Of a DNA stretch of 64,000 nucleotides, positions 1-64,000 are shown piece by piece; positions within the stretch are counted from its first letter, which is position 1, and each line of letters begins with the position of its first letter. The notes below the pieces were generated by a model, which was given only the letters and a program-made list of their open reading frames with translations, ran no database searches and was not told where the DNA came from. The position numbers were made by a program, and so were the translations under genes. The DNA is taken from positions 3,993,246 to 4,057,245 of the forward strand of contig NC_088296.1 of the NCBI RefSeq assembly GCF_032854445.1, given 5' to 3'. This stretch comes from Liolophura sinensis (Eukaryota; Mollusca; Polyplacophora; Chitonida; Chitonidae).

Positions 1-857
1 AGTTTGTACAATGTATCTAGGCTGTGTGTCTGTGCATGGGCCACATTTGCAGGTTTTTCCTTGTTACGATTGACCCATGACACCTCATCGTGGGCAGAAA
101 AATTACGACCTGTCGATTGCGTAAATTTGTTTTCAGAAACATTGACATCGTAAATTTTATGACTTTTACCACGGGTTTAAGTCTACGACTGTTCTAAGTC
201 CCTTTTGAGAAACAGCCCCGTAAACCAGAAACTTAAGTTACATGGGTGATTGCAAGAAAGGATGAGGGAGGAAATGCAGAACTATGATAGAGTAAATATC
301 AAGAACACAAAGACAGTCCCAAAACAGCTGTAATTTATAAACAAGAACAGATAGACCTACATGTATATAATGCCATGCTAGTGAGATACATGTATGTTTT
401 TTAATATATGTAAACGTGCATGTATATGCATGTAGATCTACAATATCTTCTCACCTGGCTAATTAGGTAAACCTAACAGGTAATTAAAACTTTGAGAATT
501 TCTACAAAAGCTCTGGCAAACTGTCAAGGTTTGTGTTCTTAGTTTACACATAAACTAAAAGACATTACAAGCATATAATTAATATTACATGTGAACTGTA
601 CATTATACTGACAAGTATGTAGAAGAACTTAACTCTACACTAAGAAACAAGTGCATTCACATGTAAATCGCCACAAGATGCAAACGCATGCGCGTGATCA
701 AAATGCAAAGTTAATTATCGAGTGACATTACATGGAAACAAAGTGTAGTATAAAATAAACCCTAACACATTTATCATAATACATTAAAACAGTAATTACT
801 ATTCTCTAGTTCAATTCTTTCAATAAAAGCAACAATTTTTCATCATACATGGGAAAA
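1..857. other. AT-rich non-coding sequence
   Basis: The only structure seen is an end like cttttgagaaacagcccc near 205, similar in type to MITE-D termini. No exon of the large gene was found here. Confidence 0.4.
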
Positions 858-980
858 TCTGTCAGCTACCTGCAGATGGTCATGGGTTTTCCAAGGGCTC
901 TGCCTGGTTTCCTCCCACCAAAAGACTGGCCACTGTTGTTCAAGTGCAATAGGGTGTAAAACTCCAACCAAATAAATTTA
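858..980 (+). repeat. SINE-A fragment (tail part)
   Basis: It matches the 3' half of the tRNA-derived SINE seen in full at 16706: cctgcagatggtcatggg, the cctcccacc core and the ending caaccaaataaa. Confidence 0.75.
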
Positions 981-1371
981 CTACCCAAACTCCATATGCC
1001 CATATGCCCATACTTATATTGCCTTCACCCTACCCTTTCGGCATGACCTCCTTTTCAGCTGCTGACCTCATTATACCGATAAATTTATTCTCCTCACAGT
1101 CCGTACTTGCCTCCAATCCTAAACTGACGGCCAAAAGAAACTTTACAAAGAGTTCAAATCAATTTATTTTGCCAAAGCAAAACACAGGATGACCGAAGTT
1201 TAATATATTGAGAAGACCAATGACTTTAGATATTGAAAGTCTTGAGTAAGAAGGGACAAAGCAGCCCTCAAATCATTTTACAAGTGAACGAACAGAGCAC
1301 GGGTAGAAAAATAGCCATTCCATCTTAGTTAACAATGGGAAGAGTATACAAAAAGTTGATTATTTTTAAAA

Positions 1372-2375
1372 TCAGTCGATATCAAAACCAATCAATTCTG
1401 CACGTGGCCAACCCATGCAAAAACTCATAGAGTAAAACAACATAGAGAAAGCCAGTTGTCTGATGAGATGACGTGCGATTCCTTGCCATCCATCTTGGAG
1501 AGCGAACACCTGTTCTTGTCCGTTTGCTGCAAGATGTGGCCGTTGTCTTACTAGACGACCCATGATATCCCAAAGGTGATCTATGGGGGGCATATCTGGG
1601 GGGCATATCTGGGGAACATGCAGGCCAGGGCAAGACTTTGACTTCGTTGGAGTCCAGGAAGTTCTGCTCAAGCTGTATGGGGTCTGCTGGTACAGGGCAC
1701 CACATGGTTGAAGGAATGGCAAGACAACAGGACGTAGAATTTCATCCACGTAACGTTGAGCTGTAAGGTTCCCGTAGATGATGACCAGTGGTGTCGGCTC
1801 CTCTCCACAAATACCAACCCACACCATCAAGCTGGCGCCACCAAACAGTACCACCTCCTGGATGCATGATGCAGCCGTTCGTTGGCCTCTTCAAAGGTAA
1901 ACTCGCTGTCTGCCATCGGTTCGGAACAGACAGAAGCAGTTTTCATCCATGAAAACAACACGCCAATCACGTCACTGCCAACGACATACAATTCGAGCTC
2001 ATGGCAACCTCTGGCGAGAGGGCACAACTGCCCTCTGCATGGTCGCTAGTTCCCAATTTCGTGAGCCATGAGTCTCCTGGACACGGACTGCCGATTGACC
2101 CCGTGACCAAAGCCATTGATTGACGATGACGTCACTGTCAGGAAGCGGTTCCTCAGGTGTAAGGTGCGCAGGTACTCGTCTTCTCTGGGCATCGTTACCA
2201 TAGGTCTGCCTGTTCTTGGCCTGTCTGATGCCTGCCCAGCCTGTCTGTAACGTTGCATCAAGTTTGACACAGTTACACGAGAGTAGCCGAATTTCCTAGC
2301 AATGTGAGCATTGGTGGCTCCCATGGATACCACACCCAGGGCCCTCTCGCGTTGTTCTGGAGTCAATCGAGGCAT
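1372..2375 (-). pseudogene. Degenerate Tc1/mariner-type transposase
   Basis: The N-terminal part (from 2375) reads MPRLTPEQRERALGVVSMG and a helix-turn-helix DNA-binding segment (IARKFGYSRVTVSNLMQRYR, then RPRTGRP), typical of Tc1/mariner recombinases. Pieces of the DDE catalytic domain follow in shifted frames: a VFMDE-like motif near 1950, GGASLMVWVGICGE near 1820 and a PDMPPIDHLWD motif near 1580, equivalent to the usual PDLNPIEHLWD. At least two frame changes and a short tandem duplication (ggggggcatatct, near 1585-1612) break the gene, so it is dead. Terminal inverted repeats could not be defined with confidence. Confidence 0.82.
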
Positions 2376-2654
2376 TACTTTGGTTGTTTTTAGTCAGTGT
2401 GCAAGTCCAACACACTGTGTGTAACGTTTTTATACGCTTATTACATGTGCAGTTGCGGCCACCCATAGGTCACATGATTTTTCAACTTTCTTCGTTGTCT
2501 CAAAACAAATTTGTGTGGGCGTATATGACACTTGTCGCACATGGGAAAATCCTTTGTACAATGTTTTCCTACAATAATTTGGTATTAATTTGCTGAAAAA
2601 GCCAGTTAAATTTAACTCACCGAGTCGTAAAGTTTCTTTTGGCTGTCACTTTAT

Positions 2655-2950
2655 CTCCCACACACTTAACTGCCCATACACTTAACTGCCCATACACTTA
2701 ACTGCCCAAACATTTACCTGCCCCTACATTTAACTACCCACACACTTAACTGCCCATACATTTAACTGCCCAGACATTTACCTGCCCATACATTTAACTA
2801 CCCACACACTTAACTGCCCATACATTTAACTGTCCACACACTTAACAGCCCACACACAACTGCCCATAAACTTAACTGCTCACACATTTAACTGCCTCTA
2901 CATTTAACTGCCCATACACTTAACTGCCCACACAATTATCAGCCCCACTC
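2655..2950. repeat. 15-bp minisatellite
   Basis: About 19 units of the type acttaactgcccata, with variable spacers. Confidence 0.9.
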
Positions 2951-4302
2951 ACTTTTACCCATAAATTTATGCACTACATCTTATACAAATACTACTACTC
3001 ACTGAACATGCACTTTAGGCCACATCAATTCATATTCCTGTTTTACAGGCAGTGACTCTTTTTTTTTTCAATGTCGTTGGAGATATAAAAAAATAAAAAC
3101 TGAAATACACAAATCCTCTTATTTATAAGAAACATGGACTGACAGACGAATGTCTCTCTTGAATACAGGTTTACTTCATCAGAATATTTTGAGGTCAGTT
3201 AAAATAAAAAAAATGGATTTTCACATTTATTTTCATTTCAGTTTTGGAACTTTATAGAGTCCGTTTGCCCATAAAACGCAAAATAAAATTGGTGTCGACC
3301 CCTACAAAAAAGGATAAAACAAAATTTTCAAGTTAAAAGAAAAGTATGAGAAATATACAGGCATAAATTTTTCAGTTTATTTTTAAAGATGCAAACATGA
3401 ATGACGTAGGTTCAAGATATACAAGAGATGAATACAACAATTACATTTTCATTAATAACAAAAAAAAAAACGTGTTTCAAACTAGTAGAATTAAAGTGTA
3501 TTGTGTGAATGATGAAGTGTAGTCGACATGAAAATGTGGACAAACAGGTGTTTCACACAGAGTACATTGTACAACAGAAGTGTAACTGGAGTGTTATTTT
3601 AACAATGTAGAAGTGTACAAAGTACTCTGAAAAGCTGTGTGTGTGTACGTGTGTTCGTCGCGTGTACAACACTGGAAAGAAGCATTATCTGATAGAAAAC
3701 AGGCACCACTCGGCGTAAAAACAGACGGTAACAAAAATATGTTTGGGGCGATCGTGTTCTAGAAAAAAAAAACCACTTGAAAAAAAAAAAAAAAAGAAAA
3801 GAATTAAAAAGGCAATGAAAATTTTCGAAGTGGAGGAAGCAAAGGAAATTCTATTTAACAGAGGGTCAATGAAAAGTATTTTTTACGCCAAATAAAATTG
3901 AGAACAGTGACAATAGAAATGTACCACCATAGAGCAAAAGGAACAGCAAAAGTAAGAGAGAAAGAGAAAATAGAGAAGTGAAGGAAAGTGGACAGTGTGT
4001 AGAGAGAAGAACCAATGATGATAAATTTGTTAAAGTACAGAGTTTTCCACTGAACTGTATTTACATCAATATTCATTTCTTCCATTGTTGTTTTTTTTTT
4101 TTTTTTAGAGGGTGGAGGGAAGGGATTCCATGAGGCGCATTAGAAGATAATTTTCACGAGTGTGCTCCACAAATGTGTAGAGAGAGAAGAAATAGGTTTA
4201 ATACAATGTGTTTGAGTTTTACGTGATGCCTCAGGTAAGATATCTACAAAGCTTACACCTGGCTGTCAGAGAATTATAAAACTAGCCGTCACTAAGGAAA
4301 TG
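2951..4302. other. AT-rich non-coding sequence
   Basis: Homopolymer A and T tracts (near 3455, 3780 and 4090) and no supportable gene. Confidence 0.5.
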
Positions 4303-4453
4303 GAAGGTCTGTCAGTAAACCTGCGAATGGTCGTGGGATTCCCCCCGGGCTCTGCCCCAGTTTCTCCGACCATAATTCTGGCAGCTGACGTATAAGTGAA
4401 ATATTCCTTAATACAGCATAAACCACCAATCAAATAAATACATTAATAAATCT
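4303..4453 (+). repeat. SINE-A fragment (tail part)
   Basis: It carries the core acctgcgaatggtcgtggg, the segment gtataagtgaaatattcc and the terminal caccaatcaaataaata. Confidence 0.85.
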
Positions 4454-5392
4454 AAGGAAACGTGTTCTAAGACTTGCCATCTTTATACATGACCGACTGC
4501 TTTTTTATCCCTAAACAGGCAGTTTACCAGCGCACAGAAAAATTTGTCCCAAAAATATCTTTTAATTTTGCACCTGAGGTTATCTCTTTGTCAAACAGAT
4601 ATTATTAATCTGTGGGATAAATTCATTATACTGTCTGTGTAAACGTTGACATAACTGCTCTACTGCAGCTGTGGTACAATATGCCATAACATACGTCCTG
4701 CTTACAACTGTTTTATACAGCAACATAAGTCAGTTAATTGTCAAATAATTAAGCCAGTATTACACTTTACCCTCTCTCATTACATAAATCCATATTGTCG
4801 ACAGTTGGCACTTTTAAAAGGAGCTTAATTCATAATCCAGTAGAAAAAACTCACAAATTTTGGCTTTCTTCTTGCCTTTTGATCTGTGTGCGTGTTTTTT
4901 ACAAATGGTTCAGAAGAGGTGGATGACAGGCAGCTGTCTTTTATAGTCTTAAATTCAAAACTTCACTAAAATTGTAACTTACCTTTTTACTACTTAAAAG
5001 AGATTTTCAAGTCTTTCATGACAAGTTGAAAGTTACCTTTGAAAGTCAAATGTAAGTTCAGGAAAATTAATATCATCTCTGAAGCCATTAGTCAGAATTA
5101 TTAACTTGGATTAGTAAAGATACCGATGTAACAAGATGTTTAAAACTCTGCCTCTGAAACAGTGTTACTTAAAAATCTAGCTCAGATTCCACTAAACCAT
5201 TTTGGATTTACGTCAAAATCTGAAGTACTATTTTAGAAATTCATTATATCTGGGCTGAAGAAATTAAAATTTGAGCCGCCTCATTAATGTAACTTTAGGG
5301 CAAATATCTCAAAATCTTAACTTTTAGTGCCAAAAACTAACCGCTGTGAAGAGAGTTTAAATTTTGTCAGACACGCCTTCGTGGGATCAGCC

Positions 5393-5521
5393 TCAGAAGC
5401 TGTATCCATCGCCGTCCGACTTTAGTTTCTTTCCTAATCTAACACCGGGCTGTGTGTAAGCTTTGCAGATCGCTCCTTTGACGCTCACTTTAATAAGTGT
5501 ATATGTACATGGGTGTGTTTT
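5393..5521 (-). CDS. Candidate terminal exon of the large minus-strand gene
   Basis: An acceptor-like attctctgacag precedes 42 open codons and a TGA. The reading starts in phase 0, which is what exon 6 needs. The peptide ends LGKKLKSDGDGYSF, and the local base composition is richer in CpG than its surroundings. Against it, the pyrimidine tract is weak, no AATAAA follows closely, ARM proteins of this kind would be expected to be longer, and the plus strand of the same stretch is also briefly open. It may be a chance reading. Confidence 0.22.
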   Translation of the reverse strand, partial: KTHPCTYTLIKVSVKGAICKAYTQPGVRLGKKLKSDGDGYSF

Positions 5522-6008
5522 CTGTCAGAGAATGATTCGAGTTCCAGTGTTGGAAGGCGATTGGCCAATCTGTGACTGGAAGCGCTAGAAGTAGGTACCT
5601 GCACCAACAGACCTCGTAAATGTGGAAACTATATTTTCCGTACTTTACGGGACGGCCATTCTGAAATATACCAACACTCCACAGCTTTACATCTGTGGGT
5701 AAATGCATGATGCCTCGCTCGTAGTTTCGTGGGTGGAAGAAACCGCAATAAACCATCAACCTTTGGTAAGTTACTTACAAACTTTCCCACGTGTGACGTA
5801 TAGGTATGGACACCATATTGCTGGAAGTCAATTGGTATTCAATGAATGTTAAACCGGGCAAACGATCATACATGTGTTGTAAACCGTTTGTTGTCGCCAA
5901 GATTTAACCAAGCAGTGACAGCACGGGGATCCACAAATTCCTGTCCAAGACGGTTCTTCAGCACTAGTGCTACAAGATCAAGGCACATGCCCTCCACCCA
6001 TCTGAAGT

Positions 6009-6172
6009 ACTATCTATTTATTTATTTGATTGGTGTTTTATGCCGTACTCTAGAATATTCCACTCATATGACGGTGGCCAGCATTATGGTAGGAGGAAAC
6101 CGGGCAGAACCCGGGGGGAAACCCATGCCCGTCCGCAGGTTGCTGGCAGACCATCCCACATATGGCCTCTTA
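6009..6172 (-). repeat. SINE-A fragment, minus orientation
   Basis: The reverse complement of the SINE tail and core: tatttatttgattggtg, gccagcattatggtaggagg and aggttgctggcagacc. Confidence 0.85.
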
Positions 6173-6635
6173 AGTACTAAATAAATTACATTTTTCTACA
6201 TTTTGTACAAAGTTCAGTTTATACGTACATATCTTCATGTGAAGATTAATAACAGGATCTTGCATTTATTTTTGATAGCTTCGATATCTTTTCATTTAGA
6301 CCATAACATATGATGATATTTGATACTGAAAAATGAAGTAAAAATTTCACAAACATCCCATTTCAAAATCTTATTCCGTATCATTACGGATGACTGACCT
6401 TGCAAAACGATACCTTGTTATATATAACCTACTGGCATGACTGATTGGATTATACTGCCAGTGTCTGCTGATGTGGTTACAATCTATTAAGGACACATTC
6501 CCTAATTTTAATAAGGAAGCAAATATTATGAAAAATGCATAATAACTTAAAGAAAACAGGTATTCAGTGATCTCTAGATCATTACACATGGACTGTAGAC
6601 TATCAAAACATTGTTAACATATTCTGAACATACAG

Positions 6636-6867
6636 ACATATAGACAGGCAGACAGACAGATAGTCAGACAGACAGATAGGCAGATATATAGGCAGACATA
6701 TATATAGGCAGGCAGATAGGCAGACAGACAGATAGATAGGCAGACAGACGGATAGGCAGATATATAGGCAGACATATACAGTGTATATAGGCAGACAGAT
6801 AGGCAGATAGGCAGACAGACAGAGAGATAGGCAGACAGACAGTCAGACAGACAGATAGGCAGATAGA

Positions 6868-6903
<36 letters not shown>

Positions 6904-7085
6904 TAGGCAGATAGATAAATAGTCAGACAGACAGATAGGCAGATAGATAGATAGGCAGACAGGCAGATAGATAGATAGGCAGACAGTCAGACAGTCAGAC
7001 AGGCAGATAGATAGGCAGACAGGTACATGGGCAGATACACAGACATATAGGTAGGCAGACAGACACACAGATAGATAGATAGACA
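6636..7085. repeat. Tetranucleotide microsatellite (CAGA/TAGA/TAGG)
   Basis: An irregular array of cagacagatagg blocks. Long Cys/Leu/Ser open frames on the minus strand come from the repeat itself. Confidence 0.95.
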
Positions 7086-7610
7086 GGCAGGTAGACAGGA
7101 AGGCAGACAACACACCAGCCATGAGGATAGACAGAATATACACCAACCACAAGGAGAGACAGACAGACAACACACCAACAACACAGACACACAGAAAACA
7201 TATCAACCACAAAGAAAGACATACAGACATACAGACACACAGACAACATGCCAACCACAAGGACAGACAAACAACATGCTAACCACAACGACAGACACAC
7301 AGGCAGACAAAGCACCAACCATAAGGACAGAAAGACAGACAAACAAACAACACACTAACCACAAGGGCAGACAAACAGACAACACATCAACCATAAAGAC
7401 AGACAACACACCAAACACAAGGATAGACACACAACACACCAGCCACAAAAGATCGACAGACAACACACCAATGACAAGGATAGACAGACAATACACCAAC
7501 CATAAGGACAGGCAGGCCACACAACAACCACAAGGACAGACACACAGTTAGACAGACAAACAGACAACACACCAACCAAAGCAGAGAGAGACAGACAGAC
7601 AGACAAATTA
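7086..7610. repeat. Degenerate minisatellite continuing the microsatellite
   Basis: Loose units of the type caacacaccaaccacaagga with cagacagaca joints. Confidence 0.85.
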
Positions 7611-8489
7611 TATTAAGCATTAGTTTGACCAGCCACAAACACATACATAATTTCGTAATTGCTTTTATCATTGTTTTATTTATTTACTTTATTCATTTTA
7701 TTTGAGTGCAATTCACTATTAATTATTCTCTCAAATATGTATTTACCCCCAACTACATCTACATGATGTTTTGTGCTAGATGAACTTGTGTTTGACATCA
7801 GCATTCAATATAGGTCAGCAAAGGTTTTGGAGGATTACAGGAAAGTATGTTTACAATATTTACACTCACCTCTGAGGTTTTATGTTCCTTGAAGTAATGT
7901 TTGACGTCAGGATTGCGAGCGATGTTATGGAGGATACTGAGAGAGGCTTTAATTACATAGTACACATTCTGCAAAGAGAAAAGTATTTTCATTAATTCTT
8001 CAACTAAGGTAGGTCATCACTAATCTCTACTTGACATGTGAAAAAAGAAAAAAAATGGTGCAATGCACCGAACCCATATGCAAATTCTGGGTCATGGTGA
8101 ACTCAATGACCCTGAAAGAAAAAGTCAAGGTCAACGAAAAAAAAAAGTTCTTCAATATGACCATCATAATGGTGGCTAGCCAAGTTTGATAAAAATTGCT
8201 CAAACAGATATCAGGTTTACAAGCCAGTCACAAATAAATGTAATACCTGACCATCAACAACCTTGAAAACAAAAGAAATATGTCGAGGTTACCTAAAATG
8301 AAGAGGACTCTTTCCAATTCCTAAGTGTATCTAGTAAACCTGATAACAAGGCAGAAAAGCTTCCAAGAGACAGACTGTTTACAAGGCTACATGGACGGAT
8401 GCACAGACAGGCCAAAACAAAGAGCTAGCTAAATATCCAAGGCTAAATGGCTAAATACAAAAATGACTTACATGCATGGATCAGGCATG
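7611..8489. other. Flanks of exon 6
   Basis: Apart from exon 6 (7870-7968) I see only AT-rich sequence and, near 8040-8200, what looks like an old dispersed repeat (gaccctgaaagaaaaagtc). Confidence 0.4.
7870..7968 (-). CDS. Large minus-strand gene, exon 6 (armadillo-like helix pair)
   Basis: The acceptor is ttctctttgcag|AAT and the donor TCAGAG|gtgagtg. The exon is 33 codons in phase 0 at both ends. It encodes NVYYVIKASLSILHNIARNP followed by DVKHYFKEHKTSE. The KASLSILHNIARNP segment is the most ARM-like part of the protein: a long helix with spaced Leu/Ile, then an Asn-Pro turn. The 9-kb intron before it is filled with satellite arrays. The next exon is not certain; see the candidate at 5393-5521. 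Confidence 0.88.
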
Positions 8490-8860
8490 TTTTCAAAGCT
8501 TGACTTGAGTCACAGAGTTGGTAATGTGGTAGAGCTTGAATCACAGAGTCGGTAATGCGGTAGAGCTTGAGTCACAGAGTCGGTAATGTGGCACAACTTA
8601 AGTCACAGAGTCGATAATGTGGTACAGCTTGAGTCACTGAGTGGGTAATACCATACAGTTTGAGTCACAGAGTCGGTAATGCAGTACAGCTTGAGTCACA
8701 GAGTCGGTAATGTAGTACACCTTGAGTCACAGAGTCGGTAATGCAGTACATCTTGAGTCACAGAGTCGGTAATGTGGTACAAATTGAGTCACACAACCGG
8801 TAATGCGGTACAGTTTCAGTCACAGAGTTGGTAATGCAGTACAGTTTGAAGTAACTATAC
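8490..8860. repeat. 31-bp minisatellite with an AP-1-like motif per unit
   Basis: About eleven units built from gcttgagtcacagagtcgg and taatgcggtaca. Most contain TGAGTCA. Confidence 0.9.
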
Positions 8861-9149
8861 CATACATCAGTTGTGCAATATGCATTAATGTTTACATTTT
8901 GCACGGTTCATTCTACTCAGTACCTTGGTGTAAAGATGTATGCCACGTTATCACCTTGAGCATGAACTTATTACTTAAGTCATTAGTCACCAGGATGCTG
9001 CATAAAACACACACAGAAGTAGAAGTAGAAGTAAACCGCCTACATTTACACTGTTACGTAAACATAGGCAATTCACCTGTAATAATACCTGCATGGGATC
9101 TCAAGGCAAAGGTTATCTACAACAAGTGTGAAATTATCTAGAAACTTAT

Positions 9150-12035
9150 CATCAATATTGGAACAAAATTACAACTCACATATTCCAAGACACGAGCAAA
9201 ACTTACATAATTTCAGTCTCAATGTAACTACAGAATCAGTCAAACTCACATCATTTCAGTCTCCATCTAACTACAGAATCAGTCAAACTCACATAATTTC
9301 AGTCTCGATGTAACTACAGAATCAGTCAAACTTACATAATTTCAGTCTCCATGTAACTACAGAATCAGTCAAACTTACATAATTTCAGTCTCAATGTAAC
9401 TACAGAATCAGTCAAACTTACATAATTTCAGTCTCCATGTAGGCACAGAATCAGTCAAACTTACATAATTTCAGTCTCCATCTAACTACAGAATCAGTCA
9501 AACTTACATAATTTCAGTCTCAATGCAACTACAGAATCAGTCAAACTTACATAATTTCAGTCTCCATCTAACTACAGAATCAGAAAAACTTACATAATTT
9601 TAGTCTCCATGTAAGCACAGAATCAGTCAAACTTACATAATTTCAGTCTCCATCTAACTACAGAATCAGTCAAACTTACATACTTTCAGTCTTCATCTAA
9701 CTACAGAATCAGTCAAACTCACATAATTTCAGTCTCCATGTAACTACAGAATCAGTCAAACTTACATAATTTCAGTCTCCACCTAACTACAGAATCAGTC
9801 AAACTCACATAATTTCAGTCTCCATGTAAGCACAGAATCAGTCAAACTTACATAATTTCAGTCTCCATGTAACTACAGAATCAGTCAAACTTACATAATT
9901 TCAGTCTCAATGTAACTACAGAATCAGTCAAACTCACATAATTTCAGTCTCCATGTAGGCACAGAATCAGTCAAACTTACATAATTTCAGTCTCCATCTA
10001 ACTACAGAATCAGTCAAACTTACATAATTTCAGTCTCAATGTAACTACAGAATCAGTCAAACTTACATAATTTCAGTCTCCATCTAACTACAGAATCAGA
10101 AAAACTTACATAATTTCAGTCTCCATGTAAGCACAGAATCAGTCAAACTTACATAATTTCAGTCTCCATCTAACTACAGAATCAGTCAAACTTACATAAT
10201 TTCAGTCTCCACCTAACTACAGAATCAGTCAAACTCACATAATTTCAGTCTCCATGTAAGCACAGAATCAGTCAAACTTACATAATTTCAGTCTCGATGT
10301 AACTACAGAATCAGTCAAACTTACATAATTTCAGTCTCAATGTAACTACAGAATCAGTCAAACTCACATAATTTCAGTCTCCATGTAGGCACAGAATCAG
10401 TCAAACTTACATAATTTCAGTCTCCATCTAACTACAGAATCAGTCAAACTTACATAATTTCAGTCTCCACCTAACTACAGAATCAGTCAAACTCACATAA
10501 TTTCAGTCTCCATGTAAGCACAGAATCAGTCAAACTCACATATATTCAGTCTCCATGTAGGCACAGAATCAGTCAATCTCACATAATTTCAGTCTCCATG
10601 TAGGCACAGAATCAGTCAAACTTACATAATTTCAGTCTCCATCTAACTACAGAATCAGTCAAACTTATATAATTTCAGTCTCCATCTAACTACAGAATCA
10701 GTCAAACTTACATAATTTCAGTCTCCATGTAAGCACAGAATCAGTCAAACTCACATAATTTCAGTCTCCAAGTAAGCACAGAATCAGTCAAACTTACATA
10801 ATTTCAGTCTCCATGTAGGCACAGAATCAGTCAAACTTACATACTTTCAGTCTCCATCTAACTACAGAATCAGTCAAGCTTACATAATTTCAGTCTCCAT
10901 GTAGGCACAGAATCAGTCAAACTCACATAATTTCAGTCTCCATGTAACTACAGAATCAGTCAAACTTACATAATTTCAGTCTCCATGTAACTACAGAATC
11001 AGTCAAACTTACATACATTCAGTCTCCATGTAAGCACAGAATCAGTCAAACTCACATAATTTCAGTCTCGATGTAACTACAGAATCAGTCAAACTTACAT
11101 AATTTCAGTCTCCACCTAACTACAGAATCAGTCAAACTTACATAATTTCAGTCTCCATGTAACTACAAAATAAGTCAAACTTACATAATTTCAGTCTCCA
11201 CCTAACTACAGAATCAGTCAAACTTACATAATTTCAGTCTCCATCTAACTACAGAATCAGTCAAACTTACATAATTTCAGTCTCCATGTAAGCACAGAAT
11301 CAGTCAAACTCACATAATTTCAGTCTCCATCTAACTACAGAATCAGTCAAACTTACATACTTTCAGTCTCCATGTAAGCACAGAATCAGTCAAACTTACA
11401 TACTTTCGGTCTCCATGTAAGCACAGAATCAGTCAAACTTACATACTTTCAGTCTCCATATAAGCACAGAATCAGTCAAACTTACATACTTTCAGTCTCC
11501 ATGTAACTACAGAATCAGTCAAACTTACATAATTTTAGTCTCCATGCAACTACAGAATCAGTCAAACTTACATACTTTCAGTCTCCATGTAAGCACAGAA
11601 TCAGTCAAACTTACATACTTTCAGTCTCCATGTAAGCACAGAATCAGTCAAACTTACATAATTTCAGTCTCCATCTAACTACAGAATCAGTCAAACTCAC
11701 ATAATTTCAGTCTCCATGTAACTACAGAATCAGTCAAACTTACATAATTTCAGTCTCCATGTAACTACAGAATCAGTCAAACTTACATAATTTCAGTCTC
11801 CATGTAAGCAGAGAATTAGTCAAACTCACATAATTTCAGTCTCCATGTAGGCACAGAATCAGTCAAACTTACATAATTTTAGTCTAGATATAACTACAGA
11901 ATCAGTCAAACTTACATAATTTCAGTCTCAATGTAAGCACAGAATCAGTCAAACTCACATAATTTCAGTCTCCATGTAAGCACAGAATCAGTCAAACTTA
12001 CATAATTTCAGTCTCCATCTAACTACAGAACCAGT
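9150..12035. repeat. 43-bp satellite array, about 66 units
   Basis: The unit is cataatttcagtctccat followed by ctaactacagaatcagtc and aaactta. Variant units (taactac or taagcac or taggcac) are intermixed. On the strand of the large gene each unit contains atgtaagt, a splice-donor-like string. The array fills almost a third of intron 5. Confidence 0.97.
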
Positions 12036-14049
12036 GTTGGAGTCCCCCTAGGTAACAGAGTTAAGGCCTCCCTACCAAACGCAGAAGCAATCTCATGTAC
12101 AGGGACACATTTTCATAGAAAACGTTCACCAACAGCAGGAAGTTCTAAACGCCAAACCAACCAACCAAAACGTGCACTGACTTCGGGAGAGTATGGGAAA
12201 TGCCAAAACCATGCCCGATCAACATTACCTTGATCTTCACATGTTCTCATGCCTCCTCTACAAACTGGAGCTCACTGAAGTCCATGTCTTCTGGACATAC
12301 TGGGAACCTAGCTAGTGTAGATATGCTAAAAATATATGCCCTGACCTGAGAATATGTACAGACCTATGACAGTCACCCAGTGATACTTCAGTTTCTTACA
12401 TCATATGGAGGGCCTGTGATAGCCTTAATCTCTCTTCTTAAATTGTTCTGTCAAACAGTGCATTTTCACGAGCCAAAAAAAGGATCATTAAAAACTATTT
12501 TCAGTACTGAAAAAGCTGGGTATCATCTTACCATTCAAACAAACATCAAAACACCTTTTAAGTAGAATTCTCAGATCAGGCAAACTGAGAAACTTTCACA
12601 AAGTCATGGATGAAATTTTAAGTCGAATACAGTAATATACGGGACATTTGAAATTGAGTGTTTTCAACCTGATTTCTCCAAAACCCATTGTAGTACAAAA
12701 CAGATGGGCAAAACAAGAAGTGAAAAAGAGAAGAAATTGCTCAGAAGCAAATGAAAAGTTTCTCAGAGAAATTAATTTTGAGAAGACCTAAAAATTAAAT
12801 ACAGCAAACCTTCCTGGTGAAGGCTATACATAAAAAGAAGAAAAACTCAGTTGAGTGTGGTGACATTTTCTTACTGGGGATTTTTAGGGGAATTCCCTCA
12901 CAGAGCACTATTTAATTGCATTGATTGTTGCTTGGTGGGGCTCTTTGATATCCCATGCCTGACCCAAACTCATCAACTCTGTGGAGGCTTCCGAAGGGTG
13001 GATACATTGACTGCCAATATGCAATTCAACAAAATAAAGAGAAAAATATCTGCATTTTTTTTTTTTTTTTGCTTCTGGTATTAGTAATTTTTAAATTATT
13101 GCTTAAAAACTTGCCATGCCTGTGGCTAGAAAACTGCATGTGCAAACAACATTTATGGAAAGGTTAAAAAGCACAAGGACAAGGAAAAGGGAAACAAAAT
13201 GAATCTGCATTGAACCTGTACATGGAAGCAAGTTTCTGATTAAATTATTCAGTCATCAAATAACAAATCAGCCATCCAAACCTTATCTCTTGTGTTAGTC
13301 AGTTAATTATAAATGGATTAATTTGGACCTGACAGTATACTGACGGGGAACATGTACCCTGAGCATCAAACGGTGATGTCACTAGTCACTAACGGTGATC
13401 CGCATATCAAATTGCCATACTCCCACGCATGAACGCAGTTTTGCACACCTCTATCTGATAACTCCTTGCCTTACTAATCATAATAAATGAACATACTTCT
13501 TTATTTATATATTTGATCAGAAATGAAAAAAATATATATATATTTTTTTTTAAATTGAATCAGGTGCCGATTCAACGCAGCCAGTTTTCACTTGGTTAAA
13601 ATTCAAACCTTTACATGTATTTTTTGATCATACGCTTTCAAACTGGTAACAATCAGTTTTGTTAACTGAAAAGACATCTAAAGATTGAAGTAGGCATCAC
13701 AAAATAGGCCACTTAAAATTATGCATACATATACCTTCATTTAATTTTTAGATTTTTTTTGAAAAGAGTTAAAGGTGTTCAAACATTTGAATTCTTAGGT
13801 GGGTTTGATGGACCATACGATCAGAGTTTAGGAACTCTGAAGTGCTATGAAGTTTTTCCAACTCTCATCATGACAATGAATGTTGAAATAACTCTTGCTA
13901 CCCATAAGTAAGCGATTACTGAAATGATGCTCTCAAAACTTTCTTTTTTTTTCTGTGAACATCAGGAAAAAAGGTGATGTGACTTTGAAGTCTCCTTTCA
14001 GCCGTCATTTTAACAGAATACATACATCATCGAGGTTACCTTTGCTCTC
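12036..14049. other. Intron 5 sequence between two satellite arrays
   Basis: No exon, array or recognisable element was found. Two long homopolymer T tracts lie near 13057 and 13540. Confidence 0.45.
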
Positions 14050-15595
14050 CATGGCATGGTATTCATAGCCAACACATTTTGTTACCTAACAGCCAAGCAC
14101 CTAGGCATGATGTGGCTCTCTAGTGCCGGTACACTTTGTCACCTTACAGCCATACATGTAGGCATGATGTGGCTCTATATTGCCGGTACATTTTGTCAGC
14201 TTACAGCCAGGTATGTAGGCATGATGTGGCTCTCTAGTGCCGGTACATTTTGTCAGCTTACAGTCAGGCATGTACATGTAGGCATGATGTGGCTCTCTAG
14301 TGCTGGTACATTTTGTCACCTTACAGCCAGGTATGTACATGTAGGCATGATGTGGCTCTCTAGTGCCGGTACATTTTGTCAGCTTACAGCCACGCATGTA
14401 GGCATGATGTGGCCCTCTATTGCCGGTACATTTTGTCAGCTTACAGCCACGCATGTAGGCATTATGGGGCTCTCTAGTGTCGGTACATTTTGTCACCTTA
14501 CAGCCAGGTATGTACATGTAGGCATGATGTGGCTCTCTATTGCTAGTACATTTTGTCAGCTTACAGTCAGGCATGTAGGCATGATGTGGCTCTCTAGTGC
14601 CATTACATTTTGTCACCTTACAGCCAGGTATGTACATGTAGGCATGATGTGGCTCTCTGGTGCTGGTATATTTTGTCAGCTTACAGCCAGACATGTAGGC
14701 ATGATGTGGCTCTCTAGTGCTGGTACATTTTGTCACCTTACAGCCAGGTATGTACACGTAGGCATGATGGGGCTCTCTAGTGCCGGTACATTTTGTCACC
14801 TTACAGCCAGGTATGTACATGTAGGCATGATGGGGCTCTCTAGTGCCGGTACATTTTGTCACGGCTAGGCATGTAGGCATGATGTGGCTCTCTATTGCCG
14901 GTACACTTTGTCACCTTACAGCCATGCATGTAGGCATGATGTGGCTCTCTATTGCCGGTACACTTTGTCACCTTACAGCCATGCATGTAGGCATGATGTG
15001 GCTCTCTATTGCCGGTACACTTTGTCACCTTACAGCCATGCATGTAGGCATGATGTGGCTCTCTATTGCCGGTACACTTTGTCACCTTACAGCCATGCAT
15101 GTAGGCATGATGTGGCTCTCTGGTGCTGGTATATTTTGTCAGCTTACAGCCAGGCATGTAGGCATGATGGGGCTCTCTAGTGCTGGTACATTTTGTCAGC
15201 TTACAGCCAGGCATGTAGGCATGATGTGGCTCTCTAGTGCCAATACATCCAAAACTTTGTCAGCTTACAGCCAGGAATGTCAGCATGATGTGGCTCTCTA
15301 GTGCCGGTACATTTTGTCAGCTTACATCCAGGAATGTCAGCATGATGTGGCTCTCTATTGCCGGTACATTTTGTCAGCTTACAGCCAGGTATGTACATGT
15401 AGGCATGATGTGGCTCTCTAGTGCTGGTACATTTTGTCAGCTTACAGCCAGGAATGTCAGCATGATGTGGCTCTCTAGTGCCGGTACATTTTGTCACCTT
15501 ACAGCCAGGAATGTCAGCATGATGTGGCTCTCTAGTGCTGGTACATTTTGTCACCTTACAGCCACTCATGTAGGAATGATGTAGCTTTCTAGTGC
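14050..15595. repeat. 57/63-bp satellite array, about 26 units
   Basis: The unit begins gtaggcatgatgtggctctc, continues gccggtacattttgtca and ends cttacagccaggcat. Longer units add tgtaca. Both lengths are multiples of three, so frames stay open on both strands. Confidence 0.97.
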
Positions 15596-16149
15596 CTGTA
15601 CAAAATTTTTCCTTTTCAGAGTCATTGGCTTTCACAGACCTTAAATTTCACGATTATCACGATATACAGTATGTCCTCATTCAGCTGAGACTGGAAATGC
15701 ACGATAACTAAACGTCAACAAAACCTTATAAGCACAGTGATATCACAATGAATTCAAGAGGAGCGAAGGAGGCTTTTCACTGGACAAGCCTGAAACATGG
15801 CAAAGACTTTTTGTACAAAATGATGATGTTTAAAACCATTTTTCCCTCTTACAAAAACTTAAAACGAAAATTTAACAGAATTAACCATAGTTTGTATAGT
15901 TCTTTCAATTAAGGTATAGGTTGTATAAATGTGTTCTTTTCTTTCAAGCACCAAATCAGCGGTGGGCCCATCACCTGCCACAGAATCACACTTCACAGGG
16001 ATGTCTCAGCCCTCTACACCATTTTGTAAAATCAAGCCAGATGATGAAACTATAAATTGATGAACTGAGAAAAGTATTCTGATGTGTGTCAATTTAAACA
16101 GTCATTTCTGAAAGCACAATATAATTGTACAATACTGGGAAAAAAAGTA

Positions 16150-16490
16150 ACTATATATATATATAACTCAGCAAACAATGTAGTTATACATGCATGCTAG
16201 AGAAACAGTGTAACTATATATGCTTGAGAAAACAGTGTAACTATATATGCTTGAGAAAACAGTGTAACTATATATGCTTGAGAAAACAGTGTAACTATAT
16301 TTGTTTAAGAAAACAAGTGTAATTACATATGTTTGAAAAACAGTGTAACTATATATATTTGAGAAAACAGTGTAACTCTACATGCTTCAGAAAACAGTGT
16401 AACTCTACATGCTTGAGAAAACAGTGTAACTCTACATGCTTCAGAAAACAGTGTAACTCTAGAGAAAACAGTGTAGCCATATATGCCTGA
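16150..16490. repeat. 27-bp minisatellite
   Basis: About a dozen units of gagaaaacagtgtaactat followed by atatgctt. Confidence 0.9.
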
Positions 16491-16705
16491 GCAACAGAGT
16501 AATCACGCATGGAAAAGCTAGAAGTATCTACATGGTAATTCACCATATCATATCTTACAGAATACATATGGGTTAAAATGTCAAAATAAAGCCCGGTCAA
16601 CAGAGTTGTGTCCCTTTATTGGGTGAAGGGCTGCATTGTTCCAATTCCGCGAGAGCGTACACTACAACAGGGTGAGGGAGTGTACAACACAAAAATGAAA
16701 TCTGG

Positions 16706-16972
16706 GTCTCCATGGGTGAGGTGGTTAAAAAGCCAGTGCAATGACTTATGAACCTTTCACAAATGCAGTCGCTGTGAGTTCAACTCCAGCTCATGCTAGC
16801 TTCCTCTTAGGCCAAAGGTGGGAAGGTCTGCTAGCAACCTGCGAATGGTCATGGGTTTCCCCCTGACTCTGCTCGGTTTCCTCCCACCACAAGTTGGTTT
16901 CTGTCACGTACGTGAAATATTCTTGAGTACGGCGTAAAACACCAATGATATAAATCAAATAAATGAAAGATG
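16706..16972 (+). repeat. SINE-A, near full-length tRNA-derived SINE
   Basis: The most complete copy. The head gggtgaggtggttaaa resembles a Pol III A box region and gtgagttcaactcc is B-box-like. The body follows with gcgaatggtcatgggt, cctcccacc and gtgaaatattcttgag, and the end is an ATAAA-type tail (ataaatcaaataaatga). This gives the orientation used for all other copies. Confidence 0.85.
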
Positions 16973-16993
16973 AAATGGCCTACACATACTTAC

Positions 16994-17074
16994 TTTGCTA
17001 TGGATTGCATTGATATAGGGTTTGTGACCACAGTTTAGTGATAGTAACCGCACCACGTCAGCTTCTGCTAATGT
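16994..17074 (-). CDS. Large minus-strand gene, exon 5 (27 codons)
   Basis: A short in-phase exon with acceptor gttttgtttttcag|ACA and donor AGCAAA|gtaagta, both close to consensus. It encodes TLAEADVVRLLSLNCGHKPY followed by INAIHSK. Read after exon 4 it completes the motif ELAKTLAEADVVRLL, an amphipathic helix as expected in an armadillo-type repeat. Phase 0 at both ends makes it skippable without a frameshift, so a cassette exon is possible. Confidence 0.86.
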
Positions 17075-17576
17075 CTGAAAAACAAAACCAACAAGCAAAT
17101 TCAAGATAACTTGAATGTATAGCCCGAGCCAAATATGCAAAACTTATGCAGGATCAAGCTGGTTTTGTTTTTTTTTCTGTTTTTGTGTGTGTTAGGGGGG
17201 GGGGGGGGTGTGAACAAATTATATCAAAACTGCACAACATTTGACGCAGTTAATGCATTGAAGCCAATGGTCAACTAGAATCAAAGAAATCATTAAATAT
17301 GCATAACTTATGCATCACATCCAGCTGACTTTAAAAATTTAATCTGTGTTTACACAAAAAAAATTAATAATTTTATAAAAACTAACCAACATTTGAAGGA
17401 GTCAATGATCAGAGAGCAAAATGAGACACACAGAAAGACCTTAATTAATATCCCCTCACTTCTCTCAGCCTAGATGAGTGAAATAATTATAACATATTCC
17501 CTAAAAGGCAGTTAAATGCAGTAATTAACCATTAACATTGTGGCTTGCCTGGAAAAAATAAAATGGTTTATGTTTG

Positions 17577-18177
17577 CAACGGTAATGAGGCAACTTACCT
17601 GGTTAAGGTACTGAAGCAACTTACCTGGTAAAGGTAATGAGGCAACTTACCTGGTTAAGGTAATGAAGCAACTTACCTGGCTAAGGTAATGAGGCCACTT
17701 ACCTGGTTAAGGTAATGGGGCAGATTATTTGGCTAAAGCAATGAATCAGTTCACCTGGCTAAGGCAATGAGACAAATTTACCTGGCTGAGGTAATGAGGT
17801 AAATTACCTGGCTCAGGTAAATGAGGGAACTTACCTGGTTAACAAAATGAGGCAGCTTACCTGGTTAAGGTAAATGAGGGAACTTACCTAGTTAAGACAA
17901 TGACGCAGCTTAACTACCTGGCTGATGTAATGAGGCAGCTTACCTGATTCAGACAATGACGCAGCTTACCTGACCTAAGCAATGAGGTTCACTACCTGGC
18001 TAATATAATAAGGCAGCTTTCCTGGCTACTATAATGAGGTAGCTTACCTGGGTATGACAATGAGGCAACTTACCTGACTATGACAATGAGGCAACTTACC
18101 TGGCTATGACAATGAGGCAACTTACCTGGCTAAGAAAATAAGTCAACTTACCTGGCTAAGACAATGAGAGAGCTTAC
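17577..18177 (-). repeat. 26-bp minisatellite that starts at the exon 4 splice donor
   Basis: Read on the minus strand there are 23 units of the type gtaagttgcctcattgtctt followed by agccag. The first unit begins exactly at the GT of the exon 4 donor. Most junctions read CAG|GTAAGT or CAG|GTAAGC. Confidence 0.95.
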
Positions 18178-18308
18178 CTTTGCTAATTCGGCACTGGCAT
18201 CGGAGAAATTCCACATCGTGTTGTAAGCATAATACGTAGGGAACCAAATATCATCATTTTTGAAAATACCCATTGTGTTTAATGTTTTTAACATTTTCAC
18301 TGATGTTT
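18178..18308 (-). CDS. Large minus-strand gene, exon 4 (helical repeat region)
   Basis: The acceptor is tttttctcgcag|AA and the donor GCAAAG|gtaagc. The exon contributes 43 codons after completing the split codon: ETSVKMLKTLNTMGIFKNDD, then a WFPTYYAYNTMWNFSD segment and ASAELAK. The pattern of Leu/Met/Ile with aromatic residues fits packed helices of an ARM-like solenoid. The donor is remarkable because its intronic bases form the first unit of a 26-bp minisatellite of 23 copies, most carrying a similar donor. Confidence 0.88.
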
Positions 18309-19830
18309 CTGCGAGAAAAAAAGAAAATAAAAATTTTTTTTAAACATTTCATCTAAGAATAGTGATGACCACCAGGCAAGGGGAATAACTCTGAACAACA
18401 TTCCTTACTACAGCGGAACCTCTGTGAACCAACAGCATATAGGACAGGACAAGTATCTCAGTTCAGACAAGAAGTTGGTTTGCTAAACATGGACATGTAC
18501 AACAATAACAACAAGACAAAAGTGTATTGTACATGATATATATACAGTCTTTAATTATGTTTTGAAAACAGTACGCTGGTGCATAAAGAGAAGTAAGATG
18601 ATCCTGCATGGGCTAATGAAATGTTTCGTCTTAAATAAGTTGAAGTCAAAAAAAAAAAACTTCAACTTTGTAGTACATGTTCATTTGTTACTTCTAATCC
18701 ATTTGCTGCATGAACCAGAGATTCTGGCTGGAAATGCCATGAGCAAAGATGACATTGTTTCATGTGGCAGGAAACTGATTTCCAGAGCAAACATGGCACA
18801 ATTGTACAAATCAAGAACGCTTTAGGCAAACAAGCATAGATTAACTCTACCTGTTAGCTGGAACAAAAAACTGAAGTCATACATATAAATGTCTGAAGAC
18901 TGATTATTTGTTCATCAATGCTGAAATCTACCAGATCAGAGTTATAATTAACATTTTTTGATGGGAAATAGGGCGTAAGTTCCCAGTTGGAAATCCACAA
19001 ATTGTCTGTCCAAGGACGGGGGTTTTGTACACTAATGCCTGTTTGTACACGTACTCTACAAACTGAGGTAGTTTTCACCAGGCTGTGTCTACCAAAAAGC
19101 TCGCCCATCACTGACTAAGAGAACTATTTTTCACTAGGGCAATAAAACCTTATCAAAACAAGAAAAGAAAAGTAAATCTCTATGTTGTCATTAATTTGGC
19201 TGGTGCTTACACAATGGCCATCTGTTTTAGGGGTGGAAAAAGCTAGAGTGAAAGGAGTAAACCAGATACCCACATCATATTGGCTGAAGAGAAAGTGGCC
19301 TTTTAACGAATGCATGTTCGCGGAAATGGCCACACAAGCTTTGCCGACCACTTCCTGTCACAAAGGGGCCATCTCACACTCTCTTGGTTTGTTCTCTGTA
19401 CATGTGTGTACGAGGTTCCAGCAGGAAGGGGTCAGTAATGGTCCATCTCCCAACACCCTTAACTTCTCCTGCTGGTTTGGACAGCACATTGAGTTTGTTG
19501 TTACTTTAGTATGTATATGTGTGAATGTATGCAGTTTCACTTTTCAAACTACATGATGCTTTGCCTTGTTTCAAATATTGATGTATTTTTTGAATGGACT
19601 CTGAAGTACTTTGCTTTATATTGTTTTCTCTGTGAAAGCCTCAGGGAAAAACAGTTTCAATGTAAACTGACTGAGCTACTTTCGATCAATAAAGATATTA
19701 TTATATACATGTATTACTATAACAGTGAGAGCATAGGAATCCACAAATTCCTTGTCCAAGGTCAGGATTGAACCGGCACCTTCAAAACTGCTACAAAATA
19801 GAAATAGAAATAAATAATTATTATATGTAC
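18309..19830. other. Intron 3
   Basis: Non-coding. Phrases such as aatccacaaattccttgtcc near 19738, ccacaaattgtctgtccaag near 18995 and gatccacaaattcctgtcc near 5930 recur, so an additional short dispersed repeat is present. Confidence 0.4.
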
Positions 19831-19981
19831 CTCCATATCCCTCCTTACACATCAAGTCTCCGATCTGTTCCCGGAATTTCAGCTGTTTCCAGTAAAAGTC
19901 GCCGAGAGCTTTCTGAATCTGCATCCCTTCACCACGGTGATACTCCTCCAAGTCTCTCAGCTGATGAACCAATCCCTTCAC
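19831..19981 (-). CDS. Large minus-strand gene, exon 3 (amphipathic helical segment)
   Basis: The acceptor is ttgttacag|GTG and the donor GGAG|gtacat. The exon gives 50 codons plus one base. It starts VKGLVHQLRDLEEYHRGEG and continues through KALGDFYWKQLKFREQIGDL to a GYG end. Charged and hydrophobic residues alternate as in a long helix or short coiled coil, which begins with PLEEILEQ at the end of exon 2. No enzyme motif is visible. Phase 0 in and phase 1 out agree with both neighbours. Codon content and the absence of stops support it as real coding sequence. Confidence 0.85.
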
Positions 19982-20989
19982 CTGTAACAAACAGACCAAA
20001 TTGTTACAAGGAATCTCATACTATATCTGAATATAATAATCACACCCAAAGATAACGAAACAGAAGAGAGAACCTAAAACAGAAACTGTAGATAAGCTAC
20101 AAACAAATCAGATGAAAATATACTACACATCGCAAAGTTTCAAAATGGATAACAACTTCAGATTTATTTCTTGCAAAGTTTCGATGCACATTCTAACATC
20201 ACTATCAAGCACGTGAAGATACAATCAAAAATTTTACATCAAATATATGAAGTGCAGAGAAATTCAAAGAAAAAAAAAAAACAATATTACATCTACACCT
20301 ATTACGTGGCTAGACATCAACTTCCATACGCCTCTTCAAAAACTTATATATACTACACCTGCATGTGCATACAAACAATCACTTCAAACATCTTTAAATA
20401 TAAGTCTACTTAATTTGTACCGAGAACTCCCTTTTTGTGTTAAGGAGTCACACATTTAATGCACCAATCAAAAACTTCAAAGAGGCTATACGAGATATGA
20501 CTGGCCAAAAAAAAAGATCCATATTTGCTAATCAATACTGTGATTTATAAAGCTCAAATTATAGCCTTTCTGAAAATATCAGAATGATTCTAACGTTTGA
20601 AAGGTCATGGAGCAACCTGCAATATGTAGTTTATGAACTTTAAATATTACAAATTTCAATTGTTATACACATACAGATCAGGATGATGATTTCAGACTGG
20701 TAATTAATCCACCTATTCAAAAAAGATAGGATAAAAAACAAAAAATGCACTCTCCCCTCTGTGGAGCTAGCTACAAGGGTCCTTAAATTGCTCTAAAGTT
20801 TTAGTTGATGAAAAATCTTCCTGAACTGTTGACACTTAAGTATACATGAAAAGGTACATATACTATAGAATGAAGTGTATGGTTTTAAGATACATGCAAG
20901 CAAAAAAAAATTAGAAAACATTTTTTTCCCCTCTTTTTTTGAGCCGTATTTTACATGTGTTAATGAACCCTTTATGTTATGCACATTTT

Positions 20990-21105
20990 TCGTCAATGGA
21001 TGAAAGTACTTGGCAATGACATCATCAATGTCATCATCAACATCATCAATGACATCATCCATGACATCAGCAATGACATCATCAGTGACATCATCAGTGA
21101 CATCA
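20990..21105. repeat. (GACATCATC)n-type short repeat in intron 2
   Basis: Runs of atgacatcatc and caacatcatc. Asp/Ile-rich or Ser-rich frames arise from it and are not evidence of coding. Confidence 0.85.
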
Positions 21106-21499
21106 TACAAGGAAAGCAGGACCAGCTCAGCGCTCTCAATTCAAGCTCTACCCCAAACAAACACTACTGATATCACCATGTACAGCAGGCTTCCTAATTT
21201 CTGGACTGACCCCTGGAGCCTAATGGAAAACTGTAGTATAAAGCCATGTTTATCCTCCAACAAGAAAGCTGAGAAGTTTTTTGGTCACTGTTTCCTCTAA
21301 GCTGTAACCTGCAACACTGTTTCTCTGAGGACAGTTTAAACTTGCTGACCCGAACATTCCCTAATATGCTACACATCAAACTACAGACCAGATTTTGCTA
21401 TTGCAATCAAACCAAATTTAATTTTTTTCACACAATCTCTGGTATATCCTCTATATTAGTTCTTTGACTTTAATATTTAACTGTACAGAAATAACCCAC

Positions 21500-21959
21500 C
21501 TGTTCTAAAATTTCTTCCAGAGGTGCTTCTTTGGGTGAGTCATTGTCCAAACTCTTGCCATTGGTCAGCTTCCCATTTGACAACGAGTTCTGTTTTGGAG
21601 GTAGCACAGAGGTAAGGGCATTTGCGGGTGAGTTTTTGGGCGGGGCCCCGAGTGAAGATGTGCCCTGGGAAGCGTAGACGACTCCTGAGTCTTGTGGGAT
21701 AAGTGGCCGGAGCGGGGCAGCGTGGAAGTGTCAGTGGCGCCTTTGGAAGAAGAATGACCAGACCTGGGAAGAGTGGAAGAGTCGCCCGCTCTGTGGGAGG
21801 ACGATGACCCATGTGTACCCCCATGAGGGCCCCCATGTGACCCTCCATGTGACCCCCCAGTGCTGCCCCAGTGGCCTCCGCGGGAACCCATACCCGAATC
21901 TGCGTTCTCCATAGTGGTGATGGCACTCAGAGGAGATTCCTGCAGGCTCATAGGCCCAT
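21500..21959 (-). CDS. Large minus-strand gene, exon 2, with an internal frame break
   Basis: The acceptor is ttctgttctacag|AT and the donor is GAACAG|gtgggt. Entering in the frame set by exon 1 gives DGPMSLQESPLS, then a Ser/Gly/His-rich stretch with GGSHGG repeats and three spaced TLPR motifs, then a stop 24 codons after the last TLPR. The frame needed to leave the exon into exon 3 is different: it reads PPKNSPANAL, SLSNGKLTNGKSLDND and PLEEILEQ. The exon is 460 bp, one base short of a length that would keep frame. The break maps to about 21600-21660, which holds runs of four G, four C and five A. An assembly error, a natural frameshift allele or a wrong exon model could each explain it. 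The linker is probably disordered. Confidence 0.68.
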
Positions 21960-21982
21960 CTGTAGAACAGAACAGAGGGGGA

Positions 21983-22105
21983 CAAAGTTATTAGGTGTGT
22001 GAACATATAATGCGACTTCTTGTACCAGGGCGAGTCTATGCTGCCAAAGCTCTGCCGCCACAAAAAGTATCGTGCTGAAGACACCAGACATGACACCAAA
22101 CCTGT
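21983..22105. repeat. SINE-B fragment, next to the exon 2 acceptor
   Basis: It shares attaggtgtgtg, acatata and cttcttgt with the longer copy at 30716-30965, then diverges. It begins only about 22 bases upstream (in the gene's direction) of the exon 2 splice acceptor. Confidence 0.6.
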
Positions 22106-22871
22106 ACATATTAAAATTAAAAGTTTATAACAGTTATACATACTAATTTGCATGGATCAAAAGTAATACAGAGATAGTTTAAATTTGGCACCCAATACAG
22201 AGACACTGAAAATTCACGTCCTCACCATTTGGTGAGATATATCCCAAGTTGACTCATCAAGTCCAAGATCAGCTGACTAGAAATCTACACCAAACACTCT
22301 GATTTTCAACAACAACAAAAAAATTAGCGGTAATATACATGCAGCTCTAAAAGTCGCTTTGTCTGTATGCCCATTGTGGTTTTACATGCTGCTCTTTAAC
22401 ATGAGTGATTCAACTTAATGAGAGGACACTCCATGTACAACACAAAACCTTACAAGGTCAACAATTTTGTAGGACATACCAGAGCTACATGTATATCAAT
22501 AAGAATTAATTTCCACTTCTTTTTAACACCAAGCCACAGCTAATTCTTAACATGGCATTCTGGTTAAGTCTTCGTTTAAAGCATTTTCAAAGGAAATGAC
22601 CTTTTGAACTTAAAACACCAAAACTAGATTAATTCATCAAACTGGCAAACCTTGAAGGTTAAATGCACATTCAATTATCTTATTCACGGGCTTTTTCATC
22701 AAACTCAACAAGAATTTAAAATACAAACGCACAATTTTATATGTAATATTGCATGATTTTATTAAATGTTCCCACAAAATGCATGTAAAAGTGTTAACAG
22801 ACTCTGGCATATATATATATATAGACCTGAACTGCACTGCATCAAATTTGTTTCTTTGCTTGAGTGGTGCA

Positions 22872-23040
22872 CTCTACAGATAATGTGTGAGCGAGTGGAG
22901 TGAGTGCTTGGGGTTTTAACATCGTACTTAACAATTTTTCAGTCATATGACGACTACAGATAATGTGTGAGCGAGTGAGTGAGTGCTTGGGGTTTAACAT
23001 CGTACTTAACAATTTTTCAGTCATATGACGACTACAGGTA
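22872..23040. repeat. SINE-B end piece, present twice in tandem
   Basis: Two direct copies of about 80 bp share gataatgtgtgagcgagtg, gtgcttggggtt, aacatcgtacttaac and tcagtcatatgacgac. The first copy has a few extra bases. Confidence 0.7.
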
Positions 23041-23072
23041 ATGTTCCTGCTATGATGGTGATCAGTATTAAA

Positions 23073-23300
23073 GTTTATTTGTATTTTATTTCATTGGTGC
23101 TTATGCTGTCCTCAAGATTATTTCACTTATACAACGGCGACCAGCATTATGGTGGGGCGGAAACAGGTAGAACCCAGGGGAAACCCATGACCGTCTGCAG
23201 GTTGCTGGCAGACCTTCTTCCCACATACAGCCGGAGAGCAAGCCAACATGAGGTGTACTTAAGCTCACATGGACTGCATTGGTGAGAGGCTCAAGGGAGT
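23073..23300 (-). repeat. SINE-A, long copy, minus orientation
   Basis: It spans the tail (ttcattggtgcttatgctg), the core (ccagcattatggtgggg, caggttgctggcagacc) and part of the head (gcattggtgagaggctc). Confidence 0.85.
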
Positions 23301-23494
23301 GTATGTGCAAAACAGTTTCCCATCCCAAAACTCAGCCCTTTGTAAATTCACACACACGTGCTGCTGCAGTGAACCCAAAAACCTAATGTAGAATGAATGA
23401 ACAATTACAAGCAAGTAGGTATAATTCCACCAAGTAAAAAGCTGCCTAAATGGTAGCAGTTGAATGCACAATCCTCACTAAAACAACATTTATT

Positions 23495-23690
23495 TCTTCG
23501 TTCATTGAATGTTTTTTATGGTGTCCCCCTGAATATTTCACTCATACTACGACAAGCCAACATTATGGTGGGATCTCAGAAACCAATCAAAGTCTGTTGC
23601 TCTTGGCAGGCTTTCAACACATAAGACAGACCATGTGGAAGCTGGACCGGAGCTCACAGCCACACCATGGTGAGATGCTCCAATATCCTT
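23495..23690 (-). repeat. Degraded SINE-A copy
   Basis: Similarity is patchy: gaatatttcactcatac, caacattatggtggga and the later ttggcaggctttc. It is older than its neighbours. Confidence 0.55.
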
Positions 23691-23794
23691 GTGCGGCGCC
23701 AGCTCACTGATCACTTGGCCACCAACTAAAACTACATGTATTCATTCTTCCAAAAGCTGTACATGTATATCACACATGGAGCATTTGTCTCTAT

Positions 23795-24006
23795 CTGGTG
23801 CAATAACCCAGAGGCCTCTTTCCAATGCAGTTACTGTTAATTCTGGTTCAACAGAATGATGACTTCCTGAAGATGGGTTGTCAGCAACCTGCAGATGGTT
23901 GTGGGTTTGACCTGGGCTCTGCCTGGCTTCCTCCCACCCTCCCATGTTAGTGAAATATTCTTGAGTATGGCATAAAAAAACCAATCAAAATAAATAAATA
24001 AATTTT
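23795..24006 (+). repeat. SINE-A, long copy
   Basis: It has a partial head, then gcaacctgcagatggttgtg, cctcccaccctcccatg and gtgaaatattcttgag, and ends in an ataaataaat tail. Confidence 0.82.
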
Positions 24007-25149
24007 TATTTCTATAATTCATCCTTGCAAGTAATCCTTCTATAATTCATCCTTGCAATTAACGCATGAAAGTGATAAAAAAACATCAATGCCACAGATT
24101 TAAAATCTAATGAATAAATTTCCCATTCCATTCAATTAACAGTGAATTCACCCACAGAAATCACAGACTGAATTAATCACTACCTTCCTCCCATTACCCC
24201 ACAAACTTGCCATATCTGTTTTATTCCTGGCCTAGTCGTATTACGCCGCCATATGTTCAAACTGCGTAATAAAATCCCCAAGAATGGCTGTTAAAATATT
24301 TGCTTCAGTGCACATAGTGAAATGCACATGATTCAAAATTCCCTGTTCCCAGCAACCAGATTGAGGAATGCAGAGATTCTGAAGTTGTTGCTATATAGGA
24401 TGTTATGGAGACAAAGCATGTGGCAAACAAATGTTAATTCTGGACGAGCTTAATATGCCCAATATATTTGTTTTTCGGCAACTTTTTTTAAAATACATTA
24501 TAAGACATAAAATAACAGTGCAATGGAAATACACCAAACTATTTACAGGCAATACATGTATTTCAAGATGCATACGTATTTAACTGTTCCAAAAATCACT
24601 TCATTTTCAGACAAATTTCTCCAATGATATCTGTCACAGTATTTGACCCCAATGGAAAGTCAAAAAACTACATGCTTTGTACTTAAAAGTTTGTTGTATT
24701 ATACCACGAGAACTTGCATTTAGTCTTTAAAGTTGTACGGTTCGGCTGCGACTTTAAATCACTGGATACCTGGAGTAAGATATCCCACTTTTCTCCAAGT
24801 GTAAATTGATTTCATAGTGACAGGACACTGGAGAATGCATGTCAACTCAACCCTTACAGAGTGTCTACCGAATTTCCCTGAGTTCTGATGTATGTATTAC
24901 CGTATTACTATTGATGTCATATATCATTCTAACAAATCATGATGATGATGCAGTGCATATATTACTTAAGGAGTTCATATGTACAGGAGTTATTTTAGAA
25001 CCATTTGAGACAAAAAATCTAACATACACAGTAGTAGACTGACAGATTATGTACACTAATTCTCGGGATGATGCACCCAGTGCTAGTGACATCTCACTAA
25101 TTGTCGAGGATCAGTGCATTCCTTAATTCAGATCTTCATGACTGCTTAT
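24007..25149. other. Intron 1 sequence, nothing recognised
   Basis: AT-rich unique sequence without a supportable exon or repeat. Confidence 0.45.
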
Positions 25150-25600
25150 GTTAGAACCATTTAGCCCACAACCATTTAAGGCAGAACCATTTGGGGCAGA
25201 ACCATTTAAGGCAGAACCATTTGGGGCAGAACCATTTAAGGCAGAACCATTTGGGGCAGACCCATCTAAGGCAGAACCATTTGGGGCAGACCCATCTAAG
25301 GCAGAACCATTTGGGGCAGACCCATCTAAGGCAGAACCATTTGGGGCAGACCCATCTAAGGCAGAACCATTTGGGGCAGGCCCATCTAAGGCAGAGCAAT
25401 TTAAGGCAGAGCAATTTGGGGCAGACCCATCTAAGGCAGAACCACTTATAAGGCAGACCCATTTTAAGGCAGAGCAATTTGGGGCAGACCCATCTAAGGC
25501 AGAACCACTTATAAGGCAGACCCATTTTAAGGCAGACTCATTTAACACAGACCCACTTAAAGCAGAACCATTTAAAGCAGAATCATTTAGGGCAGAACCA
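25150..25600. repeat. 30-bp minisatellite upstream of the Frizzled-domain gene
   Basis: About 14 units of aaggcagaaccatttggggc followed by agacccatct. Unit length is a multiple of three. It ends about 750 bases before the coding start. Confidence 0.95.
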
Positions 25601-25899
25601 TTTAAGAAGAAAATAGTAAATCATTCAAAGAATCATTCATGACATCCCAACTACCATGATTATATTTCTAACAGATTGCTCTAAAACAATAATGCTCAAG
25701 ACACAGGTACTCTAATAGTTGTATGCATAAATTCCACTGATGGATTGTTTCAGATCTCCAAAATGCTTAACATTTACCATACACCAATTTGGCCGTGATA
25801 AAAGAGCTTTGTATTTGTACTACTTCTGTTACATGCACTCTGGAAACTTCTGTAACCCAGACATTATGCAATAGGCAGAGTCAAAACAAACATGTGGGC

Positions 25900-26292
25900 A
25901 TTTCATCAGGGTTTTTAGAATACCCTAGGGGGACACACCATGAGGAACAAGAGGGGAAGAGAAGAGGACAAACCCCACCCCACAGATGGTAGCCATCTGT
26001 CCATGGTGTAGGGACTGTCAGCCAATGAGGCCCAAGGCCAGGACAAATCTGTAAGTAATTCACCCCCTGAACCAGTTAGGGTGTGAAGAGACTTAAGGCC
26101 CAGTGTCTAGGAGAGGCAGTACACAAGACAACAGCTTTTAGGGAGAGACAGCGGTAGACTTGATACTGGGACAGTTCAGAGCCACATGTATAACACAGAG
26201 CCGTCTAAAGGGAGAGCGAGGAGGCTGATCTTTTATTAACCATTTCAAAAACGCCAAACTGAAAGGAGAGTTTCAATTTTGCAACAAATTTC
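25900..26292 (+). promoter_or_regulatory. Likely promoter/5' flank of the Frizzled-domain gene
   Basis: This unique sequence separates the 30-bp minisatellite ending near 25600 from the coding start. It contains a CCAAT element (agccaatgag near 26020), an inverted repeat with an E-box in each arm (cagatggtagccatctg near 25983) and AT-rich ttttattaacc near 26231. No single strong TATA box or initiator stands out. The assignment rests on position. Confidence 0.3.
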
Positions 26293-26301
26293 ATGGACTA
26301 G
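26293..26301 (+). promoter_or_regulatory. Two-codon upstream ORF before the Frizzled-domain start
   Basis: An ATG at 26293 is followed by one codon and a TAG, 48 bases before the chosen start at 26350. If the transcript starts upstream of it, this minimal uORF could lower translation. The 5' end of the mRNA is unknown, so this is only a possibility. An acceptor-like ttcttcctatag ends at 26317, so a leader intron cannot be excluded. Confidence 0.3.
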
Positions 26302-26349
26302 AGAGTTCTTCCTATAGTTTTGCATTACTATTGGAGTAGCCCTGCCAAT

Positions 26350-27501
26350 ATGTTGTTCAATGTCAAGGTGTTGTTTGTTGTTGTTGCAATCTGTGCACTT
26401 TGGGCAGAGCTGACCACAGGGCAAGACGGTAATCCAAGGAGACAGCGGCGACCTGGGGCCAGGCGACCAGGAGGTCCACGCGCAAGGCAGCGGCGACCAA
26501 ATGTTGCTGGAGGAAGACCTCGGGTCCAGGGGAATGGACAAGCAGGTGGACAGGCGGCAGGTGCTAACAGATCGCCTGGAGGCGGCAGACCAGCCAGACC
26601 TGGCATAGGGCAGCCAGGCACAGACGCTGGGAGACAGGGTGCTGGACGAGCAAACGCAACAGGGACAAGTGGATCTGGCGGACCGTTTTGTCAGAAAATC
26701 ATGGTACCAATGTGTAAAGGTCAAATAGGTTACGAGTACACACGCCTGCCGAACCAATTTGGACACCGCACACAGGGTGAAGTCATGGAAACGCTGGAGC
26801 CTTTCTGGCCATTCATGGACATGGACTGTTCACCCAACTTCCGACTGACTGCCTGCGCCACATATCTCCCCAAATGCATCGAACGGCGTCGCCTTGTGCT
26901 GCCACCGTGTCGACAGTCATGCATGAAAGCGAAACGGCAGTGTCGCAATGCATTCAGCCAGTACAAGAAGCGATGGCCGTCCCAGTTCAACTGCGCTCGC
27001 TTCCCACGCTTGGCCAAAAACCGTCCAGGCGTGTGCGTGCCACCATCGAAACGCGCACCAACGCAGCCACTTGACGAGACTACCTGTGTCGCCAACACAG
27101 TCCCACTGTGCTCTGGCTTCCCACATTTCGAGGCGTTCATCCCGAACATGTTCTGGCAGTCTTCCTTAGACCTGATCTCACGGGAACTCGGCCAGTACCA
27201 AGAGCTCGTAGACACAGGGTGCAACCCAAACCTGTCCTTCTTCCTCTGTGGGATTTACCTCCCTTTCTGCCAGGATGTTGCGACAGAGTTTGCTGTGCCC
27301 TGTCGCGAAGTCTGCGAGCAAGTGCGTGCAGACTGCGAGGATGACCTACAGAGGACTTATGGGATTAACTGGCCAGGAAAGCTTCAGTGTCACCGTTATC
27401 CAACCGCCAGTAACGACGTGCAACAGTGTGTTCACCCGAATGCTACAGAGATCGAGCGGACCCCAGACCCGGAAGATGAGGACTACCTAGACGAGGAGTA
27501 A
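26350..27501 (+). CDS. Secreted protein with two tandem Frizzled cysteine-rich domains, intronless
   Basis: A single open frame of 383 residues. The start is the ATG at 26350 (A at -3); the frame is open upstream to a TTG at 26320 but has no earlier ATG there. Residues 1-24 form a signal peptide with a VLFVVVAICALWA core. Residues 25-112 are basic and rich in Gly, Arg, Gln and Pro. The first Frizzled CRD spans Cys114-Cys229 (cysteines 114, 122, 160, 169, 176, 187, 191, 198, 215, 229) and keeps the family signatures MC, LPN, GH, CSPNF, PPCR and WP. The second spans Cys246-Cys360 (246, 254, 291, 300, 307, 318, 322, 329, 347, 360). The tail is acidic (EDEDYLDEE). N-glycosylation sequons include NAT at 102, NLS at 294 and NAT at 364. 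No NTR domain, transmembrane helix or protease domain follows. Frizzled CRDs bind Wnt lipids, so a role as extracellular Wnt modulator or matrix component is inferred. It lies antisense in intron 1 of the large minus-strand gene. Confidence 0.93.
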   Translation: MLFNVKVLFVVVAICALWAELTTGQDGNPRRQRRPGARRPGGPRARQRRPNVAGGRPRVQGNGQAGGQAAGANRSPGGGRPARPGIGQPGTDAGRQGAGRANATGTSGSGGPFCQKIMVPMCKGQIGYEYTRLPNQFGHRTQGEVMETLEPFWPFMDMDCSPNFRLTACATYLPKCIERRRLVLPPCRQSCMKAKRQCRNAFSQYKKRWPSQFNCARFPRLAKNRPGVCVPPSKRAPTQPLDETTCVANTVPLCSGFPHFEAFIPNMFWQSSLDLISRELGQYQELVDTGCNPNLSFFLCGIYLPFCQDVATEFAVPCREVCEQVRADCEDDLQRTYGINWPGKLQCHRYPTASNDVQQCVHPNATEIERTPDPEDEDYLDEE

Positions 27502-27815
27502 GTTACCATAACAACTGTATTACCATGGCAACAGTAACTTTGGACAGATCACCATGACAACTGGAGACATTTCAAACTAGAGTATGTAACTGTGTTCAGG
27601 ACAGTTTCTGTACTTTCTCGTTTAAGAGGAAAAAAACTATAACATCTCAATGGCTGACTGAGTCCTCTACTTTTCCCCCAAACTATACAGAACTTCTACC
27701 ACTGTCTGTATCTGAGTATAAGAGTTTGCTAACTGAAAGATGTTGAGTAGCATTCAAAGCCCAGCAAAACTAAAATGGTGCAGACATTTTTTCAGACTTT
27801 ACTGGATATTTCTGA

Positions 27816-27821
27816 AATAAA
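27816..27821 (+). terminator. Candidate polyadenylation signal of the Frizzled-domain gene
   Basis: AATAAA lies about 315 bases after the stop codon and is followed by a GT-rich stretch (gtttggttatgtgt), as expected for a cleavage site. A second AATAAA near 28855 is a weaker alternative. Confidence 0.5.
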
Positions 27822-28039
27822 TGATGTTTGGTTATGTGTAGGGCCATGATGGGAACAAAAATCTGAAGAACTTCTGGTACAGAAGTAGATGTTGGGTTCA
27901 CATGAAGGCTAATGAACGGAGGAGGTGATCAAGGGGTTTTTCACTTGAAATGTTCAATATACTTGTGTGTGTGTAAACGCATGTGCAGTCAGAACAACAA
28001 GGAATAATGTGTAAAATTTCATGTGCATGGAAAAATGGT

Positions 28040-28395
28040 CAGTATTACATGGTATAATGATGAATGGTAAACGAAATAATGGTTAGTATTACACGGGATA
28101 CTGTGTACTATTATGTGGCATAATGGTCAGTATTACACGGATTAATGAGTAATATTACATGGGATAATGGTCAGTATTACATGGAATAATGAGTAATATT
28201 ACATGGAATAATGATCAGTATTACATGGAATAATGGTCAGTATTACGTGGAATAATGAGTAATATCACATGGAATAATGGTCAGTATTACATGGAATAAT
28301 GGGTAATATCACATGGAATAATGGTCAGTATTACATGGAATAATGAGTAATATCACATGGAATAATGGTCAGTATTACATGGAATAATATCACAT
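28040..28395. repeat. Composite minisatellite after the Frizzled-domain gene
   Basis: Alternating blocks ataatggtcagtattacatgg and aataatgagtaatatcacatgg. Confidence 0.9.
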
Positions 28396-28944
28396 GCATG
28401 AAGATACCAATGTACATACAGTGTGAGTATGAACGAATAGATTGCAAGAGGTAATTGTACAGGACTTATTACTAATCTAACAATGTAGATCTTTCTCAAT
28501 CCTGTCAACAAAACTAAGAGCCAGTGCTGTTAATTAAGTACACGAACCCAGAAAGCATGCAAAGAGGTAAGGTTACATTCGCAAACTGCTTTCTCTTGCT
28601 ATTTATGTAGTAAACTTTTTTTTATTCAACTTAAGAAATATTTGGTACAAACTTTTGCATTGTACCAAGCCATATTACCTTGTACTATTTGCTAAACATA
28701 TAAAGAATTCAACCCAGCATTTGTTTCAACTATTGCCACCAGAACTGAAGTGAAACTAGCATACTGACTTGATAATTTCCAGAAGGATGACAGTGAATCA
28801 ACTAGGCCCGTGAAGCTTTAGTTTGTTTATCAAAAACTGTATTACCTGAATACGGAATAAAAGTGTCAAAATAATGATTTACTTCTGTATAATGCTTCTA
28901 GTTATGATGGTGCAAAACATTAAAAGTTGAAACTGTAACAAACT

Positions 28945-29075
28945 TTCCTTAACACTTGTCATGTGTACCTTATTTAACACTTGTCATGTGTACCTTATTT
29001 AACACTTGTTAGGTGCACCTTATTTAACACTTGTTAGGTGCACCTTATTTAACGCTTGTCAGGTGCTTCTTATTT
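28945..29075. repeat. 26-bp minisatellite
   Basis: Five units of aacacttgtcatgtgtacct followed by tattt. Confidence 0.9.
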
Positions 29076-29732
29076 CAACTCGCCTGACATTTATAAAGTA
29101 TTGAACACTCACAAATAGGCTTTTGGTTGGCAATACTATCCAGTCCACGCACCAGCACTCTCCAATGCATGCTGTAGCTAAATCTTTGGTGAATTGCAAA
29201 CATGTGTTGAGCTTAGGCAAGTGGTTCTAGACAAGGAACCCTATGCCAGTAAAACCTTGGGGTGCAGGAAAAGTAACCTGTGGGGCAGGGGATGTTTATA
29301 CAGAGTTGAGTAACAGCACTTACTAGACCAACATGTGGCTGCCAACATGCAATACCCGACAACAATGGTTGTCCTTGGTCCCTGGCATGCTGATGTTGAA
29401 ATCTGCTATACAAATATCCCCCATATGTACCGAAGCGTACATGTATGTACAGTTTTCTAGAACAATCTCTGACTCAGAGATATTTTTCCAAAATATGTAG
29501 AAAAGCGAAATCTGACAGACCCATTTTGTTAGGGTTTTCTGTGGATGCTGAAGCACTGTTACTTTGTGTTATTTTCAATGAAAATGTAAGAGATGAAAGA
29601 GGCAAGACATCTTTGCATTAATGTGGTTGTGACTTATATGTAAAGCTGGCTAAGAAATCATCAATGTATCCATCAATAACATGTATAAAGTATGCCGAAA
29701 GTTAACAAATTGTCACTTATTGTTCTCATTAA

Positions 29733-30716
29733 TTATAACTTTCTGCTTATGGTCATGGTTAGCAGGACTGTATGAAATGCCTACACATACTGTACAGTCC
29801 TATCTCACATTAGCTTTCACATAGCTATAACTTTCTGCTTATGGTCATGGTCAGCAGAACTGTATGAAATGCCTATATATACTGTACAGTCCTATCCTAC
29901 ATTAGCTTTCACATAGCTATAACTTCCTGCTTATGACCATGGTTAGCAGGACTGTATGAAATGCTTATATATACTGTACAGTCCTATCTTACATTAGCTT
30001 TCAAATAGCTATAACTTCCTGCTTATGGTCATGGTCAGCAGGACTGTATGAAATGCCTACACATACTGTACAGTCCTATCTTACATTAGCTTTCACATAG
30101 CCATAACTTTCTGCTTATGGCCATGGTGAGCAGGACTGTATGAAATGCTTATATATACTGTACAGTCCTACCTCACATTAGCTTTCACACAGCTATAACT
30201 TCCTGCTTATGGTCATGGTTAGCAGGACTGTATGAAATGCCTACACATACTGTACAGTCCTATCTTACATTAGCTTTCAAATAGCTATAGCTTCCTGCTT
30301 ATGGTCATGGTTAGCAGGACTGTATGAAATGCTTATATATACTGTACAGTCCTATCTTACATTAGCTTTCAAATAGCCATAGCTTCCTGCTTATGGTCAT
30401 GGTTAGCAGGACAGTATGAATTGTCTACATATACTGTACAGTCCTATCTTACATTAGCTTTCACATAGCTATAACTTCCTGCTTATGGTCATGGTTAGCA
30501 GGACTGTATGAATTGTCTACATATACTGTACAGTCCTATCTCACATTACCTTTCACACAGCTATAACTTCCTGCTTATGGCCATGGTTAGCAGGACTGTA
30601 TGAAATGCCTACACATACTGTACAGTCCTATCTTACATTAGCTTTCAAATAGCTATAACTTCCTGCTTATGGTCATGGTTAGCAGGTCTGTACGAAATGC
30701 CTGTATATACTGTACA
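29733..30716. repeat. 92-bp satellite array with an inverted repeat in each unit
   Basis: About 11 units. Each contains aggactgta and, 20 bases later, its complement tacagtcct. Confidence 0.96.
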
Positions 30717-30965
30717 GTCCTATGATGACGAGGAGTCATTAGGTGTGTGTACATATACTGCGTCTTCTTGTGGCATGGCCAGTCCATGACAGTTCTGCCA
30801 ACACACCCCACCCAGTCATATTATGCTGACACTGCGTCAACCTGTCCTGTTCCTTGCTCTAACCACTCAGTACTGAGCTCCAAGTGAAGCAGTAATGAGT
30901 ATAATAGAATTAAGGTCTTTGGTATGACTCAACCTGGGTTTGAACCCGTAATCTCCTACTTTCGT
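30716..30965 (-). repeat. SINE-B copy with tRNA-like B box
   Basis: The stretch gatgacgaggagtcattagg continues through gtgtgtgtacatatactgcg and ends near gggtttgaacccg, which read on the minus strand is a good Pol III B box (ggttcaaaccc). It directly follows the last unit of the 92-bp array. Confidence 0.65.
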
Positions 30966-31261
30966 ATGGGCATACAAAGGCTGTGAAAAATTAGCAGAAT
31001 TGGCTTAACAGATCTGGTAACATGAATACCATTTCAAATCATAAAACAAGAAGGCAAATATGGCTAAACCTGAAGATAGCTAGGCCAATTTCATTGGATG
31101 GACTGAGATCTGGTGTCATTTTCAGATCTATAGTAATTAGCAGGAAGTCTGTAGGGAACCGCCTTGATATCTGACTTGAGCGAGATTACAAAAGGAAGCG
31201 CTATATATCTCGAAAAAGACCACAAAAAAACAGCCTGGTAAATCCCACATACATGTAGTTT

Positions 31262-31435
31262 CCAAAGCAGATTTGACATTATGACACACATTTTACAAAG
31301 CAGATTTGACATTATGACACACATTTTACAAAGCAGATTTGACATTATGACACACCTTTTACAAAGCAGATTTGACATTTTGACACACATTTTACAAAGC
31401 AGATTTGACATCATGACATTATGATACACATTTAC
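31262..31435. repeat. 33-bp minisatellite
   Basis: Five units of caaagcagatttgacattat followed by gacacacatttta. Confidence 0.93.
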
Positions 31436-34400
31436 TTAATCTCTTCCCTTTACATATTATAATAGCCTTACATAACCGTGCATTCAAACTTCAATACTTT
31501 AACCTTATTATCTTGCTCGTAAGAAATTATTATCAAGTGTGACAGTTAGATCACAAACACACAGCATCTCTTAAATGCACTTGACTGCATGGTTTCTCCA
31601 TCCAGTAATAAGACATCACATTTTTGGGTCCTTACCTTGAGAAATAACAATACTGATGTTGCTGGGGCGTCTCGACCACATATTTTGTGACCAATCAGAG
31701 GACTTCCTGGACTGTGTTAAGCTCCTATTGAAACTACCCACAAATTTGAAGCAGAGTTTGAACATGTGGCTTACACTTGCGCAGCTAGACTTAGCTACAC
31801 CAGTCCTGGGCAGGGCCACATGGGCTTGAGCAGAATAAAGTCCTATAAAGTCCACTGTTGACTGGCAGGCATGTGACACAAGGTCTCATCAAGGGTTGGC
31901 CAACACACTAAATGCTTCATGAATATTCATTACCATGGGGAGTTTCAGCTGACATGATGTCCACGGCGATTCCCCATCCTCCTAGTCACCATAGTGACAG
32001 GACATTAAGAGTTGAAATTGGGCAGACGTTGATTGTTTAATCAACACAGTTGAGCTTTGCACCTGAGGAATGCAGTGTTGTGTGTCTTGATCGCGGATGC
32101 GGTGTTGTTTAACAGTTAGTCATGCGATCATTTCACATATATGCAGCTACTGTATGCCATCCAAGTACCCCAAATTATAGCCTCATGTAATACATATAAA
32201 CTTCAGAAGCACGACGTATGTAGAAACTTTACAAAAAAAAAAGAAACGAATATGGTACACTCTGCTTTGAACCAATACTTAAACACAATAATCAAGAACA
32301 CTACATGCACATGTACCATTCATGATATGAGAGGTGTCCTGAACAAAACTTAATTTGTTACAGTATCTGTAAAATAGGCTGCTTCAACCTATCACGAAAC
32401 CAAAAACACTACAGCACTAAGCTTCTCCTGATAATGTGGTGCTCTTGTGTGCTTGGAGGTAAATCTGGTGAAAACTCGCTTAGTCACATGATGGGTAAAC
32501 TGGAATTCCCAACATTTTGTTTTTATGCCTTTTGTACCTCCACTTTTGAAGAGTACGCAAAGGGAGACTAAACTTGAAACCAAGGTTTTACGCCAATATT
32601 AATGTGATGTGTCACGTACATGTATATCTTCCATGGTTCCATTACATGTGTGTTGTCTTTGTGCCAAAAAGCCACGCTGATAAGGAGTGAAACAATATTA
32701 CACAACAGTTGCTATCTTGGCCAGACATCAGAATAGAAAGACAAAACTGCAATATTGTTTGTGCACCCCACACACTCTGTACATCACACCAATCTGGGGT
32801 CACTGCCAAGTGTACATGCTCCGCAAAAAGTCATGCCACCATTTTGTCCATGGAGAAATCTCTGAGAAGATTCCAAAGATGAAGGCAAATGTGATGTCCG
32901 TTGAAACGTGTGACAAAGATCAGGCTACAAATCTGACAACTGCAACGTCAAATATCACTCCATTTCCTCTGAGTCTCCAAAAAGAGCCTACCAAAATTCC
33001 AATACATACATACATACATACATATGTATACTTGAATACTGTGTAGATTCAACAATGAAATGATCAAATAAAATGCCTGCTCAGCTACTTTTGCTTCTAA
33101 TTATCAAGCCCCAAAGAAAATAACAGGAGATTGAGTAACTGTCCTCAACAGCATTGTGCAAACATTACAGGGTTAAAAGTGAAAACGAGCAAACTGCAGT
33201 ATACACATAGATAACAAAACGTTTTCCATCTTTTCCATATGGCAACACACAAAATGCACATCTCAAATGTCACTTGGTCATGTTTTCGAAATTAATTTGC
33301 AGAATCCAGAGAACTGGCTAACAGATTCTTCTAATCCACTTCTGACACCAAAGATTCTGTAGCCACTGATCTGAGATCTCATACCATATCGTAGTATCAT
33401 TGAAAACAGAAGTATTTGTATTGGGAAGAGAATTCTGTCATGTCTGTCCAAAATCAGTATCACATGGCATCCTGGTAAATTCTGCTAAGTCCTGGTCAAT
33501 GTAATCACACATAATCAGAATTTCATCGACAAAAGCATAAACTTTGACGAATCTCTATAGTCTTGAACACACTGACAAAATGACCCACAAATTCCAATCC
33601 TCTGTACAGGAAATATGTCCTCAATTTTCTTTATAGCCAGGTGATATCTATCAGAGACTCGAGTCCTGGATTTTTCATTTGGAACTGTTGGAACACGTCC
33701 AGCAGGAACATGCGTAAGTAGCACGTGAAAACTGTTTCCACTTCAGTACACAGTGCGCTGCACTACTGGTTGGGTCAACCACTATAAAGCTTTGTACACC
33801 AGCTATATTGTATGTAGTAAAACCAATCCTAAGTCTTCACAGCAAAGAGGATAAAAATCAATGAATTCCAAAACTGTGCTTTGCCACCAATATAAGTCAA
33901 TGTACTATAGAGCAATCCTCCTACAAGTCTGAAGCAATTTTAATCTTTGCGGAAAAAATCCCTGAATCTATCTGGAATTCCTTCTTAGCCAATTATAAGG
34001 ATTAAGATCATTCTTTATACACAATGTATCTCATAGTACTGTAACATTCGACTTGAATTGGGGTCACTTTGCCATTCACCACATGGTAATTGGATCAAGT
34101 CTGAAACAAATCACTTGTCCCCAATGATTCATATTTCCTGGAAAGATGCAGAGCATGGCTCTGCTTAATGAACCTCTGACGCCATAAATCAAGAGACAAC
34201 TTTACACTGTACCAAAAAAAAAAAAAAAAAATGAAAACTTATAGATTTTTGCTTCAAGCAGGATTGACAGTTTTGGATGCACTTCGATTTTGTATAAGAT
34301 AATTTCTGAATAGGCATTAATGATCACATTAGAAAACAGGTATCACTGCATCGATCCATTATAGAACATCTTGACAGATCAGTAAGACTTGAGCAGATAC

Positions 34401-37399
34401 TATCTATCACACCTGACAGGTTATTGTCTGCCCCTGACTCACAAACTTCCTGGACAACGCCTTATAATAAGACAACCGGCTGCTAAACAGATAAGCCTTT
34501 CAAATCTGACAAGAGACTTCTATTTTGTTATCTGGCCTCATTTGATTGGGCAACACAATAATCTTGCATGATTTGATTGGACAAGATATTAAGGTGCACA
34601 AAGCTCTTTGATAAATCAGATTAAATGTTCATTTTTTCTGTCAGCGTCAGAAATGAGACTCTTGCTGCGCTGAAGAGCATTGGATTTTGTATGTAAAGAA
34701 AAAAAAAAACGTAATCCCAATCCTCAATCAAAACCAAGCCCAATGTGAGCCTCGCAAATTGTAGCAGCTCCTAGCGATTACTGCCACGCTCGTACCGATG
34801 TCAGCGGGATGCTTAATAACACATCCCTGTCTCAGGAGTGAAAAATCAATCAAGGACGCCCGTCAGTATTTTGAGGAAATAATACACAGCTGATGATCTC
34901 AGGTCACATGACCGTGGGTAAAAAGTTCAGGTGAAGCACATCCAGACCGAAAAATTCAGAAGATGATTTACATGAAGAGGGAAAATCTCATCTGAAGTCT
35001 CACAAGGAAATTTCCATTGCAGCTTTGATCCTGTTGTATCTGATCAGATTAATAGTTTTCACAATTGAGCATTCTCCACAGAGATGGTCTTGTATGACTC
35101 ATTACTTGAACGTTCAAAAACAGTGATGAGATTTCTGATAACTCAAACCTGATGGTCAAACTGAACGACAAATGCAGGCCACAAGTCCAAGTATTCCTGG
35201 ACACTTTGAATTGCATTTCACAAATCAGTTCAATCAGTGTCCACAAAAATACAAAATGCTTAAGGTTCTTGTATCACTTGAAATCAGCATGCCTCCTGTA
35301 CAGTTGGACTTCACAAAACTCCCGCATTAGAAAAAAACACAAGAGATGATTGCCATCAAGAAATCTTGGCACTACATTCTGTTAATTTACTGGATGATCT
35401 GATTTCTTCAATGTTAAGCATATGTTGATATATGTTAAGCAGAATCATCTCTGTAGACACAGTTTCTATGCAAATCTGTGCCACCCAACAGGCATTTCCA
35501 AATAAAACTCAGAAAATCAGACTGTACATTCCAGTCAGCACACAAGACATGATCTTTTGGTCTCCTTTCCAGGCAAAATTATTTATAACCAATCAGTTGG
35601 ATTATTGTAAGGTACTAAAGTTTGTCAAAAACTTAATTCACTGACAAGTTCGAACTTTCGCCCTCCTGTAACTTTTGCAGAGGTCAGAGGTGAAGCATAA
35701 AAACTTGGCTTGTAGGCAAACTTCACAGCTCAGAACAGCTGAGTGCAAACTTCACAGCTGAGTGCCATCTACAAGAGGAGGGTTTCTCTGTGTGAGAATC
35801 CAGCACCCATGTCTGTAAACTTGGGTGTCCTCATCGGTAAACCTCATCTAATGGCAGGTTTGCTTGGACTAAAGTGGTCAATTACAAGCTGACCCTAAAG
35901 TCCTGATCATCCAGAAATGCCAACATTATAGTTTGGCAAAATGCCAACAGAAATGGACGTGCCTTAAGAGATGCCAGGGAAACATCCCATGTATAGGTAA
36001 TGAAGTAGCAATTACCCAGTCGGCTGGGCATTAAATGCGATGGCATACACACGATTCACCATCTCACTTCTGACACCAAACCGATTCACTCTGGCCCACG
36101 TAGGGTATTAATAAAAACCTACTGCTGTACCTCCGGGCTGTAATTTTCCCTGCGGGTTAACACAAACTAGACCTACAGCACTGTATTCAGCAAACCAACA
36201 ATTATCCAAGACAACATCTACCATTAGCTGTGAAAACAGAAGCAATGAATGAAATCCTGCTGCCGACACCAAAAAAATGTGCTGTCACGCGAACAAACAA
36301 TCCTTGGAGATCTGAGCCATGGCACCTGCTCAATGAAGCCTCTTGACAACGATGTAACAGGAGATAACATTATCTGTCCCACAGATAGCTTAGGCAAAAA
36401 ACAGAGGTGGCATTTTAACAGCAATCAAAGGTCACAAGAATTAGTATGACTGCAAACAAAAACAGCATGTCTGACAAATGGCTACAAACTGATGTATAAC
36501 TCCCCACGTGTGACTGACATAAACCAAGTAAAACTTGATAACATAGCTGAGTGATGGTCACCAAAGTTACAGATAGTACATTTTTTGCTATACATTCCTC
36601 AATATCTTACCAAAAATGTGAAGAAGAGAAAATTTCTTAAGTGACACATTATTCGCAAAAACACTAAATAGATAAATACCTTAAATACTGAACAAACTTA
36701 AGGTACAGCAGCCAGGCCCATACTCTCCTAATGCAGAGAACCATAGCCGTACGTCTACTCGAAAACCGGTAGGTTAGGACGGTTTCGTTTCGAGAGACTA
36801 CCAGGCCCACAGTTAAGGTAGTTTTCTGAGACATTATGTAAATATAAATACATGTATGACATATACATATATGAGATCTACCAAATCAAATTTATTCTGT
36901 ATAAATTAATGAAGTATATTCATATCAGTATGGTTAATATAGCAAAGGTCATATTCATACTTTTCTCTGTACATCCCTTATCACATGGTAAATTAACCAA
37001 ACAGACATGATACTATATAAATGACTTGAATATCACTGCCTAGTACGTCCTGACCTTCAAACTTGGAGTCTCACACACACACACACACACAAAAGGTTGC
37101 CAGCAAGTTCAGCAAATCTGACCACATCCACTGTTTATTATACCTCATGAATTATGCATGGTAGAAAAATGGCAGGGTGCAGGGCCTGGGGGTTTACCAG
37201 GAGACGTACAATGCCTCGACATGCTACAGGACGGGGGGCAGGGGGACTAGGGGGACTATGGGGTCAGGGGTCAGGGGTCACGCACATTAATAATTTCTCT
37301 GCTTTGGCACTCTTAGCCACGGTGCAATTATAGTAGCCTTCCCAAGATCAATAACACTGGAAATTTATTCTTGTTCTGACGCAGGGTTAATTGACATGT
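31436..37399. other. Long, mostly unique stretch of intron 1
   Basis: It is the least repetitive part of the window. It has a poly(A) tract near 34216, a short (CATA)n near 33003 and (CA)n near 37075, and the possible regulatory patch at 34735. Open frames are short and unconvincing. Confidence 0.45.
34735..34910. promoter_or_regulatory. Unique patch in intron 1, possible enhancer
   Basis: It contains cctagcgattactgccacg, tcgtaccgatgtcagcggg, aaaatcaatcaaggacg and keeps CpGs in an otherwise AT-rich intron. Position and composition only. Confidence 0.18.
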
Positions 37400-38010
37400 A
37401 TTATATCAGCTCTTGCTGTATTACTGTAAATGTATGCTGTATTACTGATATTTTGTGCTGTAATACTGAAAGTTTGTGCTGTATTACTCAAAGTGCGCGC
37501 TGTATTACTGATAATTTGTGCTGTATTACTGAAAGTGTGTGAGATTACTGAAAGTGTGCACTGTATTACTGAAAGTGTGTGCTGTATTACTGTAAGTGTG
37601 TGCTGTATTACTGAAAGTATGTCGTATTACTGTTAGTGATCGTGGGTTTCCCCTGGACCGGTTTCCTCCCACCATAATGCTGGTTGCCATCATATAAGTG
37701 AAATATACCTGAGTAAGGTGGAAAACACCAATGAAATGAAAAATAAATAAATATTACTGTTAATGTGTGCTATATTACTGTTAGTGTGTGCTGTATTAAT
37801 GAAAGTGTGTGCTGTATTACTACAAGTGTGTGCTGTATTACTGAATGGGTGTATGTTATGTATTACTGAATGTGCTGTACTGCTGAATGGGTATTGAATA
37901 ACTGTAAGTGTGTGCTGTATTACCGAATGGGTGTGCTGTATTACTAAAAGTGTTCATTGCTGTGATACTGTCTAAGTGCTGCTGTACTACTGTACATGTG
38001 TGCTGTATTA
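37400..38010. repeat. 19-bp minisatellite interrupted by a SINE
   Basis: Units of the type gtgtgctgtattactgaaa, split by SINE-A at 37630-37755. Confidence 0.9.
37630..37755 (+). repeat. SINE-A fragment inserted in a minisatellite
   Basis: The SINE body (cctcccaccataatgctgg, tataagtgaaatatacc, ataaataaat) splits the 19-bp gtgtgctgtattactgaaa array, so it landed after the array existed. Confidence 0.82.
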
Positions 38011-38204
38011 CTGGATAAATAAATTAATAAATCAACAAATGAATACAATTCAACTACATGAATATCAGCAAGAATGTCAACAATGTTCTTAAGCTGGCTA
38101 GTCTTAATTTGTTAGCTATTTGTTTTTCCATTCATAAGAGTTACATGAAATATATTAAATGTTCAGCAGTATTCAAATGCACACACGTCATATCAATAAC
38201 TTGT

Positions 38205-39050
38205 GCCTCTCATAATACAGAGAGCTACACTGTCAGTGGATGTTACTGCTGTCCCTGTAATACAGATAGCTACACTGTCAGTGGATGCTACTGCTGTCCC
38301 TGTAATACAGATAGCTACACTGTCAGTGGATGCTACTGCTGTCCCTGTAATACAGACAGCTACACTGTCAGTGGATGCTACTGCTGTCCCTGTAATACAG
38401 ACAGCTACACTGTCAGTGGATGCTACTGCTGTCCCTGTAATACAGAGAGCTACACTGTCAGTGGACGCTACTGCTGTCCCTGTAATACAGATAGCTACAC
38501 TGTCAGTGGACGCTACTGCTGTCCCTGTAATACAGATAGCTACACTGTCAGTGGATGCTACTGCTGTCCCTGTAATACAGAGAGCTACACTGTCAGTGGA
38601 TGCTACTGCTGTCCCTGTAATACAGAGAGCTACACTGTCAGTGGATGCTACTGCTGTCCCTGTAATACAGACAGCTACACTGTCAGTGGATCCTACAGCT
38701 GTCCCTGGAATACAGATAGCTACACTGTCAGTGGATGTTACTGCTGTCCCTGTAATACAGAGAGCTACACTGTCAGTGGATCCTACAGCTGTCCCTGTAA
38801 TACAGACAGCTACACTGTCAGTCGATCCTACTGCTGTCCCTGGAAAACAGACAGCTACACTGTCAGTGGATGCTACTGCTGTCCCTATAATACAGAGCTA
38901 CACTGTCAGTGGACGCTACTGCTGTCCCTATACTACAGAGCTACACTGTCAGTGGACGCTACTGCTGTCCCTATACTACAGAGCTACACTGTCAGTGGAC
39001 GCTACTGCTGTCTGTATAATACAGAGCTACACTGTCAGTGGATGCTACAA
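38205..39050. repeat. 45-bp satellite array, about 18 units
   Basis: The unit is agctacactgtcagtggatg followed by ctactgctgtccctgtaat and acagat. It is open in two plus frames (SYTVSGCYCCPCNTD and ATLSVDATAVPVIQR). The last units lose two bases each and shift frame. Confidence 0.95.
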
Positions 39051-39400
39051 CTGTCCACTTTGTATCCACTTTTCTCTCTTTTTTTCCTTTTTGTCTAGGT
39101 TTCAATCACTGCAATTTTCATGTGACCATACTTCCACACTCCTCGCAGTGTGAGCATAATGCACATTAAGCTGGTGAGGGCCACTACCGTATTTCTTCTA
39201 AATTTTGGGACACCTCAGGGCTGCTCAATTTAGCCAATATATATGTAATTATAGCAGGAGTTTCTTTTTTCTCACTTGCTTAGGCCATCAAATGAACAAC
39301 ATACTCATATCTTTTCTTAAAGACTGCTGGAATAATGTAACATGCTACTTTCAACACTACTAATATCTGTCTCAAATTTTAGAAGAATAAGGGTAATATG

Positions 39401-39737
39401 TTACCAATGTCCTATAATCTCATGCTGAGTCACATGATTTAAATAATAGATGGGCCGCGGAGTTTCACCACAGTTCCTTGAACATTCAACATGAACAACT
39501 TCCAAAATTACATTCTCAGCACCAGCTGGTGGTCTGGATTTATTGGAGATGCCAGATGGTGGAGCAACATTATTACAAATACCCATCGGCTTCATGGTGA
39601 TCCATTCTTCCTGGTTCTGATCACCCTTTGGGGAGCCCCGTTGGGAGGGATGGAAATGGATGTGGTGAGGGAAGAGGGCTTCTGAGGAAGGGATCTTGTC
39701 ATCAATAAAACAAATCAGCCATGTAACAAGTTCAGAT
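39401..39737 (-). other. Unexplained open frame of about 110 codons in intron 1
   Basis: On the minus strand a frame stays open from an acceptor-like aaataaattacag at 39738 to a TAA at 39401. It contains SSEALFPHHIHFHPSQRGSP, then WITMKPMGICNNVAPPSG and GAENVILEVVHVECSRN. The region is not repetitive and reads like protein, with few low-complexity runs. I do not recognise it. The entry phase does not match exon 1 of the host gene, so it is not a simple internal exon. It could be an exon of another transcript, a transposon fragment or chance. Confidence 0.22.
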
Positions 39738-40764
39738 CTGTAATTTATTTATTTATCTATCTGATTGTGGATATAATGCTATGCTCTATGTTTCATTTAT
39801 AACAACAACTGTGGTTGGTTCTATGGGTGACAGATAGCACATAGCAAGGAGTATAAACCACCAGCCTTTGGCTAATAACTGATAAACTTTCTCATGTCAT
39901 GTATATAAATTGCCAATAGCAGTGTGAGTTCAATATGTAATGGTGTATGCATTGTGAATGGCATGTGGTTGAAAACATGGTATGTATGGCCATGTCGAAC
40001 GATCTACCGTCTATGAAAAGGTATGTGTAGCAGACGGTAAGCTAAGAGCCTCTGCCCGAGGGGAATACATACTCTGCTCCCTTAAAATAAGGTGCCCATA
40101 ATCATGTTGTTAACGGATGCGCGAAAAATCATGGAAGGGAGTGAACTCATGGAGGCTCGAGCGACACCTCAATCAAGACGTAAAACTATGATAGCCCACC
40201 CGTGTACAGTAACACTGAATGGTTTAGATAATAGCTCTTTAAGTTACGAAACTATGAAATCACCTACTGCTTCATATGTAACTCAGTATATAAGATGGAA
40301 CTTCAAAGAGCTACCGCAGTGCGTGTAATTGCTTAAATGACCCTTGCGATTTCCATGTGACTGAATCGCCACGTGGTAGGGGCCCACAGAACACTGATAT
40401 TGTTGTTGGCTGCTCCCAAGTCCTTACAACGACCATAAAGATGACACAATATATGAATGCAAGCTGCAGATATTCTGCGTCTGGCTTCATTATGATAAAA
40501 ACCAATCTTTCTTATAGCCAACAAACCTTTCATTCACTTGTTGAACAAAGGTGTTCATTGTTATACCTACAGATGCGCTCATTTGTCAAACTCTGGCTGA
40601 TGAACCAATCAAAGGACATAACACAAAAGGAATTGTCTCGCCAACACTGGGCTTACACAATGGGCCTCTGTACAGCACATAACCAGCTTTACGGCAGACA
40701 TCAGATTTTCCAGAATGGAGCCACATGTTGTCTTTGAGCCCCCCGTTATGACTTTGTGAAAGAC
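39738..40764. other. Intron 1 sequence with probable transposon debris
   Basis: A 126-codon plus frame at 40357-40737 has no recognisable motif. The string cttacacaatgg near 40653 also occurs near 19207, which suggests a dispersed element. Confidence 0.35.
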
Positions 40765-41860
40765 ATATAGGTAGAGTGTTGTTTCTGACTTCGTCATCAT
40801 TGCTAGTGTAATGTTGGGTCCGACTCAGTCATCATTGCTGGTATAGTGTTGTGTCCGACTCAGTCATCATTGCTGGTAGAGTGTTGTGTCTGACTCAGTT
40901 ATCATTGTTGGTACAGTGTTTGGTCTGACTCAGTCATCATTGTTGGTATAGTGTTGGGTCCGACTCAGTCATCATTGCTGGTATAGTGTTGTGTCTGACT
41001 CAGTCATCATTGTCAGTATATTGTTGGGTCTGACTCAGTCATCATTGCTGGTATAGTGTTGGGTCCGACTCAGTCATCATTGCTGGTAGAGTGTTGTTTC
41101 TGACTTGGTCATCATTGCTAGTGTAGTGTTGGGTCCGACTCAGTCATCATTGCTGGTATAGTGTTGTGTCTGACTCAGTTATCATTGTTGGTACAGTGTT
41201 TGGTCTGACTCAGTCATCATTGTTGGTATAGTGTTGGGTCCGACTCAGTCATCATTGCTGGTATAGTGTTGTGTCTGACTCAGTCATCATTGTCAGTATA
41301 GTGTTGTGTCCGACTCAGTCATCATTGCTGGTATAATGTGGGTCCGACTCAGTCATCACTGCTGGTAGAGTGTTGTTTCTGACTTGGTCATCATTGCTAG
41401 TGTAGTGTTGGGTCCGACTCAGTCATCATTGCTGGTATAGTGTTGTGTCTGACTCAGTCATCATTGCTGGTAGAGTGTTGTGTCTGACTCAGTCATCATT
41501 GCTGGTATAGTGTTGTGTCTGACTCAGTCATCATTGTTGGCATAGTGTTGTGCCCGACCCAGTCATCATTGCTGGCATAGTGTTGGGTCTGACTCAGTCA
41601 TCATTGCTGGTATAGTGTTGTGTCCGACTCAGTCATCATTGTTGGCATAGTGTTGTGTCCGACCCAGTCATCATTGCTGGTATAGTGTTGGCTCCGACTC
41701 AGTCATCATTGCTAGTATAGTGTTGTGTCCGACCCAGTCATCATTGCTAGTATAGTGTTGTGTCCGACCCAGTCATCATTGCTGGCATAGTGTTGGGTCT
41801 GACTCAGTCATCATTGCTGGTATAGTGTTGTGTCCGACTCAGTCATCATTGCAAAATCAT
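40765..41860. repeat. 35-bp satellite array, about 31 units
   Basis: The unit is gactcagtcatcattgctgg followed by tatagtgttgggtcc. Units with a preceding T carry TGACTCA. Confidence 0.96.
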
Positions 41861-42546
41861 CCCAGCTATCCCAAAAATCACACCACAATAGCCAGATGAA
41901 CAGGTCATGGATTTCCGTAATTACGCCGATCGAAGGAGCAATAACCGCTCTGAGCTCTGATCAAGACGAATGAAATATTATGAAGCCATGCAGAAGCATT
42001 CTATCTCCCAGGGGACAGCCATTTCCTTTTCCCATCCATCAATGATATCTGGGTCATGTTTATGGATTCGTTTTTATTTTGCACCTCTTAAATATTCATT
42101 AGGATGTTGGACCATTCCACTGGTCGTTCCATGTGCTGTGATGAGTGGTGGGATCTTTTCTTATGTTTGCACTTGATGCGTTACATCTGCCTCAGAGATC
42201 AAGACCAAGTCAGCTCCTTCTAATCCCCAAAGCAAATGTTATGATCATGTGATTGCATGCTCTAGTCTCTCATCACCAGATCTACTCAGGGCTTTAGTGG
42301 TCAGGTCCTTGTCAGGCAGGATGAGATACCAGTGGCTCTGAGATCAGCTAGCCATGTTCCAACTGATATTGGCCCCGCTATATTCACTAACCATTACCTA
42401 CACTGTCCTCAAAGAGTCAAAGCTGTATGCAATGAAAACAGGTTTCCCTATGATCCTTAAGTAATTCTAAATTCACAGCACCTCCTTATGAAGGCATAAT
42501 AAAGACCACACAACCAGAACCGACATATCCACCTGGACAGAATCAT

Positions 42547-42685
42547 GGCCCAGATTCACAAAGATGTCACACACGTACTATAATCACACAAATAGGACAA
42601 TGGTATGGTAATAATGATGTACAAAATATCATATGACAAATGTACAATAAAATATATGCTGTACGCCTCTTTGTGAAATTGGGCC
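42547..42685. mobile_element. MITE-D: 139-bp element with terminal inverted repeats
   Basis: The left end is ggcccagattcacaaagatg. The right end, complemented, is ggcccaatttcacaaagagg, giving about 17 of 20 matches. The interior is non-coding and partly self-complementary. No clear target-site duplication was seen. Confidence 0.65.
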
Positions 42686-43206
42686 TTGAACTTCCCAACT
42701 TGCCATTTTCTTCTTTTTTCATGGACTACTTTTTTCACAATAGCTACTAACATAAGTCCTTCTGTTCAACGTTAACAAAAGTTTAAGTTAAGCCTCATGA
42801 ACAAGTTGTCAACTGACCTTTTATTGGTGTAAAATTCTCTGAGTTATAGCACCAAAATGTTCCAAGACTATCTTCTTCCAAACAATGCCGAAACACAGCA
42901 TTTACTTAATTTCTGAATTCACTGAAGCTCCTCCAAAAGACAGGTAAATTCCTGACTATTTTGTAGTATCGAAAAGCCCAGCAGACTAATACTATTCATT
43001 ACCAAACAGGTGATTAACAACCCAAATACCCATAGATAACAAACAATAACTCTTAATTCAATAAATAAGGCATGTTTTAGGTGACAGTCCAATATGTTGA
43101 AACTTTAAAGGCTTCTCCATGTTCTAGTCCATGTCACTGTCTTACAAGATAATATTACAGAATTAGAAAGGATTTAATTAACATATAGTCCCTATATGGT
43201 CTGTAT

Positions 43207-43412
43207 TTCTCAAACTTTTTGCACAAGAAAGACAAAGTTTCAGTGCAATTTATGCACATTTTTAATTTGATTTTGGAGACAAATTTACATTGGTTAGGTT
43301 GGCCAATTTCAGGTATTCACAAAACGTATAAATTTATCAGTCTACACAAACATAATGCCTTCAGAATATGCTTGAATAAACACCTTGCAAACATGCGAAA
43401 ATGTTGAAGCTC
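43207..43412 (+). mobile_element. MITE-C copy
   Basis: A ~205-bp element of a family with five copies here. The core is tttgattttggagacaaa, tggttaggttggccaattt and cttcagaatatgcttgaa, ending gcaaacatgcgaaaatgttg. Its ends are inverted repeats, worn in this copy. Confidence 0.75.
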
Positions 43413-44509
43413 AATTACAACTCAGGGTTTTTTGGCTCGGTTAGCTGAGGTGCTGTGCAGAACAGAGACAAGGATAAATATCAAATGCAGACATAGGCAC
43501 TTTTTTCTGACAAATGTTACATCATGGTTACCTTAATAATTAATATATAGAGGTAACCCATGAGAGCCAGATAAGATTTGAAGCCATTAGCCCATGCGCA
43601 ATAAGGGGAGATAACCTATGGTAGACTATAGCTGGCTGATCACCCTGCAGTAAGCATATCACACCAACATGACATCGAAAAGATGACACATATACACATG
43701 TAAAATCAACGTGGCAGATTTTCATTGATTCAACTCCTTCCCATCTATATCAAGACTGTCCAAAGCTGTGAACTCGTTAATTCTTTCCTTTATTATATCA
43801 CAATTATCGGTGTATGTGCACTCACACGACGTACACATGCACTGGAATGTCACAGAAGAAAACGATGCATTCCACTGTCACTTGAACCACCTGTGTAGCT
43901 CGACCTCTGGTCTCCCGTTAAATACTGACAGCTCCAGTAAGTCCTCTTTTATTATTAGCTAGCCCCTATTCTTTAACAATATATTTTCCTAAGGGAGATG
44001 CTTGGTGTATACATATACATCCAAAAAATCTTTGAAATACATGTATACTGTAAATCTTTACCCGTTTGAACCACCAAAGCACTTTTTTCAGTGGAATTTA
44101 AACATACAGTTATGATCAAAATGATGCTAAAATGATTGGTTTGTGTTTCTAAAGATACAACCTTAATACAACAGTGCAAATTAGTTCTCTACATCCCAGA
44201 ATGTTTATCTCTCTCAGAATGTTTATAAATATTAGTTACAGAGGCGGCTGAAAAGGTGGAAGGATTACTTTACTCATTCTTCACTCTTTTTTTCCAAAAA
44301 CTTTTCAATTTTCCAAAATTCCTACACAGAAAAATCAAGGATATTATACACGTACCTGTAATTTGATGCACTCAATCTTTTCACATGTTGACACTACATA
44401 CATACATGGTGCTTTTTAGCCATGACATTTAGCAGGTGTACAATCGCTCTGTGAGTAGACAATCTGTTGATTGGTCTGTTTACCATGGGCCATTACCTAA
44501 TTATAACAA

Positions 44510-44610
44510 GGGGTGAGAGTGCAAGGGGTCAGAGTACAAGGGGTCAGAGTGCAAGGGTTCAGAGTACAAGGGGTCAGAGTGCAAGGGGTCAGAGTGCAAG
44601 GGGTCAGTGC
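44510..44610. repeat. 16-bp minisatellite
   Basis: Six to seven units of aaggggtcagagtgc. Confidence 0.9.
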
Positions 44611-45959
44611 AAGATGACTTTGCATGACGTCTTCTGGCTGGGACGTAATACAAGTACCTATTGCGGTTTTGTTTTTGTTCATATGTTTGTCAATATCTGC
44701 TGTTCTTATTTCCTAGTGATCAACTGAATTGCTGTTCTATTTGTCACAATCAAAAATATTCGACCTCAATTTACATATATGCAATACAAAAATGAACATG
44801 CTTTAAGGTAGACGAAACTAGGCTTTGAAACTAAACCCAGTCATTTTGTATTACTTTACAGTTATGCTACATTTATTTATTTATCTGATTTCTGTTTAAA
44901 ACCTTCCTCAGGAATTTAGCAGTGACAGCTTTTAGGTTTATTTATCAGGTTGGGCGAAGCCGTAGTTTCCAGCATAAAAGAGCATTGCCCTTAAGTGTCA
45001 GGTACAGGAACATTTAAACAGAAAATGCATATCTTTGTATACCTATAGTTATTAGCAGTATTACCTCGTTAATAACCTAACGAAGTTACAGCGTGACAAA
45101 TAAATAATGTAACTGATTCTCGACATCGAAAGGTGTTCACAAACGTACATACACAACTCAGTCCCTTTCACTTTTATTTATTCACTGATCAAACACACCA
45201 TTAGGCCTACGGCTTAAAACATTAGGGAAATCTGTTAACAAGGTGCAGGTGTATACAAAATCTCAGGTGAGTAGTGTCATACATGCTTAGTGTCTCTACC
45301 TCACACGATAATTGCATTATTGTCGCTCACGTCAACTACGGACATGAGATTGATTAAGCTCCTCTGGGTGCGAGCGCACTGGGTGGAGTACCCCTGGGGG
45401 TGGTAGATGCCCAGGGGTATCCCCAACACTAACCAAGCACTTCTCACCCTATACGAACTCAGCACATGCAATATTTCATCTATATCATATCTCACCAGAT
45501 GACAATTGACATGGGTGACACAAATACCTCAAAGAGACAAAAGTTCCCACAGAAAAACTTAGGTTTAATATTGCCTTTGAGCACACAATGTAACTGTGAC
45601 AACGTGTTGAATACCTAATGATACTTACATTTTCAAGTCAAAATATCTGATAGTATAATGCTGATCTGTTTAACACGAGAATATTATATAATATGACCAG
45701 ATAAAATTTTGCAATTCCTCCATCTTAATTGTTAAAAAATCACCAAAATAGCCTGCTGACCATTTTAAAGTTCCTAAACTCTTGCAGTCACTCCCAAGGC
45801 CAGCTTATTACTTTCAGAAACTTTCCCTTCTATGATCACATAATTGCATGCATATATCAAAGTTTCTGACATCTCCGCCCAACCCCACGCCCATTTCAGT
45901 ATTGAACTCTCTTCCCCATTTACAAGGAGGCAGCTCTGTCAGTAATCAGTGTCCCGAGT

Positions 45960-46270
45960 GCGTAGTTCAGATCTGAAGCAGAGGTCCACGCACGCTAGGC
46001 AGAACTGTACATGGTTACATGTCCAAGTCACGATCAGCAAAACATCGTCCTACCACATCGCTTCAAGTTCAATGACATTTTCTGACCCGCTGTGATAATG
46101 TGTATACACCGTTCTCATTTCACTCGCCCCTCTGTGATCTGTTATAACACCTCCATCGTTAGTTGATTACTGCCAGTTCAATTAGACCAGCGATCATTGA
46201 TCCACTGGCACGCAAACTGTATCGCCCAGTATCAACAGATGTATGCATGGCTCAAGTAGTCCCTATGGCC
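45960..46270. promoter_or_regulatory. Unique, balanced-composition patch in intron 1
   Basis: It is not repetitive and of higher complexity than its neighbours, with ccacgcacgctagg, gttagttgattac, ttcaattagacc and gatcattgatcc. It could be an intronic enhancer; no coding frame is convincing. Confidence 0.18.
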
Positions 46271-46384
46271 TGCCAATCGTAAGAGAACTACAGCCTGCCA
46301 GTGTAATCTTAAGAGAAGCTGGATTGTGAAGGTAAAAATACAATATAAGCATTCATTGTTCTAGGACAGAACAAAAAAGGACAG

Positions 46385-46610
46385 CAATACTTGAACTATC
46401 TTAAATGACCATGAATTTTGTCCATGACTAACTTGCTAATATTGCCAATTTGAGAAAGCTGTTGTGAGGATGGCTTGGAACATTAGATGATATTCTACAG
46501 GAAAATTGTAAGTTTCAGCACCAAAAATAATATTTCAGCACATTTACCTGCCTCTAAAATGGACTTTTCTGGCCGATATTTTAGGTTATTTCACTAGGAA
46601 AAAAAATCAA
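46385..46610 (+). repeat. Dispersed repeat E, copy 1
   Basis: It shares long diverged similarity with 49030-49265: aaatgaccat, gatattctac, aaaattgtaa, tttcagca and cctctaaaa. No ends or coding capacity are evident. Confidence 0.6.
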
Positions 46611-46894
46611 GAAAAAAACCTTGCGAAAAATTATAATGAGTTTTAGTATCTATGATTATAACATTAACGGTTTTTCTGCATGTGTTCAAACTTCCATCAG
46701 GTTTGCAGCCGCATCCTCTTAAAACACGGCACTTATATAATTGTCATGTGGAAACAGGAATATCCTATTTTGAATTTTAATCATTTTCAGTTAACTAAAA
46801 CAGGACTTAAAAATGGGACATAAAATTAACTCACTATCCTGAGTTATGTACCATGCATGTGAGCACTTGCCTGACAGGCCTATGAATTGTCAAC

Positions 46895-47075
46895 ATTTAG
46901 TTATTTATTACACTTGATTTGTGTTTTACGCCACACCCAAGAATATTTCATTTATCATGCTTATACCACCTTATACGAGGCCAGCATTATCGTGGAAGGA
47001 ATCCAGGCACTGAGCCCAGGGGAACCCCATGACCATCCGCAGGTTGCTCCCAGACCTTCCCACATACTGCCAGCA
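46895..47075 (-). repeat. SINE-A fragment, minus orientation
   Basis: It matches the family through ttgtgttttacgcc, aagaatatttcattta, gccagcattatcgtgg and atccgcaggttgctccc. Confidence 0.8.
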
Positions 47076-47544
47076 ACTAATGTACCTGATTTTGATCACT
47101 AGCTGTAAAATCACTTTTTTCCCCCAAATTGCAGTCTGGTCAGATGTACTGTAACGTATAACAGCCCTCATTGTGTGACTGGAGCTTTTATTCCTTAGTC
47201 AGTGGTGCTAGCTAAGGGTTGTGAAATTTGCAATTATTCAGACATTTACATGAGCAGATAAAATAAAACCATAAATGAGGTGAATTGATAAGAGCCTTTA
47301 TTTCACTGATTACGTCTGTCCATTTGCTAGCAGAGCACTGTCTTCACTGTTCTGGGTTTACTTGATCCCTAAATCCCTAACATGCACTAAATCTTTTTAC
47401 ATTCTCATACTTTACATATCGGTATAGCTATATACTCTGAGAAAGATCGATGTTTATCTTAATTTAATTATCCCCAAGCTGTATCAATGTTTTCAATGCT
47501 GACAAACAAAAGAAAATACATTCACATTACTTCTGGCATACAAA

Positions 47545-47750
47545 AAAATCCTTCACATCTAACCACTGGACGTATATTGCTTTTTATACAAAATCCTTCA
47601 CATGTATCATCTAACCATTGGAGGTGTATTGCCCTTTATACAAAATCCATCACACATACATGTACCATCTAACCACTGGAGGTGTATTGCCCTTTATACA
47701 AAATGCATCACACATACCATCTAACCACTGGAGGTATATTGCCTGTCATA
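47545..47750. repeat. Four-unit tandem repeat of 45-60 bp
   Basis: Units share catctaaccactggaggt and attgccctttatacaaaat. Confidence 0.85.
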
Positions 47751-48194
47751 CAAAGAATGATTCTCTTCCATGATTACACAAAGCCAGTCGGAGATGAAAG
47801 GCAAAAATTAACCAAACTAAACCAGCACCTGTTATAGTACCTCTGCCAGTGTAGTTAATGTGTCATGAAGCAGGTCCTTGTATCTTCAATGACTCGAACA
47901 GATTTGGCTTCTCCCAGGAGCTGAAATCAATTCTTGTCAAGAGCTATGTGAAATATGATGTAAAATCTATACGGCTTCCACAAAAAAGTATGAGCCATGA
48001 GAAAGCAGCAGATGGTGGAAACTTGCACATTATACCGGTAATATTGCACTTGTCTCCGTGCTGTGAACTTCAGAGAAATCTTCACTGTACAAATTTATAG
48101 CTTTACTGCCCCCCCCCCCCCCCCCACCGCGGGTTTGCGGGAAAAAAAATGGTTAATTGTCTGTCCATATATGTACATCTACGCACCATACATT

Positions 48195-48370
48195 ATACAC
48201 GAGAGTCCCCCAAAAAAGCTTAACCTTCAATCTGTGTATGAGAGTACATCATAGAGGAGATAAAAAAAGCTTAACCTTCAATCCATGTATGCGGGTCCAT
48301 TATACAGGAGTTAAAAAAGCTTAACATTCAATCCATGTATGAGAGTACATCATATAGGAGCTAAAAAAAC
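48195..48370. repeat. Three-to-four-unit tandem repeat of about 55 bp
   Basis: Units share aaaaagcttaaccttcaatc, catgtatgagagtacatcat and aggagataaa. Confidence 0.85.
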
Positions 48371-49029
48371 AAACCGGACACCAACAGAGATGCCGACTCT
48401 GCCTTCCACCTTCTCACAAAACCTCACCTTACTTCTTACTTCTTACAGGCGAGCTAAAAAGCATATGTAATGCAGATTTCACAGCAAGCTCAACATCACT
48501 GTGTTTAACTATACCTTTTACAAATAAATTATTGACACAGGAAAGAGTGGATGGGGAAGTCAACTATCTTCATGCCATGTGTGGTATGCACAAACAAACC
48601 CCCAAGAAACACAAAAACCTCCATGGAAACAATAAATATTGATATGTCCAAATTAAAATCCTCATCGTATAAACATGAAAATAATACTCTCCATTTTTTC
48701 TCCAGATTTCAATATAATATCTCGCCTGCTGACTACAGGCAGTCTTCAGCGGCGTCGTTGGTTCTGAACAAATTTCCGATCGATGCCACAAAAAGTTCAA
48801 TTATCCATCTAAATCCCGGGAATCAAAATCCCTTTTGAATGTGAAAGTCTCACAGGCTAATGCCGTCATGTAATGATTGTTGGGTTGGGTGATTTTATTA
48901 TCTTAGCAATCAAAACCATGCCATAATGACATATAGAATATGAGCTCTAGCCATGCTAGGCAGAACAGTTATACGGGCTGTTCTTGTCTCCACACTGATG
49001 ATGGCAATAACACCAGTCAATATAACATA

Positions 49030-49265
49030 CACGTATCCTAAATGACCATAAATGTCGCCCATAACTAACGTGCCCATTTTTCATTTTCTCAAGAGATCTA
49101 GATTTTAGAAAGGTGCTTCGGAGTTCGCATGGAACATGGGATAATATTCTACTCGAAAATTGTAAATTTCAGCAGCGAAAATAACAGTTTGTGACATTTA
49201 TTTGCCTCTGAAAGTGCACACTTGGGGATGAAATTTTAAATCATTTCGAGAATAATAATTACATT
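49030..49265 (+). repeat. Dispersed repeat E, copy 2
   Basis: It aligns with 46385-46610 over most of its length. A fainter relative may lie at 63360-63530. Confidence 0.6.
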
Positions 49266-49299
49266 TTAGGTAAATGACCTAAAAACATAGCGCCCATTT

Positions 49300-49385
49300 T
49301 ACTCCCACCATCATAATTCTGGCGCTGTCAAGTATCTTGTGTACGGCATAAACATTTAAATCAAATACATTTTTCAATAAATAAA
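49300..49385 (+). repeat. SINE-A tail remnant
   Basis: Only the last part is recognisable: ctcccaccatcataattctgg, gtgtacggcataaac and an A/T-rich tail. Confidence 0.6.
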
Positions 49386-49469
49386 ACTTTGCGGGCAATG
49401 ACTAAATTGTCCAGTCTACCTCAGTGAGTCCGAGATTCACTGATCCTAGAAGAACATGTTTTGAAATTC

Positions 49470-49640
49470 GCTTCGATTCGATTGGTGTTTTACGCTGTAC
49501 TCAAGAATATGTCACTTATACGACGGCAACCAGAATTATGGTGGGAGGAAACCGGGCAGAGCACGGGGGAAACCCACGACCATCTGCAGGTTGCTGGCAG
49601 ATCTTCCCACGTATGGGTTTGCTTGGAAGGCAAGGTCATA
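49470..49640 (-). repeat. SINE-A fragment, well preserved, minus orientation
   Basis: It contains gattggtgttttacgctg, atggtgggaggaaaccgg, gggggaaacccacgacc and aggttgctggcag. Confidence 0.88.
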
Positions 49641-49852
49641 TCATGCTGGAACTTGGTAACTTTAAGCCACAAAATTAATATTTCATTACATTTATTTTAC
49701 ATACTTTTTGGAGTGACATTTTGGGTGATTTTACTGTATGTTGAAATAAGTTTGATTAATACAGACGTAAGTCTATGTGAAGTAAAGCTTCAATGTATTG
49801 TGATTATGAATGGTACCAATTTAAAAACTCTCATCCAAGATGAAATGTGTAT

Positions 49853-49915
49853 ATTTATTTATTTATTTATTTATTTATCTGAATGGTGTTTTACGCCGTA
49901 CTCAAGAATATGAAA
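49853..49915 (-). repeat. Truncated SINE-A with long (TTTA)n tail
   Basis: A (tattta)-type tail is followed by only about 35 bases of SINE (gaatggtgttttacgccg, tactcaagaatatg). Confidence 0.75.
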
Positions 49916-50320
49916 TGTGGTTATAACATGGTATACTATAACATATGGTATCCCAGGCTATACATTTTTTACACCTTGATATAGGAGAGATATAGATAAA
50001 GTTTTCATAAACTTTACTCCCGTAATGTGTGTCTGTGCAGAGAAAAGCAAATCTGACATCATAAATACCTGACATAATACAAATAAAAGATGCTGTGAGG
50101 TCACTTCCAACACACACTACCAGTATCATTCGTAAACTTCGATCATCTTTGAATACAAACATTTCACTGCATTTAATTTTTGAGAACTTTATTTCTGTAT
50201 AATGTGTGTCAGTGCACAGAAAACCAAATCTGATATCATAAATACCTGTTTTACAGTTTACGGTCAATGAATCCTTGGAGTGGCGTGTCACTGGAGATCG
50301 CACACATTATCAATATTGGC

Positions 50321-50412
50321 CCCGTTTCACAAAGCCCATGTAATTACAGGTACCATGATGACATGATACCTACAGTAATGGTCATCATGGTAGTTACATG
50401 CACATAATCCCA
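50321..50412. repeat. MITE-D-like end fragment
   Basis: It starts ggccccgtttcacaaagcc, close to the end of MITE-D, and is followed by partly palindromic sequence around accatgatgacatgatacc. Confidence 0.45.
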
Positions 50413-50849
50413 ATGTCAAGAAAACCTGCCTTCTAAAAAAATGTAATTTAATAAACAGCATGAAAGTATATATTTTCAGACAGATGTTTTAAATGTTTTT
50501 TCTTCTGGTGCTTACTTTACTACATTTTTCTTTCTCTTCAGGTAACATATTGCAGCGATTATACAAAATGACATGAACGCGTATCACTAATTGCTTAAAG
50601 GCATCATAATGAATTCATTAAGATCATTCATCTGCTTACTATAGCCCATTATCCTCGCTATACCAGCTCCAACAACAAAGAAACAGGAGCTTGAGGAACA
50701 CCACAGTGAACAGTTTCATCCGTGAACATAACAACGAAACAAAACCTGCCCTTTGCTGGCAATCAACAAAATCTGACAAGTCAGATTTTTTAGAAATACA
50801 CACATGTGATTTACTACACGTACATGTAAACTGCACCTTTCACAGATTA

Positions 50850-51505
50850 TCATGCTACACGACTTGGAGTACTACACGACTTAGACTGCTACATGACTTG
50901 GATTGCTACATGACTTGGATTGCTATGACTTGGATTGCTACATGACTTGGATTCCTACACGACTTGGATTCCTACACGACTTGGATTGCTACGACCTGGA
51001 TTGCTACATGACTTGGATTGCTACATGACTTGGATTGCTACATGACTTGCTACATGACTTGGACTGCTACATGACTTGGATTGCTACAAGACTTGGATTG
51101 CTACACAATTTGGATTGCTACAAAACCTGGATTGCTACACAATTTGGATTGCTACATGACTTGGAATGCCACATCACTTGGATTGCTACGACTTGGATAG
51201 CTGCATGACTTGTTACATGACTTGAATTGCTACGACTTGGATTGCTACATGACTTGGAATTCTACACGACTTGGATTGCTATGACTTGAACTGCTACATG
51301 ACTTGGATTGCTACACAACTTGGATTGCTACATGACTTGCTACATGATTTGCTACATGACTTGGACTGCTACATGACTTGGACTGCTACATGACTTGGAT
51401 TGCTACATGACTTGGATTGCTACACAACTTGGATTGCTACAAGACTTGGATTGCTACAAGACTTAGATTGCTACAAGACTTGGATTGCTACGAGACTTGG
51501 ATTCT
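50850..51505. repeat. 17-bp minisatellite, about 38 units
   Basis: Units of gctacatgacttggatt with single-base variants. Confidence 0.95.
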
Positions 51506-51954
51506 CTTTATATTCATTCAGCCACCTAGAACATTCCTTGCATCTTTCCAACATCATTAAAAACTGTTGACTGCTTCTACGATCCCGTAATGATTTCAGA
51601 CTTTACATACTTACAAAGTTATTTAGAGGGATGTGTTGAACTTTCTTTTAGGAAATTGGCCTTGCGATTTTTGACCTGGGGTCGATTCTACAAAGCCATT
51701 TCGGACTTAACATGTAAGTCAAAATTTCAAATCTTTCCAAAACGCTCAGTTTTCGGTACTGAAAGTTGAAATTTGGGTACATTTGGATTAAGATAAAACT
51801 GATGAGGTGGAGAAAATATTACTTTATAAAACCTAAAAACAAGCTCAAAGATTTCACATTTTGACCTAAGGAAGAAGTGTCTTAGAGGAATCAGTTCCGG
51901 GAACTTGGGTTGACAGCTGGTATACGGATGCCTGTTTCCAATCATAGATTCGGA

Positions 51955-52205
51955 TATATTTATTTATTTTGATTTATATGATTGGTATTTTATGCTGTAT
52001 TCAAGAAAATTTAACTTATTATGGTGGAAGGAAACCGGGCAAAGCCAAGGCGAAACCCACGGCCATCCGCAGGTTGCTGCAAGGCCTTAATTCCCATGTA
52101 CGGCTGGAGACGAAGCCAACATGAAGTGACCTTGAACTCACGACTCCCACATGTAACATACAGTGTACAGATACACGTGTGCACACCATATTGGTGGACG
52201 ACAAT
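51955..52205 (-). repeat. SINE-A, long copy, minus orientation
   Basis: The tail, the core with ggtggaaggaaaccggg and atccgcaggttgctgc, and head-proximal sequence (aagccaacatgaagtgac) are all present. Confidence 0.83.
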
Positions 52206-52423
52206 TAAGGTCTCCAATGAATGTTAGACTTCAAGCACAAGTGGATGTACACATATAGGCCATCACACGTCACCCCCAGAAGCAGTGAGAACGGGGCAAA
52301 GTACAAATTAATTTTCCCTACATCAACTAATTCACCTTGAGATTATACCTGTGTCCATCAGTCACCTGCCAGTATGGTCTGCCTCAGCCCAATTTGGTTA
52401 CTAGCTTTATTCACCACCCTTAA

Positions 52424-52630
52424 ATTCCTCAACCTTTCCGGATGTGACCGAGCAGCTCAATTGCAATTTCGGCACCTTTTTAATTTGATTTTGGAGACAA
52501 AACTGCATTGGATTGGATTAACCTGTGTCAGGGCTTCACAAAAAGCATAATTTTATCAGTCTCCACAGAATAAATCCTTCAGAATATGCTTGAACAAACA
52601 CCTTGCAAACATGCGAAAAAGTTAAAGAAT
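52424..52630 (+). mobile_element. MITE-C copy
   Basis: It begins aaattcctcaacctttcc and ends gcaaacatgcgaaaaagtta followed by aagaatgc, keeping the family core and most of both inverted ends. Confidence 0.8.
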
Positions 52631-53085
52631 GCATGCATATACATGTAAATACTGGTCCTTACACACATTCCTTTGGGAATTGTTGTTTTGGGTTTCTTAG
52701 GTTGTTTTGGAAAAGGGTCTTCATTATTTGATATACAAATGTTTGACTAAGCACTTAGATACCTATACATGCAGTCAAGTACAGCTGCAGAACATATGAC
52801 TTATAATGTAAATACCAAGGTTCATTAGTGAACAATTAATTATCACTTAATAGATCAGAAAAACATCATTTGCTGGCATTGCCCACAGCAATAATTCCCC
52901 CTGTATAACCTTTCCTACCAAACCTCTACGGAAGGTTTGTGTACAGCATGGTTACGTAACCAAAACATGAATCAGATATCAACAGGGCTTATGTAACAGT
53001 AACTGACACGGTTAAACGTGGCCCAAAAATACAATCAAACAGCCATCTTGAAATGTGCACCTACGGTAACAACTTAAAGCAATCA

Positions 53086-53345
53086 TGAGCTCATATTACA
53101 TTACAGTACAACTATAGTGCTTATATTACATTACAGTACAACTATAGTGCTCATATTACATTACAGTACAACTATAGTGCTCATATTACATTACAGTACA
53201 ACTATAGTGCTCTTATTACATTACAGTACAACTATAGTGCTCATATTACATTACAGTACAACTATAGTGCTCATATTACATTACAGTACAACTATAGTGC
53301 TCATATTACATTACAGTACAACTATAGTGCTCATATTACATGGAG
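53086..53345. repeat. 30-bp minisatellite, 8 near-identical units
   Basis: Unit tcatattacattacagtaca followed by actatagtgc. The units are almost identical, so the array is young. Confidence 0.96.
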
Positions 53346-53562
53346 CAGTACAGCTGTAACTGAGAATGTTATCAAGTTTCACTCAGATAGAATGTGTTCA
53401 CTGGGCTAAAGGCTCAGGTGAGGAGATCAGGGTTCAAATCCAGGTAAATTATTATATGCAAGGCCAGAATACATATAGGTTCCAGTAAACCTGGTGTGGG
53501 AGACCTGAAAGCCGGGAGAGGGCAATGATAATGTGGGAGAAGCATAACAGATTAGCTACCCT

Positions 53563-53740
53563 AATTCCTCAACCTCTCTGCATATGAAAGAGCATCTTTC
53601 AGTGTAACTTATACACATTTTACATTTGCTTTTGGAGACAAAACTACAGTGGTTGGGTTGGCCAATTTCTCGGCTTCACAAAAAGTATAGTTTTGTCAGT
53701 ATTCACAGAACAATAAACACTTTGCAAACATGGGTTAGAA
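53563..53740 (+). mobile_element. MITE-C copy with internal deletion
   Basis: It begins ccctaattcctcaacctc and carries gcttttggagacaaaac and ggttgggttggccaattt. The segment before the right end is shortened. Confidence 0.78.
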
Positions 53741-54281
53741 TATTTATAATAGGAGCACAATACTTTGTGGCTATTTCCCCATAAAGCTCTATTCCAACAG
53801 AAAAGTGTGCTAGACTCTGGGGATTGGAAATCAGAGTTCAAATCCTAGTACGACAAATTTTCAAATCATTCAACTATTCTACAGACCTAGGTTATTAGTA
53901 ACTTTGCAGACATATTTATATGCATGTGAGGACATCAAATATTCTCCTCCCTCATTATAAAATCCCTCGTCGTAATACTGAGTCGGGTATATTGGGTGAT
54001 TCAACACATAACGGTAACAAAACGGTCACAAATGTATCTGCACATTATTTATCAAGTTGTTGTTGCTCACATCCTATGTACAGTGAGTGGACAAAAAAAC
54101 CCCTCAATGTTTGTTTCTTCTTTGCACTCCTAGGCTTATATATAATGATCATATCACTATTCACTGAAAGACACAAGGCTGAATATAAAGTGTCTGTTTG
54201 TATATTATATCATGTAAGTCAAAGGCTATCAGTGGCTAAAAACGTCAAGCGAAACTCACCACTAACTTGTAGGCTTCAAGA

Positions 54282-54420
54282 TTATTTATTTGATTGATGT
54301 GTTATGCTGTGCTCAAGAATATTTCACTTATACGATGACGGCCAGTATTATGGTTGGTGGAAACTGGGCAGAGCCCGTGCAAATCCACTACCATCCATAG
54401 GTTGCTGGCAGACCTAGACT
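54282..54420 (-). repeat. SINE-A fragment, minus orientation
   Basis: It matches the family through ctcaagaatatttcactt, ggccagtattatgg and aggttgctggcagacc. Confidence 0.82.
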
Positions 54421-54847
54421 TCAACATCTGCTATCCACTATGTCTACTTGTAACTTACTCTTTACAAGGGACAAAAGGGCAGCCACTTTCTCTTTGATGC
54501 AATTTAAAAATATAAAACCAACTCAAACTAAAAAGACGTTGAGACGTCTTTACATGTTCTTCGTCGTTTAATTAGCCGTTCATTTTTCATCGTCAACATA
54601 TTATCGCAGTAATCCTAATTTAGTCCGCACAAAAGTGCAAAATATGAACTTCCAACAAGAATATAACTGAACTGTTTCCCAAGCTAGATGTAGATCTTCT
54701 CGTCTTTTTACAAGTTGTAATGAGGGAATTTGATGTGTTGGTTGTGTAATGACATCAGGTGAACATCTAATGACATGGACCGAATTCATACACCAAGAGG
54801 TCACAAAAACTAGGTTAGACCCAATATACCAATAGTGGCATATTACC

Positions 54848-55068
54848 CTATTTTCCCAGCCTCTGTGCAAATGAAAGAGAAACTATCAGCCCCATTTATG
54901 CATATTATTTATCTGATTTTGGACACAAAACTACACCGGTTGGGTTGGCCAATTTAAGGGTTTCACAAAAAGTAAAACATAACACATGCAGTGGTATACC
55001 CCGAATAATTCCGCCAGAATATGCTTAAACAAATATTTTGCAAACATGAGAAAAGGTTGAAGAATGAC
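54848..55068 (+). mobile_element. MITE-C copy just inside intron 1
   Basis: The right end gagaaaaggttgaagaatg lies about 50 bases beyond the exon 1 donor of the large gene. The core ggttgggttggccaattt is intact. Confidence 0.8.
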
Positions 55069-55118
55069 AGTAAGATATCACCAAATCCACATTTCCACTT
55101 GATTTTCACTACTCATAC

Positions 55119-55332
55119 CTTCATAGACTGAACTGAACTTCTCCCCAAAGCTCCTCTGTACATCCCCTTGGAACGAATGTTCCCGTGATGTCATTTTCCG
55201 CCGGCGTAACCACTTCTCCACCTTTTTACGACGTGATCCTTCGCCTTTGTTGCGTTCCAGAGACGCTGTGCGATTGTCCGCCTCTCCGTCGGAACTAGTG
55301 CTAGAACTGCTGCTGTGGCGTCGTGCCAACAT
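55119..55332 (-). CDS. Large minus-strand gene, exon 1 (N-terminus)
   Basis: The exon opens at an ATG with G at -3 and runs 71 codons plus one base to the donor GAAG|gtatga. It encodes MLARRHSSSSSTSSDGE, then a very basic stretch (RRKKVEKWLRRRK) and a region ending SFGEKFSSVYE. There is no signal peptide, so the product is probably cytoplasmic or nuclear. The local sequence is richer in CpG than the surroundings, as expected for a first exon near a promoter. The upstream frame is open for at least 40 codons without another ATG, so a longer N-terminus from an upstream exon is possible. Phase-1 exit matches the start of exon 2, which supports the join across the 33-kb intron. Confidence 0.72.
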
Positions 55333-55583
55333 TGCGCCGACTTTTTCACTGTTTTTAAGTGAGCGTCGCAGATTTGTTTGTGGTGTGTATAGCTATCTGC
55401 TCTCAAGGCAGAAATCGTCTTCAGCGGATTTGTCTCAAGCAGTGTAAGGAACGCAGCGCCACTTCAAAAGCGCCGTAATAAAATCTGCCCAGCTGCAAGT
55501 TAAGCATGGGCTGCTCAGGCTTCATAGGCCTGTAAAAACCACATTAAGACACGCGCAGCGTGCCCGTAATAAACCCGGCAGCT

Positions 55584-55618
<35 letters not shown>

Positions 55619-55700
55619 AATGCAGCATCGTCATCTCACTACACAACACAACCTCCCTCTCCTCCCAGTCGTTTACTTCTCAATTTTCCTGTGTAATTTC
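55333..55700 (-). promoter_or_regulatory. Promoter side of the large minus-strand gene
   Basis: The sequence upstream of exon 1 keeps many CpGs, unlike most of the window, and carries a (CT)n tract at about 55588-55616 that reads (GA)n on the transcribed strand. GA tracts are common in invertebrate promoters. No TATA box is obvious. The assignment rests on position, CpG content and the GA tract. Confidence 0.4.
55588..55616. repeat. (CT)n microsatellite in the promoter region
   Basis: An uninterrupted CT tract of about 29 bases. Confidence 0.95.
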
Positions 55701-56139
55701 CAACACAGCCGGGTGAACGAACGCGCGAGCACAAAGCCGCTAAGTCACTCAGCTCTCCATCTGTGTCTGTTATTGAACCGCTTGGGAAACAGGCAACCCC
55801 ATCTGTAGAGCTACAGCTTCCTCACTACACGTATACAAAAGTGTAAGCTTCTGCTGGCGTGTTCCCTATAACTGGCCTCATCAAGCCTGGGTACTAGCGC
55901 GCCAAACCAATCTGCCGGTCTAACGGCCACAGGGGCTGAGGTGAAGTCAGCCAGGCCACCCCCCTTGATCAGACGGACGTCAGTTCTGTGTGTTAATAAT
56001 GATGTAGGAGGCTCAGTTGCTCTATCAGGGAAGGGGGTCCAGCAGACAGCAGGGCCTTGCAGCAGCTACAGTGTGATCAGGGCTCTGTATGCAAAACTTG
56101 TGTTGCTAACACACGGGACATCCACGGGATAGTAGTGCT

Positions 56140-57110
56140 ACTTGTTCATCACATGTAACAAGGCTAATGTATTTTATGTCCTCACACCTTGTAAAGGGAC
56201 CAGTTCTCAGAAAAAGTCAGTTACGCACATTATACTCTGCAGGACTACATGAATCCACTTTTTCATGAACTATCAGTCTTTGCTGGAAAAACATATCAAT
56301 GTTTACGTCTTCACATATCTTGTAAAGGAACCACTATACAAAGGGCCTCTGGGAAGAACAGTTTTTGTAACTCACAGAGTAAATGTTCATCATTTGTCAC
56401 CCTCAGAAAATAAAGTTATATTTGAAGAAAATAAAGAAATCGATCACCATCAATGAGTGTTAATTGACAGGAAGACATACAGTAGCAATGTTCATGTTCC
56501 CACACCTAAATCGTAAACAAACCAGTTCTCAAACAAACTAAGGAAGATCCCTGGAAGGGCTTCCACTGCATGGTTCATCGGTCAATAATCAGTCATGCCA
56601 TCTGGATAGGGACATTGGCTTTAGGAATGTTCTAATATGTGCAAGGGCTGGTGCACTGGTTCATAAGCTATCCAAGTTGACACAGAGACATATGTGTGCA
56701 TGATACTGGTACCAATGTTTATGTGTTCACATCTTGTGCAGCAAACCAATCTTCAAAATATGAAATTATTTCTCCATGAGCTGGACTTTCTCTTAAGGGA
56801 TCACTTCGCAAAGTCAATAACACATGTTTAAGAGATCAGTTCAAGTCTCAAGTCGGTGAAACACATGTACTACACATAGACATTCCATCTGATTCACCAG
56901 AATTCAGCCTTGAAAGGTTCCCAGACACAAACTGTTTCAATGTTTACGGGCTAGCTCCTTGTTAAGGGATCAGTTCAAGTCTCAAGTCAGTAACACATGT
57001 ACTACACATAGACATTCCATCTGATTCACAAGAATTCAGCCCTGAAAAGTTCCGAGACACAAAAGACACCTGGACTGGTTTATTAGGAATTATAAACACT
57101 TTCGGAAGGG
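56140..57110. repeat. Degenerate long-period repeat, with one recent duplication
   Basis: Phrases like caatgtttacg...cttgtaaaggaacca recur near 56297, 56486, 56731 and 56938. The 56837-56935 block is repeated at 56970-57066 with few changes (shared gatcagttcaagtctcaagt). Confidence 0.65.
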
Positions 57111-58019
57111 TTCTAACAAAGCAATGAAACTTGTTTGTGTTTTATTTACTGCTTGCTAAGGAATAATTTTGAGTATTCATAGGTATAATATACATACATG
57201 TATATCTAGGATTATAACCCAATTATCAATCCTGATCGGAGATTAAGCTTCGTTCTCAACGGTTTAGAGCGTTCCCACAGAAGGAAAGCCGTACGTTCCC
57301 ACAGAAGGAAAGCCGTACAAATCAGGATCATACAAAACCAGATCGTCATGGGCTTTATCTCAATTGCTCAATGATACGATCAAGTTACCGGTAAATGCGG
57401 AGCAATAGCCACCAGACACGCAGGTATTGAACACGTAACCCTTCCACCGAACATGACTGGATTCAGATAGTCAGATTATAGGATATGGGAGATAAGTCCA
57501 GATGTCTTCAGTACAGGAAGCACTTCAGAATTCTTATTCCTGGCGGAATGGTGACGTGATCCAATATTTGAATATTCACATCTGTCAGAAAAATGATTAC
57601 ATACACGTACCCATGGGTATAATGATATGAATCAAGCCTCACAAAGGCCAATGGTGTGGGCGATTTGCATTGGGGCTTTATATAGCTACACAAAAAAAGA
57701 AACCCAGTTCACTGATGATCCCAATTTAAGTCACTGTAGTCATTAATTCAGAGCTCCGAATGCCAGTTTTAAGCTAAAGTTTCGAAATGATCTAAACAGG
57801 ACTGCTTATTAAAACAAATACATGCATGTAAATAATTTCCTTTGAAAAACATGACTTTCTTTGTTTACAGTTCAGAACATGCATGTACAGATGGGCATAT
57901 ACTGATCTCAACCAAGCCTCACATAGGCAATGGTGTGGGTGGTTGGCATGGCGGCTTTACAAAGCTACGACGAAAAAAAAACCCAAAACAACTATAGTCT
58001 GTTGTTGGGCACAGAAGCT

Positions 58020-58450
58020 ACAGGTAATAACAGATCCAGCGAGCCTCATTCAAAACGACGCCTCGATCCGATCGCACCAGTCATCCTGGATCTTCACTGG
58101 TCCCGTTCCGCTGTATTTTGGCGCGAGGAGTGATGTAAACCTGGTTGCCCAGTTGCTGCCACCACGGCTGGTATAAAATCTCCAACTAATCACATGTCAG
58201 GCAAACCCCGTAATTTGATTTGAGAACAGCCCTTGAGGCAGGGCATTTTTTCTCTCCTTTTTTCCATCCCTTCCTCAGCCATGGGTAAATATTTACGTCG
58301 TGCGGGTGGGTACACTGCGAGTTGGCGCGTTATCTGGCCCTTATCGCGGACGTGTCTCCGAACTAAAGCTAATATTGACGCTTATAATTAGCCGGGCCAA
58401 GACGGTAGTCGTATTGCACCTTACGACCACGATTAAGTTATTGATACCCG
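58020..58450. promoter_or_regulatory. CpG-retaining unique patch 2.7 kb upstream of exon 1
   Basis: By eye it has about 30 CpGs in 430 bases, far above the surroundings, is not repetitive and has no convincing open frame. It includes ggcgcgagg, ttacgtcgtgcggg, tggcgcgtt and taattagccggg. A distal promoter or enhancer of the large minus-strand gene is a guess from composition and position. Confidence 0.22.
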
Positions 58451-58759
58451 CATTGATGACTAAACAAACTCTATAGCCTGCTAATACAGACTGCTTCAAG
58501 TATTAACCACGTATCATCATGGATTCCAGTACAGGCTTTCTTCCTCCCACGATCTGGCAGATGTCAGGCTATAATAGTCATTACAGAATTATTTAATATA
58601 CATGCTAAATTATTCGTTTCTCTCGATTCAATGTTGGTCCAGTGATCTGGGATCAGGGAATTTTACCCAACCAATATTTACATGTGTGTGTTCAAGTGGC
58701 ATGACTGGAAATGTTTAATTGCCAGACAACTTGAACTAATCAACTCTAGTCTCACAGGG

Positions 58760-59035
58760 AACTGTATGAACAGGGAACTGTGCGAGCAGGAGACTGTACG
58801 AACAGGGAACTGTACGAGCAGGAGATTGTATAAGCAGGGAACTGTACGAGCAGGGAACCGTACGAGCAGGGAACTGTACAAGCAAGGAACTGTATGAGTA
58901 GGAGGCTGTACGAGCAGGGAACTGTACGAGCAGGGAACTGCATGAGTAGGAGGCTGTACAAGCAGGGAACTGTACGAGCAGGGAACTGTACGAGCAGGGA
59001 ACTGTATGAACAGGGAACTGTATGAACAGCATCCT
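58760..59035. repeat. 16-bp minisatellite
   Basis: About 17 units of agcagggaactgtacg. Confidence 0.95.
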
Positions 59036-59039
59036 TGAA

Positions 59040-59749
59040 CATCACATACTGCACGTATTTCCCCTAAAATTTAGCCTTTTTTCAAGTGACATACTTCCAC
59101 TGATTCTAATTAATTAATTTACCCACCTTATTGGGCAATTTAAAAGCTTTCTCGTGAAGTTTGATTAATTTCATATTAATCTAAGTCTTGGCATCCAAAC
59201 TATCATTTTAAGGCCTTGATACACTTCTGAAAGAGCATTTTACATACCAAATTTTAGGTCATTTTGCTTTGCTAGTTTATACACGTAGTTTGCCATGGAC
59301 TGATCTGTTTGATGGGGACATAATAATAAAGCTATGCTCCGCAATTCTTCACTTGTGCAATGTTGGACAGGTTTACGGCAGGAGATCTGAATGAATATGA
59401 TTATGGTTTATTGTCACTTTCGGCCCCCCCTACATTATGGTGGGGGGGGGGGGGGGGAGGGGACAGAAACTTATATATCCATGAGAGAACCACTGCCCAA
59501 CCCTTCAGGAAATTATGTGATAAAACTTTCTGATATAAAAGATGCCGCTGGAAAAGCAGTGACCTGATTGAGCTGGATTAAAGCACGAGATCTCACAAGA
59601 TTTCATTGGTTAAAAGCCATTCAGAAACAAAAAAAGGTTATGTAAAGCTAAGTTCCAAAAAAGGAAAATCGTGCACATTGAGAAACATGAAAGTGTCGAC
59701 GTTTTATCAATTTTAACAAATCCGATGTAAGATATTTCTATAACCCGTT
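59040..59749. other. Non-coding flank with a C-run/G-run inverted pair
   Basis: A short C tract at 59424 and a G tract at 59442-59460 surround tacattatggt. The tracts could pair or simply reflect assembly difficulty. Confidence 0.4.
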
Positions 59750-59935
59750 TCTTCTGAGTCATGCACCCGTTCCTTCTCATGTCATGCACCCGTTCCCTCT
59801 GATGTCATGCACCCGTTCCCTCTGATGTCATGCACCGGTTCCCTCTGATGTCCTGCACCCGTTCCTTCTCATGTCATGCACCCGTTCCTTCTCATGTCAT
59901 GCACCCCTTCCATCTGATGTCCTGCACCCAACCCC
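59750..59935. repeat. 23-bp minisatellite
   Basis: Seven units of gtcatgcacccgttccctctg followed by at. Confidence 0.93.
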
Positions 59936-60609
59936 TGTTTTACACTTTAGATATGTGAGCATGGGATAGAAAGGTGACCATTAATGTGTTTTTCGTTTTC
60001 TCTAACACGTTGTATCCAACAACCTCCTAGGAATTCCAGATTAAAAGTTGATTCATCCAGTTACCAAGCCCTTAGGAACAAAACTGCTGAGGCCGTTTTA
60101 ATTAGGACTGTTTCCAGCCCTCTTCTGAAATCTATGCATCAAAACAGACATTCATACATCAGCTGTCAACTAATAAAGACGTTCCACGTCATTACTGGCA
60201 ATGCCAATTCCCAAAACGACGTATAACACAAACAACTATAGAACTAAGAAAGTACATGTATATATGAAAGTAGTATAAAAATAGGACAGGATCATGCAAA
60301 GAGAAGCATTCAACAGTTTTCAATGCAGTGTTGCAAAGGTGCAAGGTATGTTCCTGGTGCCTGAATGAAATCAGAATTCAAATCGTGTACCATGCTATAA
60401 TATCAGCTGTCGATAAAATATCCATCTCAGGTCAGCTGCACTTTAACTGCAAAGTCTGTTCATATATCCAACGTGGCATTCTAATTCAACATGAATACAG
60501 TGTATGGCCCCTGGAATTGGCTTAAGCAGAATTAGAAACAATCCTACTGTCCACAGACAGAACGCCAGACTAATTCTTCCTGAACACAACTAATTGCAGG
60601 TGCTCCCTC

Positions 60610-60840
60610 TACACCCTTAACGAACCAGACTTTCTCTCTCAATGAACCAAACTTTCTCTCTTAACGAAGCAAGCCTTCACTCTTAATGGAGAAAGCCTTC
60701 ACTCTTCATGAAGCAATTAAGCTTCCACTTATGGGCAAAGCAACCTTTCACTCTAAACAAACCAATTAAGTTTCTACTCTATAGCAAAGCAGCCTTTCTC
60801 TGTGCGCAAAGCAAGCTTTCACTTTGAACAAAGCAGGTTT
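60610..60840. repeat. Degenerate minisatellite
   Basis: Loose units around aaagcaagccttcactctta. Confidence 0.6.
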
Positions 60841-61159
60841 AATGTTCAACCAGGAAAGTGACAGTGGCGAAATCTGTCAGCAAACCATCTTACGCAAAAC
60901 TTAAGAGTTGCCATAGACAATTTCTGGCATGTCATTGTGGAGGGGCACTCGTTGTCAATTAAGGACACACAAACCCCACTCAGCTAAATGGACATAATTA
61001 GAAATACCCCCAGATGGTGTTTCCTAGTTTGGTGGACTGTACTTTGTCCTACACATAACTTAATAACCAGTAATTTTCGGGGCCTGTACAATACGTAAAG
61101 ACTATAATTACAAATTAAATCCCATTCACAGCTTCTTGATGCTACATGTACATGTGCAA

Positions 61160-61785
61160 TTATTAGGCTGTACAACTATATACATGTAAGCTTGTACAAC
61201 TTTAATAGGCTGTACAACTGTATACACTGTAAGGCTGTACAACTATATAAGGCTGTACAACTATATACATGTAAGCTTGTACAACTTTAATAGGCTGTAC
61301 AACTGTATACACTGTAAGGCTGTACAACTATATAAGGCTGTACAACTATATACATGTAAGCTTGTACAACTTTAATAGGCTGTACAACTGTATACACTGT
61401 AAGGCTGTACAACTATATAAGGCTGTACAACTATATACATGTAAGCTTGTACAACTTTAATAGGCTGTACAACTGTATACACTGTAAGGCTGTACAGTTA
61501 TATTAGGCTGTACAACTATAAACATGTAAGCTTGTACAACTTTAATAGGCTGTACAACGATATACATGTAAGCTTGTACAACTCTATTACGCTGTACAAA
61601 TATATACCTGTCAGCTTGTACAACTATATAAGGCTGTACAGCTATACACATGTAAGCTTGTACAACTATATAAGGCTGTACAACTATAAACATGTAAGCT
61701 TGTACAACTTTAATAGACTGTAAAACTATATACATGTAAGCTTGTACAACCATATTAGGCTGTACAACTATAAGGATGTACAACC
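61160..61785. repeat. Higher-order satellite, 85-bp period made of 17-25-bp subunits
   Basis: Subunits of the type ggctgtacaactatata are combined into an 85-bp unit that repeats exactly with aagctt at 61188, 61273, 61358 and 61443, then becomes irregular. Confidence 0.93.
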
Positions 61786-62026
61786 GAGTCTTAAAACATT
61801 TACTAAACACAAACTAAATTTGATGAATTGCTTTGTTCCATAGATTTCTAACAAGGATATATTGTCCCAAAATTGGGTCAATTCTGTTCTTCTATAGGCA
61901 CATTCTCTAGATGCTGCAGTTATAGAGGAAAGTACCGGCCTAGGACATGAAGTGTATTGGATCTGTTAGAATATGTATGACCCTCTACGTCCCTCGGCAT
62001 ATGAATATAAGTGCTCCAAAATTAGC

Positions 62027-62250
62027 ATTACTGAAATTCTTCAACCTTTTTCTCATGTTTGCAAAGTGTATATTCAAGCATATTCTGACGGCATTATTCT
62101 GTGTAGAATGAAAAAATAATATTTTTTCGCGAAGCCCTGAAACTGACCAATCCATCCAATGTGGTTTTGTCTCCAAAATCAAACTGAAAATGTGCATAAA
62201 TTGTGCTGAAAGTTCCTCTTTCATATGCAAGAAGGTTGAGGAATCAGGGT
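62027..62250 (-). mobile_element. MITE-C copy, minus orientation, best inverted ends
   Basis: The left end attcttcaacctttttctca and the right end, read on the other strand, attcctcaaccttcttgca form a terminal inverted repeat of roughly 17 bp. The core is the reverse complement of the other copies. Confidence 0.82.
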
Positions 62251-62689
62251 AACATACATTGTTTATGACGGTTGAACGACATAAATATTTTTGGAGCGAA
62301 AAGTCGATATCATTTCCAACTTTCATGAGAAACAAAAAAAAATGATGTATTTACGTTTATGTTTGTAATAACAAAGAGAGTTATCTAACGGTGTGAAATA
62401 TCACTTTCATCAGTGATAAAAATGTTGACAATAATCCGCCTTCAAATAAATAATAAAACGCAGTATTCCTGGTGGGGCCAAGTACAGGGTACGGGTTAGC
62501 CCTTTATTAACCCAGGGGAAGTAAGTACAAGCAATACCCATCTGCTAGCCACGCATGTACCTCCAGGCACAGCTGTAAATGTCACTAACCATACGTTGTC
62601 AAAACTGGGGGAACAAACAAAATCATCAGTCTGCTTTCTGATCAGAACCAAATTCATTAACCACAACAACATTACATGCTTGATTAAGC

Positions 62690-63060
62690 GAACAAGGGTG
62701 ACGAAAGTCTGCTTCCCTAAAGAACGAGCGTCTGTACGAAGCCCACGCCACGGCGCCCAATCCAATCTCAAAGCTAGGGTGTCTCGTGCGCTGTGACTAT
62801 TTGCGACGAGTCTTTCGTAGACCACCTCGACAATGCCGGGCACGTAATAACGCCGGGGCTAAATGAGAAAGCTCTTATTATGGTGCGTATCCTAAGCGAT
62901 TGAGATGTAATCAGACAGGCACTGAACAGCTGGCCGTGAATGCGCATTGACTCTACCCTCACAGTCTTAAGCACCAGCGATTGCTAACTGAGTGGGAATT
63001 TAATGCTTCACATCAGTCATTACAAGCTGCACAAGCTGGATTAATTTTGCTTTAATTGCC
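62690..63060. promoter_or_regulatory. CpG-retaining unique patch with homeodomain-like sites
   Basis: Non-repetitive sequence with clustered CpGs (agaacgagcgtctgtacg, ttgcgacgag, ataacgccgggg) and AT-core sites such as ggattaatt. Short open frames on both strands look like chance. Confidence 0.2.
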
Positions 63061-63777
63061 AATCTTTTTTCTTTGACGTCTTACAGGGATATTCATTAAT
63101 CAGGGTTTTTATATCTAGATTTGGCTCTCTTATGCTGCATACATGAATAAAGTTCTATATGTAGGAATTTTAACACACATGTTATGATACAGCGATTTGG
63201 CCAAAAATAATTATTTATATCCCCATGATACATACCTGTTTTTCTTTGATGTCATACGTTAGGATGTTTTTTTTCCTATATTTCTCTCCAATATTAAACA
63301 CATGAATGAAGTTCTGTCAGTCGGGATATATGTTAATTACATTAAACAATCTAAAATTTTCAAAAGTTCTGCTGATCTTGGAAAAGTGTTTGGAGGTTTA
63401 TTTTGGAGGTAGGATGATTGGTAAAACATAAGTTTCGACACCAAGAGGTAATGTTTTATGACATTTATCTGCCCGTATGAATGAACTTTTTAGGAAAAAA
63501 ATTTTGGATCATATACTGCACATGTCAGGATGAAAACATAAAACTCTATAAAAAATAATAAGCTTATGATACCAGAATATCTTTCTCCATGACACAACTT
63601 CGAGGTTTTAATTTCTAAATACCATTTTCCTTAGGTATTTTGTACACATGTTCATTATAAATTAAACGATATCTGACACTTGATCAACATAATAATAACC
63701 AGTTGACAAAAGCCATCTGCCATACAAATAATTAATGCACAGGTCCCTGTTGAATGTGTACATTCCTCCCTGGCCGT

Positions 63778-63908
63778 ACCTGGGACCTTCTGTCAGCAAC
63801 CTGAGGATATTCGTGGGTGCACAGGTTCCACCATACAATGCTGGCCGTCGTCGTATAAGTGAAATATTCCTGAGTACGGCATTAAACACCAATCAAATAA
63901 ATAAATAC
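63778..63908 (+). repeat. SINE-A fragment
   Basis: It carries cagcaacctgaggatat, gtcgtataagtgaaatattcc, gagtacggcattaaacacc and an aataaataaata tail. Confidence 0.85.
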
Positions 63909-64000
63909 ATGCTTGTATATGCTATGCCAAACACATGTACAAGGAAAATATGCAATTTCAAACAAACTTCATTGAAGACAAAAAGCCCTTAATGTAGGAG

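Follow-up and report, generated by a model that had tools for sequence, protein, structure and literature searches.

What kind of gene encodes two Frizzled CRDs in tandem and no other domain, and where could it have come from? The question is raised by C2:3993246-4057245 of Liolophura sinensis, the 64-kb stretch of DNA analysed here and called the window. An initial annotation of this stretch, made from the sequence alone, took it to be molluscan, and it does belong to a chiton. The assembly was published under the name Liolophura japonica, with 632 scaffolds according to the assembly description in PMC11068029, and the name was later corrected to L. sinensis (PMC12441733). The genome used for our profile searches has 632 contigs and 609.46 Mb; contigs C1, C12, C4, C11, C3 and C2 correspond in length to scaffolds 1, 8, 12, 7, 11 and 10 of the published assembly.

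The tandem-CRD frame and its product

The frame and its surroundings contain the following features, all on the + strand.

26350..26421, +: predicted signal peptide, residues 1-24, by inspection
26422..26688, +: basic low-complexity leader, residues 25-113, with 24 Gly, 17 Arg and 11 Pro, net charge +15 and no Pfam match
26689..27036, +: CRD1 (Fz), residues 114-229, ten cysteines, net charge +14, nearest Frizzled 5/8
27037..27084, +: linker of 16 residues, 230-245
27085..27429, +: CRD2 (Fz), residues 246-360, ten cysteines, net charge -8, FFLC motif kept
27430..27501, +: acidic C-terminal tail, residues 361-383, and stop codon, net charge -9
27498..27503, +: weak candidate phase-2 splice donor GTAAGT over the stop codon
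27816..27821, +: possible polyadenylation signal AATAAA (match to the AATAAA/ATTAAA motif), about 315 bases 3' of the stop

The frame begins with the ATG at 26350, ends with the TAA at 27499-27501 and encodes 383 residues. It is open from 26302 with no ATG upstream of 26350, and its 399 codons from stop to stop make it the longest frame in the window (the runner-up has 351). Pfam recognizes two Fz stretches with an E-value of 1.7e-47 and a score of 161 bits, the cut-off being 32.1; up to E 1 it lists just one more family, DUF5358, below threshold at 0.25. The genome-wide profile search gives 3.7e-24 and 1.1e-19 for the two domains. The predicted mature protein, of about 40 kDa and pI about 9, has 20 cysteines, 10 in each CRD, and all of them fall in the ten conserved columns; from the last cysteine of CRD1 (229) to the first of CRD2 (246) there are 16 intervening residues. 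Because of the Fz scores and the ten conserved cysteines per domain, the two-CRD frame is real, far beyond chance. Thus the initial description of two complete ten-cysteine CRDs with a 16-residue linker, a basic leader and no further domain above threshold is borne out, and the arrangement of signal peptide, basic leader, CRD and CRD is uncommon but real.

Secretion, also proposed before, agrees with inspection of the sequence, which gives a putative signal peptide and CRDs without a membrane segment. Two AlphaFold (AF2) models of the protein are of low confidence (mean pLDDT 41.1 and 41.3); in such a low-confidence model residues 2-23 form a helix, with pLDDT 72 for residues 1-10 and 80 for residues 11-20. 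There are four N-glycosylation motifs, at residues 73, 102, 294 and 364. The net charge is +15 in the leader, +14 in CRD1, 0 in the linker, -8 in CRD2 and -9 in the tail, so that the protein is a dipole with a basic N-terminal half and an acidic C-terminal half. The earlier description mentioned the basic leader alone; the acidic CRD2 and tail are added here.

The rest of the window was also surveyed. Pfam was run on ten other frames, and one of the ten exceeded a cut-off: a helix-turn-helix frame at 2049-2393 on the - strand (HTH_28, E 2.6e-7). It adjoins a frame at 1375-1890 on the same strand, transposase-like by eye with no Pfam match, and together the two frames are probably a mobile element. 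Tandem-repeat DNA at 25126-25639 and 38043-39150 holds several open frames on both strands, 128-351 codons long, which are probably not genes.

Origin of the CRDs and structure of the gene

From which family do the two CRDs come? They are 27-29% identical to each other. CRD1 is 37-42% identical to Frizzled 5/8 CRDs, and its nearest relative in the genome by tblastn is the chiton Frizzled 5/8 (2e-23); here and below, the names of the chiton receptors are our own assignments from their frames, family features and alignment identities. Against solved structures, CRD1 matches the Frizzled 8 crystal chains best (108.2 bits) with Frizzled 5 a close second, and all 43 of the matches listed are Frizzled, sFRP3 or sizzled. 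For CRD2 the best structure is again Frizzled 8, at 90.6 bits, likewise with Frizzled 5 not far off and with Frizzled 2 at 77, while the nearest chiton genes are Frizzled 1/2/7 (5e-19) and then Frizzled 5/8 (4e-17). In a tree of 17 rows, whose bootstrap had not settled, CRD1 lies within the Frizzled 5/8 group with support 94/94 (not starred); the grouping of CRD2 with sizzled and the sFRP1/2/5-like chiton CRD is weak, at 74/85. Both places are unsure because the terminal branches of the two CRDs are very long, 3.9 and 5.5 changes per column. CRD2 thus appears without firm family placement, and the placement of CRD1 is unsure as well. Internal tandem duplication was considered as the origin of the pair and set aside on the 27-29% identity and on the best tree, where the two are not sisters; yet the AU test does not reject trees in which they are sisters (p 0.082) or both belong to Frizzled 5/8 (p 0.115). 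A search for relatives in viral contigs and GTDB genomes gave 1 and 11 pattern matches, respectively, and zero tblastn matches.

The profile search found Fz matches at 26 places in the genome. By our reading, they comprise four Frizzled receptors, an sFRP3/4-like CRD, an sFRP1/2/5-like CRD, one CRD on C1, four places on C11, a pair on C12, the pair in the window, five weak places on C3 and six others, two of which were inspected. The sFRP3/4-like CRD on C6 has 192 bits to sFRP3 and an NTR match 7.7 kb downstream; the sFRP1/2/5-like CRD at C6:42.28 Mb is nearest to sizzled, with 128 bits. Two further loci have predicted secreted CRDs.

C12:24427054-24429006 (L001:3055-5007): two-CRD gene, two exons joined in frame with phase 1/1, intron of 1190 bases
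C11:10262000-10299999: tandem array of four near-identical copies of a small signal peptide-CRD exon, about 9-13 kb apart

The C12 gene is predicted to encode a signal peptide, a CRD, a 10-residue spacer and another CRD. Its second exon is followed by another phase-1 donor, after which no third exon was found, and its CRDs join the C11 secreted CRD in the tree with 80/79. In the C11 array the fourth match is shorter and has an internal stop. On C3:5411442-5424890, five weak Fz-like exons share a strand and span 13.4 kb; they may belong to a single gene with five divergent CRDs. The architecture in the window had been called unusual; since the C12 locus predicts a second signal peptide-CRD-CRD protein, uncommon is the part that stands, and unique in this genome it is not. 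Provided that the C12 gene lacks a further domain, this one genome seems to have reached secreted two-CRD products along two routes.

The gene in the window reads as one exon from the signal peptide through CRD2 to the stop, with no intron within or between the CRDs. In the four chiton Frizzled receptors the CRDs are likewise intron-free, in open frames of 525-608 codons. Note that the chiton Frizzled 5/8 gene may not be intronless throughout, since its frame breaks in the seven-helix part and resumes in another frame (L004:2631-3005). The other chiton CRD exons are built differently: all six of those examined (both exons of the C12 gene, one of the four C11 copies, the sFRP3/4-like and sFRP1/2/5-like exons on C6 and the exon at C1:0.396 Mb) have a phase-1 GTRAG donor 5-13 codons past the last CRD cysteine, and the tandem-CRD gene lacks such a donor at that place. 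Together, the tree and the intron-free CRDs favour a receptor gene as the source, and the protein is probably receptor-derived.

Is the frame then a whole gene, or one exon of a larger one? The stop codon lies inside GTAAGT, therefore a phase-2 donor is possible, GA|GTAAGT at 27498, and with it the stop would be intronic. This hexamer is rare on the + strand of the window (14 copies, one of them over the stop), and a C11 CRD exon seemingly uses the comparably imperfect AGT|GTAAGT. Moreover, any exon that ends in phase 2 at a GTAAGT donor shows TAA here. Against a donor at this place, the site scores only 1.96, as high a score being reached by 165 of the 3598 + strand GT sites in the window, against 2.64-8.54 for the donors of the six CRD exons, all phase 1; these scores come from a human donor matrix. 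On the - strand, 58 of the 66 GTAAGT matches come from tandem arrays at 9206-12001 and 17598-18151, whose repeat units are about 43 and 26 bases long. Between 27511 and 47000 (19.5 kb) there are seven phase-2 frames of at least 40 codons behind an acceptor-like site; three of them belong to the tandem repeat at 38.0-39.2 kb, and Pfam recognizes nothing in the remaining four at E up to 0.1. The AATAAA at 27816 also speaks for an end close behind the stop. No NTR was matched on C2 among the five candidates scored with E up to 10, in a genome search of limited sensitivity for divergent or split exons, since it was equally negative around the sFRP1/2/5-like CRD at C6:42.28 Mb. The initial annotation had named splicing to further exons with NTR, membrane or protease domains as what would speak against it, and our DNA searches gave no convincing next exon. 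A larger gene is a rather unlikely reading.

More specific candidates were tried. A spliced sFRP was rejected with no NTR match on C2, and a corin-like gene was rejected with Fz as the only Pfam family above threshold in the frame and no LDLa, SRCR or trypsin pattern in the window. Regular expressions for LDLa, trypsin, SRCR, ShK and EGF, run without a positive control, matched neither in the window nor at the two C12 loci. When the four chiton Frizzled frames were compared with the window by tblastn in search of a seven-helix remnant, only the two CRDs matched and nothing else below E 0.1.

Groove residues and possible function

There is a further question of what the two CRDs could bind. As a reference, seven Frizzled CRDs, four from the chiton and three of solved structure, define 31 always-hydrophobic columns and 24 invariant non-cysteine columns. 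CRD1 keeps 22 and CRD2 23 of the 31 hydrophobic columns, compared with 30 in the chiton sFRP3/4-like CRD and 21, 21, 25, 25 and 25 in five other chiton CRDs. Of the invariant columns CRD1 keeps 16/24 and CRD2 13/24, the latter being the minimum among the eight non-reference CRDs compared (14-21 in the rest). We take positions 74, 78, 87, 91, 95, 121 and 127, in Frizzled 8 numbering, to have a role in the lipid groove. At positions 87, 91, 95 and 127 CRD1 has T, T, K and K (F87T, M91T, I95K and F127K) and CRD2 has F, I, F and I; some hydrophobic residues common to all seven Frizzled CRDs are lost in CRD1. CRD2 retains the FFLC motif, where CRD1 has LTAC instead. CRD2 carries E, T and D at positions 74, 78 and 121, and the E at 74 is common to it and the sFRP3/4-like CRD. 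The YNxT motif is absent from both.

The sequence proxies of Wnt binding are mixed. Judged by the residues at the compared groove positions, lipid binding is more to be expected of CRD2, while CRD1 is probably repurposed and has probably lost the standard binding of the Wnt lipid. The previous suggestion of a Wnt trap is thus plausible for CRD2, and two equal Wnt-binding sites are doubtful because of the hydrophobic positions lost in CRD1. It should be noted that the CRD of ROR2 is described in PMC11219042 as having no groove and still binding Wnt.

We give about an even chance to the following scenario, in which a single-exon gene encodes a secreted tandem-CRD modulator of Wnt/Frizzled signalling, derived from a receptor and held in the matrix. 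The source would be a Frizzled 5/8-like receptor gene without an intron in its CRD, which would have lost the seven-helix part and acquired a second CRD. With a charge of +29 between them, the leader and CRD1 may bind sulphated glycans or other polyanionic matrix, and the acidic CRD2 (-8), with more of the compared groove positions kept, may take up the Wnt lipid. The outcome would be a decoy or a local Wnt carrier fixed in the matrix. In a bolder form, to which we assign a low probability, the protein would be a charge-polarised Wnt clamp of chitons: CRD1, formerly lipid-binding, would have become the basic anchor to sulphated glycans or partner CRDs and CRD2 would catch Wnt, making a Wnt sink fixed in the matrix by a route independent of the CRD-NTR sFRPs. 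If that were true, this genome would have acquired secreted tandem-CRD proteins on two or more occasions, once intronless and once from phase 1/1 exons.

Could the product instead be a structural protein of the matrix, heparin-binding, with its CRDs as disulphide scaffolds that do not bind Wnt? The Gly/Arg/Pro-rich leader, the charge of CRD1 and its four groove substitutions would suit this, and a matrix protein, as the initial annotation alternatively had it, is compatible with the basic leader in the sense of a fit. Contigs with a Frizzled domain were reported in shell-damage responses of oyster and mussel (PMC8194122 and PMC8382897); their architecture may differ from that of the tandem-CRD protein. 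Since FFLC is intact in CRD2 and its residues at 87, 91, 95 and 127 are hydrophobic, we consider a purely structural role rather unlikely. Much less likely still is a pseudogene, that is, a decaying or non-functional receptor fragment. The long branches of both CRDs would be expected of it, yet 383 codons are free of stops, all 20 cysteines (20/20) are retained and the window holds no receptor remnant. An open frame and a full set of cysteines in spite of very long branches would rather point to selection that maintains a folded product.

Comparison with known systems

How does the proposed secreted modulator compare with known CRD proteins? It resembles the Frizzled 5/8 receptor in the identity of CRD1, the 94/94 grouping and the CRD without intron, and differs from it by the missing seven-helix part, the second CRD, the basic leader and the lost hydrophobic positions. 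CRD-bearing secreted Wnt antagonists are usually CRD-NTR proteins. Like sFRP3/4, sFRP1/2/5 and sizzled, the protein is predicted to be a secreted CRD protein without a membrane part; unlike the sFRPs it has two CRDs, no NTR domain found and no phase-1 donor past the CRDs. Corin also has two Fz domains in one protein, but it is membrane-anchored and, in the domain description of PMC9138375, carries eight LDL-receptor repeats and scavenger-receptor-like and trypsin-like domains, motifs of which the regular-expression search mentioned above found none. The C12 gene shares the predicted signal peptide and two CRDs, and differs in its two phase 1/1 exons, the further donor and the lack of a basic leader. 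In the open-licence literature we found no description of a secreted two-CRD Frizzled-related protein. The sFRPs of sponges are treated in PMC6386478, and expression of Frizzled 5/8 in larval chitons is reported in PMC4689004, where the passages on it do not mention sFRP.

Since the genome appears to carry a second, differently built two-domain gene, the tandem-CRD protein may be regarded as a modest architectural variation on a well-known domain, for which a role in Wnt control is plausible. A basic leader where sFRPs have the NTR, and a second two-CRD gene that differs in its exons, suggest that receptor CRDs were the material from which chitons rebuilt part of their extracellular Wnt control.
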